From Massilioclostridium coli (GTDB lineage: Bacteria; Bacillota; Clostridia; Oscillospirales; Ruminococcaceae): 64,000 nucleotides of DNA. The notes below the pieces were generated by a model. That model had not been told where the DNA came from. It did not search any database and saw only the letters and a program-made list of their open reading frames with translations. Positions 1 through 64,000 of this stretch are shown here, piece after piece; within the stretch, counting starts at the first letter, position 1; every line of letters starts with the position of its first letter. A program made the translations under genes and the position numbers. Location of the stretch: assembly GCF_900095865.1 (NCBI RefSeq), contig NZ_FMIZ01000007.1, forward strand, positions 806,001-870,000, written 5' to 3'.

Positions 1-1665
1 GATACTGGAAGTAGCTTCATCCAGGATTAAAACCGGTGGGTTCGCAACCGCTGCCCTAGCAATGGCAAGCAACTGCCGCTGCCCCTGGGAGAGTTCCTCG
101 CCATCCCCGCTCAGCATAGTCTGGTAACCGTTTGGCAACATGTTGATGAACTGGTCCGCATGGGCAAGTTTTGCGGCTTCATATACTTCCTCATCGGTGG
201 CATCCAGTTTGCCATATCGGATATTATCCATAATGGTACCGGTAAACAGATGGGTATCCTGTAATACAATTCCTAAAGAGCGACGTAAATCAGCTTTTTT
301 GATTTTATTAATGTTGATATCATCGTAACGGATTTTCCCATCCTGTACATCGTAAAAGCGGTTGATCAGGTTGGTGATGGTTGTTTTCCCTGCGCCGGTT
401 GAACCAACAAACGCCAGCTTTTGGCCGGGTTTTGCGTAGAGTGTCAGGTCGTGGAGGACAATTTTATCGTCGGTGTAACCAAATGTCATATCATAGAACC
501 GCACATCGCCTTTTAGCTCGGTATAGGTAACCGTACCATCGTGGTGAGGGTGTTTCCATGCCCATACACCGGTGCGTTCCGTACATTCTGTCAGGGTTCC
601 ATCCGCTGCTTTTTTAGCGTTTACCAGGGTAACATAGCCGTCATCGACTTCTGGTTGTTCATCGATCATTTGGAAAATACGTTCCGCACCAGCCAACGCC
701 ATGATGATGGAGTTAAACTGTTGCGCTACCTGCATAAACGGTTGGGTAAAGCTTTTGGTGAATTGTAGGTAGGAAGCCATTACCCCAAGGGTGATGCCTC
801 CAATTCCCGCAACCGAGAGGGCGCCGCCTAATACAGCGGTCAGAACAAACTGCAGGTTTCCGATGTTGCCGATAATAGGCCCCATCATGTTGGCGAAACT
901 GTTTGCATTGGATGCGCTGACATAGAGTTTTTCGTTGAGCTGGTCAAATTCTTCTTCTGAAATCCGTTCATGGTTAAATACTTTAATAACCCTTTGGCCA
1001 TTCATCCGTTCTTCCACAAACCCGGTTACATCCGCAATATCCATCTGTTGTTTAATGAAGTATTTTCCGCTTTTACCACCGATTTTTTTGGTGACTAATA
1101 TCAGGATACCAATCATAACAACGGCAAGGATAGTCAACAGTGGACTGAGTACCAACATTGAAATAAAGGTAACAACAATCGTAATAAGGGACATTAACAC
1201 CTGTGGCAGCGCTTGGGCAATCATCTGGCGGAGGGTATCGGTATCGTTGGTGTAAAGGCTCATGATCGAACCGTTGGTGTGCTGGTCAAAATACCGGATA
1301 GGGAGGGTTTGCATGTGTTCAAACATATCGTCCCTGACCCGTTTTAATACACCCTGCCCAATATTAACCATTAAGCGGGTATAAACAAAGGTTCCAATTA
1401 CGCCTAATAAAAAGATGGTTCCCAGTACAGCCAAGGCCATATATAGTTCCCTAAAGTTTGGGTCGGTATTGCCAATCAAAGGTACAATAAAATCATCCAA
1501 CAGGAATTTTAAAGAGAGAGAAACCGAGATTGAGGCAATCGAGCTGATAATAATACAAATAAATACTGCAACCAAAGCAACCTTGTGTTTTCCAGTTACA
1601 TATTTTAAAAGCCGTTTTGCGGTTTTTAGGTTGTTTTGGTAGCTTTTTGCTTTATTTTTCATCAT
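1..1665 (-). CDS. ABC exporter half-transporter, consensus-site partner (3' end off window)
   Basis: Membrane ABC half-exporter (about 340 residues of transmembrane domain, then the nucleotide-binding domain), probably pumping drugs, lipids or peptides outward. Visible in the reverse strand: Walker A GSTGAGKTT near residue 421, signature LSQGQ near 523 and Walker B LILDEATSS near 542, with the catalytic Glu present. The gene runs off the left edge just after Walker B, so the H-loop and C-terminus are missing. I chose the ATG at 1665, which overlaps the end of the upstream gene out of frame (GATGATGAAAAATAA). The GGAGGTGAG just before it is a good ribosome site. The signature deviates from LSGGQ, while the partner gene at 1652-3391 has VSGGQ but a degenerate Walker B. 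This is the pattern of heterodimeric exporters such as BmrCD or TM287/288. The substrate cannot be told. Confidence 0.93.
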   Translation of the reverse strand, partial: MMKNKAKSYQNNLKTAKRLLKYVTGKHKVALVAVFICIIISSIASISVSLSLKFLLDDFIVPLIGNTDPNFRELYMALAVLGTIFLLGVIGTFVYTRLMVNIGQGVLKRVRDDMFEHMQTLPIRYFDQHTNGSIMSLYTNDTDTLRQMIAQALPQVLMSLITIVVTFISMLVLSPLLTILAVVMIGILILVTKKIGGKSGKYFIKQQMDIADVTGFVEERMNGQRVIKVFNHERISEEEFDQLNEKLYVSASNANSFANMMGPIIGNIGNLQFVLTAVLGGALSVAGIGGITLGVMASYLQFTKSFTQPFMQVAQQFNSIIMALAGAERIFQMIDEQPEVDDGYVTLVNAKKAADGTLTECTERTGVWAWKHPHHDGTVTYTELKGDVRFYDMTFGYTDDKIVLHDLTLYAKPGQKLAFVGSTGAGKTTITNLINRFYDVQDGKIRYDDININKIKKADLRRSLGIVLQDTHLFTGTIMDNIRYGKLDATDEEVYEAAKLAHADQFINMLPNGYQTMLSGDGEELSQGQRQLLAIARAAVANPPVLILDEATSSI

Positions 1666-3391
1666 CCTCACCTCCTTTTACTTGGGACAGATATACTTCA
1701 CGGTAAATTTCATTGGTTTTCAGCAGTTCTTCCGAGGTGCCAATGCCATTGATTTTTCCATCATCCATGACGATGATCTGGTCCGCATCCTCTATGGAAG
1801 AAATTCGCTGGGCAATGATAATTTTTGTGGTGTTTGGAATTTCTTCTCGAAATGCTTTCCGGATTAAAGCATCTGTCTTAGTATCAACCGCACTGGTAGA
1901 ATCGTCTAAAATTAAGATTTTTGGCTTTTTTAGCAATGCTCTGGCAATACAAAGCCGCTGTTTTTGTCCACCGGAAACATTGTTACCGCCTTGCACAATT
2001 TTGGTTTGGTACCCTCGCGGGAATTCCTGTACAAACCCATCTGCCTGTGCCAGTTTACAAACACGCTGAACCTCTTCATTGCTGGCGTTTTCATCACCCC
2101 AGCGGATGTTGTCGTAAATCGTTCCGGTAAACAGTACATTTTTCTGTAATACCATAGAAACTTGGTCACGCAGGGCTTCCAAATCGTATTCCCGTACATC
2201 AACACCGCCAACTTTTACCGAGCCTTTTGTCACATCATACAATCTTGGGACCAGCTGTACCAGAGTGGATTTTGCGCTTCCGGTTCCACCGATAATCCCG
2301 ATGGTCTGACCGGATTTAATATGCAGGTTCACATCCTTTAAGGAAAGGTTTCCGCCTTCTCCAGCATAGCTGAAGTCCACATGGTCAAAGTCAATATCCC
2401 CGTTTTTCACGGTTTTTTGTGCGTTAGGCTGGTTCTGCATTTCTGGAACTTCGTTGAGTACTTCTTTAATACGGTCAGCAGAAGCCTCTGCAATCATAAT
2501 CATAACAAATACAAAGGAAACCATCATCAACGACATAAGGATTTGCAGTGCATATACAATCACGCTAGTTAGTTCACCAGTCTCCATGGTTTGGAAGATG
2601 ATGCTTTTTCCTCCAATCAATACCATTAGCAGTACAACCGCATACATGGTAAACTGCATAACAGGGGAGTTCCATGCGACAATTTTTTCTGCTTTGGTAA
2701 ACAGATTAAATACAACTTTGGAAATACCGTGGAATTTTTCAATTTCATAGTCTTCCCGCACATATGCTTTTACTACTCTGGAAGCGTTTACATTTTCCTG
2801 TACCGAGTTATTCAACACATCATATTCATCAAACACTTTAATAAAGTGGGGATGTGCCTTTTTAGCGATGAAAATCAAAATTCCGCCTAAAATTGGAATA
2901 GTAATCAACAGAATTAACGCAATTTGAGCGTTGATGGTCAGCGTCATAATCAAAGAGAGGATAATCATAATAGGCGCCCTTGCCATCAAGCGTATGGTCA
3001 TCATGTATGCCATTTGTACGTTGGTAATATCGGTTGTCATCCTGGTAACCAACCCGGATGTGGAGAAATGGTCGATGTTATGGAAAGAAAAATCTTGTAT
3101 TTTGTAAAAGATATCATGTCGCAGATTTTTTGCGAAACCAGCCCCAGCTTGTGCTGCTAACCTTCCGGCAACTGCGCCAAATATTAATGCTAACATTGCC
3201 ATTACAACAAGGATAATCCCCATTTTAATAATGTATGGCAGATTGCCGTCTCCGGCCATCCCTACATCAATAATTTTTGCCATCTGCAATGGAATTAATA
3301 CTTCCATTAGTACTTCTAGAACTACAAAAACAGGCGCTAAAATAGATTGTTTTTTGTATTCCCGTATGGATTGAAAGATTGTTCGTTTCAT
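1652..3391 (-). CDS. ABC exporter half-transporter, degenerate-site partner
   Basis: Complete 579-residue half-exporter: six-helix transmembrane domain in residues 1-320, then the ATPase. Walker A GGTGSAKST lies near residue 370, signature VSGGQ near 472, and Walker B LILDDSTSAVD near 493. The catalytic Glu is replaced by Asp, and the H-loop His is replaced by Gln (IIAQRISS, near 526). These substitutions mark the noncatalytic site of heterodimeric ABC exporters. The intact VSGGQ would complete the consensus site of the partner encoded at 1-1665. The start ATG at 3391 is preceded by AGGAGGTATAGG. It lies 153 bases downstream of a marR gene on the same strand, and the next gene overlaps its stop, so the three probably form one operon whose exporter is controlled by the MarR protein. 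Confidence 0.95.
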   Translation of the reverse strand: MKRTIFQSIREYKKQSILAPVFVVLEVLMEVLIPLQMAKIIDVGMAGDGNLPYIIKMGIILVVMAMLALIFGAVAGRLAAQAGAGFAKNLRHDIFYKIQDFSFHNIDHFSTSGLVTRMTTDITNVQMAYMMTIRLMARAPIMIILSLIMTLTINAQIALILLITIPILGGILIFIAKKAHPHFIKVFDEYDVLNNSVQENVNASRVVKAYVREDYEIEKFHGISKVVFNLFTKAEKIVAWNSPVMQFTMYAVVLLMVLIGGKSIIFQTMETGELTSVIVYALQILMSLMMVSFVFVMIMIAEASADRIKEVLNEVPEMQNQPNAQKTVKNGDIDFDHVDFSYAGEGGNLSLKDVNLHIKSGQTIGIIGGTGSAKSTLVQLVPRLYDVTKGSVKVGGVDVREYDLEALRDQVSMVLQKNVLFTGTIYDNIRWGDENASNEEVQRVCKLAQADGFVQEFPRGYQTKIVQGGNNVSGGQKQRLCIARALLKKPKILILDDSTSAVDTKTDALIRKAFREEIPNTTKIIIAQRISSIEDADQIIVMDDGKINGIGTSEELLKTNEIYREVYLSQVKGGEDDEK

Positions 3392-3544
3392 TTATTCCTA
3401 TACCTCCTATACGCTATATTTTTATAGAATTTCTGTAACTTCAAATATGCTTTAAAGAGTATTGTCTAAAAATTTCTATTAAAAAAATCGTTTCAGTGCT
3501 AGTTTATCAAAGGTGGTGTTAAAGCATTTTTGGCGGATTCATCT

Positions 3545-4039
3545 TTAATACCCTTGTTTGGTACCAATATTAGAAGATTCCATTTTATTTTCATTTTTCG
3601 AAAGATTATAAAGCATTTGACGCAATACATCCATCCCAATGGTAAAATCTGTGTCAGATATCCCTTCCCGTAATTGGGTTTCCATCTCGTTGATATTTTC
3701 TTGGATAACGCTGCGTATTGCTTCTGCCTTTTTGGTAGGGATAATCTTTTTCAGTCGGGCATCCTGTTTGACGCTTTCCCGTTGGATAAAACCGTTTTTC
3801 TCTAAAAGCTGTAACATTCCAGAGGCACTGGAACGACGTATTTTAAAATTTTCCTCAATATCTTTTTGGTAAACATCCCTAGTTAAAGATTCCATTAAGA
3901 TGTATTCCAAAACATGTTTTTGAGCTGTTGTAAGGCCGCAATCCACTTCGTTTATAAAACTTTGACGTTTTAATTGATGGGAGAGCATGTGAATCAGTCT
4001 ACCAGCATGGTTTTTATCATCAATATTCGATTTTACCAT
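3545..4039 (-). CDS. MarR-family transcriptional regulator
   Basis: 164-residue winged-helix regulator. The MarR fold is recognisable from the DNA-binding region near residues 55-100 (DIEENFKIRRSSASGMLQLLE) and the wing residues DARLKKIIPT near 100-110, the usual D-x-R-x-K pattern. The ATG at 4039 follows GGAGGAAAAATA. It is first in a probable operon with two ABC half-exporter genes downstream, the common marR-exporter layout in Firmicutes, where the regulator represses its own operon until it binds an exported compound. A large inverted repeat directly upstream (4058-4086) is the likely operator. The inducer is unknown. Confidence 0.9.
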   Translation of the reverse strand: MVKSNIDDKNHAGRLIHMLSHQLKRQSFINEVDCGLTTAQKHVLEYILMESLTRDVYQKDIEENFKIRRSSASGMLQLLEKNGFIQRESVKQDARLKKIIPTKKAEAIRSVIQENINEMETQLREGISDTDFTIGMDVLRQMLYNLSKNENKMESSNIGTKQGY

Positions 4040-4057
4040 TTATTTTTCCTCCATTTT

Positions 4058-4086
4058 GTTAGGAACCTATCTGTTAGATACCTAAC
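4058..4086. promoter_or_regulatory. Inverted repeat, candidate MarR operator
   Basis: GTTAGG and CCTAAC form outer arms 17 bases apart, and an inner TATCT-GTT-AGATA palindrome lies between them. The element starts 18 bases upstream of the marR start codon, where a MarR dimer would block transcription or translation initiation. The function is inferred from position and symmetry. Confidence 0.55.
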
Positions 4087-4244
4087 ATATCATCCTGTTC
4101 TCCATTATAAGGGAAAAATTTTTTATTGTCAATCCTATGTTTTATTTTTTGGTTAATTTTCAGTTTTTTCTTTTGATTTGAGCCAGTTAATTTTTCTAAA
4201 ATGTCCAAACAAATTTCTAGTTATGGAAACATATTCGAAAAAAC

Positions 4245-4273
4245 TTGAGTATAAAAAACAGTTCTGTTATAAT
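4245..4273 (+). promoter_or_regulatory. Predicted sigma-A promoter for the pyruvyl transferase gene
   Basis: TTGAGT (4245-4250) and TATAAT (4268-4273) are separated by exactly 17 bases. Transcription would start near 4280, giving an untranslated leader of about 400 bases before the TTG start at 4681. Confidence 0.6.
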
Positions 4274-4680
4274 AAACAAGATATAATTGGAATAAGACAG
4301 AACCCTTATGTATGACCAATATAGCGAACAAAATCATAATCAGGATTGACCGGTTGAAGTGATTGGGTGTAATGGAATACCACAATACAAATTAGTGGTA
4401 GTGTCAACAATTCCATACCACAGTACTATGTGATGAAAAAATACGGAAAACCAGGTATCTTATTGTCAAGTGGTTTTATTGTTGTAATCCAAGATATCAA
4501 TTGCTGTAATTTGCAATAAATGTATACCTTTTCGTTCAACTGAAAAATAGGAAAAATAAGCTTTAAAATCCCCAAAAAAACAGTCTATGTTAGACAATTT
4601 CCCTTTGAGGGAAAAAGTATGAATATTCCTTATTTTGGAATACTAAATATCTCAACAAGAAAAAAGGAGAAATGGCATAA
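4274..4680 (+). other. Long untranslated leader with inverted repeats
   Basis: About 400 bases between a good promoter and the next gene, with no credible reading frame. It contains a perfect hairpin TACCAC-11-GTGGTA (4378-4400), nested inside a TGGAAT/ATTCCA pair, and several AT-rich stretches. I do not recognise a known riboswitch. It may be an uncharacterised leader RNA or simply untranslated DNA. Confidence 0.3.
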
Positions 4681-5760
4681 TTGAAAAAAGTATATATCCA
4701 TGCGTATATGGCAGGAAATCTAGGAGATGACCTGATGGTAAAACTGTTGTGCAAACGGTATCCCAAAGTAAAATTTTTTGTGTTTGCGGATGAATCCTAT
4801 CAACACAGGTACCAGGATATAACCAATTTATCTGTTATTGCACCACCAAACAAGACGGTTACCTTTCGAGACGGTATTTTCAAAAAGACTTGGAACCGAG
4901 ATGATATAGTTCGCGGTTCCGATGCGGTTGTCCATATAGGAGGCTCTGTATTTGTACAACATTTTGATGATTGGAGCAATTTTTATCAGGCAGATTCTCG
5001 CTTAGTTCGGGATAGTAAAAAAATATTTGTAATTGGTGCGAATTTTGGCCCTTATGAGAATCCAGAATACTACCAGCAGTATGAACAACTATTCCGCCAA
5101 TATACAGGGATTTGCTTTCGGGACCAGTATTCAAAAAATTTGTTTCCAAATCACAATAATATCACTTGGGCACCAGATGTTGTTTTTAACTACCAACCAA
5201 AGCATCGTCCACCTACAAAAAAACAAGTTTTGATTTCCGCTATTGACCTCAAGGATAGGGGAGGGAAGTACAGCATTTGCCAATATCAAAAGGACTATGA
5301 AACTTTCCTTCAAAATCTTGCAATTTGTTACTTGAAAAAAGGCTATTTGGTTCAATTTGTTTCGTTCTGTAAAATGCAAGGGGATGAAACCGCAATCCAA
5401 CGGATGATAGGAAAAATTCCATCCGAATATCAGGAAAACCTGTCCACTTATTTTTATGATACTAACTTAGAAGAATGTTGCTCGTTGTTTTATGAGTCGG
5501 AAATTATAGTGGGGACTAGGTTCCATAGTATTATTTTAGGATGGCTTGCAAGGAAAAAAGTGCTGCCTATCATCTATGATTTTAAAACTAGAAACACTTT
5601 GGCAGATGTACCAAGCCAGTTCGTATTAGAGTTACAAGACTTAAAAACAATAGACCCACAGCAGATGGCAGACCAATTAGAGCAAATGCCATCTTTCCAG
5701 CCAGATGAACTCATACAGCAGGCCTCAAAACAATTTGCGGCATTAGATCAAATTTTGTAG
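4681..5760 (+). CDS. Polysaccharide pyruvyl transferase family protein
   Basis: 359 residues. The N-terminus (HAYMAGNLGDDLMVKLL) has the G-N-x-G-D-D pattern of the polysaccharide pyruvyl transferase family (PF04230, CsaB/WcaK-like), and the C-terminal half has the family hallmark GTRFHSIILG near residues 277-287. Members add ketal-linked pyruvate from phosphoenolpyruvate to sugars of cell-wall or capsular polysaccharides. There is no signal peptide, so it should be cytoplasmic. The start is TTG with GGAG about 8 bases upstream; no in-frame ATG fits better. The gene stands alone, behind a long leader and before a strong terminator. No other polysaccharide genes are adjacent, so the acceptor is unknown. 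Confidence 0.85.
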   Translation: MKKVYIHAYMAGNLGDDLMVKLLCKRYPKVKFFVFADESYQHRYQDITNLSVIAPPNKTVTFRDGIFKKTWNRDDIVRGSDAVVHIGGSVFVQHFDDWSNFYQADSRLVRDSKKIFVIGANFGPYENPEYYQQYEQLFRQYTGICFRDQYSKNLFPNHNNITWAPDVVFNYQPKHRPPTKKQVLISAIDLKDRGGKYSICQYQKDYETFLQNLAICYLKKGYLVQFVSFCKMQGDETAIQRMIGKIPSEYQENLSTYFYDTNLEECCSLFYESEIIVGTRFHSIILGWLARKKVLPIIYDFKTRNTLADVPSQFVLELQDLKTIDPQQMADQLEQMPSFQPDELIQQASKQFAALDQIL

Positions 5761-5827
5761 AATATAATACTAGTTTGAAATTTATCCTTCCGTGATAATT
5801 TTCTTTATCATTTACAAATAAAAAATA

Positions 5828-5864
5828 AAAACCTCCTAGAATAAAAATACTCTAGGAGGTTTTT
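5828..5864. terminator. Bidirectional intrinsic terminator
   Basis: AAAACCTCCTAGA (5828-5840) and TCTAGGAGGTTTT (5851-5863/4) form a 13-bp stem with a 10-base loop and are followed by T residues. It ends the pyruvyl transferase transcript and could also act on the opposite strand. Confidence 0.85.
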
Positions 5865-5870
5865 GTTATA

Positions 5871-6120
5871 CAGCTTAAATTGGAAAAAACCACTAATAGT
5901 ATTGGTCAATAAAAAATTTTGACGCCCCCCTGAATTGTTTTATGGCAGAGAGTTTTCCGTGTGGCGATTGTCCATTTCTATGTTATGGAACAAGGAATAT
6001 CAATAGTGGAACTCTTGGCAGTATCCTTTTAGAACTTTTTTGATGTGAACTATCATATTGCTGTTTGGAAATCAGTTGAAAGATGATAGTTCTTAATATA
6101 TCTTTTATGGACCAATTGCG
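5871..6120. other. Intergenic DNA with a 10-bp inverted repeat
   Basis: No gene is visible. GAACTATCAT (6047-6056) and ATGATAGTTC (6083-6092) are a perfect inverted repeat with a 26-base spacer, just past the 3' end of the transglutaminase operon. There is no clear T-tract on that strand, so it is a weak terminator candidate or an mRNA 3' stem. Confidence 0.3.
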
Positions 6121-8583
6121 TCAAAATAGCCCTTTCCAATATTTCGCCATAAACTGTTTATAAAAGGGGAGCTGTTCGTAGAGTTTTCTTTCTAAACGAT
6201 GGGTATAGTCTAAAATGGAATCTAATTCTTGTTGAGTTATGGTATGTTGGCTAAACCTTGCTTTTAATACCAGTTGATACAGGTTTGTTGGCATTCGTTT
6301 GGAAATATCAGCTTTTGGTGTGTGGAATTGGATCATTTTTTCGATATATTGATACGCACCTAATACTGCTTTATTCCTATCTGGTTGGAGAAGTTGTTTT
6401 TTTCGATGAGATACTTTTACTTTTCGGTTCATAATCAATCCTATTGTACTTAATAGGAAAATAACGATTACGATTGTATATGGTATAAAGCCTTTCCAAT
6501 GGATTCCGTTTTCCTGTTCTACTTCCATTTGAATCCCTGGGGAAGGGCTTGGAGTTTCGGAATAGGTAGAAGAAGATGTGTCCTGTTCTTCGGGCACAGT
6601 GTCAGAATAATATTGTAAAGAAGTATTATTGTTGTTGCGATTATCTGTCCCCGGCGTTGCCTCTATCGGAATCCATCCTATGCCACTGGAATAAATCTCT
6701 ACCCAAGCGTGGGCACTGGAATCCGGAATATTGTACCAGCCGTCTTTATTTTGGGCATTCGTAGGGGATACGGTATATCCTTCCACATATCTTGCTGGTA
6801 TTCCAGCCGCCCGGAACAGTGCAGTAACAGCGGAAGCAAAATGTCGGCAATATCCCTGATGGTTTTGGAATAAAAAATATGTAATAAAGTCTTCCCCTTC
6901 TGGGGTATCTCCTGGAGTAAGAGTATACCGGTTGGAACTGTGGACTAGCCGCAGTACATCCGAAATGAAACGGGAATCCAGTTCCCTAGATGAACTTTCC
7001 AATCCGTTTTGTTCCAGATATTGGAGCAATTCGTTTCGAAGATGTTCTGGAAGTTGGGTATAGGTATCGGATACAAAATTGGTATATTCCTGTACTGTTT
7101 GGATTGTGTCTACCGCTTGACTACTAAAAATTCCAGTATCATTGATTTCGTCCGACCATCTCCAATTATCCTTTTGTTCCACACTCCAATCTTTATGATT
7201 GAAATGATACTGCTGCATTACAGAACTGCTTTGTATATTGAGTTGATAGGCAATACGGTCATATAGGGTAAGATTTTCTGCGTCATCTTTTAGGTCAGGG
7301 TAATAAGTAACCTGGTATTCTTTTATTCCTAACCCTTTGGCGCGGTAAAATCCATCTTGCACCGGTTCCATCCGTTCCAAACCATCATTGTGGTTGCTAA
7401 TCCCATATGGCAAATAAACACATTTGGAATTGACTGCAATATTTTTTATTTCCATCTGTTGATTAATACGGCCGATTTCGTCCCCCATAGGCAAGTTTTG
7501 TATCAACTGTTCTGAAAATAACTGCGCTTGTGGAAGCCCTTCTGGATAACGGGATAATCCCTCTCCTTCTAACAATCGCCAGCCATCCCCATCATAAACA
7601 CTGCCCACAAATCCTTTTAAATAGGTTCTTGTTTTAATACTATCGGATTTTACCTGTAATACAGTGTCTCCTGTATACTCAATATTTCCACTTGTTCGCA
7701 AATTTACGTAATTGGTGGCATTTCCTACTTGGCCACTTTTGGAGAACAGGTTGGAAAATGTGGTAGAAACTTCTTTTAATTGAGTTTGCAAGTTATCCCA
7801 AATAGGAGCTCGTTGATAACTTTCACTGGGAAAGCAGGTGAAAATCGCAACCATACAAGCAGAAAATACCGCCACAATTGAAATTGCTGCTGGATGGATA
7901 TAATTTCTTCCCCCAATCCGGCGTTTTTTCCGTTTTCCTTTTGTATTTTGAAACAATATTCTTCCAAACAAAAGGAAAGCCCAAAAGCAAAGCAGCATAC
8001 CTACCGCAACTAAGTTAGGAATGATATTAAAGATTAATGCCGCACCAATAAATGGAACTGTAAGAAGAACAGCAACGATAGTGTGCTGAAATTGGGTAAG
8101 GAAAAAATCCAATAAAAGCACCATAAAAAATGCTAGGAAAATCAAAGTAACGGTACAAAATAGTTGCTGTTCTTGTTCCGATATCGAAAGGGAAAAAACA
8201 AAAAACTGGTATTTGGAATTTTCCATGTAGGTGGAAACAATTCGGTTATAAATACACAGGATACCATTTTGTACATAGGAATGGAATAGCAATACAGATA
8301 GCATCCCTAAAATAGTGATTCCTGTTACAATCCATAATTTAAACCGTTTCTGAATCATAATCCATGGAAATACCATTACAAAAATCAAGGTAAAAACGGA
8401 GAATAGTGCCCAGTCCAACGGGATGGAAAATGCGGTTAAGAAACAGCCAAACATTCCACCTACCCCTAATAGGCTTAATAATAGATAAAATAGATAACGG
8501 GAAACAGGGGAAGGCTCCTTTTGTGATGTTTCTATCTTCCCTAATAATAACCCTGGCTTTGTTTTGGTCATTTTGTGTTTCAT
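6121..8583 (-). CDS. Membrane transglutaminase-like protein (TgpA-type)
   Basis: 820 residues with a row of N-terminal membrane helices (about residues 28-225), a long extracytoplasmic region, a transglutaminase-like domain and a single helix near 695-715. The catalytic Cys lies in GYCRHFA (near 579) and the His in AHAWVEI (near 623). The usual third residue position reads IPIEATPG (near 640), with Glu where Asp is common. The start ATG at 8583 follows a GGGGGG run 9 bases upstream. It is the last gene of a moxR-DUF58-transglutaminase operon, a widespread cluster whose AAA ATPase and DUF58 proteins probably remodel or assemble an envelope complex. The cysteine domain should act outside the membrane as a protease or transamidase. 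The substrate is unknown. Confidence 0.88.
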   Translation of the reverse strand: MKHKMTKTKPGLLLGKIETSQKEPSPVSRYLFYLLLSLLGVGGMFGCFLTAFSIPLDWALFSVFTLIFVMVFPWIMIQKRFKLWIVTGITILGMLSVLLFHSYVQNGILCIYNRIVSTYMENSKYQFFVFSLSISEQEQQLFCTVTLIFLAFFMVLLLDFFLTQFQHTIVAVLLTVPFIGAALIFNIIPNLVAVGMLLCFWAFLLFGRILFQNTKGKRKKRRIGGRNYIHPAAISIVAVFSACMVAIFTCFPSESYQRAPIWDNLQTQLKEVSTTFSNLFSKSGQVGNATNYVNLRTSGNIEYTGDTVLQVKSDSIKTRTYLKGFVGSVYDGDGWRLLEGEGLSRYPEGLPQAQLFSEQLIQNLPMGDEIGRINQQMEIKNIAVNSKCVYLPYGISNHNDGLERMEPVQDGFYRAKGLGIKEYQVTYYPDLKDDAENLTLYDRIAYQLNIQSSSVMQQYHFNHKDWSVEQKDNWRWSDEINDTGIFSSQAVDTIQTVQEYTNFVSDTYTQLPEHLRNELLQYLEQNGLESSSRELDSRFISDVLRLVHSSNRYTLTPGDTPEGEDFITYFLFQNHQGYCRHFASAVTALFRAAGIPARYVEGYTVSPTNAQNKDGWYNIPDSSAHAWVEIYSSGIGWIPIEATPGTDNRNNNNTSLQYYSDTVPEEQDTSSSTYSETPSPSPGIQMEVEQENGIHWKGFIPYTIVIVIFLLSTIGLIMNRKVKVSHRKKQLLQPDRNKAVLGAYQYIEKMIQFHTPKADISKRMPTNLYQLVLKARFSQHTITQQELDSILDYTHRLERKLYEQLPFYKQFMAKYWKGLF

Positions 8584-8602
8584 CCCTGATTTCCCCCCTT
8601 GG

Positions 8603-9748
8603 CTATAGTAAAAGCTGCAATAAACTTGTTTCCAATTGGGATGGGTTTACGAGAATCCGTTCCCATTCCGTTGGCAATTCCTTTACTGTTTCATTGTCTA
8701 CTTGCAGCACAGTACGGCGGATATTCGGGGCAATCTCTGAAAACTGTTCCATCAGTTTGAGATCAGGCTGCCCACAAAGATAAAGTAAATGGGAGATCCC
8801 ATTCCCTCCGTTGCCCATTTGTTCTAGTAAAGATTTTCCTTTTTGCTCCTTGACGGAAAACAAACAGGATAATGTCACAGTGAGGTTTTCTTCGTCCGAA
8901 ATTGGCACAAAAACAGGCCCTTTATTTTCTTCATACCAAGCAAAAGAATATTCCAATTCATTCTGTTGGCAAAAATTAAGCATAGAGGTCACGATATCCA
9001 TCATATCATCTAGCATTTTTAGCGGGGTTCCTGCTACTAAAAACAGAATACGAGAAGCAATTGGCAAACTGTATTCCTTTACCATCAATTCATCCATTTT
9101 GGAGGAAAGTTTCCAGTGTATCCGATGGACTCGGTCCCCTGGATGGTAAGGGCGGATTTCAAATACCTGAGCTGGATCATCTCCTGGCTTTTTCGTAGAA
9201 AAACGGTCGCTTTCCACATTCTCTTCCAGTTGGGGGCCTACTTCCAAGGAAAGAGGAACTATGGTTGGCATCACAAGGAAAAACCGGCGTTCTGGAAGTT
9301 GTTTTTTTCGGAAATAGAATAGCTGTAAAGGGTCGTAAATCCTTACTTCGCGGATATGGACAGAAATTCTTCCACAGTGAGTAGATGATATTGGTTGTTG
9401 TAAAACCTGTGTTTTTCTTCCAGCAGGCAGCAGCAAGGTTTCCTGGCTGGTTTCCTGAAATAGTTGGTTTTCTACTTGAAGGGTAATACGAACTGGAATT
9501 GGTAAAAACGCCCATCGGTTTTTCACTGAGAGCTGCAGTGTTGCCTGTTCCTCCCGCTTTACAATCGAATGAAACAACTGGAACTCCAGTTCTACCTGGT
9601 TTTTTTCTATCAAAAGCAATAGCAAGGAGATTACAGGAAGAATGAGGAAAAATATCAGTACAAAAAACGAAAGATATTCCTTTAAAAAGATAATAAACAA
9701 AATCATGGCCAATAAAATTAGGCCATAGGTGAAACGGTTTTTCCACAT
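8603..9748 (-). CDS. DUF58 domain membrane protein
   Basis: 381 residues. Two hydrophobic helices at the N-terminus (about 8-45) are followed by a cytoplasmic or surface domain with the DUF58 signature RPYHPGDRVHRIHWK near residues 198-212. The family has a von Willebrand A-like fold and is nearly always encoded beside a MoxR ATPase, as here (the moxR stop lies 11 bases upstream). The start ATG at 9748 follows GGGGTGG. It probably serves as the client or adaptor of MoxR in the same complex as the downstream transglutaminase. The exact role is not known for this family. Confidence 0.88.
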   Translation of the reverse strand: MWKNRFTYGLILLAMILFIIFLKEYLSFFVLIFFLILPVISLLLLLIEKNQVELEFQLFHSIVKREEQATLQLSVKNRWAFLPIPVRITLQVENQLFQETSQETLLLPAGRKTQVLQQPISSTHCGRISVHIREVRIYDPLQLFYFRKKQLPERRFFLVMPTIVPLSLEVGPQLEENVESDRFSTKKPGDDPAQVFEIRPYHPGDRVHRIHWKLSSKMDELMVKEYSLPIASRILFLVAGTPLKMLDDMMDIVTSMLNFCQQNELEYSFAWYEENKGPVFVPISDEENLTVTLSCLFSVKEQKGKSLLEQMGNGGNGISHLLYLCGQPDLKLMEQFSEIAPNIRRTVLQVDNETVKELPTEWERILVNPSQLETSLLQLLL

Positions 9749-9759
9749 AAAACCACCCC

Positions 9760-10692
9760 TTATACCAATTTTGGAGCTGGGGTAGATTTTAAAATTTCCT
9801 GGAGTAAGCTGTGTTTGGTTGTACCCTCTACTTTAGCTTGGGCATTTAACACTAGCCTATGTTCTAAAACATCATATAAAATCTGTTCTATATCTTTGGG
9901 AACTACGTAATCACGGTTATTGATCCATGCCGCTGCACGGGAAAGCCGAACCAAGGCAATGGAACCACGTGGGCTTACCCCCATACGGATGTGGGGGTGG
10001 TCTCGGGTTGCGACTACCAAACGCGCGATATACTCATAGATGGAATCATCTATATGAACTTCTTCTACCTGTTGCTGCATCTCCAATAAATCAGAAGCGG
10101 TTACGACACAATGAACTTTCCCCAAGCCAGATTTTCCTTTTAACCGCTTTAAAATCTCCACTTCGTCTTTCAACTTTGGATAACCTATGGAAAGGCGTAC
10201 CATAAAGCGGTCTAATTGGGATTCGGGCAACAATTGGGTGCCAGCGGAACCCATAGGGTTTTCGGTAGCGATGACAGTAAATGGCTGAGGAATTTCCCGG
10301 GTAATTCCATCTACAGTAACACTCCCTTCTTCCATTGCCTCCAGCAAAGCACTTTGCGTTTTGGAGCTAGTACGGTTAATTTCATCCGCTAAAAATAGAT
10401 TGCATAAAATTGCTCCAGGCTGATATTCCATTGTTCCAGTATCTTTTTGATAAACCGAAAACCCAACTACATCAGCAGGCATAATTTCTGGTGTAAACTG
10501 GATTCTCTTATAATCCAATTCCATCGCTTTGGAAAAAGCCAGTGCCATTGTTGTTTTTCCTACCCCCGGATTGTCCTCCAATAAAATATGGCCTTTTGCC
10601 AAAATCACCATGAGTAATTTTTGGATGATATCATCCTTGCCCAATACCGCTTTTTTTATTTCCTCTATGATAGCAAACGCTTTATCCCGCAT
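9760..10692 (-). CDS. MoxR-family AAA+ ATPase
   Basis: 310 residues. Walker A is NPGVGKTT (about 39-46) and Walker B LFLADEINRT (about 97-106). The sensor-like stretch ATENPMGSAGTQLLPESQLD, with the MoxR-typical ENP and ExxxDRF features, follows. MoxR ATPases act as chaperones that insert cofactors or assemble protein complexes. Ribosome site GGAGGAACAACC sits directly before the ATG at 10692. It is first in an operon with a DUF58 protein and a transglutaminase-like membrane protein, and presumably drives their assembly or activity. Confidence 0.92.
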   Translation of the reverse strand: MRDKAFAIIEEIKKAVLGKDDIIQKLLMVILAKGHILLEDNPGVGKTTMALAFSKAMELDYKRIQFTPEIMPADVVGFSVYQKDTGTMEYQPGAILCNLFLADEINRTSSKTQSALLEAMEEGSVTVDGITREIPQPFTVIATENPMGSAGTQLLPESQLDRFMVRLSIGYPKLKDEVEILKRLKGKSGLGKVHCVVTASDLLEMQQQVEEVHIDDSIYEYIARLVVATRDHPHIRMGVSPRGSIALVRLSRAAAWINNRDYVVPKDIEQILYDVLEHRLVLNAQAKVEGTTKHSLLQEILKSTPAPKLV

Positions 10693-11013
10693 GGTTGTTC
10701 CTCCTTTTCATTTGATAGAAACGAAAAAATAAGTAGAAAATTGTCGAAAATCAAAACAAAAAAATAATACTGCCTTATCCTTTCAACAATCACATCTCTT
10801 TTTTATAAACCCAGTCTTGTCCAACGGATATATCATGAATTCATTACCTTTATTATACAATATAATCCACTATTATTGTCAATAGAAAAAAGATATTTTC
10901 TATAAAAATTTTATAAAATGTAATCAACAAAACTGGAAAAATGACAAATTGAATTTCTTTTCATGGAAATGATATCATTTTGTAATCATTAAAAAGATAA
11001 AATACGTTCCATA
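10693..11013. other. AT-rich intergenic DNA
   Basis: 321 bases between moxR (leftward) and the downstream end of a leftward membrane protein gene. It holds the moxR ribosome site and AT-rich runs. I see no clear gene, hairpin terminator or consensus promoter. Confidence 0.4.
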
Positions 11014-11547
11014 TTAATATCCATATGCTAACAAAATATTACCGTGTTCATCTTCAATATGGCACCTAATTGGTGTTGGATTATCCTCATACTCATAAGG
11101 GTCTGTGCCTCCACTACCAAAATAGGCATATCCTAATTGCTCTTTCCCACAAACCAGCCAATTTTTGTATGGATAATAATAAGCGGATTTATCTAAAAAA
11201 GAATCCACCCTTGCTATCATTTTAGTTCCTTTGATTTCTACAACATGCTCTGGTTCATAGGCAAAAGCGCTTATCATCGCCCCAAAATATAGCACAGCCC
11301 CGCCAATAATCAGCATAAAAGGAAGTAGTATAGTAGCAATTGAGCGGTGGTTACAGTTTACTTTCCACCAGATTGCCCCTAAAGCTACAACAATATCAAT
11401 CCCCAAGCAAACTACAATGCAAACCATTAACCACATTCGGAGCTGTAAACCAAAACCCCCTAAAATAGCATTCGTTGCAATCCCCACGATTGGAAACACA
11501 AGCAAGGCAATTCCCACGCCCCAATATATTTTTTTAGAATCTTCCAT
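11014..11547 (-). CDS. Hypothetical membrane protein
   Basis: 177 residues, family not recognised. Three hydrophobic helices lie in roughly the first 95 residues (GVGIALLVFPIVGIA; the stretch ending IVVALGAIW; ILLPFMLIIGGAVLYF), followed by a soluble C-terminal region of about 80 residues ending in HGNILLAYGY. An ATG at 11562 is in frame, but the GGAGG that would serve as ribosome site (8 bases before the ATG at 11547) is itself part of that longer frame, so 11547 is the better start. The gene stands alone on the reverse strand. No function can be assigned. Confidence 0.7.
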   Translation of the reverse strand: MEDSKKIYWGVGIALLVFPIVGIATNAILGGFGLQLRMWLMVCIVVCLGIDIVVALGAIWWKVNCNHRSIATILLPFMLIIGGAVLYFGAMISAFAYEPEHVVEIKGTKMIARVDSFLDKSAYYYPYKNWLVCGKEQLGYAYFGSGGTDPYEYEDNPTPIRCHIEDEHGNILLAYGY

Positions 11548-11909
11548 CTTTTCTTCCTCCATTTTTCAGTGCTTTAAACATTGACTTTTTCGATAGCATA
11601 ACAAATCAATACGAACCCTTTTTAAATTGGATTCAAATAAGTTGTGAATCCAAATCGAATAGAATGTAAATAAAATAATGGGCAACTTTTTTTCTAATAT
11701 TATCCATTCTTAAATGACAGAAAAAAAGTTTATTTGAATGAAACAAGTAGTGCGGTATGTTATCAGAATGAAGTATAGATAGTTTGGTAAATTCTATTTT
11801 GCTTATCATGATAGAAAGTACCGCAATAAAAACAAACATTTTTTGTTAAGGACAGTTGGTAGAATTTCTGATACAATACGTTATAATAATGGCAGGAGGT
11901 TTGAAAAAT
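11548..11909. other. Intergenic region between divergent genes
   Basis: About 360 bases with promoters for both sides but no gene. A possible extended -10, TGATACAAT (11869-11877), and a TATAAT (11882-11887) precede the XRE-AbrB gene. No good -35 is visible for either, so the promoter is uncertain. Confidence 0.35.
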
Positions 11910-12380
11910 ATGAAAAAACAATCAAATTGTATTTCTCAAAATTTAACCGCTTTGCGGCAATACCATAAATATTCCCAGGAAGAAGTGGCGGAAAAAATAG
12001 GAGTATCCCGACAGACAGTAGCAAAATGGGAAGCGGGGGAAACTATGCCAGATCTTCTCAATTGTGATGCACTAGCATCGCTTTATGATGTATCGCTAGA
12101 TGATTTCATTCATTTTAATCCACAAGAGGAACAGATGCCGATTCCACCCAAGGGAAAACATCTTTTTGGTACGGTTAAGGTTGGTGAACGGGGGCAAATT
12201 GTTTTGCCAAAAAAGGCGAGAGAGGTTTTCCATATCAATCCAGGAGACCTTTTGGTGGTATTAGGGGATGAAAATCCAGCAAGTGCTGGTATCGCCTTAA
12301 TTTCAGGAGACACCATCCTACAGAATATCGCTTTTTTAAAAGATATCCTCGACACTGATGAAAAGGAGGAAATTCCATGA
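11910..12380 (+). CDS. XRE-AbrB fusion transcriptional regulator
   Basis: 156 residues with two different DNA-binding folds. An XRE/Cro helix-turn-helix lies at about residues 8-62 (QEEVAEKIGVSRQTVAKWE), and an AbrB/MazE/SpoVT swapped-hairpin domain at about 90-138 (VKVGERGQIVLPKKAREVF, then the N-P-G-D pattern). I chose the ATG at 11910 because AGGAGGT lies 9 bases upstream; a longer frame from 11856 lacks a ribosome site. The stop overlaps the start of the ABC ATPase gene (ATGA), so the regulator, ATPase and permease are one operon, and the protein most likely controls it. The combination occurs in other Clostridia. The signal it senses is unknown. Confidence 0.88.
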   Translation: MKKQSNCISQNLTALRQYHKYSQEEVAEKIGVSRQTVAKWEAGETMPDLLNCDALASLYDVSLDDFIHFNPQEEQMPIPPKGKHLFGTVKVGERGQIVLPKKAREVFHINPGDLLVVLGDENPASAGIALISGDTILQNIAFLKDILDTDEKEEIP

Positions 12381-13135
12381 ACGAATTGCTTCGGGTGGAA
12401 CATCTTTGCAAACATTATCCAGGTTTTACTCTAGAAGATGTTTCCTTTACCGTAAAACCTGGACATATTATGGGGTTGATTGGAAAAAATGGAGCTGGAA
12501 AAAGTACAATTTTAAAATCTATTTTAAACATAGTACAACCGGAATCTGGAACCGTAACTATGATGGGACAGAACTTTTTTCAAAAGGAACAGCAATGGAA
12601 ACAAAAAATTGGTGTTGTATTTGGAGGAATTGACTTTTATCCATTAAAAAAACTTTCCTCTATTACCTATGTGACTAGAAAGTTTTATTCAGAATGGGAT
12701 CAACAAAAATATGAAAATTACCGGAATCAATTTGCTTTAGATGAACGCAAACCGTTTAAGGCACTATCCAATGGTATGAAAGTAAAATATTTGTTAGCTT
12801 TGGCGCTTTCTCACAACGCTCAGCTTTATCTTTTCGATGAACCCACCTCAGGATTGGACCCCATTTCACGGGATGAGATTCTACACATTTTTACTCGTAT
12901 CGTCAAGGATGGAAAACGGTCTATTCTTTTTTCCACCCATATCACTTCAGACTTGGATCGTTGTGCTGACGATATTACCTATATCCAAAATGGGCATGTA
13001 TTAAAAAGCACAGATAAACAGACGTTTCTCCAGTCATTTCATCATTTAAAAGAACCTGGAGATAGGAATCCTTTGACTTTGGAGGAAATTATGTTGAGGA
13101 CAGAAAGGAGAAACTTGGATGAAACTTCTTTATAA
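12377..13135 (+). CDS. ABC transporter ATP-binding protein (ABC-2 type)
   Basis: 252 residues. Walker A GKNGAGKST is near 35-43, an unusual signature LSNGMKVK near 132 (replacing LSGGQ, as in YtrB-type ATPases), Walker B LYLFDEPTSGLD near 150-161, and the H-loop His in FSTHIT near 190. It powers the permease encoded next. The start codon overlaps the regulator stop by four bases and the 3' end overlaps the permease by 17 bases, indicating translational coupling. Such GntR/XRE-YtrB-like operons commonly respond to cell-wall antibiotics or peptides. The substrate here is not evident. Confidence 0.92.
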   Translation: MNELLRVEHLCKHYPGFTLEDVSFTVKPGHIMGLIGKNGAGKSTILKSILNIVQPESGTVTMMGQNFFQKEQQWKQKIGVVFGGIDFYPLKKLSSITYVTRKFYSEWDQQKYENYRNQFALDERKPFKALSNGMKVKYLLALALSHNAQLYLFDEPTSGLDPISRDEILHIFTRIVKDGKRSILFSTHITSDLDRCADDITYIQNGHVLKSTDKQTFLQSFHHLKEPGDRNPLTLEEIMLRTERRNLDETSL

Positions 13136-13757
13136 AGAACTGGTTTTAGCAGCCCATCCAACCTCTCTCATATTCGCTTTGCTGGGATGCCTTGTGATTG
13201 TGCCATCTTATCCTTATACCGTTATTTTTATGTTTGGCTGCTTAGCACCTTATATTACTTTTTTATATGCGCGGGAAACCAATGATATTTGGTATACCGT
13301 TATCCTCCCTGTAACCAAACGGGAGGTTGTGATGGGAAAATGTATGTTGATTCTCTCAATCCAGCTTTTTCAACTATTGATTTCCATTCCATTTGTTTTC
13401 CTCAGGAATGCTGTTGGTATGCCAAACAATGTGGTGGGTATGGATGCTACAGTAGCTTGGTATGGTTTTGGCTTTATTATCTATGCCATATTTGATTTTA
13501 TCTTTTTTACTTCGTATTATAAAAGTGGATACAAAGCGGGAAAATCTTTTGTAATCGCTGCGTTACCTATGGTTCTGCTTATGATAGCGGTAGAAACTTC
13601 TGCTCATATTCCTATTTTCTCTTGGTTGGACAGTTATGCCTTGCAGGATTTGCTATTACAAACCCCTATTTTAATGATTGGTATCCTGTGTTATGTGGTA
13701 TCTCTGTTTTTTGCATACCGAATCTCAGCCAAACGATTTGAAAAAGTGGATTTATAA
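13119..13757 (+). CDS. ABC-2 type transporter permease
   Basis: 212 residues with six predicted membrane helices and little else, matching the short ABC-2 permeases (PF13346 type) that start MKLLYKEL and carry the motif LPVTKREVVMGK near residues 64-75. It partners with the overlapping upstream ATPase gene (17 bases shared) to export an unknown substrate or confer self-resistance. The ribosome site (AGGAGAAACTTGG) lies inside the ATPase reading frame. Confidence 0.87.
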   Translation: MKLLYKELVLAAHPTSLIFALLGCLVIVPSYPYTVIFMFGCLAPYITFLYARETNDIWYTVILPVTKREVVMGKCMLILSIQLFQLLISIPFVFLRNAVGMPNNVVGMDATVAWYGFGFIIYAIFDFIFFTSYYKSGYKAGKSFVIAALPMVLLMIAVETSAHIPIFSWLDSYALQDLLLQTPILMIGILCYVVSLFFAYRISAKRFEKVDL

Positions 13758-13785
13758 AATGATATAAGCTGAAATATAAATGTTA

Positions 13786-13826
13786 TGATGGATTCTCCAA
13801 TAAAATTTATTTTATAGAATCCATCA
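13786..13826. terminator. Perfect 11-bp hairpin after ABC-2 operon
   Basis: TGATGGATTCT (13786-13796) pairs with AGAATCCATCA (13816-13826) across a 19-base AT-rich loop. It sits 28 bases past the permease stop. There is no strong T-tract, so termination is likely but not certain. Confidence 0.5.
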
Positions 13827-13885
13827 AACAAATGGCTTTTGTGATGAAAAGCATAGAATTTGGTTACCAATAAGTTTATTCAAAA

Positions 13886-13935
13886 AATCGCCTCTTATAA
13901 CAGCTTTGAGTACTGAGATAAAAGGCGATTATTTT
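13886..13935 (+). terminator. Hairpin with following T-rich stretch
   Basis: AATCGCCT (13886-13893) pairs with AGGCGATT (13923-13930), extended inward by TTAT/ATAA, and is followed by ATTTTCT. It is a second possible terminator for the rightward ABC-2 operon. Confidence 0.5.
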
Positions 13936-14054
13936 CTAAAATATAATCAATAGGGTAACAAAATAGAAACTTAAAAATAGGTGTGTTCTCTTTATCAATA
14001 TTAGTTTATAAAACTCTCTTGATTTCATTTTGAAGTTATAAATCTAGCCGCTAA

Positions 14055-14098
14055 AAAAGATTCCTAACTTTATCAATTGACAAAGTTAGGAATCTTTT
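14055..14098. terminator. Strong bidirectional terminator
   Basis: AAAAGATTCCTAACTTT (14055-14071) and AAAGTTAGGAATCTTTT (14082-14098) form a 17-bp stem with a 10-base loop and A/T tails on both sides. It ends the leftward GH78 gene and insulates it from the rightward ABC-2 operon. Confidence 0.85.
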
Positions 14099-14139
14099 AT
14101 TATAAAAGGAATGAGAAGTAAGTAAACATTCTGATTGGA

Positions 14140-17100
14140 CTATTTTTTCTTACGAGTGAACAATAACACTCCGCTTGCTATTGCCAATGCTGCCATTCCA
14201 GCAATTGGTGCAAAGTCGCCTGTCTTCGCCGCATTTGCTTTTGGTGTAGTAGATTCCTGTCCAGTTTGTGTTCCAGCTGTATCATTGCCTTCGGTTGGAG
14301 TTTCTGCTGGTGTTCCATCTACTGCTACCAGGTTATCCATTGCTGTTTGTACACTTGTTACTGCTGCATCTACTTCTTCCTGGCTTGCGTTTTCCTTGTT
14401 GTATACATCGCTTGCTTCTGCTACTGCTGCTTGTAATGCTGCATAGCTTTCTGCTGTATATGCGTTTGCATCTACTTTGCTTGCTTCCGCAAGGACTTCT
14501 TCCAGGATAGATTTATCTGCTTTGTATCTCAGGTTCAGCATTGCATTTAACAGATTGTTTTCTGCTGTTTCTATTTCTTCCGCCATTGCATTATCTTTAT
14601 TTGCTAACAAATCTTGTGCTGCTTTCAATGCTTCCTGGAACTCTGCCTGGCCCGCTTCTACATAGTCATCCATGTCGTAGGTTTCTGCCAATGCTACCAG
14701 GGATTCTAAGGAAGAAATATCCCCTTTCACAAAGCCTAGTTTATGGATTTCATTCAACAAGGTCTGCCATGCTGCGTCTACTTCTTCTTGAGATGCAGCT
14801 ACATTATTGGAAACTGTTTTTGCGTTTTCGAAAGCCTGTGTGAAAGATTTCTGAACATCTGCAATCACATTATCAAATTCTGGAGAACTTTGTTGTGTTT
14901 CTGCATACGCAATTACTTTATCTAAAATGGATTTATTGGTTTTCACTACATAGCCATCTGCAATGGATACCATAAGTTTTCCATCTTTTACTGCAAAATG
15001 ATAACCGCCTGCCTGCAATTCAAATTTTGCTGCCAGTTTACCATTGTGTTCTTCCATGCCTATAAAATGAACGCCATTTACTGCCGTAAACTCTGTTACA
15101 GCCTGTTCACTGACTGGAAGATATAAAGTTGCAGTTGTATTAGCAGGAACTACTGTTTCATAAGAAGTCAATTCTCCTTGGTCTGCTTTCCAGTTGGAAA
15201 CAATTTTACCATAATAGGAATCATAAGACCCATTCAAATAGCTTAAACTATCATCCACTTCTGGCTGTAAGATGAAGTGTTTAAATCCTGGATTTTCCTC
15301 ATCTTTTTGGATTCCAGCTGCATATTCATACAGCCATTCAGAAGCTGCACCATAGGAATAGTGGTTCTGGGAGATATTGCTAGTGTCGTATCCATTCTCC
15401 TCTGTCCAAATATCCCAGCTTTCCCAAATCGTAGTTGCACCATGTGCAACAGAATATAAGAAGGTATACATATCATCATTGGTCATCAAGTTATAAGCTG
15501 TATCGCTATTGCTTGTTTCACTTAGAGCAGGGAGTAGGACATTTACTCCTAAGAAGCCAGTAGAAAGTGTGTTTTCTCCTCTAATAGTGGAAACGGACTG
15601 ATTCTCATTTTCCACACTAGCGGCCAAGTTGGAAAGAATTGCTTGTTTTTGTTCTTCTGTGTTATACAGTTTTAATTTGATTGCCCAAGCAAGTGCGGTT
15701 TGAGCATTATCAATAAACCCTTCTCCGCCACCATCCGCAGAGGCACAAAGCACGTCTCCTTCTGGAGTAACATATTTTTCGATGGTTTCCTGACGTTTGT
15801 TTTCTGCGTTTTGTGCATATTTGTCTGCTTGATCTTGGTAGCCCAGTGCTTTTGCCATTTTCGACATTAGCTCATTCACTAAAATGTTGTAAGCGTTTGC
15901 AGTAAATGGGGTTCCAGAACTTTCTCCTATACCCATCCAATCGCCTAGGGAGTAAGAATGGCCATTGGCAGCGATTTTGTCAGTGTATTCGGTCATTTGA
16001 TCCCAGTAGGTTTTAGCAAAAGAAATATCACCTGTTTGTTGATAGTATACCCAAGGAATAATGATGCCAGCATCTGCCCAACCAGCGCCGATTAACTTAT
16101 TGAAAAAGCTATTGGTGTGCATTGGCATAATATTGGCATAAACACCATAAGTGTTATAAAAATCATTCATTATATCAATATAATTTCCTAGGAAATTAGC
16201 AGAATCAAAATGGTACATAGCGGATTCCGCAAATAGTTGGGCATCTCCAGACCAACCATAGTATTCACGGGTTGGACAGTCAGTTGGGACGGAGTTAAAG
16301 TTGCTGACCTGGCTCCATTTGGAATTGGAAATGAACTGGTTCAGCAATTCATCAGAAGTTTCAATGAAACCGGTTTCTTTATCGATAGAAGAAACTGCCA
16401 TAGAGGAAAGGTTATATAACGTAATATCCTGATCCGCCTTGATTTCGAGGTACTGGTATCCAGTAAAGTGGAATTGTGCCCGATAAGATTCTACGCCTTC
16501 ACCAGAAGCGATATAACGGAATCCTCTACCAGCACATGCACCAGGAATTAATGTACCTTTGGTAAAGCTGCCGTCTTTGCCGTCACTTAAACATTCCCCA
16601 GGCTGCATGGAAATTTTGGTTCCAGCAGGAGCAGAAACCTGAAGTGCAACAGTTGCAGAAGCGTTCTGCCCAAAATCAGCGATTAGGGTATCTCCAGCCT
16701 TCAAATGGATTTCATCACCAGATTGATAGGAGTTTGCCTTGGTGAAATCAATCTCCCCTTGGGCATAATTGCTGCCAGCATCCGCTGTGATAATATCAGA
16801 AGTGTTATAGGAATAAGCGGATTCCATTGGAAGCTCCTGATAATCGTAAATGATACCATCATCACTTGCGGTAACATTCCCTTTATATTGTAATGTTTCT
16901 ACAGAGGACCAGTTAGAAACATCGTAACCGGATTGGTTCCAGCCTTCCAAATCTGCCGCAACGGAAGCGTTGAAGGTTTCCCCTTCATAAATACCATCCT
17001 CTTCATATGGCGTGATACTGCTAGCTTTCCAGTTTTCATTATCGGTAACAATTTCTTGGGTCGTGTTATCCGCATAGGTAATTACCATTTTGGCATATAA

Positions 17101-17916
17101 GCAACGTTCCATCAGTTCCTCATCACCAATGGCAGCAGCATATCCGTTGGCTTTTGCGTCAACTAACGCGCTGTCGTACCAACCAGTTCCCACAATAGCA
17201 CCCAGGGTAACGGTTTGGTCATCGTTTGCGAAGTAATCTGTAACATCGTAAGTCTGGTAATGAGTATAGCTGCTGTAGTCCGTCCATCCGGGAGCTAAAA
17301 TAGAATTAAGTTCACCTTGTACTTCCTTGCCATTAATATAGGCTTCATAATCGCCTAATCCTGTGATATATAACCGAGCGGAAGCAACTTCTTTTCCACT
17401 TAGTTTTTGTTCTGTACGGAACAGCAAGGAATCCATTCCGTCCTCATAGTTTTGGATGGTAATCCAGGAAGCGCCGTCCCAATTACAACCAGTTTCAAAA
17501 TATGCTGGTTCAGTCTGGCTGGTTTTGCCGTCCTGATCCCACACAGTAGCGGTCCAATAATATCTAGTCTGTGGCTCCAACTGTTTTGCGTTGCCATCAA
17601 AATTATACTGGATTGCGGTGGATTTGGTATCCTGCTGTTTTCCAGTATCCCAAACAATTTCGCCGTTCTCATTGCCCTTATGTACTACAATCTGATAAGC
17701 CTGCTGGGAAGCACCTATCTGTTTTGATTGCATTTTCCAGCTAAAAGTTGGGTTTTGTTCCATTCCAATTGGATTGGTCTGATGTTCCACCTGCGCTTCT
17801 ACCAACTGGGTTACTGGCTGTTCTGTTGCGGCGACTGAGGTAAAGCTGCCTGCTGTAACAGAAAGACCCAAAGCTACAGCTAATAGCCCAGAGATATATC
17901 GGTTTTTCTTATTCAT
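14140..17916 (-). CDS. Secreted GH78 alpha-L-rhamnosidase with FIVAR repeats and cell-wall anchor
   Basis: 1258 residues, exported and surface-bound. Residues 1-33 are a signal peptide. The rhamnosidase domains (N-terminal beta domains, then the (alpha/alpha)6 barrel) span about 45-900. Catalytic-region motifs are DCPTREYYGWSGD near 548, with the general-acid Glu, and TIWESWD near 832, with the proposed second Glu. Three FIVAR-type helical modules follow (about 990-1200), then a low-complexity linker and the sorting signal NAAKTGD, a hydrophobic helix and RKKK. The enzyme should release terminal L-rhamnose from pectin side chains or plant glycosides. I chose the ATG at 17916 because AAGGAGAGG precedes it; the frame stays open to 18000. 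It is divergent from an AraC regulator, its likely activator. Confidence 0.92.
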   Translation of the reverse strand: MNKKNRYISGLLAVALGLSVTAGSFTSVAATEQPVTQLVEAQVEHQTNPIGMEQNPTFSWKMQSKQIGASQQAYQIVVHKGNENGEIVWDTGKQQDTKSTAIQYNFDGNAKQLEPQTRYYWTATVWDQDGKTSQTEPAYFETGCNWDGASWITIQNYEDGMDSLLFRTEQKLSGKEVASARLYITGLGDYEAYINGKEVQGELNSILAPGWTDYSSYTHYQTYDVTDYFANDDQTVTLGAIVGTGWYDSALVDAKANGYAAAIGDEELMERCLYAKMVITYADNTTQEIVTDNENWKASSITPYEEDGIYEGETFNASVAADLEGWNQSGYDVSNWSSVETLQYKGNVTASDDGIIYDYQELPMESAYSYNTSDIITADAGSNYAQGEIDFTKANSYQSGDEIHLKAGDTLIADFGQNASATVALQVSAPAGTKISMQPGECLSDGKDGSFTKGTLIPGACAGRGFRYIASGEGVESYRAQFHFTGYQYLEIKADQDITLYNLSSMAVSSIDKETGFIETSDELLNQFISNSKWSQVSNFNSVPTDCPTREYYGWSGDAQLFAESAMYHFDSANFLGNYIDIMNDFYNTYGVYANIMPMHTNSFFNKLIGAGWADAGIIIPWVYYQQTGDISFAKTYWDQMTEYTDKIAANGHSYSLGDWMGIGESSGTPFTANAYNILVNELMSKMAKALGYQDQADKYAQNAENKRQETIEKYVTPEGDVLCASADGGGEGFIDNAQTALAWAIKLKLYNTEEQKQAILSNLAASVENENQSVSTIRGENTLSTGFLGVNVLLPALSETSNSDTAYNLMTNDDMYTFLYSVAHGATTIWESWDIWTEENGYDTSNISQNHYSYGAASEWLYEYAAGIQKDEENPGFKHFILQPEVDDSLSYLNGSYDSYYGKIVSNWKADQGELTSYETVVPANTTATLYLPVSEQAVTEFTAVNGVHFIGMEEHNGKLAAKFELQAGGYHFAVKDGKLMVSIADGYVVKTNKSILDKVIAYAETQQSSPEFDNVIADVQKSFTQAFENAKTVSNNVAASQEEVDAAWQTLLNEIHKLGFVKGDISSLESLVALAETYDMDDYVEAGQAEFQEALKAAQDLLANKDNAMAEEIETAENNLLNAMLNLRYKADKSILEEVLAEASKVDANAYTAESYAALQAAVAEASDVYNKENASQEEVDAAVTSVQTAMDNLVAVDGTPAETPTEGNDTAGTQTGQESTTPKANAAKTGDFAPIAGMAALAIASGVLLFTRKKK

Positions 17917-17970
17917 GACATCCTCTCCTTTGTGATATACAATAATTTTGATTGACGATTGAATGACATA

Positions 17971-18000
17971 ATTATATAATAGTAACAGGTTCAGAAACAA
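17971..18000 (-). promoter_or_regulatory. Predicted promoter of the GH78 gene
   Basis: Reading leftward, TTGTTT (18000-17995) and TATAAT (17976-17971) are 18 bases apart, about 55 bases before the start codon. It lies inside the 136-base gap shared with the divergent AraC gene, so the regulator may bind here. Confidence 0.45.
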
Positions 18001-18052
18001 TCACATCAACACGCCAAAATTCTCTCTTTTGGTAACCTTAGGAGTAGATACA

Positions 18053-19057
18053 ATGAAAACAATCGAACAAATGGTAGCTAGCTTTCAAAAGCTGTTTTCT
18101 TCCAAAGAGGCAATGGAACACTTTGATGAGAGGCAGAAAAAAGCAGTAGATTATATTAAAAAGCATGAAGTTGCCCCAAATAACCAATGGAAAGAAAAAG
18201 AAATTAAGGTATTTCCCCATCCATATTATCCCCATCAAAAGGATTACATATATTTTCATCGGCATCATTGTTTTGAGTTGGTTTATGTATATCAGGGGAC
18301 AGCAACAAACTATTTTGCTAACTCCAAACTGGTGTTAAACAAAGGGGATGCCCTTTTGCTCAACCCTAATATTGGGCACCATCTTTGTGTAAATAGCATT
18401 GATGATGTGGTATTTAACATCCAAATTACCAAAGAGGCGTTCGACCAGTCTTTTTTGCAACTTTTATCTGACAATAAACTGTTTTCCGACTTTTTTATGG
18501 ATTACCTTTATCAAATCAATCAATTAAATGATTTTATGTACTGCCCTTATGATCCGGAAAACGATATTGCTATTCCAATAAAGGGAGTTGTAGAGGAATT
18601 TTTTAACGACCAAATTGGACATGAAACCATGATCAAATTTTATTTGGCAATCGCTTTTCGAAAAATAGCCCGGAGCTATTTTACGAAAATGGAGTTACAG
18701 CAATCTTCTCAGGAACATCAGAAAAAAATATTTTCTATTTTATCCTATCTGAATCAACATTATCACACAGCCACATTGCCAGAAGTTGCGGAGCAGTTCC
18801 ATTATTCTGAAAAATACCTTTCCCGCTTGATTAAAAAGGCGACAGGAAAGACCTTTAATGAAATTATTATTACGAACAAATTGAATGAAGCACAGGAACT
18901 TTTATCAAATAGCAGCTTGTCTGTAGAGGAAATTGCGGTAAAAGTAGGATATTTGAATCCTGCGCCATTTTATAAATTATTTAAAGAACGGTATGGTGTC
19001 ACGCCAGCGCATTTTCGAAAAGAACAACAGCAAAAAAATAATATTCCATTGCAATAA
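18053..19057 (+). CDS. AraC-family transcriptional regulator
   Basis: 334 residues. The N-terminal half has a cupin-like sugar-binding domain (about 55-170, with HHCFELVYVYQG). The C-terminal 100 residues hold the two AraC helix-turn-helix motifs: LPEVAEQFHYSEKYLSRLIKK, and the conserved second motif VEEIAVKVGYLNPAPFYKLFK ending VTPAHFRKE. The ATG at 18053 follows AGGAG. The gene is divergent from the GH78 rhamnosidase across 136 bases, so it probably activates that gene in response to rhamnose or a rhamnosylated sugar. The ligand is inferred from context only. Confidence 0.9.
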   Translation: MKTIEQMVASFQKLFSSKEAMEHFDERQKKAVDYIKKHEVAPNNQWKEKEIKVFPHPYYPHQKDYIYFHRHHCFELVYVYQGTATNYFANSKLVLNKGDALLLNPNIGHHLCVNSIDDVVFNIQITKEAFDQSFLQLLSDNKLFSDFFMDYLYQINQLNDFMYCPYDPENDIAIPIKGVVEEFFNDQIGHETMIKFYLAIAFRKIARSYFTKMELQQSSQEHQKKIFSILSYLNQHYHTATLPEVAEQFHYSEKYLSRLIKKATGKTFNEIIITNKLNEAQELLSNSSLSVEEIAVKVGYLNPAPFYKLFKERYGVTPAHFRKEQQQKNNIPLQ

Positions 19058-19193
19058 TATTCCAGGAAAAAATTGTGGGATGGGTTACAATTTGAACAAT
19101 AGTTTCATCTGTTGCGTTTAAAGAGATTAGCTGGGATATTTGATATCACCAACTTAATTTAGTAGAACAACCATTCCTGTAGGAGGAAGCTTT

Positions 19194-20405
19194 ATGAAAA
19201 AAATAGCGATGTTTACGATGGGTACAAGAGGAGATGTACAGCCATACATATACCTTGCACAGGAACTGGTTCAACATGGATGTGAAGTTTTACTAGGCTC
19301 CCACCCATGCTGGAAAAACTTGATAGAATCTTCCGGTGTCAAATTTATACCGATTGGTCCAGATATAGATATTGAAAAAGAAGCAGCAATTATCCGAGGG
19401 AAAAATAAGAACCCTGCCCTCAGTATGTTAAAAACCATGCGGTTTGTATTCAAAATTGTGGAACAATCTTCAAGAGAAGTCTATCAAGCATCTATTGGAA
19501 AAGACCTTATCATTGTTTCCCATTCCCAGATGGGAGCTACCGAAGCGGAAGTTTTAAATATTCCAATCGTAAATGTTACTCTCCAAACAGAGATGATACC
19601 ACAGGCACGAAAGCCGAAAACATTCATGGATAGAGTATTTGGCGGTTTTATCGCAAAGCAAATTGCGAAACCCTATAATAAAATCAGAAAACAATATGGT
19701 TTAAAACCTGCCAAGGACATTGGTAAAATAATGTCTAAACAACTGGATTTAATCCCCATTAGTACTTATGTAAAACAGCGCAATCCTTACTGGGAACCGC
19801 AACATATCCTCACTGGCTTTTGGTATCAGGAAGCAAAAGGATATGAACCAGATGAAAAACTGCGAGAATTCCTGAAATCTGGAGAAAAGCCAATTCTTTT
19901 AGCCCTTGGTGCAATGTCGTTTGAAGATAAAGCAGAAACTGCAAAATTAGACGCTTTTGTCAAAGCTTTTGAAAAATGTGGTGAGAGGGCAATGATTCAA
20001 GGATTTCAAAAAACATTAAAAGAATATAAGCTGCCAGACACAATGATTGCAGTGGGTTCTATTCCTCATAGTTATTTATTCCAAAAGTGTAAAATGGTTG
20101 TACATCATTGTGGTTTTGGAACGGCGGCAGCTACGTTAATCTATGGCGTTCCATCCATACCTGTGCCACATGTCCTCGACCAGATTGGGTTTGCCAACAT
20201 CCTTTTTAATCTTGGGGTAGCATGTAAACCTTTGGACGGAAAGCATATTAGGGAGCAAGACGTAATTTGTAGTATCCATGATATGGAAAACCATTATCAG
20301 GAACGGCTGCAAACAGCCCAAGAACTATCCGAAAAAATAAGGGAAGAACATGGGCTGCAATCTGCGGTAAAATTGATCTTAGAAACAATGAATCATGAAA
20401 AATGA
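19194..20405 (+). CDS. UGT-like glycosyltransferase (GT1/GT28 fold)
   Basis: 403 residues, two Rossmann-like halves of the GT-B fold. The N-terminal MFTMGTRGDVQPYIYLAQEL is typical of sterol/macrolide UDP-glycosyltransferases. The C-terminal donor-binding segment has HHCGFGTAAATLIYGVPSI (near 303-321), with the conserved His and Gly residues, and DQIGFANILFNLGV. Members move a sugar from a nucleotide donor to a lipid, antibiotic or other hydrophobic acceptor. AGGAGGAAGCTTT precedes the ATG. It stands alone, with a terminator after it. The acceptor is unknown. Confidence 0.88.
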   Translation: MKKIAMFTMGTRGDVQPYIYLAQELVQHGCEVLLGSHPCWKNLIESSGVKFIPIGPDIDIEKEAAIIRGKNKNPALSMLKTMRFVFKIVEQSSREVYQASIGKDLIIVSHSQMGATEAEVLNIPIVNVTLQTEMIPQARKPKTFMDRVFGGFIAKQIAKPYNKIRKQYGLKPAKDIGKIMSKQLDLIPISTYVKQRNPYWEPQHILTGFWYQEAKGYEPDEKLREFLKSGEKPILLALGAMSFEDKAETAKLDAFVKAFEKCGERAMIQGFQKTLKEYKLPDTMIAVGSIPHSYLFQKCKMVVHHCGFGTAAATLIYGVPSIPVPHVLDQIGFANILFNLGVACKPLDGKHIREQDVICSIHDMENHYQERLQTAQELSEKIREEHGLQSAVKLILETMNHEK

Positions 20406-20427
20406 AAAAGAAGTAAAAGGCCATAAG

Positions 20428-20475
20428 AAAAACCTTTTCACAACAACAAAAAGCATGTTTGGTGAAAAGGTTTTT
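20428..20475. terminator. Bidirectional intrinsic terminator
   Basis: AAAAACCTTTTCAC (20428-20441) and GTGAAAAGGTTTTT (20462-20475) form a 14-bp stem with a 20-base loop. It lies between two convergent genes and can serve both. Confidence 0.8.
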
Positions 20476-20495
20476 AATGATATGAAAAAAGATCT

Positions 20496-20969
20496 TTAAT
20501 TGAGTATCCATACCCCTAAATTTAAATAGCCAGCAAAGCTGACCCAGATGAGGTAGGGGAGTTGTAGCCATGCAGCCCATTTACTCTGTTTGGCAAAAAG
20601 CAAAATCATTATAAGAATCAGAATCCATAGTATTACCAGCCAGATAAACGCAAATAAAAAAGCTTGTGCGTTGAAGAAAATCAAACTCCAGCAGAAATTA
20701 AAAAATAATTGCGCAATATAAACCAATAATGTTCTGGTTTTTAAACGCTGTGGCCCATCTATCGTTAAAATACGGGCAATGCCAATTCCCATAAGAAGAT
20801 AAAGAATGGACCAAACAATTGGAAATACTAGATTAGGAGGTGTCAGTGGAGGTTTGATGATGTTAGCATCATAAGCATTGATTCCATCCCGTATCAGTAA
20901 ACCAGAAATTCCACCTACTAATAAGGTGAAAACAATCGAGAATAAATAAATTTTTGTTGTTTTTTTCAT
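20496..20969 (-). CDS. tspO: TspO/MBR family membrane protein
   Basis: 157 residues with five membrane helices and the family hallmarks KPPLTPPNLVFPIVWSILY near residues 37-55 and an aromatic-rich fourth helix (NFCWSLIFF). TspO proteins are bacterial relatives of the mitochondrial translocator protein; they bind porphyrins and have been linked to tetrapyrrole breakdown or stress signalling. GGGGGG lies just before the ATG at 20969. It is a single gene, convergent with the glycosyltransferase. Confidence 0.9.
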   Translation of the reverse strand: MKKTTKIYLFSIVFTLLVGGISGLLIRDGINAYDANIIKPPLTPPNLVFPIVWSILYLLMGIGIARILTIDGPQRLKTRTLLVYIAQLFFNFCWSLIFFNAQAFLFAFIWLVILWILILIMILLFAKQSKWAAWLQLPYLIWVSFAGYLNLGVWILN

Positions 20970-21196
20970 TTATAACCCCCCTTTATTGGTGTTTTAGTAA
21001 ATTGTTTTGGCTTCTAATTTTAATATATGAAAAATCATAAAAAACATTCTTCTTTGTATGTTGCATTACATCAGAGGTCAATAAAAAAGGAATTATAACA
21101 TCCACAAAATATCATGATATCTGTTCTATTAATCGTGTTGTTTTTAACCCAAGATAAAGCATTATGGAACAAATTTGCTCGATTGCATTACTACAT

Positions 21197-21225
21197 AAAA
21201 AGGCATCGTTTTAAACGATGCCTTT
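21197..21225. terminator. Intrinsic terminator of the GH127 gene
   Basis: AAAAGGCATCGTTT and AAACGATGCCTTTT form a near-perfect palindrome with A/T tails. It lies 25 bases past the leftward arabinofuranosidase stop and would work on both strands. Confidence 0.85.
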
Positions 21226-21250
21226 TTGCCTTATTCAATTGTGTAAGATG

Positions 21251-24200
21251 TTATTTTTTCTTACGAGTAAGCAATAATGCTGCACCAGCTAAAGTGATCA
21301 CTGCTAAGCCTGCAATTGGAGCAAAATCTCCTGTTTTTGCTGCGTTTGCTTTTGGTGTGGTAGATTCTTGTCCTGTTTGTGTACCGTCTGCATGATTATT
21401 TTCGGCTGGTGTTTCTACTGTTACCAACCCTTTCATTGCTTCTTGTACTCTTGTTGCTGCTGCATCTACTTCCTCTTGGCTTGCGTTTTCATCCGCCATC
21501 ACTTCGTTTGCTTCTGCTACTGCTGCTTGCAGTATTCCATAGCTTTCTGCTGTGTAGCTGCTTCCATCAATTTCTCCTGCTACCTTTATTACAGTTTCCA
21601 AAATTGATTTGTCCGCTTTGAATCGCAGTTGCAACATTCCGCTTAACAGTTCATCGATCGCTGCGTTTATTTCTTCCTGTGTCGCATTGGCATTCTCATA
21701 GACTTCTTGTGCTTTTTCTTGAATCCCTGCAAATACTTCCCATGTTGCTGGGGTGTATTCTTCTTTTTGGTATCCTGCACATTCGTCTAACAGTGCTTTT
21801 AACTGGCTCTTGTCTGCCAGTTTTTCCAATGCTTCGTAGGCTGCTTTCAGGTCATTGTATGCTTTGTCAATTTCCTTCTGCATTGCTTCTTCATCTGCCA
21901 ATACCGTTTCAGCATTTGCCAATGCTGTTTTGAAGTTTTCTTTCGCTGCTCCATCACGGTATTGGCTCAGGTCGGTGTCTTTTACCTGGTTATACAGTTC
22001 CTGTAAGGCTGTCTTGTCACCTTTTTGGAATCCTAGCTTATGGATTTCTTTCAGCAAGGTTTGCCATGCAGTGTTTACTTCTTCCTGGGTTGCGGATGGG
22101 TTATCATATACATTCTGTGCTTCTTCCAATGCTTTGTCAAAGCTTTGTTGCACTGATGGAATCGCATTGTTGTATTCATCTGTTTCTTTCAGACGGTTTG
22201 CTTCTGCAATTACCTTTTCCAGGATGGTTTTGTCCACTTCTCCTATTGGTTTTTTCTCCAGTGCTTCATAGGACGCTTTCAGGTTGTTATACGCTGTTTC
22301 CACATCTTTTACCAATGCGTTTTCGTCATCCAAGACCTCTTTTGCTGCTTCCAGTGCTGTCTTGAAGTTCTCTTTTGTTTCCCCATCTAGGTATTGATCC
22401 AGATCCGTATCTTTTACCTGATCGTATAACGCTTGCAGTTCTGTTTTATCCCCTGCTTGTTTGTTCAGGTTTTGGATTTGTTCGATCATTTCCGCATATG
22501 CCTGGTTTACTTCTTCCTGACTTGCGTTTGGATCATTATACACTGCTTGTGCTTCTTCCAGTGCCTTGTTATAGCTTTCTTTTACTGCTGGAATCACATT
22601 TTTGTATTCATCTGTGTCCTTCTTCGCAATTGCCTGTTCTATAACATATTGCAGGATATGCTTATCCACTGGTTTTTTCTCCAATGCGTCAAATGCTGCC
22701 TGCAAGCTGGTTACAGCGTTGTTGATTTCATCTTGGGTAGCGGTATCACTTCCCAATAATGTAGCTGCTTTTTCCAGTTCCGCTTTAAAAGTATCTTTTG
22801 CGCTGCCATCTTTATACTGGCTTAAATCCGTATCTTTCAGGCTATTGTACAGGTTTTCCAATGCGGATTTGTCCACTGTTGGTGTTTCTGTGGAAATCAA
22901 TTTCCAGGATTGCATTGGATTTGCAACATCTTCCCATAAATGAATATTATTGCTATCACCAGCTTCAGAGACCAAACAATGATTCACTTTGCTAGCAATG
23001 GTAATGTAACCTTGTTGGGTACTAAATACATTCCATAATTGATTGTCAGCACCGGTATTGTCCTGTACAAGAACATTGGCACCATTGCTAGAAGAAGCTG
23101 ATGTATCATATGCTAATACTTTTCCGGTAGCTGGGTTCACAATCTGGTAATACTCGCCAGATTTTTGGAATTTCCAAATCTGGTTATCTGGAATAGGGTC
23201 GGTTAATTCTGTACCCCGTTCCACATTATTGTTGCTCAGGGTAACAGACATCATCAAACCACTGTTTTTGCTTTCCAAACCATATTCTACGCCTTCTGTA
23301 ATGCCAGTATCCATCGCCGTTTGCAGCCATGTCGCATAACGGGAATTGTTATCCCAGGTTTGTCCAGCAGAGGCGTAATCCATGACAGTAAAGGAACCAC
23401 CATCTGTTGTAGCAACGGAGAATGCCATATTACATGGTACTTCAGTGTCAACTGGAGTAACTATTGCAAAACCGTCTTTATCTGTGGCAATAGAGACTGG
23501 CATGTCAATATTTTCCCCAAACCGAACATCTCTTGCCAATGTAATAGGGCCACGTTGTAACGCAACTTTACCAACACCCTTTAAATCATTGATAATACGG
23601 GTACGCATATCAAGGGTGAGTTCAATGGTATCTCCAGCAGTCCATTCACGGTTGATTATAGCGTACTCTCCAGGTGTTGCCGTTATTGTTTCACCGTTTA
23701 CAGTTAAAGTAGTTTCGTTACTCCATGTTGGAATACGCAGAGAAACAGCAAATTGTTCTGCTTGTTCTGGGGTAACTGTAATTTTAATAGTTCCTTCTTT
23801 TGGATAAACAGTGTCAACCGCAAACTCTACGGCTTTTCCGGATGGTGTTACTGCCTGAAGGGAACCTGGATTGTAAAGATTAAATACCACTCCTGATTCG
23901 GTGGTAAGAAGCTGCATATATGGTAGTAAACCAGTTCCAGAATCACCATTTGCAGAACAGCAGCTTCCAATTGGTTGTCCATCCGCTACTGAAAAAATTG
24001 CGCCACCGCCCGCGTTTAAACGAGTGCCGTTTAGACGGCTGAAATAATCAAATAAGAATGGATAATCAGCTGTTTCCGCACCATACAGCTTCATAGAACC
24101 GATTAGAGCATTATAAGCGGAAAGTTCGATATCATCCGCAATTTTAGCATCTCCAGCCAACCGTAATACTTGGAAGCAGTATTTCATCCAAGTAACGGTA

Positions 24201-25828
24201 ATACAGGTTTCCTGCATATGCTGGATACTGGAGTCTGTCTGGTTCACTGCCATATGGTTCCATTGTTCTTCTCCACCTGGATTTGGATAGGGATAATCGC
24301 TGCCAGAGCCGGAGCCTCCACCAGAACCAGCTACGGTAAGTTCATTTTCACTTACCAATCGGTAATAGTTTAAGCAGGCAGTGCGGTATTTTTCAATACC
24401 GGTAACACGGTAATATTCCACCAGCCCTTCAAAGCAAGAAGTGAGCTCATACGCTTTGGTTTGGTTGGTCATATATTCACTTGGCAGTTTTTCACCTTCG
24501 ATTGCCAGATCAATCAGATTAATACCCACCCTTGTAAAACCAACGTCTACAATCTCAGTACAAAAGTCCAGATATCTTTGGTATCCGGTCATACGGTACA
24601 GATTCACCATTGGTTCCAGAATGGATGCAGAGGATAGTCCATTCCAGTCTCCTGTTTCTACAACTGGTGTTTTCCCCTCTGACTTTGGTCCAAGGATGGT
24701 CAGCATCTGGTCCGCATGGCGGCATAGGGCTTCCATTACCTGGTTGCTTAGCTCTTCCTCTTTGCTGATTTCTAGGAAGGATTCCAGTCCCAGCATTACG
24801 TATTTACGATTCCAGATATCACGGGTACCCAACTCGTTATCAGTGGCATTGGAGCTAATCCTTCCACTTGGTTCCTGAGTAGTGAGCAGGTCACGAACAG
24901 TATCCTCAATCATTTTGTATAATTCTTCGTCCTGGGTATAGGCGTAGGTGAAGCAAGCGCCACGTACATATTTGCCCCAGAACTCACCACGCCAGTTTTG
25001 CCATGTTTCAGGGTTGGTGTCCTGTTTATAGCGGAATGGGTCAACTAGGCGTTTCCAGTCCAGTTTTTTAAGTTCTTCGTTCTGTGTTAACAGTGCCGCT
25101 TTGTCGGTTACCCCTTCTAGTTTGACAGAACCTTCGTCCAGCATAGTTTGCACATCATCTACCTTATTTTCAACTGGTTCAAATGGTTCCAGCGGTTCTA
25201 AGTCGGGGTATCCTGTTCCCTCCACTTTTTCCAGTTTCCAAAGGGTGTTGTCCGAGTTGTTTTCAGCGGTTGCCGCAATATAGTAGCTTCCTTCTGTCCC
25301 TAAATATTCTTTTGAAGTGGAAGAAAGATACTGTGGTTTATCATAAGTAGAAGCATCCTGATTGTAGGTGTTACAGAAAGTGTAATAGCCATCTTCTGTA
25401 CGTTCCATTTCCCAGGTCTGCATTGGGGCAGAATTATTTTCCACACCAACTACATTATTGGCTCCTGGAATATCCTCAAAAGTCTCCCCAGTTTTGTGGA
25501 TACCTACGTTGTTGCCCTCTATACAACTAATGCGATAGCCTTTGCCTCCATTGGGAGCAATCATCCATTTTTGGTTGTTGTTGGAATCAGATTTTTCATT
25601 GGTCACAAGTATATAGATATCTTCCCTTGGTGGGGCGTAACTGGTGTCCAATGTGCGTTCCAAAGTTTGCCCTGTTGCTTTGTTTACCAAATAGTATTGA
25701 GCGGTGGTGTCAAGTACAGAATCATTCTCCTGTGCGGAAGTAGGGATGACAGGAAGCATAGTCGCTGTCATTGCCATCGTCACCAACGTTGCAGCAATCC
25801 GTTTGGAAACAGATTTGAACCTCTTCAT
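21251..25828 (-). CDS. Secreted GH127 beta-L-arabinofuranosidase with ricin-type lectin domains, seven FIVAR modules and wall anchor
   Basis: 1525 residues. A signal peptide (about 1-32) is followed by a ricin-B-like lectin region (about 38-205). The GH127/DUF1680 catalytic domain follows (about 220-800), where the zinc and nucleophile ligands of this family are visible as ETC near 538 and the CC pair in GSCCSANG near 622. A second ricin-type domain (about 855-990) carries repeated NQIWKF and NQLWNV motifs, and seven FIVAR-type modules span about 995-1470. The protein ends NAAKTGD, a hydrophobic helix and RKKK. The enzyme should release L-arabinofuranose from plant arabinans or hydroxyproline-linked glycans at the cell surface. 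GGAGGAAAACC precedes the ATG. It sits 8 kb from a GH78 enzyme with the same C-terminal cassette. Confidence 0.92.
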   Translation of the reverse strand: MKRFKSVSKRIAATLVTMAMTATMLPVIPTSAQENDSVLDTTAQYYLVNKATGQTLERTLDTSYAPPREDIYILVTNEKSDSNNNQKWMIAPNGGKGYRISCIEGNNVGIHKTGETFEDIPGANNVVGVENNSAPMQTWEMERTEDGYYTFCNTYNQDASTYDKPQYLSSTSKEYLGTEGSYYIAATAENNSDNTLWKLEKVEGTGYPDLEPLEPFEPVENKVDDVQTMLDEGSVKLEGVTDKAALLTQNEELKKLDWKRLVDPFRYKQDTNPETWQNWRGEFWGKYVRGACFTYAYTQDEELYKMIEDTVRDLLTTQEPSGRISSNATDNELGTRDIWNRKYVMLGLESFLEISKEEELSNQVMEALCRHADQMLTILGPKSEGKTPVVETGDWNGLSSASILEPMVNLYRMTGYQRYLDFCTEIVDVGFTRVGINLIDLAIEGEKLPSEYMTNQTKAYELTSCFEGLVEYYRVTGIEKYRTACLNYYRLVSENELTVAGSGGGSGSGSDYPYPNPGGEEQWNHMAVNQTDSSIQHMQETCITVTWMKYCFQVLRLAGDAKIADDIELSAYNALIGSMKLYGAETADYPFLFDYFSRLNGTRLNAGGGAIFSVADGQPIGSCCSANGDSGTGLLPYMQLLTTESGVVFNLYNPGSLQAVTPSGKAVEFAVDTVYPKEGTIKITVTPEQAEQFAVSLRIPTWSNETTLTVNGETITATPGEYAIINREWTAGDTIELTLDMRTRIINDLKGVGKVALQRGPITLARDVRFGENIDMPVSIATDKDGFAIVTPVDTEVPCNMAFSVATTDGGSFTVMDYASAGQTWDNNSRYATWLQTAMDTGITEGVEYGLESKNSGLMMSVTLSNNNVERGTELTDPIPDNQIWKFQKSGEYYQIVNPATGKVLAYDTSASSSNGANVLVQDNTGADNQLWNVFSTQQGYITIASKVNHCLVSEAGDSNNIHLWEDVANPMQSWKLISTETPTVDKSALENLYNSLKDTDLSQYKDGSAKDTFKAELEKAATLLGSDTATQDEINNAVTSLQAAFDALEKKPVDKHILQYVIEQAIAKKDTDEYKNVIPAVKESYNKALEEAQAVYNDPNASQEEVNQAYAEMIEQIQNLNKQAGDKTELQALYDQVKDTDLDQYLDGETKENFKTALEAAKEVLDDENALVKDVETAYNNLKASYEALEKKPIGEVDKTILEKVIAEANRLKETDEYNNAIPSVQQSFDKALEEAQNVYDNPSATQEEVNTAWQTLLKEIHKLGFQKGDKTALQELYNQVKDTDLSQYRDGAAKENFKTALANAETVLADEEAMQKEIDKAYNDLKAAYEALEKLADKSQLKALLDECAGYQKEEYTPATWEVFAGIQEKAQEVYENANATQEEINAAIDELLSGMLQLRFKADKSILETVIKVAGEIDGSSYTAESYGILQAAVAEANEVMADENASQEEVDAAATRVQEAMKGLVTVETPAENNHADGTQTGQESTTPKANAAKTGDFAPIAGLAVITLAGAALLLTRKKK

Positions 25829-26000
25829 CTCTTGGTTTTCCTCCTTTTCAACTGAGTTAAAAGGCTGTAGTTTCCGTCACAAATACCTCCTTATTTCCAA
25901 ATTCAGCCTTCCATAACAATTATACAATAACCATTAAAATAATCAATAGTATTGAATGTATTTTAGGATAATTAACAGATATTTTTAGCGAAAAGGGTAA

Positions 26001-26585
26001 TTAGGTTGCAATTGTTGGCTCTAACAAACCAAGGTAACCAGCAACAAGCCCTAAACCAGCGGATAGAAGGATAATCCAAATAGGATGAAATTTTTTCCAT
26101 TGGAGAAAAAGCATTAGCGTAAAAATTACCAAGGAGCAGAGAAAAGCAGGGGAGAGGAATACGGTCCAGTAAAATCCATCCGGAAAAAATACAGTCTGCC
26201 CAATCGATAGGAGGGATGCGGCAATTAATCCAACTACAGCTGGTTTTAATCCAGACAAACAGCCTTTTACCAAGCTGCTGTTTTGGAATTTTTTTAAGCA
26301 TCTGGCAATGATTAAAATGATTACAAAAGAGGGTAGGACAACCCCAATTGTGGCAAAACATGCTCCCAAAAAACCTCCCGTTTCCGTACCCACATAGGTA
26401 GCAATATTTACAGCGAATGGTCCAGGAGTGCTTTCACTTACCGCAATAAAATTAACCAAATCCTGCAATGCCATCCAGCCTTTTTGCTGTACCTCTGCCT
26501 GAATGAAAGGAAGCATAGCATATCCGCCTCCAAACGTAAATGCACCGATTTTAAAAAATGTAAAAAACAATTCCCAATATATCAT
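26001..26585 (-). CDS. Chromate transporter family protein, second half
   Basis: 194 residues, one CHR domain (PF02417) with about six helices and the family motifs KIGAFTFGGGYAMLPFIQ near residues 11-28 and SESTPGPFAVNIATYVG near 52-68. Short CHR proteins come in adjacent pairs that form a heterodimeric anion transporter. The partner starts upstream at 27139, and this start codon overlaps its stop (ATGA at 26585-26582). I chose the ATG at 26585 although the frame is open further. The real substrate in an anaerobe may be sulfate or another oxyanion rather than chromate. Confidence 0.88.
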   Translation of the reverse strand: MIYWELFFTFFKIGAFTFGGGYAMLPFIQAEVQQKGWMALQDLVNFIAVSESTPGPFAVNIATYVGTETGGFLGACFATIGVVLPSFVIILIIARCLKKFQNSSLVKGCLSGLKPAVVGLIAASLLSIGQTVFFPDGFYWTVFLSPAFLCSLVIFTLMLFLQWKKFHPIWIILLSAGLGLVAGYLGLLEPTIAT

Positions 26586-27139
26586 TTTATCCTCCTTTTG
26601 GAGAACAAGCAAAACAGAATCCCTGCTATACCACATCCCAGAATAACAAAGATTACATTGACCTGTGCAAATGCTACCAGAATAAAAGCAGTTAACATAA
26701 TCAGATAAGAAAATAAATGCTTTGGCGCCTGGCGATACATTGAAAATAGTGCATTGGCAATTAAGGCGAGGACGCCAGCTCGAATTCCTTGGAAGGCATA
26801 TTGAAGTGGTTTTATTGTTCCAAATTGCCGCAATAGAAATGAAACGAGGAGAATTACCAAAAAAGAAGGCAGGATAACCCCAACAGTGGCAAGAAATGCC
26901 CCTATTACTCCGGATGTTTGATATCCCACAAAAGTAGCGGAATTGATGGCAATTGGCCCTGGGGTGGATTCTGCGATTGCTACAATATCCAGGATATCCG
27001 CATCTGTAAGCCATTTTTGTTTTTCAACTACTTCTTTTTGGATTAAGGGAATCATAGCATATCCACCCCCAAAGGTGAATGCCCCAATTTTTAAAAATGT
27101 TGTAAAAAGACGAAGTAATTTTTTTGTGTCCCGTGCCAT
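26582..27139 (-). CDS. Chromate transporter family protein, first half
   Basis: 185 residues, one CHR domain with the motifs KIGAFTFGGGYAMIPLIQ near residues 17-34 and AESTPGPIAINSATFVG near 57-73. It is translationally coupled to a second CHR protein through a four-base overlap. The ribosome site GGAGGGAAC precedes the ATG at 27139. It is divergent from a LysR regulator across 289 bases that include inverted repeats, the normal arrangement for LysR control. Transport of chromate is assumed from the family name only. Confidence 0.88.
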   Translation of the reverse strand: MARDTKKLLRLFTTFLKIGAFTFGGGYAMIPLIQKEVVEKQKWLTDADILDIVAIAESTPGPIAINSATFVGYQTSGVIGAFLATVGVILPSFLVILLVSFLLRQFGTIKPLQYAFQGIRAGVLALIANALFSMYRQAPKHLFSYLIMLTAFILVAFAQVNVIFVILGCGIAGILFCLFSKRRIK

Positions 27140-27174
27140 ATGTTCCCTCCATTAGTTATTTAGCATCTGTGGTG

Positions 27175-27236
27175 AAAATTAAATTTACGATTGTTACCTC
27201 TCCGAATCTCTTTTCCGAAAGGGATAATTTAATTTT
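27175..27236 (-). ncRNA. Candidate structured leader upstream of the chromate transporter pair
   Basis: An outer perfect 11-bp pair AAAATTAAATT (27175-27185) with AATTTAATTTT (27226-27236) encloses an inner hairpin. Read leftward, that hairpin is ATCCCTTT-CGGA-AAAGAGAT with one mismatch, and it is followed by a purine-rich GGAGAGGTAAC strand. It lies 36 bases from the start codon. I do not recognise a known riboswitch. It could also be a LysR binding region. Confidence 0.35.
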
Positions 27237-27373
27237 ACAAAAAATTCTCCCAATAAAGCTTTTATCTTTCAAAAATACGGTAACACCATATGTTGTTTTG
27301 TGATCGCTTTACTGATATGCTAAATCTAAAATTATCTACTATTTTTAGTATAGTGCCAGTATTTTCATAAATC

Positions 27374-27406
27374 AATTATTATGTTATTATAGTAATTATA
27401 ATAATT
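27374..27406. promoter_or_regulatory. Inverted repeat, candidate LysR operator
   Basis: AATTATTAT (27374-27382) and ATAATAATT (27398-27406) are perfect 9-bp arms with a 15-base spacer, ending about 22 bases before the LysR start codon. This fits autoregulation by a LysR tetramer. The AT-richness lowers confidence. Confidence 0.4.
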
Positions 27407-27428
27407 TTATTATGAATTGGTGATTGTA

Positions 27429-28316
27429 ATGACATTACGGCATTTTCGTATTTTTCAGGCAGTATGCAAAACAGGAAGTATTACCCGCGGAGCAGAACAG
27501 CTTAATATAGCACAACCGGCAGTGAGCCTAGCGATTAAAGAGTTGGAACAGTTTTATCAAGTTCAACTTTTTGAACGGATGAACCGTAAAATTTATTTGA
27601 CGGAACCAGGACGGAAACTGTTACAATATACGGATACGGTGCTTTCTCAGGTGGAGGAATCCGTTCAGGTAATACGGGACTTAAAACAGGGGGAAAGATA
27701 CCGGCTTGGGATAAACGTTACATTAGCTGAGGCTTGCCTTCCTTCTTTACTGCAACAAATAAAAAAAGGAATCCCACAGTTGGAACTTCAAGTTATGGTG
27801 GGAAACTCCTCTCAATTAGAAGAGAGCCTGTGCCAGAATGAAATTGATTTTGCTGTTATGGATCAAATCCGGACCAATACAGGTATGCTTACTATTCCAT
27901 TGGCCAAAGAACAAATGATTGCTGTCTGCCATCCTGACTATCCTGTTCATGATTGTATTTCCTTGGAACAGCTAAAACAAGAGAAACTATTGCTGCGGGA
28001 AAAAACCAGTGGGGCAAGGAAATGTGTGGACAATGTGTTTCAGGAGCAAGGGATTGAAATTGTACCAGTTATGGAAAGTACAAGTTTTCAAAGTTTAATT
28101 GCCTGTGCAGAATCTGGTTTAGGGATTGCCATTTTGCCCGAAAAACTTGTCGATTCAAAACTTCAAATTCATAGTTTAAAAAAACTATATTTGGCAGAAA
28201 CGCAACTGGAACGCCATTATTTTATGGTGTACCATCCTCATAAATATCGTACTCCCTGTCTGAAATCCACCATGAATGTTGTACAAAATTATTTTTCAGA
28301 GATGCTAAATCGATAG
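27429..28316 (+). CDS. LysR-family transcriptional regulator
   Basis: 295 residues. The N-terminal winged helix is classic (MTLRHFRIFQAVCKTGSITR, then AQPAVSLAIKELE and LFERMNRKIYLTEPG), followed by a type-2 periplasmic-binding-like effector domain. The frame opens at TTG 27417, but the ATG at 27429 matches the usual family start and has GGTGAT just upstream. It is divergent from the chromate-transporter pair, which it probably regulates. The effector may be an organic acid or the transported anion. Confidence 0.9.
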   Translation: MTLRHFRIFQAVCKTGSITRGAEQLNIAQPAVSLAIKELEQFYQVQLFERMNRKIYLTEPGRKLLQYTDTVLSQVEESVQVIRDLKQGERYRLGINVTLAEACLPSLLQQIKKGIPQLELQVMVGNSSQLEESLCQNEIDFAVMDQIRTNTGMLTIPLAKEQMIAVCHPDYPVHDCISLEQLKQEKLLLREKTSGARKCVDNVFQEQGIEIVPVMESTSFQSLIACAESGLGIAILPEKLVDSKLQIHSLKKLYLAETQLERHYFMVYHPHKYRTPCLKSTMNVVQNYFSEMLNR

Positions 28317-28480
28317 TATTTTATTGATTTATCCATTTGTTTTATATAACGATATACAACAAAAAACAACGTATTTCGTTTTTTATGATAAAATTAATCG
28401 TTTATTTTTACAAAAAAACAATAGTTTATGAAATAAATTATTGCATATAGATGAAACTGTTGGATGCAACAAAAATAGGG

Positions 28481-28509
28481 TTGCATATTTGTGGAAAAAG
28501 CGTTATACT
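28481..28509 (+). promoter_or_regulatory. Predicted promoter of the threonine operon
   Basis: TTGCAT (28481-28486) and TATACT (28504-28509) with a 17-base spacer, 42 bases before the start of the ACT-domain gene. No attenuator or T-box is visible between promoter and gene. Confidence 0.6.
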
Positions 28510-28551
28510 GTTTTCTTGTGAGAGACAATTGTTTACTGGTGGTGAACGGAT

Positions 28552-28986
28552 ATGGATGCAGATACACAGTTTTATCTGGTGGACCCCAAAGTGCTTCCTG
28601 AGGTATTCCATAAAGTGATGGAGGCAAAATATTTATTAAAGGGTGGCCAGGCAAAAACCTCCAGCGAGGCATGTAAACTGGCGGGAATTTCCCGCAGCGT
28701 ATTTTATAAGTATAAAGACCATGTATTTATGTATCAGGATAATACTGGCAAACAGATATTCACCTTGGGATTAACATTAAATGACCAACCTGGGGTATTA
28801 TCCTCTGTATTAACCAAGTTGTACGAAAACCATGCAAATTTATTAACAGTGAACCAAAATATTCCAAATGAAACAGTGGCAAATGTAACTGTTTCTGTTA
28901 TACTAAATGACGACAATGTAAAAATTAACGATTTGCTCTGCGCAATCTCCAGCCTGCAAGGAGTAATCGATGTAAAAAAGATTTAG
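28552..28986 (+). CDS. ACT domain-containing protein (PheB/UPF0735 family)
   Basis: 144 residues. An N-terminal helix-turn-helix-like part (KTSSEACKLAGISRSVFYKYKD, roughly 38-60) is followed by an ACT domain (about 70-142, TLGLTLNDQPGVLSSVL). This matches the PheB/UPF0735 family, which often sits directly before homoserine dehydrogenase in Clostridia and Bacilli. ACT domains bind amino acids, so it is probably a regulator or sensor for the threonine pathway. It is first in the operon, with hom starting 12 bases after its stop. Confidence 0.85.
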   Translation: MDADTQFYLVDPKVLPEVFHKVMEAKYLLKGGQAKTSSEACKLAGISRSVFYKYKDHVFMYQDNTGKQIFTLGLTLNDQPGVLSSVLTKLYENHANLLTVNQNIPNETVANVTVSVILNDDNVKINDLLCAISSLQGVIDVKKI

Positions 28987-28998
28987 GGGGCATTTACA

Positions 28999-30240
28999 AT
29001 GGCAAAGATAGCAGTAATGGGACACGGCGTAGTTGGGTCTGGTGTAGTGGAAATTACATTGGTTAACGGAGAACAGTTAAAAAAACGTTGTGGAGAGACC
29101 ATTGAAGTAAAACGAATTTTGGATTTAAGGGATTTTCCCGGACTAAGCTATAGCAATCTTTTTACAAAAGACTTCCAGGACATTGTAAATGATGAGGAAA
29201 TCTCGGTCGTATGTGAAATGATGGGTGGGGTATCTCCAGCATATGAGTTTACAAAAGCTTGTTTGGAAAAAGGCAAAAGTGTTGTAACCTCTAATAAAGA
29301 ATTGGTTGCACAAAAAGGTGCGGAACTGCTCCAAATTGCCAAACAAAACAATGTAAACTATTTCTTTGAGGCCAGTGTTGGTGGCGGTATTCCAATCATC
29401 CGTCCATTGCACCAGTGCTTGGCGGCAAATAAAATAGAAGAAATCACTGGTATTTTAAATGGAACCACAAACTTTATCCTTTCCAAAATGTTGGATGATA
29501 ATATGCCTTTTGAAGAGGCGTTGGCATTAGCGCAGCAAAAAGGTTACGCGGAGAAAGACCCAACAGCGGATATTGAAGGGGATGACGCTTGCCGTAAAAT
29601 TTGTATTTTGGCAGCTTTGGCTTATGGCAACCATATCTATCCAAAGGATGTACATAAAGAAGGGATTAGTAAGCTGACATTGGCAGATGTACGATATGCC
29701 CGTAGTTGGGGTGGTGAGATTAAACTCATTGGCCGTGCGGCTCCTGTAGAAAATGGAAAAGTTACTATCATGGTTGGTCCAATGTTGGTTCCACAGGATA
29801 ATATGCTTTCCAGCGTGGACGGTGTATTTAATGCTGTTACAGTAAAGGGAAACATGGTGGATAAAGTAACCTTTGTTGGTCGTGGCGCTGGCAAATCCCC
29901 AACCGCAAGCGCAGTGGTTGCAGATGTTGTAGATGCGGTAAAATCCCATGGTACAAGTATTTCTCAAACTTGGATTGACAATGGAGAATCTATGGTAGCA
30001 GATTATCTAGACGATGTTGTCGCCTATTATATGCGTGTAAAAACAGCCGATGTATCTGCGGCGAAAGCTTATGTGGAACAACGTTTGCCAGAAGTAGAAT
30101 TTTTGGATTATGATGGCAGCACAGAAGATGAAATTGCGTTTGTAACACAACCTATGGTGGCAAGAGAAAGCCATACTTTGGAACAAGATTTAGAACAGAA
30201 TGGTATCCAGCCTGTTTCCAAACTGCGCATTTTACAATAA
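28999..30240 (+). CDS. hom: Homoserine dehydrogenase
   Basis: 413 residues. It reduces aspartate semialdehyde to homoserine, the branch toward threonine and methionine. The NAD(P)-binding motif GHGVVGSGVVE lies at about 8-18, and the hallmark GILNGTTNFILSKM near 147-160. The catalytic region includes DPTADIEGDDACRKICIL. A C-terminal ACT-like domain (about 345-410) suggests feedback control by threonine. AGGGGGCATTTAC precedes the ATG. It follows the ACT-domain gene and precedes thrB. Confidence 0.95.
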   Translation: MAKIAVMGHGVVGSGVVEITLVNGEQLKKRCGETIEVKRILDLRDFPGLSYSNLFTKDFQDIVNDEEISVVCEMMGGVSPAYEFTKACLEKGKSVVTSNKELVAQKGAELLQIAKQNNVNYFFEASVGGGIPIIRPLHQCLAANKIEEITGILNGTTNFILSKMLDDNMPFEEALALAQQKGYAEKDPTADIEGDDACRKICILAALAYGNHIYPKDVHKEGISKLTLADVRYARSWGGEIKLIGRAAPVENGKVTIMVGPMLVPQDNMLSSVDGVFNAVTVKGNMVDKVTFVGRGAGKSPTASAVVADVVDAVKSHGTSISQTWIDNGESMVADYLDDVVAYYMRVKTADVSAAKAYVEQRLPEVEFLDYDGSTEDEIAFVTQPMVARESHTLEQDLEQNGIQPVSKLRILQ

Positions 30241-30350
30241 AAATAATGTCGTAATTCTGAAAATATAGAGGGATTTTTGAAATCCGGTTGTTTTGAATGG
30301 TTACGGACTTATATATTTAGACTTTATCTTTTATCAAAATAAGAAAATTT

Positions 30351-30369
30351 CCACGTATAGTTGACGTGG
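30351..30369 (+). other. Short hairpin upstream of thrB
   Basis: CCACGT-atagttg-ACGTGG lies directly before the thrB ribosome site (TGAGGT, 30371-30376) inside the 142-base hom-thrB gap. It may set mRNA stability or translation of thrB. Confidence 0.4.
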
Positions 30370-30382
30370 TTGAGGTAATAGC

Positions 30383-31276
30383 ATGATTAAAATAAAAATT
30401 CCCGCTACCAGCGCAAACCTGGGTGCTGGATTTGATTCCTTGGGTTTGGCAGTGAACCTCTATAACTATGTTTATATGGAAGAAAGCGATACTACATTGA
30501 TTACTTCTTTGGATCAGACAGAGGTTCCATCTGGAGAAGATAACTTGGTTTTTGTTTCCGCTAAAAAGGTATATGACCTCTGCGGGAAACCATTAAAAGG
30601 ATTGCGTATCCGGCAAAAAAACGATATTCCCATGACCCGTGGATTGGGAAGCAGTTCTGCTTGTATTATCGCTGGTCTAGTTGGGGCCAACCATATGTTG
30701 GGCAAACCATTTTCAGTAGATGAATTGGTGGATTTAGCAGCTGAAATTGAGGGCCATCCAGACAACACAACCCCTGCTTTATTGGGTGGAATTGTGACTT
30801 CTGTTTATGATGGCAAAGAAGTAAGATGGGTGAAACAGGAAGTTCATCGTGACTTATTCTTTTATGCGATTATTCCGGATTTCGAATTGAAAACCGAGAC
30901 AGCTAGAGCTGCCTTGCCCCAAAAAATAGATTTTAAGGACGCAGTATTTAATCTTTCCCGTGCGGCGCTTTTTTCTGCTTCCTTATTGCAAGGAAAATAT
31001 GAAAATTTACGGGTAGCAGCGGATGACTGTTTGCAACAACCTTACCGAATTCCAATGATTAAATGTGGTAAGGAAATTTTGGACGCAACTTACAAATTTG
31101 GATCTTATGCTTCCTATATCAGTGGAGCGGGTCCTACTATTATGGCAATCACCGCAGAGGATAATCATTTCTTTGCGATGAATATCCGGGAAACCCTGGA
31201 TCAATATAAATTGTATGGTTACCGTATCATGCAGCTCTCCATCGACAACTGTGGAACACAGGTGTTCAGCGATTGA
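30383..31276 (+). CDS. thrB: Homoserine kinase
   Basis: 297 residues, GHMP kinase family. It phosphorylates homoserine for threonine synthesis. The N-terminal IKIPATSANLGAGFDSLGLA and the ATP-binding PMTRGLGSSSACIIAG near 84-99 are diagnostic. A C-terminal GAGPTIMAI is the third GHMP motif. A GAGGTAATAGC ribosome site precedes the ATG. It lies in the operon between hom and lysC. Threonine synthase is not in the window. Confidence 0.95.
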   Translation: MIKIKIPATSANLGAGFDSLGLAVNLYNYVYMEESDTTLITSLDQTEVPSGEDNLVFVSAKKVYDLCGKPLKGLRIRQKNDIPMTRGLGSSSACIIAGLVGANHMLGKPFSVDELVDLAAEIEGHPDNTTPALLGGIVTSVYDGKEVRWVKQEVHRDLFFYAIIPDFELKTETARAALPQKIDFKDAVFNLSRAALFSASLLQGKYENLRVAADDCLQQPYRIPMIKCGKEILDATYKFGSYASYISGAGPTIMAITAEDNHFFAMNIRETLDQYKLYGYRIMQLSIDNCGTQVFSD

Positions 31277-31346
31277 TGGGAGAATATTCAATTTAGAAAA
31301 AAACGGTAGTTGCCGTTTTGTTTTCAAACAAATGGAGGATAGTAAA

Positions 31347-32552
31347 ATGGGCTTAATTGTTCAAAAATTTGGCGGTACTTCTGTGAGAGACGCAGAACGT
31401 ATTTTCAATGTAGCAAGAATTGTTACCGAAACATACGACGCAGGCAATGATGTAGTGGTTGTTGTTTCTGCCCAAGGGGACACCACCGACGACTTGATTG
31501 AAAAAGCAGCTGAAATTAACAGCAACCCTTCAAAAAGGGAAATGGATGTGCTGCTCTCTACTGGAGAACAAATTTCAATCTCTTTGTTGGCGATGGCAAT
31601 TGAAAAGCTGGGTTACCCAGTTGTTTCTTTGACTGGGAGACAAGCAGGATTCTTGACCCAAACAAACTATGGGAATGCCCGCATTAAAAAAATTGACACA
31701 CACCGTTTGCATAGAGAACTAGATAAACATAGGATTGTAGTCGTTGCAGGGTTCCAGGGACTGAATAGATTTGATGATATTACTACTCTTGGTCGTGGTG
31801 GTTCCGATACCAGCGCTGTTGCTTTGGCGGCTGTTTTACACGCAGACTTGTGCCAGATTTATACCGATGTTGATGGTGTTTATACAGCGGACCCACGTAT
31901 TGTAAAAAATGCGAAAAAATTAGACGAAATTTCCTTTGACGAGATGCTGGAGTTAGCTTCTTTAGGAGCGCAAGTGCTGCATAACCGTTCTGTGGAAATG
32001 GCGAAGAAATATGGTGTAAAAATGGAAGTTGTGTCCAGCTTGGAAAGAAAACCTGGCACAAAAGTGAAGGAGGCAGTTAAAGTGGAAAAATTATTGGTTA
32101 GAGGCGTAGCAAAAGATGATGATGTAGCAAGGATTGCTGTAGTTGGTTTGCCAGACGATCCAGGTGTAGCATTTAAAGTATTTACCTTGATGGCGAAGAA
32201 AAAAATTAATGTAGATATTATTTTACAATCCATCGGCCGCCACAACACAAAGGATATCAGCTTTACTGTACCAGCAGGACAACTTGATCTGGCGAAAGAA
32301 GCATTAGAAGAAAACCTGGAAGAATTAGGTGCGGATCATATTGATGCTGCTGGAAGCTTCTCCAAAGTTTCAATTGTTGGCGCTGGCATGCAGTCCAATC
32401 CAGGGGTTGCAGCAAAAATGTTTGAAGCTCTGTATGAAGCAAACGTAAATATCCATATGATTTCTACTAGTGAAATTAAAATCTCTGTTTTGATTGACCG
32501 CGCTGATAGCAACAAAGCATTAAATGCTGTGCATGATGCGTTTGAATTTTAA
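31347..32552 (+). CDS. lysC: Aspartate kinase
   Basis: 401 residues. It catalyses the first step of the aspartate family pathway. The N-terminal IVQKFGGTSV (residues 4-13) and GRGGSDTSAVALAA near 150-163 identify the amino acid kinase domain. Two ACT domains (about 265-400) carry feedback control. The ATG at 31347 is preceded by GGAGG 8 bases away; longer in-frame options upstream have none. It is last in the operon with hom and thrB and is followed by a strong terminator. Confidence 0.95.
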   Translation: MGLIVQKFGGTSVRDAERIFNVARIVTETYDAGNDVVVVVSAQGDTTDDLIEKAAEINSNPSKREMDVLLSTGEQISISLLAMAIEKLGYPVVSLTGRQAGFLTQTNYGNARIKKIDTHRLHRELDKHRIVVVAGFQGLNRFDDITTLGRGGSDTSAVALAAVLHADLCQIYTDVDGVYTADPRIVKNAKKLDEISFDEMLELASLGAQVLHNRSVEMAKKYGVKMEVVSSLERKPGTKVKEAVKVEKLLVRGVAKDDDVARIAVVGLPDDPGVAFKVFTLMAKKKINVDIILQSIGRHNTKDISFTVPAGQLDLAKEALEENLEELGADHIDAAGSFSKVSIVGAGMQSNPGVAAKMFEALYEANVNIHMISTSEIKISVLIDRADSNKALNAVHDAFEF

Positions 32553-32566
32553 TGAATTATTTATGA

Positions 32567-32594
32567 GCCGCTGCTTTTTGCAGCGGCCTTTTTG
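32567..32594 (+). terminator. Terminator of the threonine operon
   Basis: GCCGCTGC (32567-32574), a TTTTT loop and GCAGCGGC (32580-32587), then CTTTTTG. GC-rich stem and T-tract. Confidence 0.9.
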
Positions 32595-32682
32595 TTTTAG
32601 AAAATGATGCAAAAGATTATAAGATGATATCAATCCAATCGGTCACAACAAAAAGTAGTGATAAAATACATGAAAAAATAAT

Positions 32683-32724
32683 TTAACGATATCACACAAA
32701 ATTCACCTCGTGTGATATCGTTAA
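32683..32724. repeat. Perfect 15-bp inverted repeat
   Basis: TTAACGATATCACAC (32683-32697) and GTGTGATATCGTTAA (32710-32724) with a 12-base spacer, inside the 330-base gap between lysC and the convergent zinc-ribbon gene. There is no adjacent T-tract and no adjacent promoter, so it is neither a standard terminator nor an obvious operator. Confidence 0.6.
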
Positions 32725-32882
32725 GAATAAGAGTTTTTTATTATAGTTACATGATCAATTTTGGGGATAAGTTTATAGCTGATAAAAAGTATATTTTATA
32801 TTCTAGAAAGAAAAATTATAGCATTATTTTAATAGCCAAATTACTTATCAAAAAATGAACGAAATCCCCATTTGTGTGGCTA

Positions 32883-33722
32883 TTATGATATCGTTCCTGT
32901 TGCCGCAAACCCATAGTTATGGTAGAGGTAAAAACGATTTCCTTTTTGGAGCAATTTGTCCTCTGGAGCATCATCTAAAACGAGCTGGATGGTACAGACA
33001 CAATGATGAGAATCCGTCCAATGGAAATGCTCCATTACAACGCAAAGCATTAAACTGATAGGGACACCATTTTCATCAATAAAACAAACAGGAAAAATTT
33101 CACCATTCATAACCTGAAATTTTGGATAAAGCAACCCTTTATTTTTATGGCTTTCCCAGCTGATTGTTGCGTTGACAGTGCGTTTTTGCATTGGCAATGG
33201 GTCGACTTTTGGCTTTTCCTTTTGTTCCACCAAGTATTTGATTGTGGCAAACAAAAACAAAGACAACCATATAAAAAGAGCGATCCATGTAAACGCAGTC
33301 ATATTATTTTTTATCAATGGGATAATGCAAAAGATAAGCATGAAAATAACAATTATTGATGTAACAATAATTGATTTTTTACTGTCTTTTTTCTCCCTAT
33401 AATTTCGGGTATAGGGAATACGGTTTAACAAGATGGTTTCTATGAGAACGGTCACGAGAAATAAAATAAAAAATATCCAATAAATAGCTGAGGATACTTT
33501 TACTGCTTTGATAATAGAATAAAAGATTTCCCCATATAAAAATAAAGTGAAAAGGAATACTATAGCGATAGAGTTACAATAGTTTTTATATTTCTTTTTA
33601 CAGTGGGGGCAAGTATCCAAAACGTTAGGGTCAAATAGTTTTGTAAACGGGGAAGTAATTGTATACCTCCAAAATGTAGACGGAATCCGTTCTCCGCACC
33701 AAGGGCATCTATGACGTAACAT
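32883..33722 (-). CDS. Hypothetical membrane protein with N-terminal zinc ribbon
   Basis: 279 residues, family not recognised. The N-terminus carries two CxxC pairs (CPWC at 6-9, CPHC at 38-41), a likely zinc ribbon in the cytoplasm. Four membrane helices follow (about 47-70, 78-97, 117-135, 141-163), then a soluble C-terminal domain of about 110 residues ending in a beta-rich HNYGFAATG. GGAGGAAACG precedes the ATG at 33722. It stands alone on the reverse strand, and its neighbours give no functional clue. Confidence 0.75.
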   Translation of the reverse strand: MLRHRCPWCGERIPSTFWRYTITSPFTKLFDPNVLDTCPHCKKKYKNYCNSIAIVFLFTLFLYGEIFYSIIKAVKVSSAIYWIFFILFLVTVLIETILLNRIPYTRNYREKKDSKKSIIVTSIIVIFMLIFCIIPLIKNNMTAFTWIALFIWLSLFLFATIKYLVEQKEKPKVDPLPMQKRTVNATISWESHKNKGLLYPKFQVMNGEIFPVCFIDENGVPISLMLCVVMEHFHWTDSHHCVCTIQLVLDDAPEDKLLQKGNRFYLYHNYGFAATGTIS

Positions 33723-33874
33723 CGTTTCCTCCTGATATTCATGAAAGCTTTTGCTATAATTCTACCAAAAATAACAAAAAAAGACAAGATGTTTTGCAGA
33801 TGAAACAATAGTTGCGTTGAAACAGGATACAGGTTATAATTGGAATGTAACAAATAAAGAAAGCAGGTAATTGT

Positions 33875-34519
33875 ATGGTTTCCCTTTGTATTTTCGATTT
33901 AGATGGTACCCTAATCAATACGATTGAGGATTTGGCGGATAGCACTAATTATGTACTGGAACAACATGGAATGAAAACATTCCCTACAGAGCAATATTAT
34001 TATTTTGTGGGAAATGGTATGGTAAAACTAATGGAACGGGTGACAGGGCTTTCTCCCGAAACAGGGCAGTTCCAACAGCTTTACTCTGAAATGCTGGAGC
34101 GATATAGCCAACATAGTATGGACAAGACAAAACCTTATCATGGAATGCCAGAAACATTAACGCAATTGACTCAGTTGGGGATTGAATGTGCTGTGCTTTC
34201 CAATAAAGATGACCAGTTTGTAGAAACCTTGATGGAACGGTGTTTTCCGAAAATCCAATTTGCGAAATTATTAGGGAAACGAGCGGAGTTTCCAGTAAAA
34301 CCTGATCCTGCTTCTCTCCGGTTCCTGATGGAATCCTTGAAAAAAACTCCACAAGAATGTATTTATATAGGAGATTCTGATGTGGATGTTATGACAGCCC
34401 ATAATGGAGGGTTACAATGTATTGGGGCGGAATGGGGATTTCGAGGTAGGCAGGAACTGATGGATGCCGGAGCGGATTTCCTAGCGGAAAATCCAATTGA
34501 TATTTTACAGTTTGTGTGA
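33875..34519 (+). CDS. HAD-family phosphatase, phosphoglycolate phosphatase-like
   Basis: 214 residues. The HAD motifs are in order: FDLDGTLINT (residues 6-15, with the nucleophilic Asp), the Ser/Thr in LSNKDD near 109, the Lys of KPDP near 145, and GDSDVDVMTA near 167. The cap of about 70 residues after motif I is the type found in Gph and pyrophosphatase PpaX. It hydrolyses a small phosphorylated metabolite, and the exact substrate cannot be told. The start ATG follows GCAGGTAATTGT. It is probably a single gene. Confidence 0.85.
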   Translation: MVSLCIFDLDGTLINTIEDLADSTNYVLEQHGMKTFPTEQYYYFVGNGMVKLMERVTGLSPETGQFQQLYSEMLERYSQHSMDKTKPYHGMPETLTQLTQLGIECAVLSNKDDQFVETLMERCFPKIQFAKLLGKRAEFPVKPDPASLRFLMESLKKTPQECIYIGDSDVDVMTAHNGGLQCIGAEWGFRGRQELMDAGADFLAENPIDILQFV

Positions 34520-34700
34520 TATAATAATCCATATAGCTGGATAGAACTACCATGATTTTTGACATCTTTTCGATATTAAATGGAAAAGACGGAATCCATT
34601 TTGCTTTTTATAATCGTAACTTTGTAGAACGGATGCCGGGTAACCGTTGGTTTGCGTATCCCAGCAAAAAATTTCTATATAAAAATAAAGGGGCAGATTT

Positions 34701-36350
34701 ATGTTAAATCTTCATCAAGAGTATTGTACAGAAAAACTCGACGAAAACGGAGTTCTTGTGGATTTTCAAATCCATTGTCCTGACAATTTTAATTTTGCCT
34801 ATGATGTTGTAGACCGAATTGCCAGCCAGGAGCCTGACCGCAGAGCCATGATGTGGTGTAATGTGGAAGGGGAAGAGAAAATGTTCACTTTTGGTGAACT
34901 GAAAACCCTTAGTGATAAAGCAGCCAATGTTTTTTTATCCCATGGTATCAAAAAAGGGGATACTGTATTACTGATTTTAAAACGCCACTATGAGTATTGG
35001 TATACATTGCTGGGGCTGCATAAAATTGGCGCTGTTGCTATTCCTGCTACCCATCTGTTGACAACAAAGGACATCGTTTATCGAGTACAGTCCGCTGATA
35101 TTAAAGCGGTTGTTACTACACCGGATGGGGAAGTATCTGATTTTATTAATCAAGCAAAAGCGGAATGTCCAACCCTGCAAAAACAGTTTATTGTACGTCA
35201 GGATAAACAAGGTTTTATCAATTTAACCAAAGAAATAGAATCCGCTTCAGATGCTTTGGAACGGATTGAAGTAAGCAAAAACGATCCGATGTTGCTGTAC
35301 TTTACTTCTGGAACCACAGGGTATCCAAAAATGGTAGTGCATAATTATTCCTATCCATTGGCACATATTATTACAGCAAAATATTGGCAGCATGTAAATC
35401 CAGAAGGGTTACATTTAACCGTTTCTGAAACAGGCTGGGCAAAAGCGGCTTGGGGAAAAATCTACGGCCAATGGCTGATGGAAGCCGGTATTATGGTATA
35501 TGATTTTGATAAATTTGTTCCTACTGATTTGTTAGCTGTGATTGAAAAATATAAAGTAACTACTTTCTGCGCTCCTCCTACTATTTTCCGTTTCTTTATC
35601 AAGGAAGGAATGGGAAACTATGACCTGTCTTCCTTGGAATATGCCACCATTGCGGGAGAAGCATTGAACCTGGAAGTATATAAAAAATTCTTGGAAGTTA
35701 CTGGAATCAAATTGATGGAAGCGTTTGGACAGACAGAAACTACCGTTATTTTGGCAAACCTGTTCAACTTTAACAATAAGCCAGGCTCCATGGGAATCCC
35801 TTCTCCAATGTATCACGTGGATTTAGTGGATGAAAATTGTAATTCTGTTGCGCCAATGGAAGTTGGTGAAATTGTAGTGCGTCCACGGGAAGATGGTCCA
35901 CAATATGGGCTATTTGCCGGTTACTACAAAGATGAAGAACTGAATAAACAGGCATGGCGAGGTGGTGTATATCATACTGGTGATACCGCCTACCGTGACG
36001 AGGATGGTTATTATTGGTATGTTGGCCGTACCGATGATATTATTAAATCCAGCGGTTACCGGATTGGGCCTTTTGAGATTGAAAGTGTGTTGATGGAACA
36101 TCCTGCGGTTTTGGAGTGTGGCATTACTGGGGTTCCTGATGAAGTACGTGGTCAGGTAATCAAGGCTACGATTGTCTTGACTAGCGGCTATAAGCCATCT
36201 GATGCATTGGCAAAAGAGTTGCAGGACTATGTAAAACATGCTACTGCGCCATATAAATACCCACGTGTGATTGAGTTTGTGGATGAGCTGCCAAAAACCA
36301 TTAGCGGAAAAATTCGCCGTGTGGTTCTCCGTGGGGAAGAGAAAGATTAA
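34701..36350 (+). CDS. AMP-forming acyl-CoA synthetase
   Basis: 549 residues, ANL superfamily. The P-loop motif YFTSGTTGYPKM lies near 198-209, the A5 motif EAFGQTETT near 340-350, and the core TGDTAYRDEDGYYWYVGR near 427-444. The C-terminal SGKIRR near 538-543 has the catalytic Lys, a common acetylation site. It activates a fatty or short organic acid as acyl-AMP, then acyl-CoA. Overall length and motifs resemble medium-chain or acetate-type synthetases. An AAGGGGCAGATTT ribosome site precedes the ATG. The preceding gap has a hairpin-rich GC stretch but no clear promoter. Confidence 0.88.
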   Translation: MLNLHQEYCTEKLDENGVLVDFQIHCPDNFNFAYDVVDRIASQEPDRRAMMWCNVEGEEKMFTFGELKTLSDKAANVFLSHGIKKGDTVLLILKRHYEYWYTLLGLHKIGAVAIPATHLLTTKDIVYRVQSADIKAVVTTPDGEVSDFINQAKAECPTLQKQFIVRQDKQGFINLTKEIESASDALERIEVSKNDPMLLYFTSGTTGYPKMVVHNYSYPLAHIITAKYWQHVNPEGLHLTVSETGWAKAAWGKIYGQWLMEAGIMVYDFDKFVPTDLLAVIEKYKVTTFCAPPTIFRFFIKEGMGNYDLSSLEYATIAGEALNLEVYKKFLEVTGIKLMEAFGQTETTVILANLFNFNNKPGSMGIPSPMYHVDLVDENCNSVAPMEVGEIVVRPREDGPQYGLFAGYYKDEELNKQAWRGGVYHTGDTAYRDEDGYYWYVGRTDDIIKSSGYRIGPFEIESVLMEHPAVLECGITGVPDEVRGQVIKATIVLTSGYKPSDALAKELQDYVKHATAPYKYPRVIEFVDELPKTISGKIRRVVLRGEEKD

Positions 36351-36370
36351 TTTGTATTTTGTTTTTATGG

Positions 36371-36410
36371 AATACCCCCGGGCAACATCTTTTTGGTTGC
36401 AGGGGGTATT
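36371..36410 (+). terminator. Hairpin after acyl-CoA synthetase
   Basis: AATACCCCC (36371-36379) pairs with GGGGGTATT (36402-36410), extended inward by GGCAAC/GTTGC. There is no T-tract directly after, so it is a moderate terminator candidate. Confidence 0.45.
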
Positions 36411-36434
36411 ATAATAAGGCTAAAACAACGGAAA

Positions 36435-36471
36435 AAGGAGGTTTAGCACCAGATTTGGTGCGAAAGTGATG
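36435..36471 (+). promoter_or_regulatory. Split ribosome-binding site with intervening hairpin, pncB
   Basis: AAGGAGGT (36435-36442) is the only good ribosome site, yet it lies 26 bases from the ATG at 36469, far beyond normal spacing. Between them GCACCA-GATT-TGGTGC (36446-36461) folds into a perfect 6-bp hairpin. With the hairpin closed, the effective spacing drops to about 10 bases to ATG, or 7 to the GTG at 36466. Confidence 0.65.
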
Positions 36472-37935
36472 AGTATTAATTTGACAACTTCCCGTAATTT
36501 AACCATGTTAACCGATTTTTACGAGATTACCATGGCAAATGGCTACCTGGAATGTGGATTCCAGGATAAAGAGGCTGTTTTTGATATGTTTTTTCGGAAA
36601 GTTCCGGATAATGCTGGCTTTGCAATTTTTGCAGGGTTAGAGCAATTGATTACCTTTTTGGATAATTTAAAATTTTCGGAAGATGATCTGGAATATTTGC
36701 GAAAAAGCAAGATGTTCTCGGAGGAATTTTTAGATTATTTAGAAAACTTTACGTTTGATTGTGATGTCTGGTCCGTGCCAGAGGGGACTCCGGTATTTCC
36801 AAATGAGCCGGTTATTATCGTAAAGGGACCCATTATCCAGGCCCAATTTATTGAAACAATGCTGTTGACCACAGTAAACCATCAATCTCTAATTGCCACC
36901 AAAGCAAACCGAATTGTCCGGGCGGCACGTGGCAAAGAGGTAATGGAATTTGGTGCGCGTCGAGCACAAGGATATGATGCGGCTATTTATGGAAGCCGTG
37001 CCGCCTATATTGGCGGGTGTAGCTCCACCTCCTGCGTGATTTCCGCCAACGAATACGATATTCCAGTGGCTGGGACAATGGCACACAGTTGGATTCAAAC
37101 TTTTGATTCGGAATACGAAGCATTCAAATGTTATGCCAATATTTATCCAGACAACTGTATCTTCCTGGTGGATACTTACAATGTATTAAAATCCGGTGTT
37201 CCAAATGCTATCCGGGTGTTTGATGAAATCCTCAAACCAAAAGGAATTATACCAAAGGGCATCCGCATTGACAGTGGGGATATCGCTTATCTATCCAAAA
37301 AATCCCGTGCGTTATTGGATCAAGCGGGCTATCAGGATGTGAAAATTATTGCTTCTAACTCATTGGATGAAAATATTATCCGTGATTTACAGGAGCAGGG
37401 GGCTGCTGTTGATATTTATGCCGTAGGGGAAAATTTGATTACGGCAAAAAGTGCCCCAGTATTTGGAGGGGTATACAAATTATGTGCGGTGGAACACAAT
37501 GGTAAATTGCAACCACGGATTAAGCTCAGTGAAACGATTGAAAAAGTGAATTTACCCCATTTGAAAAAGCTTTACCGTTTTTACAGCAAAGAAACTGGAA
37601 GAAACGTAGCGGATTTGGTGGCTTTATGGGATGAAGAGATTAATGTGGAACATGGAATGACTATCTTTGACCCTAACGCAAGCTGGAAAAAGAAATTCCT
37701 TACCAATATTGAGAAAAAAGAATTGCTACAGCCGATTTTCCAACGGGGAAAACTGGTGTACCAGATGCCAAGTTTAGAAGAAATCCGCAACTATTGCATG
37801 GAACAAGTAGAATTGCTTTGGGATGAAGTAAAACGGTTTGAATTTCCACATAAATATTATGTAGACCTTTCTTTTAAATTGTGGGATTTGAAAAATTCTA
37901 TGCTATCCGATTTAGGGGCAAGAGGATTAGAGTAG
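36469..37935 (+). CDS. pncB: Nicotinate phosphoribosyltransferase
   Basis: 488 residues. It makes nicotinate mononucleotide from nicotinate and PRPP in NAD salvage. The N-terminal NLTMLTDFYEITMANGYLE, the central FGARRAQGYDAAIYGSRAAY near 163-182 and the PRPP-site region GIRIDSGDIAYLSKK near 265-279 match the family. The only plausible starts are GTG 36466 and ATG 36469, both separated from a strong AAGGAGGT by a hairpin. It is a single gene; a coiled-coil protein gene lies convergent downstream. Confidence 0.93.
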   Translation: MSINLTTSRNLTMLTDFYEITMANGYLECGFQDKEAVFDMFFRKVPDNAGFAIFAGLEQLITFLDNLKFSEDDLEYLRKSKMFSEEFLDYLENFTFDCDVWSVPEGTPVFPNEPVIIVKGPIIQAQFIETMLLTTVNHQSLIATKANRIVRAARGKEVMEFGARRAQGYDAAIYGSRAAYIGGCSSTSCVISANEYDIPVAGTMAHSWIQTFDSEYEAFKCYANIYPDNCIFLVDTYNVLKSGVPNAIRVFDEILKPKGIIPKGIRIDSGDIAYLSKKSRALLDQAGYQDVKIIASNSLDENIIRDLQEQGAAVDIYAVGENLITAKSAPVFGGVYKLCAVEHNGKLQPRIKLSETIEKVNLPHLKKLYRFYSKETGRNVADLVALWDEEINVEHGMTIFDPNASWKKKFLTNIEKKELLQPIFQRGKLVYQMPSLEEIRNYCMEQVELLWDEVKRFEFPHKYYVDLSFKLWDLKNSMLSDLGARGLE

Positions 37936-38064
37936 TAGATATTTGGCTAGAACAAATTGAAAATGAGGTTTTTTATTTCAAAATATTACAAACCTGGTTT
38001 ATTGGTTCACAAAAACTACTGGAGACATTCTATCACCGAAAGAGGAATTTTCATAACAAAAAAG

Positions 38065-38088
38065 ACAGCCCTAAGATTTTAGGGCTGT
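38065..38088 (-). terminator. Terminator of the coiled-coil protein gene
   Basis: ACAGCCCTAA-GATT-TTAGGGCTGT with a T-tract on the reverse strand (CTTTTTTG), directly after the stop codon of the leftward gene. Confidence 0.85.
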
Positions 38089-38091
38089 TAC

Positions 38092-38355
38092 TCATTTTGC
38101 ATTTGTCTGAACCACATTTTGTAATGCTAATACCTGAAGCTGTAAATCTTCAATTTTTTGTTCCAGCTGGTCTACCTTTTGCCTGTGATTTATAATATCA
38201 GATTGGTTTTCTAGTATTAAATTCATGGTTGGCTCTATTTTATTTTCAATATGCAACCAGATTTTTCCGGTTTCCAGCTCAATTTTTTGATGAATGGATT
38301 CTGTCTGTGCTTGCAATACAGAGGTAAGTTGCTGTAGTAATTCCTCATGATCCAT
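38092..38355 (-). CDS. Small coiled-coil protein
   Basis: 87 residues, family not recognised. Nearly all helix, with heptad-like spacing of Leu, Ile and Val (HEELLQQLTSVLQAQTESIH, then VDQLEQKIEDLQLQVLALQN), so a coiled-coil dimer is likely. There is no membrane helix or signal peptide. I chose the ATG at 38355 (MDHEELL), because the longer frame starting at 38418 adds a basic stretch with no support. A weak GGAAAGGATGG lies upstream. It is a single gene with its own terminator. Confidence 0.6.
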   Translation of the reverse strand: MDHEELLQQLTSVLQAQTESIHQKIELETGKIWLHIENKIEPTMNLILENQSDIINHRQKVDQLEQKIEDLQLQVLALQNVVQTNAK

Positions 38356-38585
38356 GGTGGCTTTCCATCCTTTCCTTTTATGCGCCTTTATTATAGCACA
38401 GGAAAAGGAACGAATCAACTGTGAATTTTACCGATTTTATATTACGAAAATTATATCAAATAAATCTCTATACATAAAATAGGGTAATTTTACAATGTAA
38501 TGTATTGCATTTTGTTAAAAGGGTACTAATAGAAAAGTGTTTTTTGTTTTTGTTAAAATCGGTAAAATCTATCTTGAAAAAGTCC

Positions 38586-38614
38586 TTTACAAACCAATTA
38601 AATTATGGTATGAT
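38586..38614 (+). promoter_or_regulatory. Predicted promoter of rpsO
   Basis: TTTACA (38586-38591) and TATGAT (38609-38614) with a 17-base spacer, giving a leader of about 100 bases. Confidence 0.65.
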
Positions 38615-38620
38615 AATAAC

Positions 38621-38708
38621 GCTGTGCACATGGATTCAGGCGTATGCCCTGTTATCAAGGGAAACATCGCTACCTTTTTCTATGGCATAAGCAAAATTTT
38701 TTAAAGAG
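38621..38708 (+). promoter_or_regulatory. Candidate S15 leader element
   Basis: About 90 bases between the rpsO promoter and its ribosome site, with paired stretches such as CCCT-6-AAGGG. Ribosomal protein S15 represses its own mRNA through varied leader structures in several bacteria. I cannot match a known class, so the function is inferred from position. Confidence 0.35.
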
Positions 38709-38720
38709 GTGAATTGCGTT

Positions 38721-38987
38721 ATGTTACGTAAGGAAGAAAAAACTCAAGTAATTCTTGACAATGCAACCCACGAAGGTGATACTGGTTCCCCAGAAGTACA
38801 AATCGCTATCTTAACTAGAAGAATCAACGATTTGGTAGAACACTTAAAAATCCACAAACAAGATCATCACTCTCGTAGAGGTCTGCTGAAAATGGTTGGT
38901 CGCCGTCGTAACCTGCTCAACTATCTGGCGAAAAAAGATATTGAACGTTACCGTGCAACAATCACAAAATTAGGTATCCGTAAATAA
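38721..38987 (+). CDS. rpsO: 30S ribosomal protein S15
   Basis: 88 residues, the normal length. The full S15 signature [19 protein letters not shown], then [13 protein letters not shown], is present. S15 binds 16S rRNA helices 20-22 and organises the platform of the small subunit. The ATG at 38721 has AGAGGTG 9 bases upstream. It is followed by a terminator and then pnp, the conserved rpsO-pnp order. Confidence 0.97.
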
Positions 38988-38997
38988 TATCGCTTTT

Positions 38998-39040
38998 AAG
39001 GCAAGCAGAATTTTCCTGCTTGCCTTATTGTGCGTTTTTT
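38998..39040 (+). terminator. Terminator between rpsO and pnp
   Basis: AAGGCAAGCAG (38998-39008) and CTGCTTGCCTT (39016-39026) form an 11-bp stem; a GTTTTTT run follows about 10 bases later. Read-through into pnp may be partial. Confidence 0.75.
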
Positions 39041-39128
39041 ATTGGATGCTTTGCATTTTAAACATAGTAAAAACTGGCTAAAATTAGCAGAAAGATTTTG
39101 GCTGTTTTACAAAAATTTTAGTATTATT

Positions 39129-39210
39129 TTGTGCGATGGGACAGGCTTTTTAGCACTAAATCGTGTCCATCCAGATGGATAGGATTTAATGCTAAACCTG
39201 GCCTGCACAA
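39129..39210 (+). promoter_or_regulatory. 82-base hairpin in the pnp leader
   Basis: A long interrupted stem: TTGTGC/GCACAA, CAGG/CCTG, TTTAGCA/TGCTAAA and TAAATC/GATTTA, closed by TCCAT-loop-ATGGA. It ends 5 bases before the AGGAGGT of pnp. In E. coli a double-stranded pnp leader is cut by RNase III and then degraded by PNPase as autoregulation. A similar role here is inference. Confidence 0.6.
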
Positions 39211-39225
39211 TATTAGGAGGTAATT

Positions 39226-41340
39226 ATGTTAAATAATCACAGAACGTTTACAACTACATTCGCAGGCCGTGAATTGGTTATCGAAACAGGGAAAACTAGT
39301 GAATTAGCAAACGGTTCCTGTTGGGTAAAATATGGTGAAACCGTTGTTATGGCAAATGTTACTATGTCTGCAGCTCCAAGAGAAGGGGTAGACTTTTTCC
39401 CATTGTCCGTAGATTATGAAGAAAAGCTATACTCTGTTGGTAAAATTCCAGGTTCCTTCTTAAAAAGAGAATCTCGCCCAAGTGAGAACGCTATTTTAAC
39501 TTCTCGTGTTATTGACCGTCCAATCCGTCCTTTGTTCCCAAAAGATATGCGAAACGATGTTTGCGTAGTGGCTACTGTATTGGCTTCTGACATTGATAAT
39601 TCCCCAGAAATTACTGCAATGATTGCTGTTTCCACTGCGTTATCCATTTCGGATATCCCATGGAATGGGCCTGTAGCAAGTATTAGTGTTGGTCTTATTG
39701 ATGGTGAAATTGTACTGAATCCAAATGTGGAACAACGTGCGAAAACAGATCTGAACCTAACAGTTGCCGGTTCTAAGGAAAAAATTGTTATGATTGAAGC
39801 TGGCGCCAATGAAATTGATGAAAAAACCATGCTGAATGCCATTTGTACTGGCCATGAGGAAATCAAAAAAATGGTTGATTTCATTGATGGTATCCGCCAG
39901 GAAGTAGGTAAACCAAAAATTGAATTTGAATCCAAAGAAGTTCCTCATGAGCTGTTTGAAGCAATCAAAGATATGGCGATTGAGGATGTAAAATATGCTT
40001 TGGATACAGATAATAAATTAGTTCGTGATGAACGTTTACAGCCAATTGTAGAACGTGTACACGAAAAATTTGACGAACTGTATCCAGACGATATTCCAGT
40101 AATTGACGAGTGTTTATATAAATTGCAGAAACACGTGGTACGTACCTGGTTATTAGAGGAACAAAAACGTGTGGATGGCCGTGGTATGGATGAAATCCGT
40201 CCTTTGGCTGCTGAAGTTGATTTATTGCCAAGGGTACATGGTTCCGGTATGTTTACACGTGGACAGACCCAAGTGCTTTCTATCGCTACATTGGGACCAA
40301 TGAGTGATGAACAACGTTTAGACGGGATTGATGAAGTAACTTCCAAACGTTATATGCATCAGTATAATTTCCCATCTTATTCCGTTGGGGAGACTAAACC
40401 AAGCAGAGGCCCAGGTAGACGTGAAATTGGTCACGGTGCTTTAGCGGAACGTGCCTTGCTGCCAGTTATCCCATCCGTAGAGGAATTCCCATACGCAATC
40501 CGTGTAGTATCCGAAGTATTATCCTCCAATGGTTCTACTTCCCAAGCTTCTATTTGTGGTTCTACCCTAGCACTGATGGCTGCTGGTGTTCCAATTAAAG
40601 CGCCAGTTGCTGGTATTTCCTGTGGCTTGATTACCAGGGAAGATGGTAGCTTTATGACTATGGTAGATATTCAAGGCTTGGAAGACTTCTTCGGTGATAT
40701 GGACTTTAAAGTAGGTGGTACTCACAAAGGGATTACTGCTATCCAGGTGGATATCAAAGTAGATGGATTAACTCCTGAAATCATTGCGGAAGCATTTGAA
40801 AAGACCAGAAAAGCACGTTTGTACATTTTGGATGAAATTATGCTTAAAGCGATTCCAGCGCCAAGAGAAACGGTATCGAAATATGCGCCAAAAATGTTGC
40901 AGACTACAATTGATGTGGATAAAATCCGTGATGTTATTGGTACAGGCGGAAAAGTAATCCAAAAAATCTGCGCAGAATGCGATGTTAAAATTGACATTGA
41001 TGAAGAAGGCCATGTATTTATTTTGGGTACTGATATGGACAATACCAGACGTGCACTGGAAGTTGTGGAAACCATTGCAAAAGACCCAGAAGTAGGTGCT
41101 ATTTATAAAGGAAAAGTAACCCGTATTATGAACTTTGGTGCGTTTGTAGAAATCGCTCCAGGAAAAGAAGGATTGGTTCATATCTCTAAATTGGACTTTA
41201 ACCGGGTAGAAAAAGTAACCGACGTAGTAAACGAAGGGGACGAAATTGTGGTAAAAGTTACCGAGATTGACGACCAGGGTAGAATTAACCTTTCCAGAAA
41301 AGATGCTATTGCTGAATTGCAAGCAAAACAGAAAGGTTAA
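39226..41340 (+). CDS. pnp: Polynucleotide phosphorylase
   Basis: 704 residues. It degrades RNA 3' to 5' with phosphate. Two RNase PH domains (about 1-230 and 310-545), a KH domain (IRDVIGTGGKVIQKICAE near 566-583) and an S1 domain (GKVTRIMNFGAFVEIAPGKE near 628-647) are in the normal order. Active-site residues include the FPSYSVGETKPSRGPGRREI segment near 383-402. AGGAGGT precedes the ATG. It follows rpsO and has its own long leader hairpin and a strong terminator. Confidence 0.97.
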   Translation: MLNNHRTFTTTFAGRELVIETGKTSELANGSCWVKYGETVVMANVTMSAAPREGVDFFPLSVDYEEKLYSVGKIPGSFLKRESRPSENAILTSRVIDRPIRPLFPKDMRNDVCVVATVLASDIDNSPEITAMIAVSTALSISDIPWNGPVASISVGLIDGEIVLNPNVEQRAKTDLNLTVAGSKEKIVMIEAGANEIDEKTMLNAICTGHEEIKKMVDFIDGIRQEVGKPKIEFESKEVPHELFEAIKDMAIEDVKYALDTDNKLVRDERLQPIVERVHEKFDELYPDDIPVIDECLYKLQKHVVRTWLLEEQKRVDGRGMDEIRPLAAEVDLLPRVHGSGMFTRGQTQVLSIATLGPMSDEQRLDGIDEVTSKRYMHQYNFPSYSVGETKPSRGPGRREIGHGALAERALLPVIPSVEEFPYAIRVVSEVLSSNGSTSQASICGSTLALMAAGVPIKAPVAGISCGLITREDGSFMTMVDIQGLEDFFGDMDFKVGGTHKGITAIQVDIKVDGLTPEIIAEAFEKTRKARLYILDEIMLKAIPAPRETVSKYAPKMLQTTIDVDKIRDVIGTGGKVIQKICAECDVKIDIDEEGHVFILGTDMDNTRRALEVVETIAKDPEVGAIYKGKVTRIMNFGAFVEIAPGKEGLVHISKLDFNRVEKVTDVVNEGDEIVVKVTEIDDQGRINLSRKDAIAELQAKQKG

Positions 41341-41410
41341 TCCTTTTACATTGGTAAAAATACAATCAAAAATACTTTTCTAGTAAGATATATTATTTTA
41401 ATTATAAAAG

Positions 41411-41456
41411 AAACAGTTGTTTATAGAAAATTCTATAGGCAACTGTTTTTTTATAG
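41411..41456 (+). terminator. Terminator of pnp
   Basis: AAACAGTTG (41411-41419) pairs with CAACTGTTT (41440-41448), with an inner TATAGAA/TTCTATA stem, then a run of T. Confidence 0.9.
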
Positions 41457-41682
41457 AAAAAAAGTTTTTAATTTGTGAGGGAGTAAACCAAATATTTATT
41501 TCATAGAATGAAAACTATCTAATTACAATAATAGTGTTTTTCATTTTTTTGCCATATTTGAAATCATTTCTTTCGTTTAATATCATAGCTTCGTAAAGAA
41601 TTCGTCATTTTTTCAGTAGTAGCTTTGTAAGTATTTTCAAGTATACTAAAACCACACCATACAATAGGGAAGGAGAGATGGT
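41457..41682. other. AT-rich intergenic DNA
   Basis: Gap between the pnp terminator and the ABC-FtsX gene. TATACT at 41642-41647 could be a -10 element, but no good -35 is visible. I see nothing else. Confidence 0.35.
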
Positions 41683-44229
41683 ATGCTAGAATTAAAACAT
41701 ATTAAAAAGGAATACCGTTCAAAAAAGGGTGGAAATACGCTCGCTGTCAATGATATCTCATTGGTGTTTGAAAATACAGGCATGACGTTTTTGCTTGGAA
41801 AAAGCGGGAGTGGAAAATCCACGTTATTAAATATTATCGGTGGGTTGGATCGATACGATTCCGGAGAAATTACTATTTTAGGGAAAAGCAGCTCTAATTT
41901 TACCAAAGAAGATTTTGATTCTTATCGGAATACCTATGTTGGATTCATTTTCCAAGAGTTTCATGTATTAGAAGATTATACGGTATATGAAAATATCATA
42001 CTGGCTCTACAGTTACAAAAGAAAGAAGTAGACCACCAAAAAATACAAAGTTTACTTTCAAAATTAGAGTTATCAGAATTAAAAGACCGCAAAATCAATG
42101 AGCTTTCTGGCGGACAAAAGCAACGGGTGGCAATTGCAAGGGCGTTGATTAAAGACCCTAAAATTATTTTAGCGGATGAGCCAACTGGTAACTTAGATAG
42201 TAAAACAAGCCGGCAGGTATTGGATTTATTAAAGCAGATCAGCAAAGAAAAATTAGTTATTATTGTATCCCATGATGAAGAGTCTGCTCAGGAATATGCG
42301 GACCGTATTATTGAGATTAGGGATGGAGCGGTCATTCGAGATACCAAGGAAATCACTGAGGTTCCGCAAATATCAGAAAAATTTCAGCTAATCCGTTCTA
42401 AACTGCCAACAAAGGAGAGTTTTCGGTTAGGGGTTGGCAGTTTAAAACATAAGAAAATCCGCTTGTGCGCTACTATATTTTTAACTGCCTGCGCCCTGTT
42501 TTTTTTGGGAATGTCTGATACCATGGCATCCTTCCAAATGGCAAAAGCACATGCTAAATTAATGGTAGAGAATGAGAAAAACTTGGTTTCTATTCAACAT
42601 ATCGATCCATCTTCTACTAGTTGGTATTCTATCAATCTGCCTTGGCAACAAAAGGACATTGATGCTGTGAAAGATCAAATCCCAGAATTTATTTCCAGCT
42701 ATCGCATTTCTTTAGACCAGACACAACTACAATATACCTCTCTGGGAATTAACCAGCCAACCAATTCTATGGAAGATAACTATTATACAGTTGGTGCCTA
42801 TACACAAATGCAAGTGGTTCCTTTACCAGAAAACCAAACTTGGATTAAGGAAAATGTGATTGGTCATCTACCGCAAAATGAAGATGAAATTGTAATTTCC
42901 AATTATGTGTCTAGTATCATCCAAAAATATGGAATACAGCCTTATACAGAAAATGAGTTGGACTTAACAGATGTTTATTACCCTGCAAACGACCAAGAAT
43001 TAGTGGAAAAAGGGTTATATATCAACTTTAATGGCATAAAAAAAGTAAAGATTGTCGGCGTAATTCAATATGATTTAAGTAAATATGAAACAATCAAAAA
43101 AACGATAGACAAAACAACCTATTTATTATATAACGACTTATCTTCTGAGGTTAAAGCCACCTATAACCGTATTTATGTGGCAGAAGATTTCTTCCAATAT
43201 CTTAATATTCCAGATACTCCAATGGTAAATATGAATTATATTTATGACCTTTCCCTTGAAGATGGTACTGGATTCTATGCGAATATTAACTATTCAAACA
43301 AGCCACTCACTTATTTTGATGGTACCAATTATCAGACGATTGATAAATTGAATGATCATCAAATTTTACTATCTCCAGAAGATATTGCTATGCTTTATTC
43401 TGATAATAGTTATGAGGCAGCTTTGGAGGAATATCTTTCAAAACAGCCAGAAGATGCGGATTTAGAGGCAATGGAAAAAAGCTATTTTGAGCACTTTGTT
43501 TCTCAGTACCGCCAGTTAATTGGAGAAAAAGTTCGTTTTTGTGTAAAAGGAATGAACGATAAAAATCTGACGGAGGAGAAGGAACTGGAAATTATAGGTG
43601 TTGTGCCATTGGATAAGCAAAATGGGCGCATATATACCTATGTTTCAGAACAGAATGTAGAACAATTTAAAACATACCCAATCGAACGGAACGAATTACT
43701 GTTCCATTGCTCTGATCAAAAAGAATTACAGCAATTATTTACCGAATTCGCTCCAGGAGGAGAATACCAGGCAACTACAGTTTATAGTTCTGATTTAGTT
43801 AACATGAACGAGTTTTTTAATCTTGCAAAAAAAGTTGCGTTTTATATTAGCCTTGTATTTGCAGTATTTGCCTTAATTTTGATTACAAACTTTATCTTCT
43901 CCAGTATTGCTTACCGGAAGAAAGAGATTGGTATTTTGCGTGCCCTTGGTGCGAGGGGAATGGATGTATTTAAAATCTTTATGTGGGAAGGATTTTTCCT
44001 GGCACTCATTTCGGGCATATTGGCCTCCATTGGAACAGGAGTTGTGTGCGCGGTATTAAATCCAATGATAATCAATACAATTGGCATTGGTCTAACTCCG
44101 CTGATGTTTGGAATACGCCAAATTGGATTAATTTTTGTAATTGTATTCGTTATTACGATTATCGCAAGCTTACTACCAATCCGAAAAATATCTAAAATGA
44201 AACCAATTGACGCAATCCTAAAAAGATAA
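41683..44229 (+). CDS. ABC transporter with fused ATPase and FtsX-like permease
   Basis: 848 residues in one chain: ATPase at about 1-225 (Walker A GKSGSGKST near 38-46, signature LSGGQKQR near 140, Walker B ILADEPTGNLD near 163, H-loop HDEE near 205). One helix lies near 262-285, with a large extracytoplasmic domain of about 430 residues, and three C-terminal helices (about 725-845) carry the FtsX motif (YRKKEIGILRALGARGMDVF). This is the MacB/LolD-like fold in which the exporter works by mechanical transmission rather than through a channel. It probably exports a peptide or lipid, or senses cell-wall antibiotics. GGAGAGATGGT precedes the ATG, and no regulator lies beside it. Confidence 0.9.
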   Translation: MLELKHIKKEYRSKKGGNTLAVNDISLVFENTGMTFLLGKSGSGKSTLLNIIGGLDRYDSGEITILGKSSSNFTKEDFDSYRNTYVGFIFQEFHVLEDYTVYENIILALQLQKKEVDHQKIQSLLSKLELSELKDRKINELSGGQKQRVAIARALIKDPKIILADEPTGNLDSKTSRQVLDLLKQISKEKLVIIVSHDEESAQEYADRIIEIRDGAVIRDTKEITEVPQISEKFQLIRSKLPTKESFRLGVGSLKHKKIRLCATIFLTACALFFLGMSDTMASFQMAKAHAKLMVENEKNLVSIQHIDPSSTSWYSINLPWQQKDIDAVKDQIPEFISSYRISLDQTQLQYTSLGINQPTNSMEDNYYTVGAYTQMQVVPLPENQTWIKENVIGHLPQNEDEIVISNYVSSIIQKYGIQPYTENELDLTDVYYPANDQELVEKGLYINFNGIKKVKIVGVIQYDLSKYETIKKTIDKTTYLLYNDLSSEVKATYNRIYVAEDFFQYLNIPDTPMVNMNYIYDLSLEDGTGFYANINYSNKPLTYFDGTNYQTIDKLNDHQILLSPEDIAMLYSDNSYEAALEEYLSKQPEDADLEAMEKSYFEHFVSQYRQLIGEKVRFCVKGMNDKNLTEEKELEIIGVVPLDKQNGRIYTYVSEQNVEQFKTYPIERNELLFHCSDQKELQQLFTEFAPGGEYQATTVYSSDLVNMNEFFNLAKKVAFYISLVFAVFALILITNFIFSSIAYRKKEIGILRALGARGMDVFKIFMWEGFFLALISGILASIGTGVVCAVLNPMIINTIGIGLTPLMFGIRQIGLIFVIVFVITIIASLLPIRKISKMKPIDAILKR

Positions 44230-44433
44230 ACCATAATTCCCAGCTATCCTGTAAGGTAGCTGGGAATTTATCCTGTCTGCCGTATTTATAAAAGGGGATG
44301 AATAAACATTAAGCGAAATGCCGAAACAGCGGGTAAACGGTTTTAATATTAAATGGATAGGTATACCGCTGGTTTGCTCAATGATTTTGATGATATCTAA
44401 AAAATTACAAACAGAAATCGTAAGGCGATCCAT
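44218..44433 (-). pseudogene. Possible serine-recombinase remnant
   Basis: A 71-residue reverse-strand frame starting MDRLTISVCNFLDIIKIIEQ, followed by TSGIPIHLILKP. This resembles the DRLSRSxxDLLxIIxxLxxxGI core of resolvase/invertase-type serine recombinases. The catalytic Ser and DNA-binding domain are absent, and the 3' half overlaps the neighbouring terminator, so if real it is a decayed fragment. Chance similarity of a short frame is possible. Confidence 0.3.
44235..44268 (+). terminator. Terminator of the ABC-FtsX gene
   Basis: AATTCCCAGCTA (44235-44246) and TAGCTGGGAATT (44257-44268), 12-bp stem, 10-base loop, 6 bases past the stop codon. Confidence 0.8.
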
Positions 44434-44584
44434 CAGTAGCGGGCAGTAAATCCTAAAACAATGAATGTATATATTTCATTAACAGGATATTTATTAAGAA
44501 TGATTCCAGATAAAAAAATTATTTCCATTAGATTAAGACAGAGAGCATACAATCCCAATTAATGAACTACAGTTTTTTAACATC
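44269..44584. other. Intergenic DNA, mostly without recognisable content
   Basis: Apart from the possible recombinase remnant at its left end, this stretch is AT-rich and shows no gene, promoter or repeat that I can support. Confidence 0.35.
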
Positions 44585-44614
44585 AAAAAAGGCCCCAAAT
44601 TTGGGACCTTTTTT
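44585..44614 (-). terminator. Terminator of the GH106 gene
   Basis: AAAAAAGGCCCCAAAT and TTGGGACCTTTTTT pair with one mismatch; the T-tract is on the reverse strand. It lies 50 bases past the stop codon of the leftward gene. Confidence 0.8.
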
Positions 44615-44664
44615 GCATTAAATCATTGGTTTTAACCATATAAAATAGTTAAGTGTAAAATCAA

Positions 44665-46749
44665 TTACTTTCTTTTTTTATTCAACAGTACAAGAGCGCT
44701 AGCTGCTGTTGCCAATGTAACAACCATTGCAATTGGAGCAACATCGCCAGTTTTAGCAGCATTTGCTTTTGTGGTTGTAGTTTCCTGTCCAATTTGAGTT
44801 GTTTGGTCAACAGCATTGTTTTCTGTTGGAGCTTCAACAGAGGTTCCAGACAATGCAACTAAACCATCCATTGCGGTTTGTACGGATTCAACTGCTGTGT
44901 CAACATCTTGTTGTGTAGCGTTTTCGTCAGCTAATACATTAGTTGCTTTTTCTACTGCTGATGTCAATACTGCGTAGCTTTCTGCTGTGTATGCGGTTGC
45001 GTCTTTGCTATTTGCTTCTGCAATAACCTGTTCCAATACGGATTTATCCGCTTTCAATCTCAAATCCAACAAAGCGTTTAATAAAGTATCCGTAGCTTGT
45101 TGCACTTCGTCTTTCATTGCTTCGCCAGGCACTACTTCTTTTGCGGAATTCAATGCTGTTTCCACTGCGGAGAAGTCCACATATTGTTCTGGAACTAGGG
45201 ATTCCGCGTATTCGATTAACAGGTTCAAATTGGTGGTATCCCCTGCGATGAATCCTAATTTTTGGATTTCTTTTAATAGGGTTAGCCAAGCCTGGTCAAC
45301 AGCTGTCTGGGATGCGGATTCATCCTGATAAACAGCCTTTGCGTTTTCCAGAGCTTCATTGAAAGATTTTTGCACGCTGGTAATAGCGTTATCTACCTCA
45401 CCATTGGCAACGCATTCTTCCGCGTTTGCAATTACTTGTTCCAGAATGTGTTTATCGATTTTATTCACTTCACCTACTGTGTAGAGGTTCAGGCTAGCGT
45501 TGGTCAATCCATTTTCAGATGTGGAAGAACCACCTGGGCCACCTGGGCCTCCTCCTGGAGGTGCTGGTGCATCGGCTGCCATCATTGTTGCAGCAGAATT
45601 AGACGCATTTTTGCGGTTTTCCAAATCGCCACATACTTTAATGGTGATGGTGTTTTCTCCTGGGGTTAAAATAGTGCCTAAATCCAGGTAATGGTGCAGA
45701 GGGTTAATTCCTTCTACATCAGTAGTACCATTGGAGTTTGTGACAGTAATCTGGGTTACCGCATTATAAAGATTGTTATAATCGTAGTTGAGCACTGCCC
45801 AAATTTTTGCTTGATCACCGTAGTTTGGAACGTTTACAGTAATACTATAGGTTCCAATACCAGAAATATCAGAAGCCTTGCTAACCCCCAAAGTGTTTAG
45901 TTGTTCTTCGGTTAGGCTTAAATCTTTCCAGTTTACCAGAGTTGTGGTTAAACCGTTCAGATCAATTTTTTCAGATAAAGTTGGGTCGATTAAATTGCCG
46001 TCCTCATCTGTGTTGCCTTCGGTCAATGGTCCCCAGCTTTGCAGATCCAGGTTCCAAGTATTTTCTCCACCCAATTCGATTGTAGTCTGTTCTGCCGTTT
46101 CTTCTGGAATAATTGCCTGTGCGGCAATTGCTTCATTATCAGAAACTACAATATAGAACAGGTCGCCTTCTTCAATATCCAACTGGAAGCTTACGGTTCC
46201 ATTGTTGGATGTGTAGTTTGTGATAGCAGTTACTTCTCCGGTGGCTGGATCCAGTTTGTAAGGAGCACCATTCCCTTTTAAAGTAACCATGGTGGAAATA
46301 TCACCGGCTTCTTCGCCAGGGCCACCACCGTGTTCGCTAGATGCGGATTCATCGGATTCGTTGTACATTAGATAGTATTTGCTTCCGTCAACATCGTCGA
46401 AACGGGTAGATTCCAGCCATTTCGCATCGTAGGAAACACCCGAGTCAATGTTTTCCTCAATGTATGCAAGCGCTTCATCATCAGAAGAAACCTTTACATA
46501 GGATGGCTGTTGTTGCAGTTCCGCATATAGGCTTTGGATGGTTTCATCCTCGCCGTTGTAAGAAGTGCCGTAAACAGCGTTGATATTTCCGTTGTTATCC
46601 ACGATGGTCAAACCAGCTTTTGCGAAATCTACGATTTTTTGCATTGCTTCTACAGACATCTTAGAGATATTATCCAGAATCAGAAGCTTCAGAGGATAAT
46701 ACGGTTTTTCCATCCTCATTGGTAGTTGTAGCAGCATATTCGCTTTCAA
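44665..46749 (-). CDS. GH106-like glycosidase, C-terminal part after frameshift (FIVAR modules and wall anchor)
   Basis: The 3' part of the gene that starts at 49117, in a reading frame shifted by one base. It opens at TTG 46749 with no ribosome site, so it is not an independent gene. It continues the glycosidase (KLLILDNISKMSVEAMQKIV) with beta domains to about residue 385, followed by a Gly/Pro-rich insert (APPGGGPGGPGG). Three FIVAR modules and the NAAKTGD sorting signal with its hydrophobic helix and KKRK tail complete the protein. The cassette matches those of the GH78 and GH127 enzymes in this window. If the frames were joined, the protein would have about 1480 residues and end like its neighbours. 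Confidence 0.85.
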   Translation of the reverse strand: MKANMLLQLPMRMEKPYYPLKLLILDNISKMSVEAMQKIVDFAKAGLTIVDNNGNINAVYGTSYNGEDETIQSLYAELQQQPSYVKVSSDDEALAYIEENIDSGVSYDAKWLESTRFDDVDGSKYYLMYNESDESASSEHGGGPGEEAGDISTMVTLKGNGAPYKLDPATGEVTAITNYTSNNGTVSFQLDIEEGDLFYIVVSDNEAIAAQAIIPEETAEQTTIELGGENTWNLDLQSWGPLTEGNTDEDGNLIDPTLSEKIDLNGLTTTLVNWKDLSLTEEQLNTLGVSKASDISGIGTYSITVNVPNYGDQAKIWAVLNYDYNNLYNAVTQITVTNSNGTTDVEGINPLHHYLDLGTILTPGENTITIKVCGDLENRKNASNSAATMMAADAPAPPGGGPGGPGGSSTSENGLTNASLNLYTVGEVNKIDKHILEQVIANAEECVANGEVDNAITSVQKSFNEALENAKAVYQDESASQTAVDQAWLTLLKEIQKLGFIAGDTTNLNLLIEYAESLVPEQYVDFSAVETALNSAKEVVPGEAMKDEVQQATDTLLNALLDLRLKADKSVLEQVIAEANSKDATAYTAESYAVLTSAVEKATNVLADENATQQDVDTAVESVQTAMDGLVALSGTSVEAPTENNAVDQTTQIGQETTTTKANAAKTGDVAPIAMVVTLATAASALVLLNKKRK

Positions 46750-49117
46750 TCATACCTTTGGTCAGGATATTGTAGGTATAACCTTTCCCCACCATATCTT
46801 GTTCATTGGACATCAGTTCAGAAGCAGATAAATTGGAATTTGCGGCATCTTTCAGGATTGCGACTGGTATTTTTGCGGTTCCGTCTTGCAGAATACCTTG
46901 CACACGAGCAATATAATCTGTGAAGATAACCACATCATCCCACCAAGTCTGACGGCTGTTCCAAGCCATAAAGCTCATAAAGGTCCAGCCTGGCCACTGT
47001 TTATCATAATCTGTGTATGATTTTTTAAATGGAGTACCATGTAAAATAACCCTGTTTACCCCTTCGGAATAATAACGGTTTAATGTATTCAGGCAATAGT
47101 ACCATGCAGGAGTTTCACTAAAGCCTGTACCAAAGGTCAAAGCTTCCATAGACATATAGTGTTGGTCTGGATTTAAGTTTACAGCTCCGGCAATGGTACG
47201 GGTTCCGTTGCCATCAGAGCCATTATCGGATTCCGGAATATCAGCAGCCAAAGCGGAATCACCAGCATCCACTGCGCTTAAACCATGTCCCTGTGCACGG
47301 TAGCTATAGCCAAATCCTTTTGCCCAATCGCTAATTACAGCATTATGTTCGTGGGTGTATTGGTAAGACAATGTTTGGCTGTAATCCTCATTGATTCTAT
47401 TAGCAGCTGTGGTATCGTTGTAACTTAAACCAGCAATTAAACTTGCGTATGGAGCAATACTGTAGCCATTATAGGAAGCAAAATTGTCTAACAGGTTTTT
47501 GGACCACAATTGTCCAGTATGGCTTAATTCAATGGAATCTTCAAAAATGGTGCCGCCGTTTTCCTCCAATGCTGCCTGTACGGTAGTGGTAGAGCCATCT
47601 TCTCTTGTGTATACATATGGAAGGATGTTTTCATTCCAATAACGCAACACTTCGTTTGCGCCATCGGAATTGAAGTAATCAATAGCATAGGTTTTCCCTT
47701 CCATTGTGATATTTTCACCGCCGGAAGCAACCTGGCCTGTACCACGACGGTAAGTATTTACCAGCACATAGTCGCCAGCTTCGATATTGTCGTCAGAATC
47801 CAAACCGGCAAGCACTTCCTCGCCCAATGCTTCTTTCATTTTGTTACCATTTACATAGTATTCATATTGGGTATCCGCCATAATTCCTGTTTCAGCAATA
47901 CGTTTTTCTCCAAAATAATCAGCGTTTACAACTAAAATCAGGTTAGGGTCAACACCCTCAGTAGAATAATAAGTTTTTCCATCTTTTTCAGTTACTGTAA
48001 CAGCAGTGTTTGCGGGGAACCATGTTTCGCCAATCCCTTGGTTGCCAGCAGGGCCGCCGGTTTCAAAAGAGGTTGTGGTTCCATCTGCGTATACAATGGT
48101 AACGGTACTACTAAAAGTGGATTTTTTAACAGTAATGGTAGCGTCATCCAAATATCTTCCTGGATCGTTTGGGTCCAAAGCAACGGGTTCTGTCAACAAT
48201 TTAACGCCCAATTGCGCTTGTGCTTGTTCTGCGGTGTAGTATTCCCATTCGTAGTATCCGTCACCATCATCAACCAGTTTCATAAAAGTCCAATCAGGAT
48301 TTGGAATACCAGCAGAATATGCTTCAGTTTTTTTAGCATAATCTGTTAAATTTACAATTGAATCATAGTCCAATACTGGATTGCCTTTCTGGTCAACAGA
48401 AGCAACTTTTGCCGCTACCGTAGAAACCAGCTTATCGGTAAAGATAAAAGTAGAGCGGTTGGTATCGGTATTGGATTCATCCTTGGTTTTCATAGCAGGA
48501 AGGTCAAGGTAAACATCATTCCTGGCTGCCCTTGTCAATCCCAGGTCAGCAGCTGTTAATTTTTGATAAGTATAGGAAAGTTCTTGTTGCTGATTATCAT
48601 CATTTGGATCAATGGTATTAATAATCATTGGCCAGTGTGCAGTGATGGTAACATCAACAATAAATTCCTGTCCAGTTTTTTCTTTGTATTGGTTTGCCGT
48701 ATCCACTGCGGCAGCAATAATGTTGGACCATGCCTCGGTGCCCCAGCCGATTTTTGAAGCCAATTCGCTTCCACCAACATCGTAGTAATCCGCATTATCA
48801 GCCAGCATGGTCAGTTCTACACCGCCAAAACCAGCTTCAATAAATTCGTTGATCATATCTTCAACCATGTAAATATAATCTCCACGACCATCACCGTCAC
48901 TGTCGTATCCAGCACCTGCGTCTGGGAACCAGTAACGGGCCATTAGACCAGAAGTATCATCTGGATTTAGAAACGAATTAATCAACAAATTATCGGTATT
49001 ACTTGTTCCATCTGATTCCGCCGCCAATACATTGACGTTAATGGATAATGCGGAAACAGCGACAATACCGGCTGTTAAGCCAGCCAGTAACTTTTTCCAT
49101 AATTTTTTCTTGTTCAT
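46670..49117 (-). CDS. GH106 family glycosidase (alpha-L-rhamnosidase-like), N-terminal part, frameshifted
   Basis: 815 residues as encoded, ending in a short out-of-frame tail. The signal peptide covers residues 1-32. ARYWFPDAGAGYDSDGDG followed by INEFIEAGFGGVELTML matches the N-terminal catalytic region of GH106 (PF17132), whose tested members remove alpha-L-rhamnose. A DSIELSHTGQLWSKNLL segment near 535-551 matches the conserved middle region. The family call rests on these motifs. The reading frame breaks at a run of five A residues (reverse strand; plus-strand T run 46705-46709). Four A would restore frame and give a continuous GH106-FIVAR-anchor protein. TGAGGTGAATC precedes the ATG. 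It may be a pseudogene, a phase-variable gene or a sequencing error. Confidence 0.82.
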   Translation of the reverse strand: MNKKKLWKKLLAGLTAGIVAVSALSINVNVLAAESDGTSNTDNLLINSFLNPDDTSGLMARYWFPDAGAGYDSDGDGRGDYIYMVEDMINEFIEAGFGGVELTMLADNADYYDVGGSELASKIGWGTEAWSNIIAAAVDTANQYKEKTGQEFIVDVTITAHWPMIINTIDPNDDNQQQELSYTYQKLTAADLGLTRAARNDVYLDLPAMKTKDESNTDTNRSTFIFTDKLVSTVAAKVASVDQKGNPVLDYDSIVNLTDYAKKTEAYSAGIPNPDWTFMKLVDDGDGYYEWEYYTAEQAQAQLGVKLLTEPVALDPNDPGRYLDDATITVKKSTFSSTVTIVYADGTTTSFETGGPAGNQGIGETWFPANTAVTVTEKDGKTYYSTEGVDPNLILVVNADYFGEKRIAETGIMADTQYEYYVNGNKMKEALGEEVLAGLDSDDNIEAGDYVLVNTYRRGTGQVASGGENITMEGKTYAIDYFNSDGANEVLRYWNENILPYVYTREDGSTTTVQAALEENGGTIFEDSIELSHTGQLWSKNLLDNFASYNGYSIAPYASLIAGLSYNDTTAANRINEDYSQTLSYQYTHEHNAVISDWAKGFGYSYRAQGHGLSAVDAGDSALAADIPESDNGSDGNGTRTIAGAVNLNPDQHYMSMEALTFGTGFSETPAWYYCLNTLNRYYSEGVNRVILHGTPFKKSYTDYDKQWPGWTFMSFMAWNSRQTWWDDVVIFTDYIARVQGILQDGTAKIPVAILKDAANSNLSASELMSNEQDMVGKGYTYNILTKGMIESEYAATTTNEDGKTVLSSEASDSG

Positions 49118-49440
49118 GATTCACCTCATTTTTTCCTCACTTGTGCATTGAAAAAGTTCCTTTTCAAGTCCGCTCTGTTTGCAGCAGTACAGGACCATCC
49201 AGCAATGATAAGCCTATTTTGGTAGTTTTCAACTACCTATCCATTCACCCCCATCCTGTTTTGTTGGCTTAATTTGCTAGAATTACTGTTAAAATAATAG
49301 AATCATTATTTATTTTTAACAGGTTGTTTTTATCATAGCACGATGGAAAAAATGGAACAACGGTGGTAGATGATTTGTTTCTGGTTTTTTATGACATATA
49401 ACCATATTGGAAACTTTTTTAAAAAGATAGGGAAAAAGCC
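49118..49440. other. Upstream region of the GH106 gene
   Basis: Contains a small hairpin GGTAGTT-ttc-AACTACC (49221-49237) and the ribosome site of the GH106 gene. No reliable promoter pair or gene is visible. Confidence 0.4.
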
Positions 49441-49443
49441 CAT

Positions 49444-49469
49444 AAAAAATCCCCAGTTTGCACTGGGGA
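49444..49469 (-). terminator. Terminator of the FMN oxidoreductase gene
   Basis: On the reverse strand TCCCCAGT-GCAA-ACTGGGGA is followed by six T. It lies 12 bases past the stop codon at 49481. Confidence 0.9.
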
Positions 49470-49480
49470 ATCGATTTATC

Positions 49481-50065
49481 CTATAGTTTTTCACATAACA
49501 GCTTTGTATTGGTAAGAGCCTCTTGCAACACAGCGTTGGAATCCACGTTGAACTCATCCAATCCGTCTGCGGAAATATCCAAAAAGGAAGGGATTCCAAA
49601 CTGGAAGCAAAGAGCTTTTAAATATGGGGTTGCCTGTTCAAATTCGGCTGCGGTACTCCCTCTGGTGGTGAGGTAGAGCATATATTTTGCATTGCACATG
49701 CCGTGTAAACCATTGTTATCACAGCCAAAGGTAATACCTTCTACCGAAATATGTTCAATATATACCTTTAAAATAGCGGGAAAACTGGCATCCCAATAAG
49801 GTGCCGCGATTACAATCCCGTCAGCTTGTGCGAATTGGTGAGCCAGCTGGAAACGAGGATGCTCCAACTTTTTTTGCGCCAACAAGGCATCCCTTTCTTT
49901 TAAAGATTGATAGTCAAACCAGTTTAAATTGGTTTGTGCCAACGAAACTGTTTCGATATTCGCTTCTGGATGTACTTGCTGAATCGTAGTAATTGCTTGA
50001 TCCAATAGTTTTTTAGTGCGAGAGGTTTCTTCTCGTATGCAAGCGTCAATGATTAGAATATTCAT
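49481..50065 (-). CDS. Flavodoxin-fold NAD(P)H:FMN/quinone oxidoreductase
   Basis: 194 residues. The N-terminal ILIIDACIREETSRTKKL is the FMN phosphate-binding loop of the NADPH-dependent FMN reductase / NQO family, and AAPYWDASFPAILKVYIEHI near 93-112 is a conserved flavin-pocket region. It should use NAD(P)H to reduce FMN, quinones or azo/nitro compounds in the cytoplasm. I chose the ATG at 50065 because AGGAGGATTTT precedes it; the frame extends to 50200 without support. It is followed by its own terminator, and the upstream neighbour is a heme-like membrane protein on the same strand. Confidence 0.88.
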   Translation of the reverse strand: MNILIIDACIREETSRTKKLLDQAITTIQQVHPEANIETVSLAQTNLNWFDYQSLKERDALLAQKKLEHPRFQLAHQFAQADGIVIAAPYWDASFPAILKVYIEHISVEGITFGCDNNGLHGMCNAKYMLYLTTRGSTAAEFEQATPYLKALCFQFGIPSFLDISADGLDEFNVDSNAVLQEALTNTKLLCEKL

Positions 50066-50121
50066 AAAATCCTCCTGATAAAATAAATACGTTTCTATTT
50101 TATCTGATTTTACATGCAACG

Positions 50122-50487
50122 TCAAATAAACGCAATTACGATATGGAAGATAACAATAAGACATAAGAGAATAGAGATAATAACATGAATTTTTTTCCAA
50201 ATAGGAGAGTTCATTTTATTTTTAGGAATGGAAAAAATAATCAGAAGTAGAAGAATCATCCATGCTATTTTACCACTAATCATTCCAGGCTGGTTTCCCG
50301 CTAAAATACCATGGAATAAAGTTATAATCAATAGCAGGATTCCATATATACTATGGTGTTTTAAAATAGACTTCACAATGGGATGCTTCTGTGCAAAAGC
50401 GGTTTTTTTAACCGGAGCCAGCATACAAACTAGTAATAATAAAACAGAAATGATGGATAATAATTTGCTCATCAAAAGTAGATTCAT
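50122..50487 (-). CDS. Small four-helix membrane protein, cytochrome b-like
   Basis: 121 residues, almost all membrane: four helices with histidines placed as in small b-type cytochromes or ferric-reductase-like domains (KHHSIYGILLLIITLFHGIL, then WKKIHVIISILLC and FHIVIAFI). Two heme-ligand His pairs are therefore possible, which is inference. GGAGGCTTT precedes the ATG at 50487. It lies between a flavin oxidoreductase and a Crp/Fnr regulator, all leftward, so a small redox module is plausible. Confidence 0.6.
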   Translation of the reverse strand: MNLLLMSKLLSIISVLLLLVCMLAPVKKTAFAQKHPIVKSILKHHSIYGILLLIITLFHGILAGNQPGMISGKIAWMILLLLIIFSIPKNKMNSPIWKKIHVIISILLCLIVIFHIVIAFI

Positions 50488-50643
50488 AAAGCCTCCATTT
50501 AACAAGTTAATTTCAACTAACTACTAGATTATAACAAATTTTGCTCGATTGTAAAGTTAAAAACGCATAAATCAGCATAAGTTGTAAAATTTATTTCTTT
50601 TTCGTAAAAATTATTTTCATTATTCCTATTCGATAAACAGGAA

Positions 50644-51300
50644 TTAAATCTTGTTTAAATGGAACTGATTTAAATGGTAGGTCAACAACCCTTCTTTTTG
50701 CATTTTGCTTAATTCGTTGGATAAGGCACTGCGGTCAACTTCTAGATAATCTGCCAGCTGCTGGCGGTTAAAAGGAATTTTAAAGGATTGTTTTCCTTGT
50801 TTGGTTGCTTGAAAAGAAAGATAGGAAAGAATTCTTCCACGGATTGTTTTAGAAGAAGTGTGATTAATTTTACGGGTTAGGTGCAGGTTTTTGGATGCCA
50901 TAATAGACAGCAGATTTTTAATTAACACTGGGAAATACGGATTTGTTGGAGAGGGGAGCAGCGCTTTTCCAATTGCTATCCACAATACTTGGGAATCCTC
51001 CGCTGCTGTTACGGTTACCATTAATGCCTCGTTTGGGATACAGGCATAGGTTTCCGCAAATACCTGCCCTGGTGTGATGTTAGCAAGAATATTTTTGTTT
51101 CCCCAGATATCATTATTTTCGATATTAATACTGCCGGAAAGAACTACTCCCATAGACTGTACATAGTCCCCTATATGACAAAGAATAGCACCCTTTTTAA
51201 AATTTTCTGTTCGGCAATTCAGCTGCTCTAAAATAGATGGTATCGCCTGTTGGGGTATATTACAAAACAAAGGATGGTTTGCCATGAATTGAGTTACCAT
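50644..51300 (-). CDS. Crp/Fnr-family transcriptional regulator
   Basis: 218 residues. An N-terminal cyclic-nucleotide-binding-like beta roll (about 10-115) is followed by a long dimer helix and a C-terminal Crp winged helix (FNRQQLADYLEVDRSALSNEL near 180-200). The 4Fe-4S cysteine pattern of classic Fnr is absent; only Cys residues at about 13, 29, 41 and 87 are visible, not clustered N-terminally. Such regulators in Clostridia respond to small molecules or redox state. A perfect 13-bp inverted repeat overlaps its promoter. Its half-site recurs at the dehydratase promoter, suggesting autoregulation and control of the dehydratase operon. Confidence 0.88.
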   Translation of the reverse strand: MVTQFMANHPLFCNIPQQAIPSILEQLNCRTENFKKGAILCHIGDYVQSMGVVLSGSINIENNDIWGNKNILANITPGQVFAETYACIPNEALMVTVTAAEDSQVLWIAIGKALLPSPTNPYFPVLIKNLLSIMASKNLHLTRKINHTSSKTIRGRILSYLSFQATKQGKQSFKIPFNRQQLADYLEVDRSALSNELSKMQKEGLLTYHLNQFHLNKI

Positions 51301-51316
51301 ATTTTTTCTCCATTTT

Positions 51317-51330
51317 GTTGTTTGAACAAC
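51317..51330. promoter_or_regulatory. Short palindrome near the Crp/Fnr start site
   Basis: GTTGTT-tg-AACAAC lies 10 bases after the predicted transcription start region, a possible second operator or leader stem. Confidence 0.35.
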
Positions 51331-51346
51331 ATAGATTTTTTGTTCT

Positions 51347-51389
51347 ATTATAATATGATTCTATTGTAAAAGCAAGACAATAGAATCAT
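51347..51389 (-). promoter_or_regulatory. Crp/Fnr gene promoter with overlapping 13-bp inverted repeat
   Basis: Reading leftward, TTGCTT (51375-51370) and TATAAT (51352-51347) have a 17-base spacer. A perfect inverted repeat, ATGATTCTATTGT (51355-51367) and ACAATAGAATCAT (51377-51389), covers the -35 and spacer, where a bound regulator would block RNA polymerase. Confidence 0.65.
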
Positions 51390-51700
51390 AAGGCATGAAC
51401 AAGCTATGCAGTTAGCGGAACGGGTAGAAATTCCATCAGGGCAGGTTATCAGTAAAATGCTAGTACAAAATTACTCCATATAATTCTTGACATAATGGTA
51501 GCAGTATTATAACGGATGAAAAATAAAAACTGTGGGAAAGCCTAATGTAGCCCGTTAAAAAGACACACATTGTATTTAGGTTAGAACTACTTAAAACGAT
51601 GCTAGTTGTAGTGTTTCCATTGAAAATATTATAATGGAAAAGATGTTATATACGATTAAAATATAAGAGATAAACCAAAATGCCCCGGCATTTTCTTGTA
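51390..51700. other. Intergenic DNA with a possible gene fragment
   Basis: A frame from 51406 to 51483 (+) encodes 25 residues (MQLAERVEIPSGQVISKMLV...) and stays open upstream without a start or ribosome site, so it may be a gene remnant. AAAATGCC/GGCATTTT (51677-51694) is a small hairpin after the adenosyltransferase gene and may terminate it. Confidence 0.35.
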
Positions 51701-52201
51701 TTAATCAAGATAATCGGCATATCTGCCTTCTATATAAAGGTAGTCAGAGAGGCGGTTGATAAATTTCATGGAAGTTTGGTCTACATGATATTTGCTGTTA
51801 ACCGCTGCCATCCAACGTTCTGCCCTCCGGCATACAGTTCGGGCTACATCTAAGCGGGTAGATAACTCGGTTTCTCCTGGTAGGATAAATTCTTTTTTCC
51901 TAGGAAAAGATTGTTCTATCTGGTCAATTTGTTGTTCCAGCCAAGTAACTTCAGTTTCGTCCAACAGATAATCCGGGTTAGTAGTGTCAGCAACCGATGC
52001 CATGATTGTCATTAATAATTTTTGGATATGGGTCAAATTTGCTTGCAGCCGATGGTCACTTTTGATCTTTACCATTCCAATCTGACTGGTTAATTCATCA
52101 ATAGACCCTAGCAGATGGAACCGTTCATCATATTTAGGAATTTGTTCCCCATTTATCAAAGTAGAATTTCCTTGATCGCCATTTTTCGTATAGATATTCA
52201 T
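51701..52201 (-). CDS. pduO: Cob(I)alamin adenosyltransferase, PduO-type
   Basis: 166 residues. It transfers adenosyl from ATP to cob(I)alamin, making coenzyme B12, required by the dehydratase encoded nearby. The family features are visible: the N-terminal ATP loop IYTKNGDQGNSTL (an unusual Asn where Thr is common), and ARTVCRRAERWM near 120-131 followed by FINRLSDYLYIEGRY near 147-161. The start ATG at 52201 has GGAAAGGGG upstream. It lies 1 kb from the dehydratase operon on the same strand, but as a separate unit. Confidence 0.9.
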   Translation of the reverse strand: MNIYTKNGDQGNSTLINGEQIPKYDERFHLLGSIDELTSQIGMVKIKSDHRLQANLTHIQKLLMTIMASVADTTNPDYLLDETEVTWLEQQIDQIEQSFPRKKEFILPGETELSTRLDVARTVCRRAERWMAAVNSKYHVDQTSMKFINRLSDYLYIEGRYADYLD

Positions 52202-52227
52202 AAAAACCCCTTTCCATTACATAAACA

Positions 52228-52247
52228 ATATGTTATACTTAACATAT
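52228..52247. promoter_or_regulatory. Perfect palindrome in the adenosyltransferase promoter region
   Basis: ATATGTTA-TACT-TAACATAT, 8-bp arms, 27 bases upstream of the pduO-type start codon. It is a candidate operator. The binding protein is unknown. Confidence 0.45.
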
Positions 52248-52289
52248 GATGAAAAGATTCATAAAATGGTAACTGTTTTATTTTACAAT

Positions 52290-52358
52290 AGTGCCTAGGA
52301 ATAAAAAGTCGGGTGAACACCTACCGCAAGCAAAGGTTTTTTGCTTGCGGTATTTTTT
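52290..52358 (+). ncRNA. Candidate short leader RNA ending in an intrinsic terminator
   Basis: A stretch after TACAAT (52284-52289) contains GGGTGAACACC, then the strong terminator TACCGCAAGCAAA/TTTGCTTGCGGTA (52322-52334 and 52340-52352) with a T6 tail. It precedes the EamA-like gene by 180 bases. No coding gene needs this terminator, so a leader or small RNA is likely. I do not match a known riboswitch. Confidence 0.4.
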
Positions 52359-52540
52359 GTTATCAAAACAAAAAATAAAACGATAAAATATTATTTGTAT
52401 TTTATACTACTAAGCTCGTATTATGAAATAAAAAAGTCCGAATTATGGATACTAAATTTTTATTGGATTAATAATCTGCGCTGTATTATTAGTAATATCA
52501 GCTATTTGACTAACTTTAAAGATATAAGGAGGAAAAACGA

Positions 52541-52966
52541 ATGTGGAATTATCTCTGGCCAGTTTTAGTAGTAATTGGAGCAAATACTTTTTATAATATT
52601 GCAGCGAAGTCAACACCGCAAAATGTGAATTCATTCGCGTCCCTTGTTGTAACCTATTTGGTAGCCGCTTTTTTAGCGATGGTGCTGTTTTTCATAACGT
52701 CTCCCAATAAAAACTTGATGTCAGAGTTTAGTAAAATTAACTGGACCTCTATTGTATTTGGCATTGCCATTGTGGCACTTGAGTTTGGATATATCAATCT
52801 TTACCGTGCAGGTTGGAAAGTAAGCGTCGGTTCCTTAGTAACCAATATCGGGCTGGCATGTGTATTACTTATAGTAGGAGTTTTATTGTATAAAGAAGTA
52901 ATTTCCCTACGGCAGATGATAGGTATGGCAATCTGCGCAGTTGGTTTGATTTTAATCAGCAAATAA
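52541..52966 (+). CDS. EamA-like small drug/metabolite transporter
   Basis: 141 residues, about four to five membrane helices, the size of one EamA half. The last helices (LVTNIGLACVLLIVGVLLYK, then SLRQMIGMAICAVGLILISK) carry the typical E-x-x-S-x-x-Q-x-x-G pattern of DMT-superfamily transporters. Such short proteins work as dimers. ATAAGGAGGAAAAACG is an excellent ribosome site. A leader terminator lies about 190 bases upstream. The substrate is unknown. Confidence 0.8.
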   Translation: MWNYLWPVLVVIGANTFYNIAAKSTPQNVNSFASLVVTYLVAAFLAMVLFFITSPNKNLMSEFSKINWTSIVFGIAIVALEFGYINLYRAGWKVSVGSLVTNIGLACVLLIVGVLLYKEVISLRQMIGMAICAVGLILISK

Positions 52967-53160
52967 ATTTTCATGCAAATGAGATGTGCTTTTTGAAGTT
53001 TTAATTCAACGAAAAATATGAAATCAAAACCATTGAAATAGGGGAAGAATTACTATTTTGTAATGAAAAATGAAGGTTAATTTCACATGCCCTTTTTGTA
53101 TGATAAACGGGATTGGTTACATGATGCTGTACAATCATTTAATATTTGGAAACTGAACAA
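52967..53160. other. AT-rich intergenic DNA
   Basis: Between the EamA-like gene and the dehydratase operon terminator; no gene, promoter or hairpin that I can support. Confidence 0.35.
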
Positions 53161-53165
53161 CACAA

Positions 53166-53212
53166 AAACCTGATGGATTCCATACTACTGTTGAACTGGA
53201 ACCATCAGGTTT
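53166..53212 (-). terminator. Terminator of the dehydratase operon
   Basis: AAACCTGATGG (53166-53176) and CCATCAGGTTT (53202-53212); read leftward the stem is followed by TTTTTG. Confidence 0.8.
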
Positions 53213-53215
53213 ATA

Positions 53216-53551
53216 TTATAAGTTTTTTAACGGTTTTTTCTTGACAACTCGGGCACTATTCGCCCCGATTAACCTGCACTGGAGTTTGGAGGCATGATAA
53301 AAGACAAATGGATTTTTGGATTTTGCGATGTTGGAAATTTGTAGCGCAATATGGTCATCTACAATTCCAATTCCAGAACCTAACATAGAATTTTTAGCAG
53401 CCTCAAACGAGAGCTCCTGTAAATCCTCTTGTTGCTGTTGTTCCACCGTAAATAATACGCCTTCTTCCTCAATGCCAGCACATACTTCTTTTAATATTGT
53501 TTCATCTGGATGGTTTACATATACCAGAATAGATGGTTTTTTCACTACCAT
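53216..53551 (-). CDS. pduH: Diol/glycerol dehydratase reactivase, small subunit
   Basis: 111 residues, the usual size for PduH/DdrB. It pairs with the large reactivase subunit to exchange damaged cobalamin for fresh coenzyme using ATP. The fold resembles the dehydratase medium subunit: ILVYVNHPDETILKEVCAGI near the N-terminus, then MLGSGIGIVDDHIALQI near 56-72, a feature shared with that subunit. The ATG at 53551 has a weak GAGG 12 bases upstream. It is last in the operon, 67 bases after pduG, with a stable hairpin in that gap. Confidence 0.88.
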   Translation of the reverse strand: MVVKKPSILVYVNHPDETILKEVCAGIEEEGVLFTVEQQQQEDLQELSFEAAKNSMLGSGIGIVDDHIALQISNIAKSKNPFVFYHASKLQCRLIGANSARVVKKKPLKNL

Positions 53552-53585
53552 AGTATCAACCTCAGCATCGTATTTTCAGTAGGAG

Positions 53586-53609
53586 CCCTTTTGGTTCAGC
53601 CAAAAGGGG
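53586..53609 (-). other. Hairpin between pduG and pduH
   Basis: CCCTTTTGG (53586-53594) and CCAAAAGGG (53600-53608) pair over a 5-base loop. There is no T-tract on the transcribed strand, so it is more likely an mRNA-stability or partial attenuation stem setting the pduH level. Confidence 0.5.
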
Positions 53610-53618
53610 ATAGCGATA

Positions 53619-55433
53619 TTATTTTTGTTCTCCTACATAGGACATAACTAGTCCGGTAGCTACAGCGTTCCTTGGGCCTTCGCTACCACGGATATTGCCT
53701 CGTCCACAAACAATCCGGTAGTTTGCTAGTTCTTCCATCAACATTTCCGGAATTTCAAAATCCTCCGCGGAACCACCAACCAGAACTACATTGCCAATAT
53801 TTTTAATTTGATGGTCAACTGCCACCTTCCCAAGGGCACGGATTGCATTGGTGACAAATACTTTCCGTTTTGCTTCTTTACGGACTTGTACAATTTTTTC
53901 CATTGGAATCTCTTCATCAATTCGGATAAAACGGTCTTCCGTTAATAGAATAACATGTCCGAATAGACGAGGGTCAATTGATTCATCAAAAAATTGCATT
54001 TCACCATTTTCTAACCTCAAATGGAATAGGCTTTCCACTTTTGCCAATGGATAACGCTTAATGAGTTCAGCTGTAGAGCGGGCATTTAATCCCAGTTCAG
54101 TTTGAATTAGCATGGTAACCAATTCGCCAGCACCTGCTTGATGAGTTATGTTGACAGAACCATCTTGGTTTAACACAGCGGCATCGGTAGAACCACCACC
54201 CATATCTAGGATAGCAAGGGGGAGTTCTGTTCCTGGTGTTGTCATAGCACCTAAACTTGCCATAATCGCCTCAACACCAGCCACCTTTACTTCTGTGTGG
54301 AGTTCTTCCCGCAATTGTTCCGCAATTTGCTGCATAGGAAGCTGTTGGGTTTTTACCATAGCAGCAATTCCAACTGCTTTTTCCATACAGGTTTCCCCAG
54401 CTAATGCGCCAGAAATTGCTACAGGGGCAAGGGTATCCACTGCCAAAATATCAGTTACCCGAATTTGCTGGTTGTTTTCACCGCTTACCTCGCTCATACT
54501 GGTTTTGATTTTGGAGAACATATTGCCAACATTGGTATTTGGCTGGCCGCTGATATCCCAAACCTGTCCTGCATTCTGCAATGCTTCCAGGATTTTTTCT
54601 GCACCTTCATCTACATTGATTGCTTGATTATGATCACCTTGGATATAAATTTCACCCGCTGGAAGTACATTTTCTTGTACATTTCCGTTTGGGGTTTTAA
54701 TTACTACAGCACTTCTCTTGCCAATTAAGCTTTTTGCAATTGGGGTAACCAGGCGGGTTTCCTCCGCATTTAGCTGCAACAAGGTAGCAATTCCATAAGG
54801 ATTGCTCAGCATGCGGATGCTCTGGCCGGAAAGTGCCACTTCAATAGCAGCGAGTTTTCCTTCTGGAACAGCGGTAATTTTCCGCACTTCATCAATGATT
54901 GGGATTTTTTTGTGAATCCTGTTTTCGACCAGAACAGCTTCATCTGCCTGTAAGATTAAACCTTCTACTTGAAGGGAACTCTCATACTGATTTAACAGTG
55001 CCGCCACTTCTTCATAAGGATGCTCAGAAGAAGCCGCTACAATATAGGGGATACCTGGCTGTGCCTGGTGAATGTGCTCAATGAATAATAACTGTCCTAC
55101 AGCCTGTCCAGCGCCTGCAGGGGTAGATGGATTATGGCCAATCATCGAGGACTCGGTAATAATGGTTTCCGTGATGGTTTCCATTGCAGTGTCCCCAATA
55201 ACGGGGGCAGCCTCATTGAGCCGAATTAAATCCAATTGATGGATTCCCATGCCCACTTTGGACATCGCTTCTGCAAGGGCTGCTTTGATACCGTGTACAT
55301 TGGCAACCGTCCCTTTGGTACCCGTTGTTACTTTTGCCGAACTAGAAAGAAATTCCAATTGACCATTCTGGTCAACAGAAGCCACGCATACTTCAGTTGT
55401 CGAGTTCCCAATATCAACACCTGCTAAAATCAT
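53619..55433 (-). CDS. pduG: Diol/glycerol dehydratase reactivase, large subunit
   Basis: 604 residues, matching PduG/DdrA (about 610). It is an ATPase with an actin/Hsp70-like fold; the phosphate-binding loops show as GVDIGNSTTEVCVA at the N-terminus and ILDMGGGSTDAAVL near 407-420. With PduH it releases inactive cobalamin from the dehydratase. The start codon overlaps the pduE stop (ATGA), giving tight coupling. The gene order C-D-E-G-H is the same as in known dehydratase operons. Confidence 0.94.
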   Translation of the reverse strand: MILAGVDIGNSTTEVCVASVDQNGQLEFLSSSAKVTTGTKGTVANVHGIKAALAEAMSKVGMGIHQLDLIRLNEAAPVIGDTAMETITETIITESSMIGHNPSTPAGAGQAVGQLLFIEHIHQAQPGIPYIVAASSEHPYEEVAALLNQYESSLQVEGLILQADEAVLVENRIHKKIPIIDEVRKITAVPEGKLAAIEVALSGQSIRMLSNPYGIATLLQLNAEETRLVTPIAKSLIGKRSAVVIKTPNGNVQENVLPAGEIYIQGDHNQAINVDEGAEKILEALQNAGQVWDISGQPNTNVGNMFSKIKTSMSEVSGENNQQIRVTDILAVDTLAPVAISGALAGETCMEKAVGIAAMVKTQQLPMQQIAEQLREELHTEVKVAGVEAIMASLGAMTTPGTELPLAILDMGGGSTDAAVLNQDGSVNITHQAGAGELVTMLIQTELGLNARSTAELIKRYPLAKVESLFHLRLENGEMQFFDESIDPRLFGHVILLTEDRFIRIDEEIPMEKIVQVRKEAKRKVFVTNAIRALGKVAVDHQIKNIGNVVLVGGSAEDFEIPEMLMEELANYRIVCGRGNIRGSEGPRNAVATGLVMSYVGEQK

Positions 55434-55825
55434 TTTAATAAGATGCCTCTCTTTTCATAGATCTCAGCTGCCTCCAAAACCAGTTTGGCGCAATGAGGAG
55501 CATGATAGGTTTCCAACAATTCTTTTGCCATTAAAACCAGTTCCATTTTTGTGGAACGGTTTGGACGGAGTTTATCATACATTTTTAAGATTACTTCGTC
55601 TGGTACGTCTACCAACTCAGCGGCACGTTCAAAGTTTTTCTGCATGGAAGGATTTCCTGCTTCCATTGCCACCTGACCCTGCGCGGACAAAGTTTCTTTG
55701 GAAATTTTAATGTCTTCCGCACTGACATTCCCTCTTTTTACTTCTTCCAGGGTAATGTCGGATAATTTTTTTCCTGTTTTGGATGTGATTTTATCTGCTT
55801 CATATTGTGCAAATGGATATTTCAT
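55430..55825 (-). CDS. pduE: Diol/glycerol dehydratase small subunit
   Basis: 131 residues. Together with the large and medium subunits it forms the B12-dependent dehydratase. TSKTGKKLSDITLEEVKRGN near 15-34 and PNRSTKMELVLMAKEL near 85-100 are conserved family regions. I chose the ATG at 55825, with GGAGG about 10 bases upstream, over an in-frame start at 55843. It begins 2 bases after the medium-subunit stop and overlaps pduG by 4 bases. Confidence 0.92.
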   Translation of the reverse strand: MKYPFAQYEADKITSKTGKKLSDITLEEVKRGNVSAEDIKISKETLSAQGQVAMEAGNPSMQKNFERAAELVDVPDEVILKMYDKLRPNRSTKMELVLMAKELLETYHAPHCAKLVLEAAEIYEKRGILLK

Positions 55826-55827
55826 GA

Positions 55828-56502
55828 TTATGCTTCCTCCCATTCAATCGCTGGCATATCCAGGTCTACCTGTTCTGTTTCAGCAATGTGCATCAAAGCC
55901 GCTTTTACCTGGTATTTTGGGCGAACCATTGGGTCGTTGATGCTCTTAATTGGGGTAACCTGCTCGCCTTTCACATATTTGGCAGCATTTTGCCCAATTT
56001 TACGGTAGGTTTCCAATGTCATCAATGGAGCCTGTGGGAACAGTTCCAGATTGGAGAGGGGATATAAATCCTTTTGGTGAATGATTGCTGTCCCTTTGGA
56101 TTGCAGCCCGATGCCAATGCCGGAACCGCTGAGTTTTGCGGCTTCCAATCCAATAAACGAAACGTCGGAAGTTTTCAGCACTTTCACTACCCTTGGAACC
56201 ATGCCTTCTTCTTCAATCCCTGCTTTTAGGTTGCGGATGACTTCGTTCAGGTCCAAACCACAGATTGTTTTTTTGATCTCCCTTTGGAACGCAGCGCCTA
56301 CGCCAATAACAACTTCTTTTGGGTTTGTCCCTTTTTGGGCGATAGGATAGCCTTTATAGGAAGTTTTTTGTGGATTGATACGTTCTCTGCCCTGTAAGGA
56401 ACTGGAACCGGAATCCACAGAAGCGGGTTGGTTTAACTCTGTTTGTATCTGTTGTAAAACAGCAGCTGTAATCTGCTTGATTAAATTTTCATTGACTTGC
56501 AT
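55828..56502 (-). CDS. pduD: Diol/glycerol dehydratase medium subunit
   Basis: 224 residues. Core motifs EVVIGVGAAFQ near 64-74 and LSGSGIGIGLQSKGTAIIHQ near 124-143 match the medium subunit that helps bind cobalamin. The first 25 residues (VNENLIKQITAAVLQQIQ) form an amphipathic helix followed by a Ser/Gly linker, like the PduD signal that targets the enzyme into bacterial microcompartments and which is absent from Klebsiella DhaC. No shell gene lies in the window. It is preceded by pduC with a 13-base gap. Confidence 0.93.
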   Translation of the reverse strand: MQVNENLIKQITAAVLQQIQTELNQPASVDSGSSSLQGRERINPQKTSYKGYPIAQKGTNPKEVVIGVGAAFQREIKKTICGLDLNEVIRNLKAGIEEEGMVPRVVKVLKTSDVSFIGLEAAKLSGSGIGIGLQSKGTAIIHQKDLYPLSNLELFPQAPLMTLETYRKIGQNAAKYVKGEQVTPIKSINDPMVRPKYQVKAALMHIAETEQVDLDMPAIEWEEA

Positions 56503-56515
56503 ACCGGTAACCTCC

Positions 56516-58180
56516 TTATATCTGATTTGGGTCGATAATGTGCGGAATCCGCTTGATTTCTTCCCAACGTTCTCCCTCTACACGGTAGCCAGTACCAGGC
56601 CCCATATAGTCGTTTGGAGTATTTACACCGGAAACAGCGTTAAAGTTGGTATCCAAAATTGCCGCTGTTTGCATATAGTCACCGGTTACACGGGCTTTGA
56701 GCATATTTAAAACACTGTCAGCCAGTTCTGCAAAACCGCTGTCAGCTAATGCTCTTACTACATCAATACCAGTAATGCCACGTTTTAATACATCATCCGC
56801 CGCAACCAGGTCTGCTGCAACGTCACGGTCCAAGGTATCCTTACTGCCGTGGGCATAAGTAACCGCTTCTACCTGCTCATCGGTTACTTCTGCAATTCCT
56901 AACTGTTTAAAGACAGCCTGTACTGCTTTAGCCGCAGTGTTCCTTACCCGGATTACCTCTTCTTCTTTTACTGGACGGAGGCCGCCATCTACCTGCATAT
57001 CCCGTTGTAATACATTGTAATCGTCAAAATCTTCTGCGTCAAAGTTAGAACCAGCGAACATATTGTCATAGTTTGGTTCTGCCGCATAGCCAGAGAAGAT
57101 AAAATCGGTTCCTGGTAAAAATTGCAGCATAGTTCTAGCAGTTCTTCTCATATCGGAGTTGGAGAAGCTCTGGTCGTTGGAAGAAGCACATTCCAAACCA
57201 AGCATAGCAGCTACTAGGTTTTCCGCAATAACTTCTCGGATACCGCTTGGCACAGAGCCTGTAACACCAATACAGCTTACAGAACCATTTTGAATCCCCT
57301 GGGAACCGCCACCTTTGGTTACATACAAACAACGGCATTCCAGATATAACATGGATTTCTTTTCACTGTATCCCATTAAAACTTCGGAGCCAGAACCAGA
57401 AGTAAAACGAACTTTCAGCCCTCTGGAAGCGTAAGCGGAGTTTAAAAACGCTTTGGAGTATGGGGTATCATCGCCATCTACAAAAACACGTTCTGTTCCA
57501 TAAACGGACAAGGTTTCTGCATAAGTTGTCAGTCCACGGATACCCAGTTCCAGTTCGGTTGCTTCTTCCGCTGAACACTGGGTCAATACTCCTTTTCTAC
57601 CGCATTGGGAACCAATCAACAGTGCCATAGCGCTTAATGGAGCGTAGCGGGCAACCCCCATTGTGGTTTCTTCTTCTGAGAATCCACGCAGTGCGCCTTC
57701 CGCCGCGTCCGCAGCGATCTGAACTGGATCGTCTTTTAGGTTGGTAATGTGAGCTTGGTTTCCAGGGATTTTTCTGGCACGCATTTTTTGCATCCCCATC
57801 ATCAGTTCCACTACATTCAGATGATTCATTACTTCTGTCATTTTTGCTGGTGTAATACCGGAAACCAATTCCAAAATTTCTTTTCTGGAAACATTGATAT
57901 CTACGATCATCCGGGCGATATCTAAAGATGGAACACTCATGGAATGTTCCGTACGGTCGATATTAATTGCGTAATCTGCAATAAACTGGTCGATAAAATC
58001 GAACTCATCCCTTGTTTTTCCGTCCATTTCAACAATTATGCCATCCTGTACTTTAATGGATGGTTTTGGGTCATATGGGCTGCTCATAGCAACAAAGCCC
58101 ATTTCTGGCCACTCATTAATATAGCCATCTAAATTTACAGCCCTTTTATCTAAGGCTTCAATTCTTTTAGATCTTTTCAA
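56516..58180 (-). CDS. pduC: B12-dependent glycerol/1,2-propanediol dehydratase large subunit
   Basis: 554 residues, the expected length. The enzyme converts 1,2-propanediol to propanal or glycerol to 3-hydroxypropanal by a radical mechanism. Family landmarks include NVVELMMGMQKMRARKIP near 120-137, QIAADAAEGALRGFSEEETT near 152-171, VFVDGDDTPYSKAFL near 219-233, and FAGSNFDAEDFDDYN near 375-389. Some positions (SQCGRKGVLTQCSAEEATEL, then ELGIRGLTTYAET) look more like glycerol dehydratase DhaB, so the preferred substrate is open. I chose TTG 58180: GGAGGGAAG lies 8 bases upstream and the protein then starts MKRSKRIEAL, like DhaB. The ATG at 58195 includes this ribosome site. Confidence 0.94.
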   Translation of the reverse strand: MKRSKRIEALDKRAVNLDGYINEWPEMGFVAMSSPYDPKPSIKVQDGIIVEMDGKTRDEFDFIDQFIADYAINIDRTEHSMSVPSLDIARMIVDINVSRKEILELVSGITPAKMTEVMNHLNVVELMMGMQKMRARKIPGNQAHITNLKDDPVQIAADAAEGALRGFSEEETTMGVARYAPLSAMALLIGSQCGRKGVLTQCSAEEATELELGIRGLTTYAETLSVYGTERVFVDGDDTPYSKAFLNSAYASRGLKVRFTSGSGSEVLMGYSEKKSMLYLECRCLYVTKGGGSQGIQNGSVSCIGVTGSVPSGIREVIAENLVAAMLGLECASSNDQSFSNSDMRRTARTMLQFLPGTDFIFSGYAAEPNYDNMFAGSNFDAEDFDDYNVLQRDMQVDGGLRPVKEEEVIRVRNTAAKAVQAVFKQLGIAEVTDEQVEAVTYAHGSKDTLDRDVAADLVAADDVLKRGITGIDVVRALADSGFAELADSVLNMLKARVTGDYMQTAAILDTNFNAVSGVNTPNDYMGPGTGYRVEGERWEEIKRIPHIIDPNQI

Positions 58181-58205
58181 TTGACTTCCCTCCATATTCT
58201 GTATG

Positions 58206-58252
58206 ATAGAATAGTACAATTCTATTTTAAATCACAAACACAAAAAATACAA
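58206..58252 (-). promoter_or_regulatory. Predicted dehydratase promoter and overlapping operator
   Basis: Reading leftward, TTGTAT (58252-58247) and TAAAAT (58229-58224) with a 17-base spacer. An inverted repeat ATAGAAT-AGTACA-ATTCTAT (58206-58225) covers the start-site region and shares its half-site with the Crp/Fnr gene promoter, so the Crp/Fnr protein may repress here. Confidence 0.5.
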
Positions 58253-58374
58253 CAGTAAAATGAAAATAATTCTTATTTTTTTCATTTTATTTTACGTCAA
58301 ACCTTCCAATCTCACAATTTTATACCATCATTGTAGTTGATAATTATGTAAATATTATGAATTTAAAAAATCAC

Positions 58375-58403
58375 TTGACAAAAAATAAATGGGGTGATAC
58401 AAT
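58375..58403 (+). promoter_or_regulatory. Consensus promoter of amtB-glnK
   Basis: TTGACA (58375-58380), a 17-base spacer and an extended -10 TGATACAAT (58395-58403). Transcription should start near 58410, only about 6 bases before a terminator hairpin. Confidence 0.8.
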
Positions 58404-58415
58404 GGAAGCACAAAC

Positions 58416-58456
58416 AAAGGCGTTTGACAAATGAGTTGTCAAGCGCCTTTTTTTAT
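58416..58456 (+). terminator. Leader terminator (attenuator candidate) before amtB
   Basis: AAAGGCGTTTGACAA (58416-58430), loop ATGAG, TTGTCAAGCGCCTTT (58436-58450) with one U-G pair, then seven T. No rightward gene ends upstream, so it must act on the amtB transcript itself, ending it after about 45 bases unless read through. Confidence 0.75.
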
Positions 58457-58480
58457 TTTACCTTGAAAGGAAGAATGGTT

Positions 58481-59728
58481 ATGAACGCAGGAAGCATAGG
58501 TTTTATTTTAATAAGTGCGGCGTTTGTTTTTTTAATGACGCCAGCGCTTGCCTTCTTTTATGGAGGGTTGGCACGCCGTAAAAATGTACTTAATACAATG
58601 ATGGCTTGTATGTTTATTTGTGGTGTTGCTATTGTGATGTGGATTTTGTTTGGTTTTTCATTGTCTTTTGGGACAGATCATGGTTCTGTCATCGGCGGAT
58701 TGGAATTTTTAGGATTTAATAATGTTAGCATGACAGAAAGCACCAGAGGGCTTTCGATTCCGGATGCATGTTTCGCTGTATTTCAGATGATGTTCGCCAT
58801 CATTACACCGGCATTGTTTACCGGAAGCGTTGTAGGACGTATGAAATTTAAATCTTTGCTCATTTTTACCGCTTTATGGTCTTTGGTAGTGTATTATCCG
58901 TTGGCACATATGGTATGGGGTGGCGGATTCTTAGCACAAATCGGCAGTGTTGATTTTGCTGGAGGAAACGTAGTACATATCAGCTCCGGTGTAACAGGAT
59001 TAACATTGGCATTGCTGTTGAAAAACCGCCGGGAATACCATCGGGCAAGTTATGCGCCACACAATGTTCCATTTGTGGTACTTGGGGCGGCATTGCTCTG
59101 GTTTGGCTGGTTCGGATTCAATGCAGGCAGCTCCCTTGCGGCAGATGGCCTGGCAGTTCACGCGTTTACAACCACTGCTGTTTCTTCTGCCAGCGCATTG
59201 ATTTCCTGGATGATTATTGATACGATTATGACAGGAAAACCAACTATTGTAGGCAGCTGTACAGGTTTGGTTGTTGGTTTGGTGGCAATTACCCCAGGTG
59301 CTGGATTTGTACCTGTATGGGCTAGTGTTATTATTGGCTTACTGGTTAGCCCAATTTGCTATTTCAGTGTAATTTTATTAAAGAAAAAATTAAAAATTGA
59401 TGATGCTTTGGATGCGTTTGGTTGCCATGGAATCGGCGGTATCTGGGGCGGTATCGCAACAGGATTGTTTGCGATGAAAGAGCTTCCAGGCGGGGTTACT
59501 TCCACAGCGCAATGGGATGGGTTGTTCTTTGGAGATTACCACCTGTTTGTAGCACAAGTGGAAAGTATTATCATCACAATTGCAATTGCAGTGGTTGGTA
59601 CATTAATCTGTTATGGAATCACACGGCTGTTTGGCAAATTGCGTGTATCTGAACAGGACGAAAAGATCGGGTTGGATATTTCACAACACGGGGAAAATGC
59701 TTACCCAACATTTAATGGTATGGATTAA
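58481..59728 (+). CDS. amtB: Ammonium transporter
   Basis: 415 residues with eleven membrane helices. Family features: ALAFFYGGLARRKNVL near 21-36, the conserved ammonium-path Asp in SIPDACFAVFQMMFAI near 94-109, and the pore His twins within HISSGVTGL near 165 and FGCHGIGGIWGG near 312-323. It carries ammonium into the cell. The ATG at 58481 has AAAGGAAG 7 bases upstream; a longer frame starting inside the leader terminator is unlikely. It is followed by the PII gene, its regulator, in an operon. Confidence 0.95.
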   Translation: MNAGSIGFILISAAFVFLMTPALAFFYGGLARRKNVLNTMMACMFICGVAIVMWILFGFSLSFGTDHGSVIGGLEFLGFNNVSMTESTRGLSIPDACFAVFQMMFAIITPALFTGSVVGRMKFKSLLIFTALWSLVVYYPLAHMVWGGGFLAQIGSVDFAGGNVVHISSGVTGLTLALLLKNRREYHRASYAPHNVPFVVLGAALLWFGWFGFNAGSSLAADGLAVHAFTTTAVSSASALISWMIIDTIMTGKPTIVGSCTGLVVGLVAITPGAGFVPVWASVIIGLLVSPICYFSVILLKKKLKIDDALDAFGCHGIGGIWGGIATGLFAMKELPGGVTSTAQWDGLFFGDYHLFVAQVESIIITIAIAVVGTLICYGITRLFGKLRVSEQDEKIGLDISQHGENAYPTFNGMD

Positions 59729-59751
59729 TCGGAAAAGAGGTGCTTATTTCA

Positions 59752-60093
59752 ATGAAAAAAATTGAGGCGATTGTGCGCCAAGAGAAATATATTGATTTAC
59801 AGGAAGCGTTAAACGAAATAGATGTACATGGAATAACTGTTTATCAAGTCATGGGATGTGGACATCAAAAAGGATACACCAATGTAGTACGTGGAAATAA
59901 AGTAGAAATCAATATGTTACCAAAGGTAAAATTTGAAATTGTTGTCTCCACAGAGGAATGGGTGAAAAAAACAGTGGATGTAATCCAAAAAGTGGCATAT
60001 ACTGGTAATGTTGGAGATGGTAAAATTTTTATCTATGATTTGGATGATGTCATTCGTATTCGAACCGGGGAACACGGGATAGATGCAATTTAA
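59752..60093 (+). CDS. glnK: PII nitrogen regulatory protein, GlnK-type
   Basis: 113 residues, one PII domain. It binds ATP/ADP and 2-oxoglutarate and plugs the ammonium transporter encoded before it. KIEAIVRQEKYIDLQEAL and the B-loop VAYTGNVGDGKIFIYDLDD near 84-102 are diagnostic. The T-loop reads KGYTNVVRGNKVEINMLPK, with Val at the usual Tyr51 position, so uridylylation cannot occur there. AAAGAGGTG precedes the ATG at 59752. It begins 23 bases after amtB. Confidence 0.94.
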   Translation: MKKIEAIVRQEKYIDLQEALNEIDVHGITVYQVMGCGHQKGYTNVVRGNKVEINMLPKVKFEIVVSTEEWVKKTVDVIQKVAYTGNVGDGKIFIYDLDDVIRIRTGEHGIDAI

Positions 60094-60114
60094 TCAAAAC
60101 AAACATACCATTTT

Positions 60115-60148
60115 AAACTCTGGGTTTATCTCAATAAGCCCAGAGTTT
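60115..60148 (+). terminator. Terminator of amtB-glnK
   Basis: AAACTCTGGGTTTAT and ATAAGCCCAGAGTTT form a 15-bp stem with one wobble and a short loop (60115-60148). Confidence 0.8.
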
Positions 60149-60245
60149 ACCTATTGCAAAAGGATTAGAAAAGGAACATTAAAAAACAAGTTGTAAAATA
60201 GGAATAGTGAGAAAGAATAATACCATATCATTAAATGGGGGATTT

Positions 60246-60857
60246 ATGCAAGCGGTCGTAACAATTTTATATGATATTTTAGATGCGTTTTCCCATTATA
60301 TTATACCTGCCAGCCTATTTGCTGTTTTGACAACGGTTGTTATGAATTATCTGCAAAGATTCGGTTGGAAGCAGGTAATCAAGGAATGGTGTTCCAAATT
60401 CAAAAATCACTCTGTTTTCCGTGCGAGATTACTTTTCTGTATCTATCTTTATTTTTTGTTTGATTACACTTTGTTGAGCAGGACATTTATCTGGGATAAT
60501 CCGTTACAGAAATGGATGGATGGCTGGTGGCTAGGAATTGGCAGTAATGGTAAAGTAAATTATGAATCCATAGAAAATATTATTTTTTTCATCCCATATT
60601 TAAGTTTGTTATATGTTAGCTTTCCAAAATTACGGGAATATTCCTGGTGGAAACAGCTTAAACTTGCTTTCAGTATTAGCTTTGGTACATCCCTTTTGAT
60701 TGAAACAATACAATTGATTACTAGATTAGGAGCATTCCAATTATCCGATCTTACCTACAATACTCTTGGTGGAATAATGGGATTTTTACTATTTTGCCTG
60801 GTTAATACAATAAAGAAAGCAGTACAAGTAAAATCCAGAAAGCAATCCTCACAATAG
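60246..60857 (+). CDS. VanZ-like membrane protein
   Basis: 203 residues with four to five helices. ENIIFFIPYLSLLYV near 106-120 and SFGTSLLIETIQLITRLGAF followed by LSDLTYNTLGGIMGFLL near 148-185 match the VanZ family (PF04892), whose founding member gives low-level teicoplanin resistance. Most members have unknown roles in the envelope. I chose the ATG at 60246, with GGGGGA just upstream. An in-frame GTG at 60207 with AGGAATA is possible but its spacing is very short. A single gene. Confidence 0.85.
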   Translation: MQAVVTILYDILDAFSHYIIPASLFAVLTTVVMNYLQRFGWKQVIKEWCSKFKNHSVFRARLLFCIYLYFLFDYTLLSRTFIWDNPLQKWMDGWWLGIGSNGKVNYESIENIIFFIPYLSLLYVSFPKLREYSWWKQLKLAFSISFGTSLLIETIQLITRLGAFQLSDLTYNTLGGIMGFLLFCLVNTIKKAVQVKSRKQSSQ

Positions 60858-61041
60858 TTTAAATCAGAGAAATGATCCTGTACATCAATAATCTCCTTAT
60901 ATTTCATATATCGTTCCAAAGATTTAAGTTGCGTATATCATTTTGGGATCAATCATTCATCACTACTAGGAAAGGATAGGAATTTTTCTTTATCATCTAA
61001 GTTTTTTGCTTATGACGATTATCTCGTTTTCTATAAATAAT
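60858..61041. other. Intergenic DNA
   Basis: Convergent gap between the VanZ-like gene and the symporter gene; no gene or repeat apart from the terminator at its right end. Confidence 0.35.
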
Positions 61042-61069
61042 AACAGGGAACTCATTTGAGTTCCCTGTT
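61042..61069 (-). terminator. Terminator of the symporter gene
   Basis: AACAGGGAACTCA (61042-61054) and TGAGTTCCCTGTT (61057-61069) form a strong stem followed by T-rich bases on the reverse strand. Confidence 0.8.
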
Positions 61070-61085
61070 CATTTAAGATGAAGCT

Positions 61086-62501
61086 TTATTTTTGCAATTT
61101 GCTTTTTCTACTATTAAAATATCTTTTCGTTTCCGCTACTACTACACCGTTTAGTGCAAAAATTGCAATTAAGTTTGGTAATGCCATCAATCCATTAAAG
61201 ATATCAGCAATTGTCCATACAGCGGATACTGTCATAAATGGGCCAATAAAAATAGCGGTAATGTACAGCCAGCGGTAGGTCATGACAGCTTTTTTGCTTC
61301 CACCAGACAAATACTCTAAGCAACGTTCCCCATAATAATTCCATCCTAAAATAGTGGTAAATGCAAAGAATACCAGGCAGAGCATTAATACAAAAGAGGA
61401 TACAACAGGAGGAAATGGTAAACTCGCTTGGAACGCATTAGTAGTAACCGCAACACCTTCTAATCCCATATCCCAGGAACCAGTTAAAACAATACAAAGA
61501 CCTGTCATAGTACAGATAATGATTGTATCAATGAATGTACCTGTCATGGAAACCAAACCTTGGCGAACAGGTTCTTTTGTTTTTGCGGCAGCAGCAGCGA
61601 TAGGCGCAGAACCTAATCCAGCTTCATTGGAGAAGATACCACGGGCAATCCCTTGCTGCATGGCTACCATCATGGCACCTAAAATACCGCCAACAGCAGC
61701 ACGTAAGCCAAATGCACTTTCTACAATTGTAACAATTGCATTTGGAATTTTGGTTACATTAAAGATTAATACTAATACACAGAATACTACATACAAAATG
61801 GCCATTGCTGGGACAACAACTTGGGATACCGTAGCAATACGTTTTAAACCTCCAATAACAACCAAACCAACACAAACGGTTAAAATTACAGCGGCAATTA
61901 AAACGGACCAAGAATATTCCATTCCAAAAATAGTAATTGTATGCTGGTTATTGGGGTCAAAAAAGTTATTGACTGCAGAAGAAATACCATTTACTTGTGT
62001 AAAGGTACCAATTCCCATCAAACCTACACACATTCCAAAAAAGGCAAAGATTTTCGCGAGCCATTTCCACCTTTTGCCCATGCCGTTTTCGATATAATAA
62101 AAAGGGCCGCCCAAAACATGTCCATCTTTATCAATCGTACGGTATTTAATGGCCAAAACACCTTCCGCATATTTGGTAGCCATGCCAAAGAATGCAGCCA
62201 GCCACATCCAAAGCAGAGCCCCAGGACCACCAGCAACCAATGCTGTTGCAACCCCGACAATATTACCAGTACCAATGGTTGCGGATAAAGCAGTACATAA
62301 CGCTCCAAAACTGGATACCTCACCGTCGCCGCCTTCCTCATTTTTCACCATAAATTTTAGCGCTTTTGGAAGATGGCGGATTTGTAAAAAACCAAGCCGG
62401 ATACTTAAAAAGATACCCGCACTTAAAATCAATACAATTAAAGGGATTCCCCATACCCAGCCATCAATAATGGTTAGCCATTCACCTATTTTGTCCAACA
62501 T
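61086..62501 (-). CDS. alsT: Sodium:alanine/glycine symporter, AGCS family
   Basis: 471 residues, about ten to eleven helices. Hallmarks: FGALCTALSATIGTGNIVGVATAL near 65-88 and the GIARGIFSNEAGLGSAPIAAAAA segment near 290-312, typical of the family. It imports alanine or glycine with sodium. A glycine riboswitch lies in its leader, so glycine is the likely ligand. The ATG at 62501 matches the family start (MLDKIGEWL). An in-frame GTG at 62513 has AGAGGATT just upstream and could instead be used. It has its own terminator. Confidence 0.93.
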   Translation of the reverse strand: MLDKIGEWLTIIDGWVWGIPLIVLILSAGIFLSIRLGFLQIRHLPKALKFMVKNEEGGDGEVSSFGALCTALSATIGTGNIVGVATALVAGGPGALLWMWLAAFFGMATKYAEGVLAIKYRTIDKDGHVLGGPFYYIENGMGKRWKWLAKIFAFFGMCVGLMGIGTFTQVNGISSAVNNFFDPNNQHTITIFGMEYSWSVLIAAVILTVCVGLVVIGGLKRIATVSQVVVPAMAILYVVFCVLVLIFNVTKIPNAIVTIVESAFGLRAAVGGILGAMMVAMQQGIARGIFSNEAGLGSAPIAAAAAKTKEPVRQGLVSMTGTFIDTIIICTMTGLCIVLTGSWDMGLEGVAVTTNAFQASLPFPPVVSSFVLMLCLVFFAFTTILGWNYYGERCLEYLSGGSKKAVMTYRWLYITAIFIGPFMTVSAVWTIADIFNGLMALPNLIAIFALNGVVVAETKRYFNSRKSKLQK

Positions 62502-62648
62502 AAGAAAACACACAATCCTCTCTAACTAAAATTCTATTTGGGTAGATGCAAGGCTGTATCGTGTTTTCTTATGAAAAATATAAATTGATATTTTTTCAAC
62601 TTATATTTTTGTATTATTTTTGATACATTCCCCATACATCTGATGCAA
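62502..62648 (-). other. Leader between riboswitch terminator and symporter gene
   Basis: Downstream part of the symporter leader. It includes the AGAGG ribosome site near 62516-62520. No second aptamer is visible. Confidence 0.45.
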
Positions 62649-62681
62649 TAAAAAAAGCCAAAATCAAATTTGATTTCGGCC
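62649..62681 (-). terminator. Riboswitch terminator (expression platform)
   Basis: On the reverse strand GGCCGAAATCAAA/TTTGATTTTGGC forms the stem followed by seven T. It directly follows the glycine aptamer and is the expected on/off switch for the symporter gene. Confidence 0.85.
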
Positions 62682-62711
62682 CTCTTAAAGAGTAAGAACA
62701 TAAGCTTTATG

Positions 62712-62805
62712 CGCTCTGTCCTTTTGCTTGAGAGATTAACATCCTTTTTCTTTTAGAATGCCGTACACCTTCAGCGCTCAGTAAACCGAGACTCTCCAGA
62801 GAACT
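62712..62805 (-). ncRNA. Glycine riboswitch aptamer
   Basis: Read leftward, the segment contains the signature CTCTCAAGCAAAAGGACAG (62734-62716), the hallmark of the glycine (gcvT) class. The upstream arm GGAGAGTCTC and the GCGCTGAAGGTGTACGGC core are also present. Only one full aptamer is visible, and a terminator follows. Glycine binding should alter read-through into the AGCS symporter gene. Confidence 0.9.
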
Positions 62806-62918
62806 TTTTGTTTGAACTATTACTTAAAGTCAAACTAACTTCATTATATTAACATAATTTCGACATAAATGCAAGAAAAAATTCAAATATTATCAAAACA
62901 ACCTTTTATTTGAACTTT

Positions 62919-63647
62919 TTATTGCGTTTCTGGAGCCATGGAACTAAGCCTTTGGGAATTGCTATGGTTTGTTGCAGTTTCGAGAGATTGTTCTGATTCG
63001 CCAATAATTTGGGTATAATATTGGGGGACTTTTCCCACAATGATATTTTCTGATAAAATGTAGTCAATAGAAGCATTGACTTCGGAGGAATAGCAGGGAA
63101 AAAGAGCAAGCATTTCAATTTTTACTGTCAATACAATCCGATGGATTGTCTGGTTAATACCGGCGTCCTCAAACTGGCTGGTTAATTGGGTATGTACTGT
63201 CCCTTGCGGAAGAAGCTGAATTGATATATTAGGACCTTTACCAGAAAAAATTAGCATACCGGTTAAGTTCCCTAAAGGGATATTTACTTGAGTGGTTCCA
63301 ATTTCAGAGAGGATTTGAGTAATTGTATGAATAACATTGGTTTGAATTTGTGTTAAGTTAGGGATATTCGCCTGAATGGAACTGATGGTACCATCCTCTA
63401 GGCGTTCCATTTTGGATAGGTTTTCAAAGGATTCTGGATCTTCTTCCAACTGTTTGCTAACAGCTTGATTCACTACTGTTGTTGCATATTCTTTTGCCTG
63501 ATAGCCTGCCATTTGATTGACAATAGGGCGTAGCTGGGAATCCAGCAAAAAAAACGAGGTCAGCAGAATTATTCCAATTACAATAAACCGGAACCCATAT
63601 TTTTTTCGTTTGGATTTTGAGCGTTTAAAGTTTTTGGAAACCGGCAT
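62919..63647 (-). CDS. yunB: Sporulation protein YunB-like
   Basis: 242 residues. A basic N-terminus and one membrane helix (FIVIGIILLTSFFLL near 20-34) precede a domain with DSQLRPIVNQMAGYQAKEYA near 36-55, IPLGNLTGMLIFSGKGPNI near 146-164, and a final IDYILSENIIVGKVPQYY near 197-214. This is the YunB family, a mother-cell protein of spore formation in Bacilli and Clostridia whose exact role is unclear. The ATG at 63647 follows GGGAGGTGTCGT. The neighbour on the right is ligA, rightward. Confidence 0.85.
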   Translation of the reverse strand: MPVSKNFKRSKSKRKKYGFRFIVIGIILLTSFFLLDSQLRPIVNQMAGYQAKEYATTVVNQAVSKQLEEDPESFENLSKMERLEDGTISSIQANIPNLTQIQTNVIHTITQILSEIGTTQVNIPLGNLTGMLIFSGKGPNISIQLLPQGTVHTQLTSQFEDAGINQTIHRIVLTVKIEMLALFPCYSSEVNASIDYILSENIIVGKVPQYYTQIIGESEQSLETATNHSNSQRLSSMAPETQ

Positions 63648-63876
63648 ACGACACCTCCCATTTATCAATACAACTGTAAGGAATTTTCCATTTGCCTTCC
63701 GTAATCTATTCTGAGCGCAACACTATGTGGTATAATCTATGCGGCAAATGGAAGCAATGTGATTTTTTCTACAAATTTAGAGAAAAACACAATTTATATT
63801 TTTTGAAAATAATCCTTTTAAAAAAATGCAATCTATGGTAAAATATATAAGATTAGAGTAAAACGGAGGGATATTT

Positions 63877-64000
63877 TTGCAAATCGAACAAGCACGGGAA
63901 CGTGTAGAACAACTAACATCCCAATTAAATGAAGCTTCTTATCAATACTATGTATTAGATAGGCCGGAAATTTCCGACTTTGAATACGATAAATTATTGC
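63877..64000 (+). CDS. ligA: NAD-dependent DNA ligase (5' end only)
   Basis: The first 41 codons of a gene that runs off the right edge. The translation begins TTG and includes LNEASYQYYVLDRPEISDFE and then YDKLL, the conserved N-terminal Ia domain of LigA, which binds NAD+ before ligase adenylation. CGGAGGGA lies 6 bases before the TTG at 63877. LigA seals nicks in DNA replication and repair. Confidence 0.9.
   Translation, partial: MQIEQARERVEQLTSQLNEASYQYYVLDRPEISDFEYDKLL

Follow-up and report, generated by a model that had tools for sequence, protein, structure and literature searches.

How does a ribosome begin translation at a start codon whose only strong Shine-Dalgarno (SD) sequence lies 26 nt away, with a perfect hairpin in between? 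The question is raised by the leader of pncB, the gene for nicotinate phosphoribosyltransferase, in Massilioclostridium coli. The window is the whole stretch of DNA that was analysed, 64,000 nucleotides of contig NZ_FMIZ01000007.1, and its numbering is used throughout. The features on which the question turns are as follows.

34701 to 36350, plus strand: acs, a gene of the acyl-CoA synthetase family, directly upstream of pncB.
36351 to 36468, plus strand: spacer of 118 nt from the acs stop to the pncB ATG.
36371 to 36410, plus strand: larger hairpin of the spacer (AATACCCCC ... GGGGGTATT; inner GCAAC/GTTGC), terminator-like or possibly stabilising a 3' end, with no clear T run.
36435 to 36442, plus strand: AAGGAGGT, an 8-nt perfect SD, read from the sequence against the anti-SD of the genome's own 16S genes.
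36446 to 36461, plus strand: perfect hairpin GCACCA-GATT-TGGTGC, of 6 bp with a 4-nt loop, between SD and start.
36466 to 36468, plus strand: in-frame GTG, a possible alternative start, absent from the pncB start of the same-genus relative G001.
36469 to 37935, plus strand: pncB, 488 aa from the conserved ATG, matching NCBIfam NF006695.
36486 to 36492, plus strand: AACTTCC in the pncB coding region, the partner of the SD in a competing fold, from folding predictions.

The unusual spacing has meaning only when the start codon is placed correctly. The pncB product matches NF006695 with 712.8 bits (cut-off 469), and the best NCBIfam matches of acs, MbcS and acetate-CoA ligase, are both below their cut-offs. 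The same-genus comparison consists of one relative, G001, whose pncB protein is 81% identical to that of the window in an alignment that starts at residue 1 (MSTNLISSRNLTML in G001, MSINLTTSRNLTML here); the DNA at the start reads ATGAGTACGAATTTA in G001 and ATGAGTATTAATTTG here. Because the ATG and the first codons align, ATG 36469 is taken as the conserved start of pncB, and judged by this alignment the assignment is sound. A wrongly placed start was considered and rejected: the ATG is conserved, and GTG 36466 is the sole ATG, GTG or TTG in frame back to the stop at 36421. The nearest SD-like match to the ATG is a 4-nt GGTG at 36457-36460.

The 16S genes of this genome terminate in GGATCACCTCCTTT (five copies), and AAGGAGGT is therefore an 8-nt perfect SD match, for which the duplex energy is computed as -11.6 kcal/mol. 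It is separated by TTA from the hairpin, which consists of GCACCA at 36446-36451, the loop GATT at 36452-36455 and TGGTGC at 36456-36461, and is followed by GAAA before GTG 36466. The distance from the T of AAGGAGGT to ATG 36469 is 26 nt, or 10 nt when the 16-nt hairpin is left out; counted from the last G of GGAGG, it is 27 nt, falling to 11 nt without the hairpin and to 8 nt for the in-frame GTG. The original prediction had placed the ribosome site 26 bases before the ATG, described the perfect hairpin and proposed that its removal restores the spacing; direct reading agrees with both positions, and the arithmetic holds within the range of the genome. That range comes from 347 ORFs, each 120 aa or longer, in 524 kb of sampled stretches of this genome, in which the distance from the last G of GGAGG peaks at 7-9 nt and is mostly about 4-11 nt, a peak that is partly built in as the SD was used in choosing the starts. 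The leader thus combines a strong SD that lies too far from a conserved start with a stable predicted hairpin that lies wholly between them and whose exclusion leaves a usable spacing.

Such an arrangement is documented in phage T4. In gene 25, a strong SD lies 27 nt from the AUG at an intercistronic junction, and an intervening hairpin reduces the distance to 11 nt; probing and reporter assays demonstrated the effect, and the stem, conserved across about 30 phages, is confined to close T-even phages (PMC3014915). In gene 38, an intervening structure shortens the distance from 22 to 5 nt, as supported by mutations, and in both genes initiation falls when the structure is destabilised by mutation (PMC3014915); the comparison with gene 38 drawn in the original prediction is therefore correct. 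The pncB leader resembles gene 25 in the change from 27 to 11 nt, in its intercistronic position and in its restriction to a lineage, and resembles gene 38 in having its SD-AUG gap shortened by intervening structure. It differs from both in belonging to a bacterial chromosomal gene, in one species and known here from sequence alone, and from the phage gene 38 in its spacing as well. On the cellular side, the 30S subunit is reported to accommodate a hairpin of the Escherichia coli thrS leader without unfolding it (PMC3936740). The pncB hairpin is likewise proposed to stay folded on the 30S subunit, but unlike that of thrS it sits between SD and AUG. The thrS hairpin lies between an upstream single-stranded domain and a domain that contains both SD and AUG, and the thrS leader is an autoregulatory operator. 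A literature search for further bacterial hairpins between SD and start found only the T4 review (PMC3014915) and the thrS model paper (PMC3936740). By analogy, the best-supported explanation is that the pncB leader works like T4 genes 25 and 38, a resemblance in mode of action rather than an established membership in their class.

We put at about an even chance the reading of the pncB leader as a split ribosome-binding site, with the hairpin looping out an over-long gap. The 30S subunit would pair with AAGGAGGT while the 16-nt hairpin remains folded and looped out, and a start codon would come to lie at a usable distance, 11 nt for the conserved ATG or 8 nt for the GTG directly 5' of it. The hairpin would then be a fixed structural spacer that permits constitutive translation, with no switch involved. 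Its predicted energy is -8.0 kcal/mol alone and -9.4 kcal/mol with its neighbours. When the SD is held by 16S rRNA, the predicted hairpin probability is 0.87-1.00 in all six leader windows; formation of the hairpin in the cell, like the use of AAGGAGGT as the SD, is an inference. Several results weigh against the split-site reading: no relative shares the stem, which leaves no covariation, the class is not enriched in this genome, the leader in its entirety does not fold more strongly than shuffled sequence, and folds that compete with the hairpin are predicted.

How far chance could produce such a leader was assessed at two levels. Among shuffled gaps, 1.2% contain a perfect 6-bp hairpin, as do 2.4% of all 27-mers of the window, and 0.66% of these 27-mers have a fold that is as stable or more so; by itself, the hairpin is modest relative to chance (1-2% per 27-nt stretch). 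A strong SD (at least 7 nt) located 16 nt or more from the start, with no closer strong one, is found in 3/347 genes, pncB included, and a spacing-correcting hairpin stays the best reading because strong long-spaced SDs are so rare here. A far SD, no near SD and a spacing-restoring hairpin of at least 6 bp coincide in two genes against 1.05 expected from shuffles, and with at least 5 bp in five genes against 3.8 expected; in L065, the second 6-bp case, there is a different start that has a 7-nt SD. For a single gene the combination is unusual, yet in a genome-wide search it does not exceed chance. Since split sites are not enriched, this is a genome without split sites as a class, and the case for pncB stands on its own anatomy. 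The motif AAGGAGGT itself occurs 26 times in the 524 kb, 15 of them 5-10 nt ahead of the start codon of an ORF that is 60 aa or longer, and is therefore mostly used as a normal-distance SD. No split-site pattern was found in viral contigs, and a scan of genome contigs yielded just two distant homologs.

The leader differs from those of relatives. The order phosphatase, acs, pncB, rpsO, pnp is the same in G001, and acs lies beside pncB in no other locus compared. In G001, the acs stop overlaps the pncB start (AAATGA, an ATGA overlap; locus L003, 1480-1520), the entire 118-nt spacer with its SD and hairpin is missing, through either a gain here or a loss there, and pncB has GAGG as its SD in addition to the overlap. 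This suggests that pncB of the sister species is translationally coupled to acs, as is probable from the stop-start overlap, and that the coupling was lost in the genome of the window; the hairpin is part of a lineage-specific spacer standing where the sister species has the overlap. No hairpin of at least 6 bp lies between SD and start in any of 31 other pncB leaders (G001 and 30 further). In 29 of these an SD match of 4 nt or longer stands at 4-13 nt (5 nt or longer in 16 of them), although a few start choices in this survey were mechanical and may be wrong. The hairpin motif, with up to three mismatches allowed, is present in one of 298 genomes of the family, namely this one, and absent from the 297 others; on these sequences the feature is lineage-specific. 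The original prediction had regarded homologs that lack the hairpin and have a ribosome site at normal distance as a sign that the start lies elsewhere. The homologs do lack the hairpin and mostly have an SD at normal distance, but the conclusion about the start does not follow: because the ATG itself is conserved, the absence of the hairpin in homologs marks a lineage-specific feature rather than a misplaced start.

The main rival, possible though on the doubtful side, is that the hairpin is neutral and pncB is weakly translated from its ATG with a minimal SD, such as GGTG 36457-36460, or none, or else by ribosomes that come from acs, with AAGGAGGT left as a relic or a standby site. It draws on the chance frequency of the hairpin, the chance-level count of split sites over the 347 genes, the restriction of the feature to one lineage and the sister species, which manages with GAGG and the overlap. 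Moreover, 58/347 genes, about 17%, have no SD match of at least 5 nt at normal distance, so pncB could manage without one. Against it, chance is estimated to place an intact 8-nt SD closely upstream of a start in far fewer than 1 in 1000 leaders, and an unused one would be expected to decay.

Re-initiation is an unlikely alternative to the split site. The SD would serve a four-codon leader ORF (TTG GTG CGA AAG TGA, 36455-36469) with a stop that runs into the pncB ATG (TGATG), and terminating ribosomes would restart there after opening the hairpin. The reading frame and its 1-nt overlap are indeed present, and the sister species also has a stop-start overlap with an upstream gene. Such a frame easily arises by chance, however, the leader ORF is not conserved, and its TTG is 13 nt from GGAGG, an extreme among the spacings here (5/289 at 13).

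Regulation is very unlikely, in the form of a ligand, a protein or temperature moving the leader between the hairpin and folds that sequester the SD. When 16S rRNA is left out, the predictions include competing folds of similar energy: AACUUCC at 36486-36492 pairs with the SD, and GCUAAA at 36419-36424 with UUUAGC at 36442-36447, which opens the hairpin and lowers its probability to 0.10 in the window 36419-36489. Over its whole length, the leader shows no more folding than its shuffles (z -0.46); it is mainly the larger hairpin at 36371-36410 that makes the spacer fold strongly (z -3.49). An Rfam scan for riboswitch or leader families gave one chance match, far below the gathering score, and no match to a curated aptamer family, for NAD or otherwise; the loop has 4 nt, and there is no aptamer-sized domain. 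A NiaR-type regulator, sought by its 3H domain, is absent from this genome, and a control search found the domain in Bacillus subtilis and Thermotoga maritima. The SD lies outside the hairpin and its predicted accessibility is 0.22 to 0.23 over 30 to 45 C, with no release at moderate temperature, and an RNA thermometer is unlikely because the modelled hairpin probability exceeds 0.94 from 30 to 65 C. The switch also lacks conservation in relatives. The suggestion that NAD salvage is tuned by folding, through a ligand or temperature, thus found no support, and slightly less credence still is due to a chromosomal split site that tunes NAD salvage to a cellular signal through its competing folds, one with the hairpin formed and the SD free, the other with the SD bound to the coding region. 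The dyad, being perfect and intergenic, might also act as DNA, bound by a transcription factor, which is scarcely credible here: the exact dyad with a 3-9-nt spacer occurs at only one other site in the genome, the six near matches examined all lie inside long open frames, and a position between SD and ATG would be unusual for an operator.

If the hairpin works as a spacing corrector, pncB would provide a cellular counterpart of the initiation arrangement documented in phage T4. It would also serve as a warning that gene finders which require the SD to lie within about 12 nt can overlook starts of this kind or misplace them. The split-site reading would leave the picture of NAD regulation unchanged.

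Some observations concern the surroundings of the hairpin. The 118-nt spacer is single copy, with no further copies in its own genome in a check for mobile repeats. The 9-nt direct repeat ATTAATTTG brackets it at 36346-36354 and 36475-36483; judging by sequence, it might be an insertion mark, for which a target-site duplication was considered, or chance. The repeat is AT-rich, and one copy is inside pncB. A scan of the spacer for promoter and terminator consensus sequences gave no match; TATAAT occurs at 36410-36415, 3' of the larger hairpin, with no -35 match found. Among the other leaders, L031 has a 6-bp hairpin (TAAAGGTCACCTTTA) just 5' of its pncB SD (AAGGAG), about 14-28 nt upstream of the start and not between SD and start. 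In G033 (L004, 820-1470), the neighbour of pncB resembles, as judged by eye, an isochorismatase-type hydrolase, possibly the nicotinamidase pncA.
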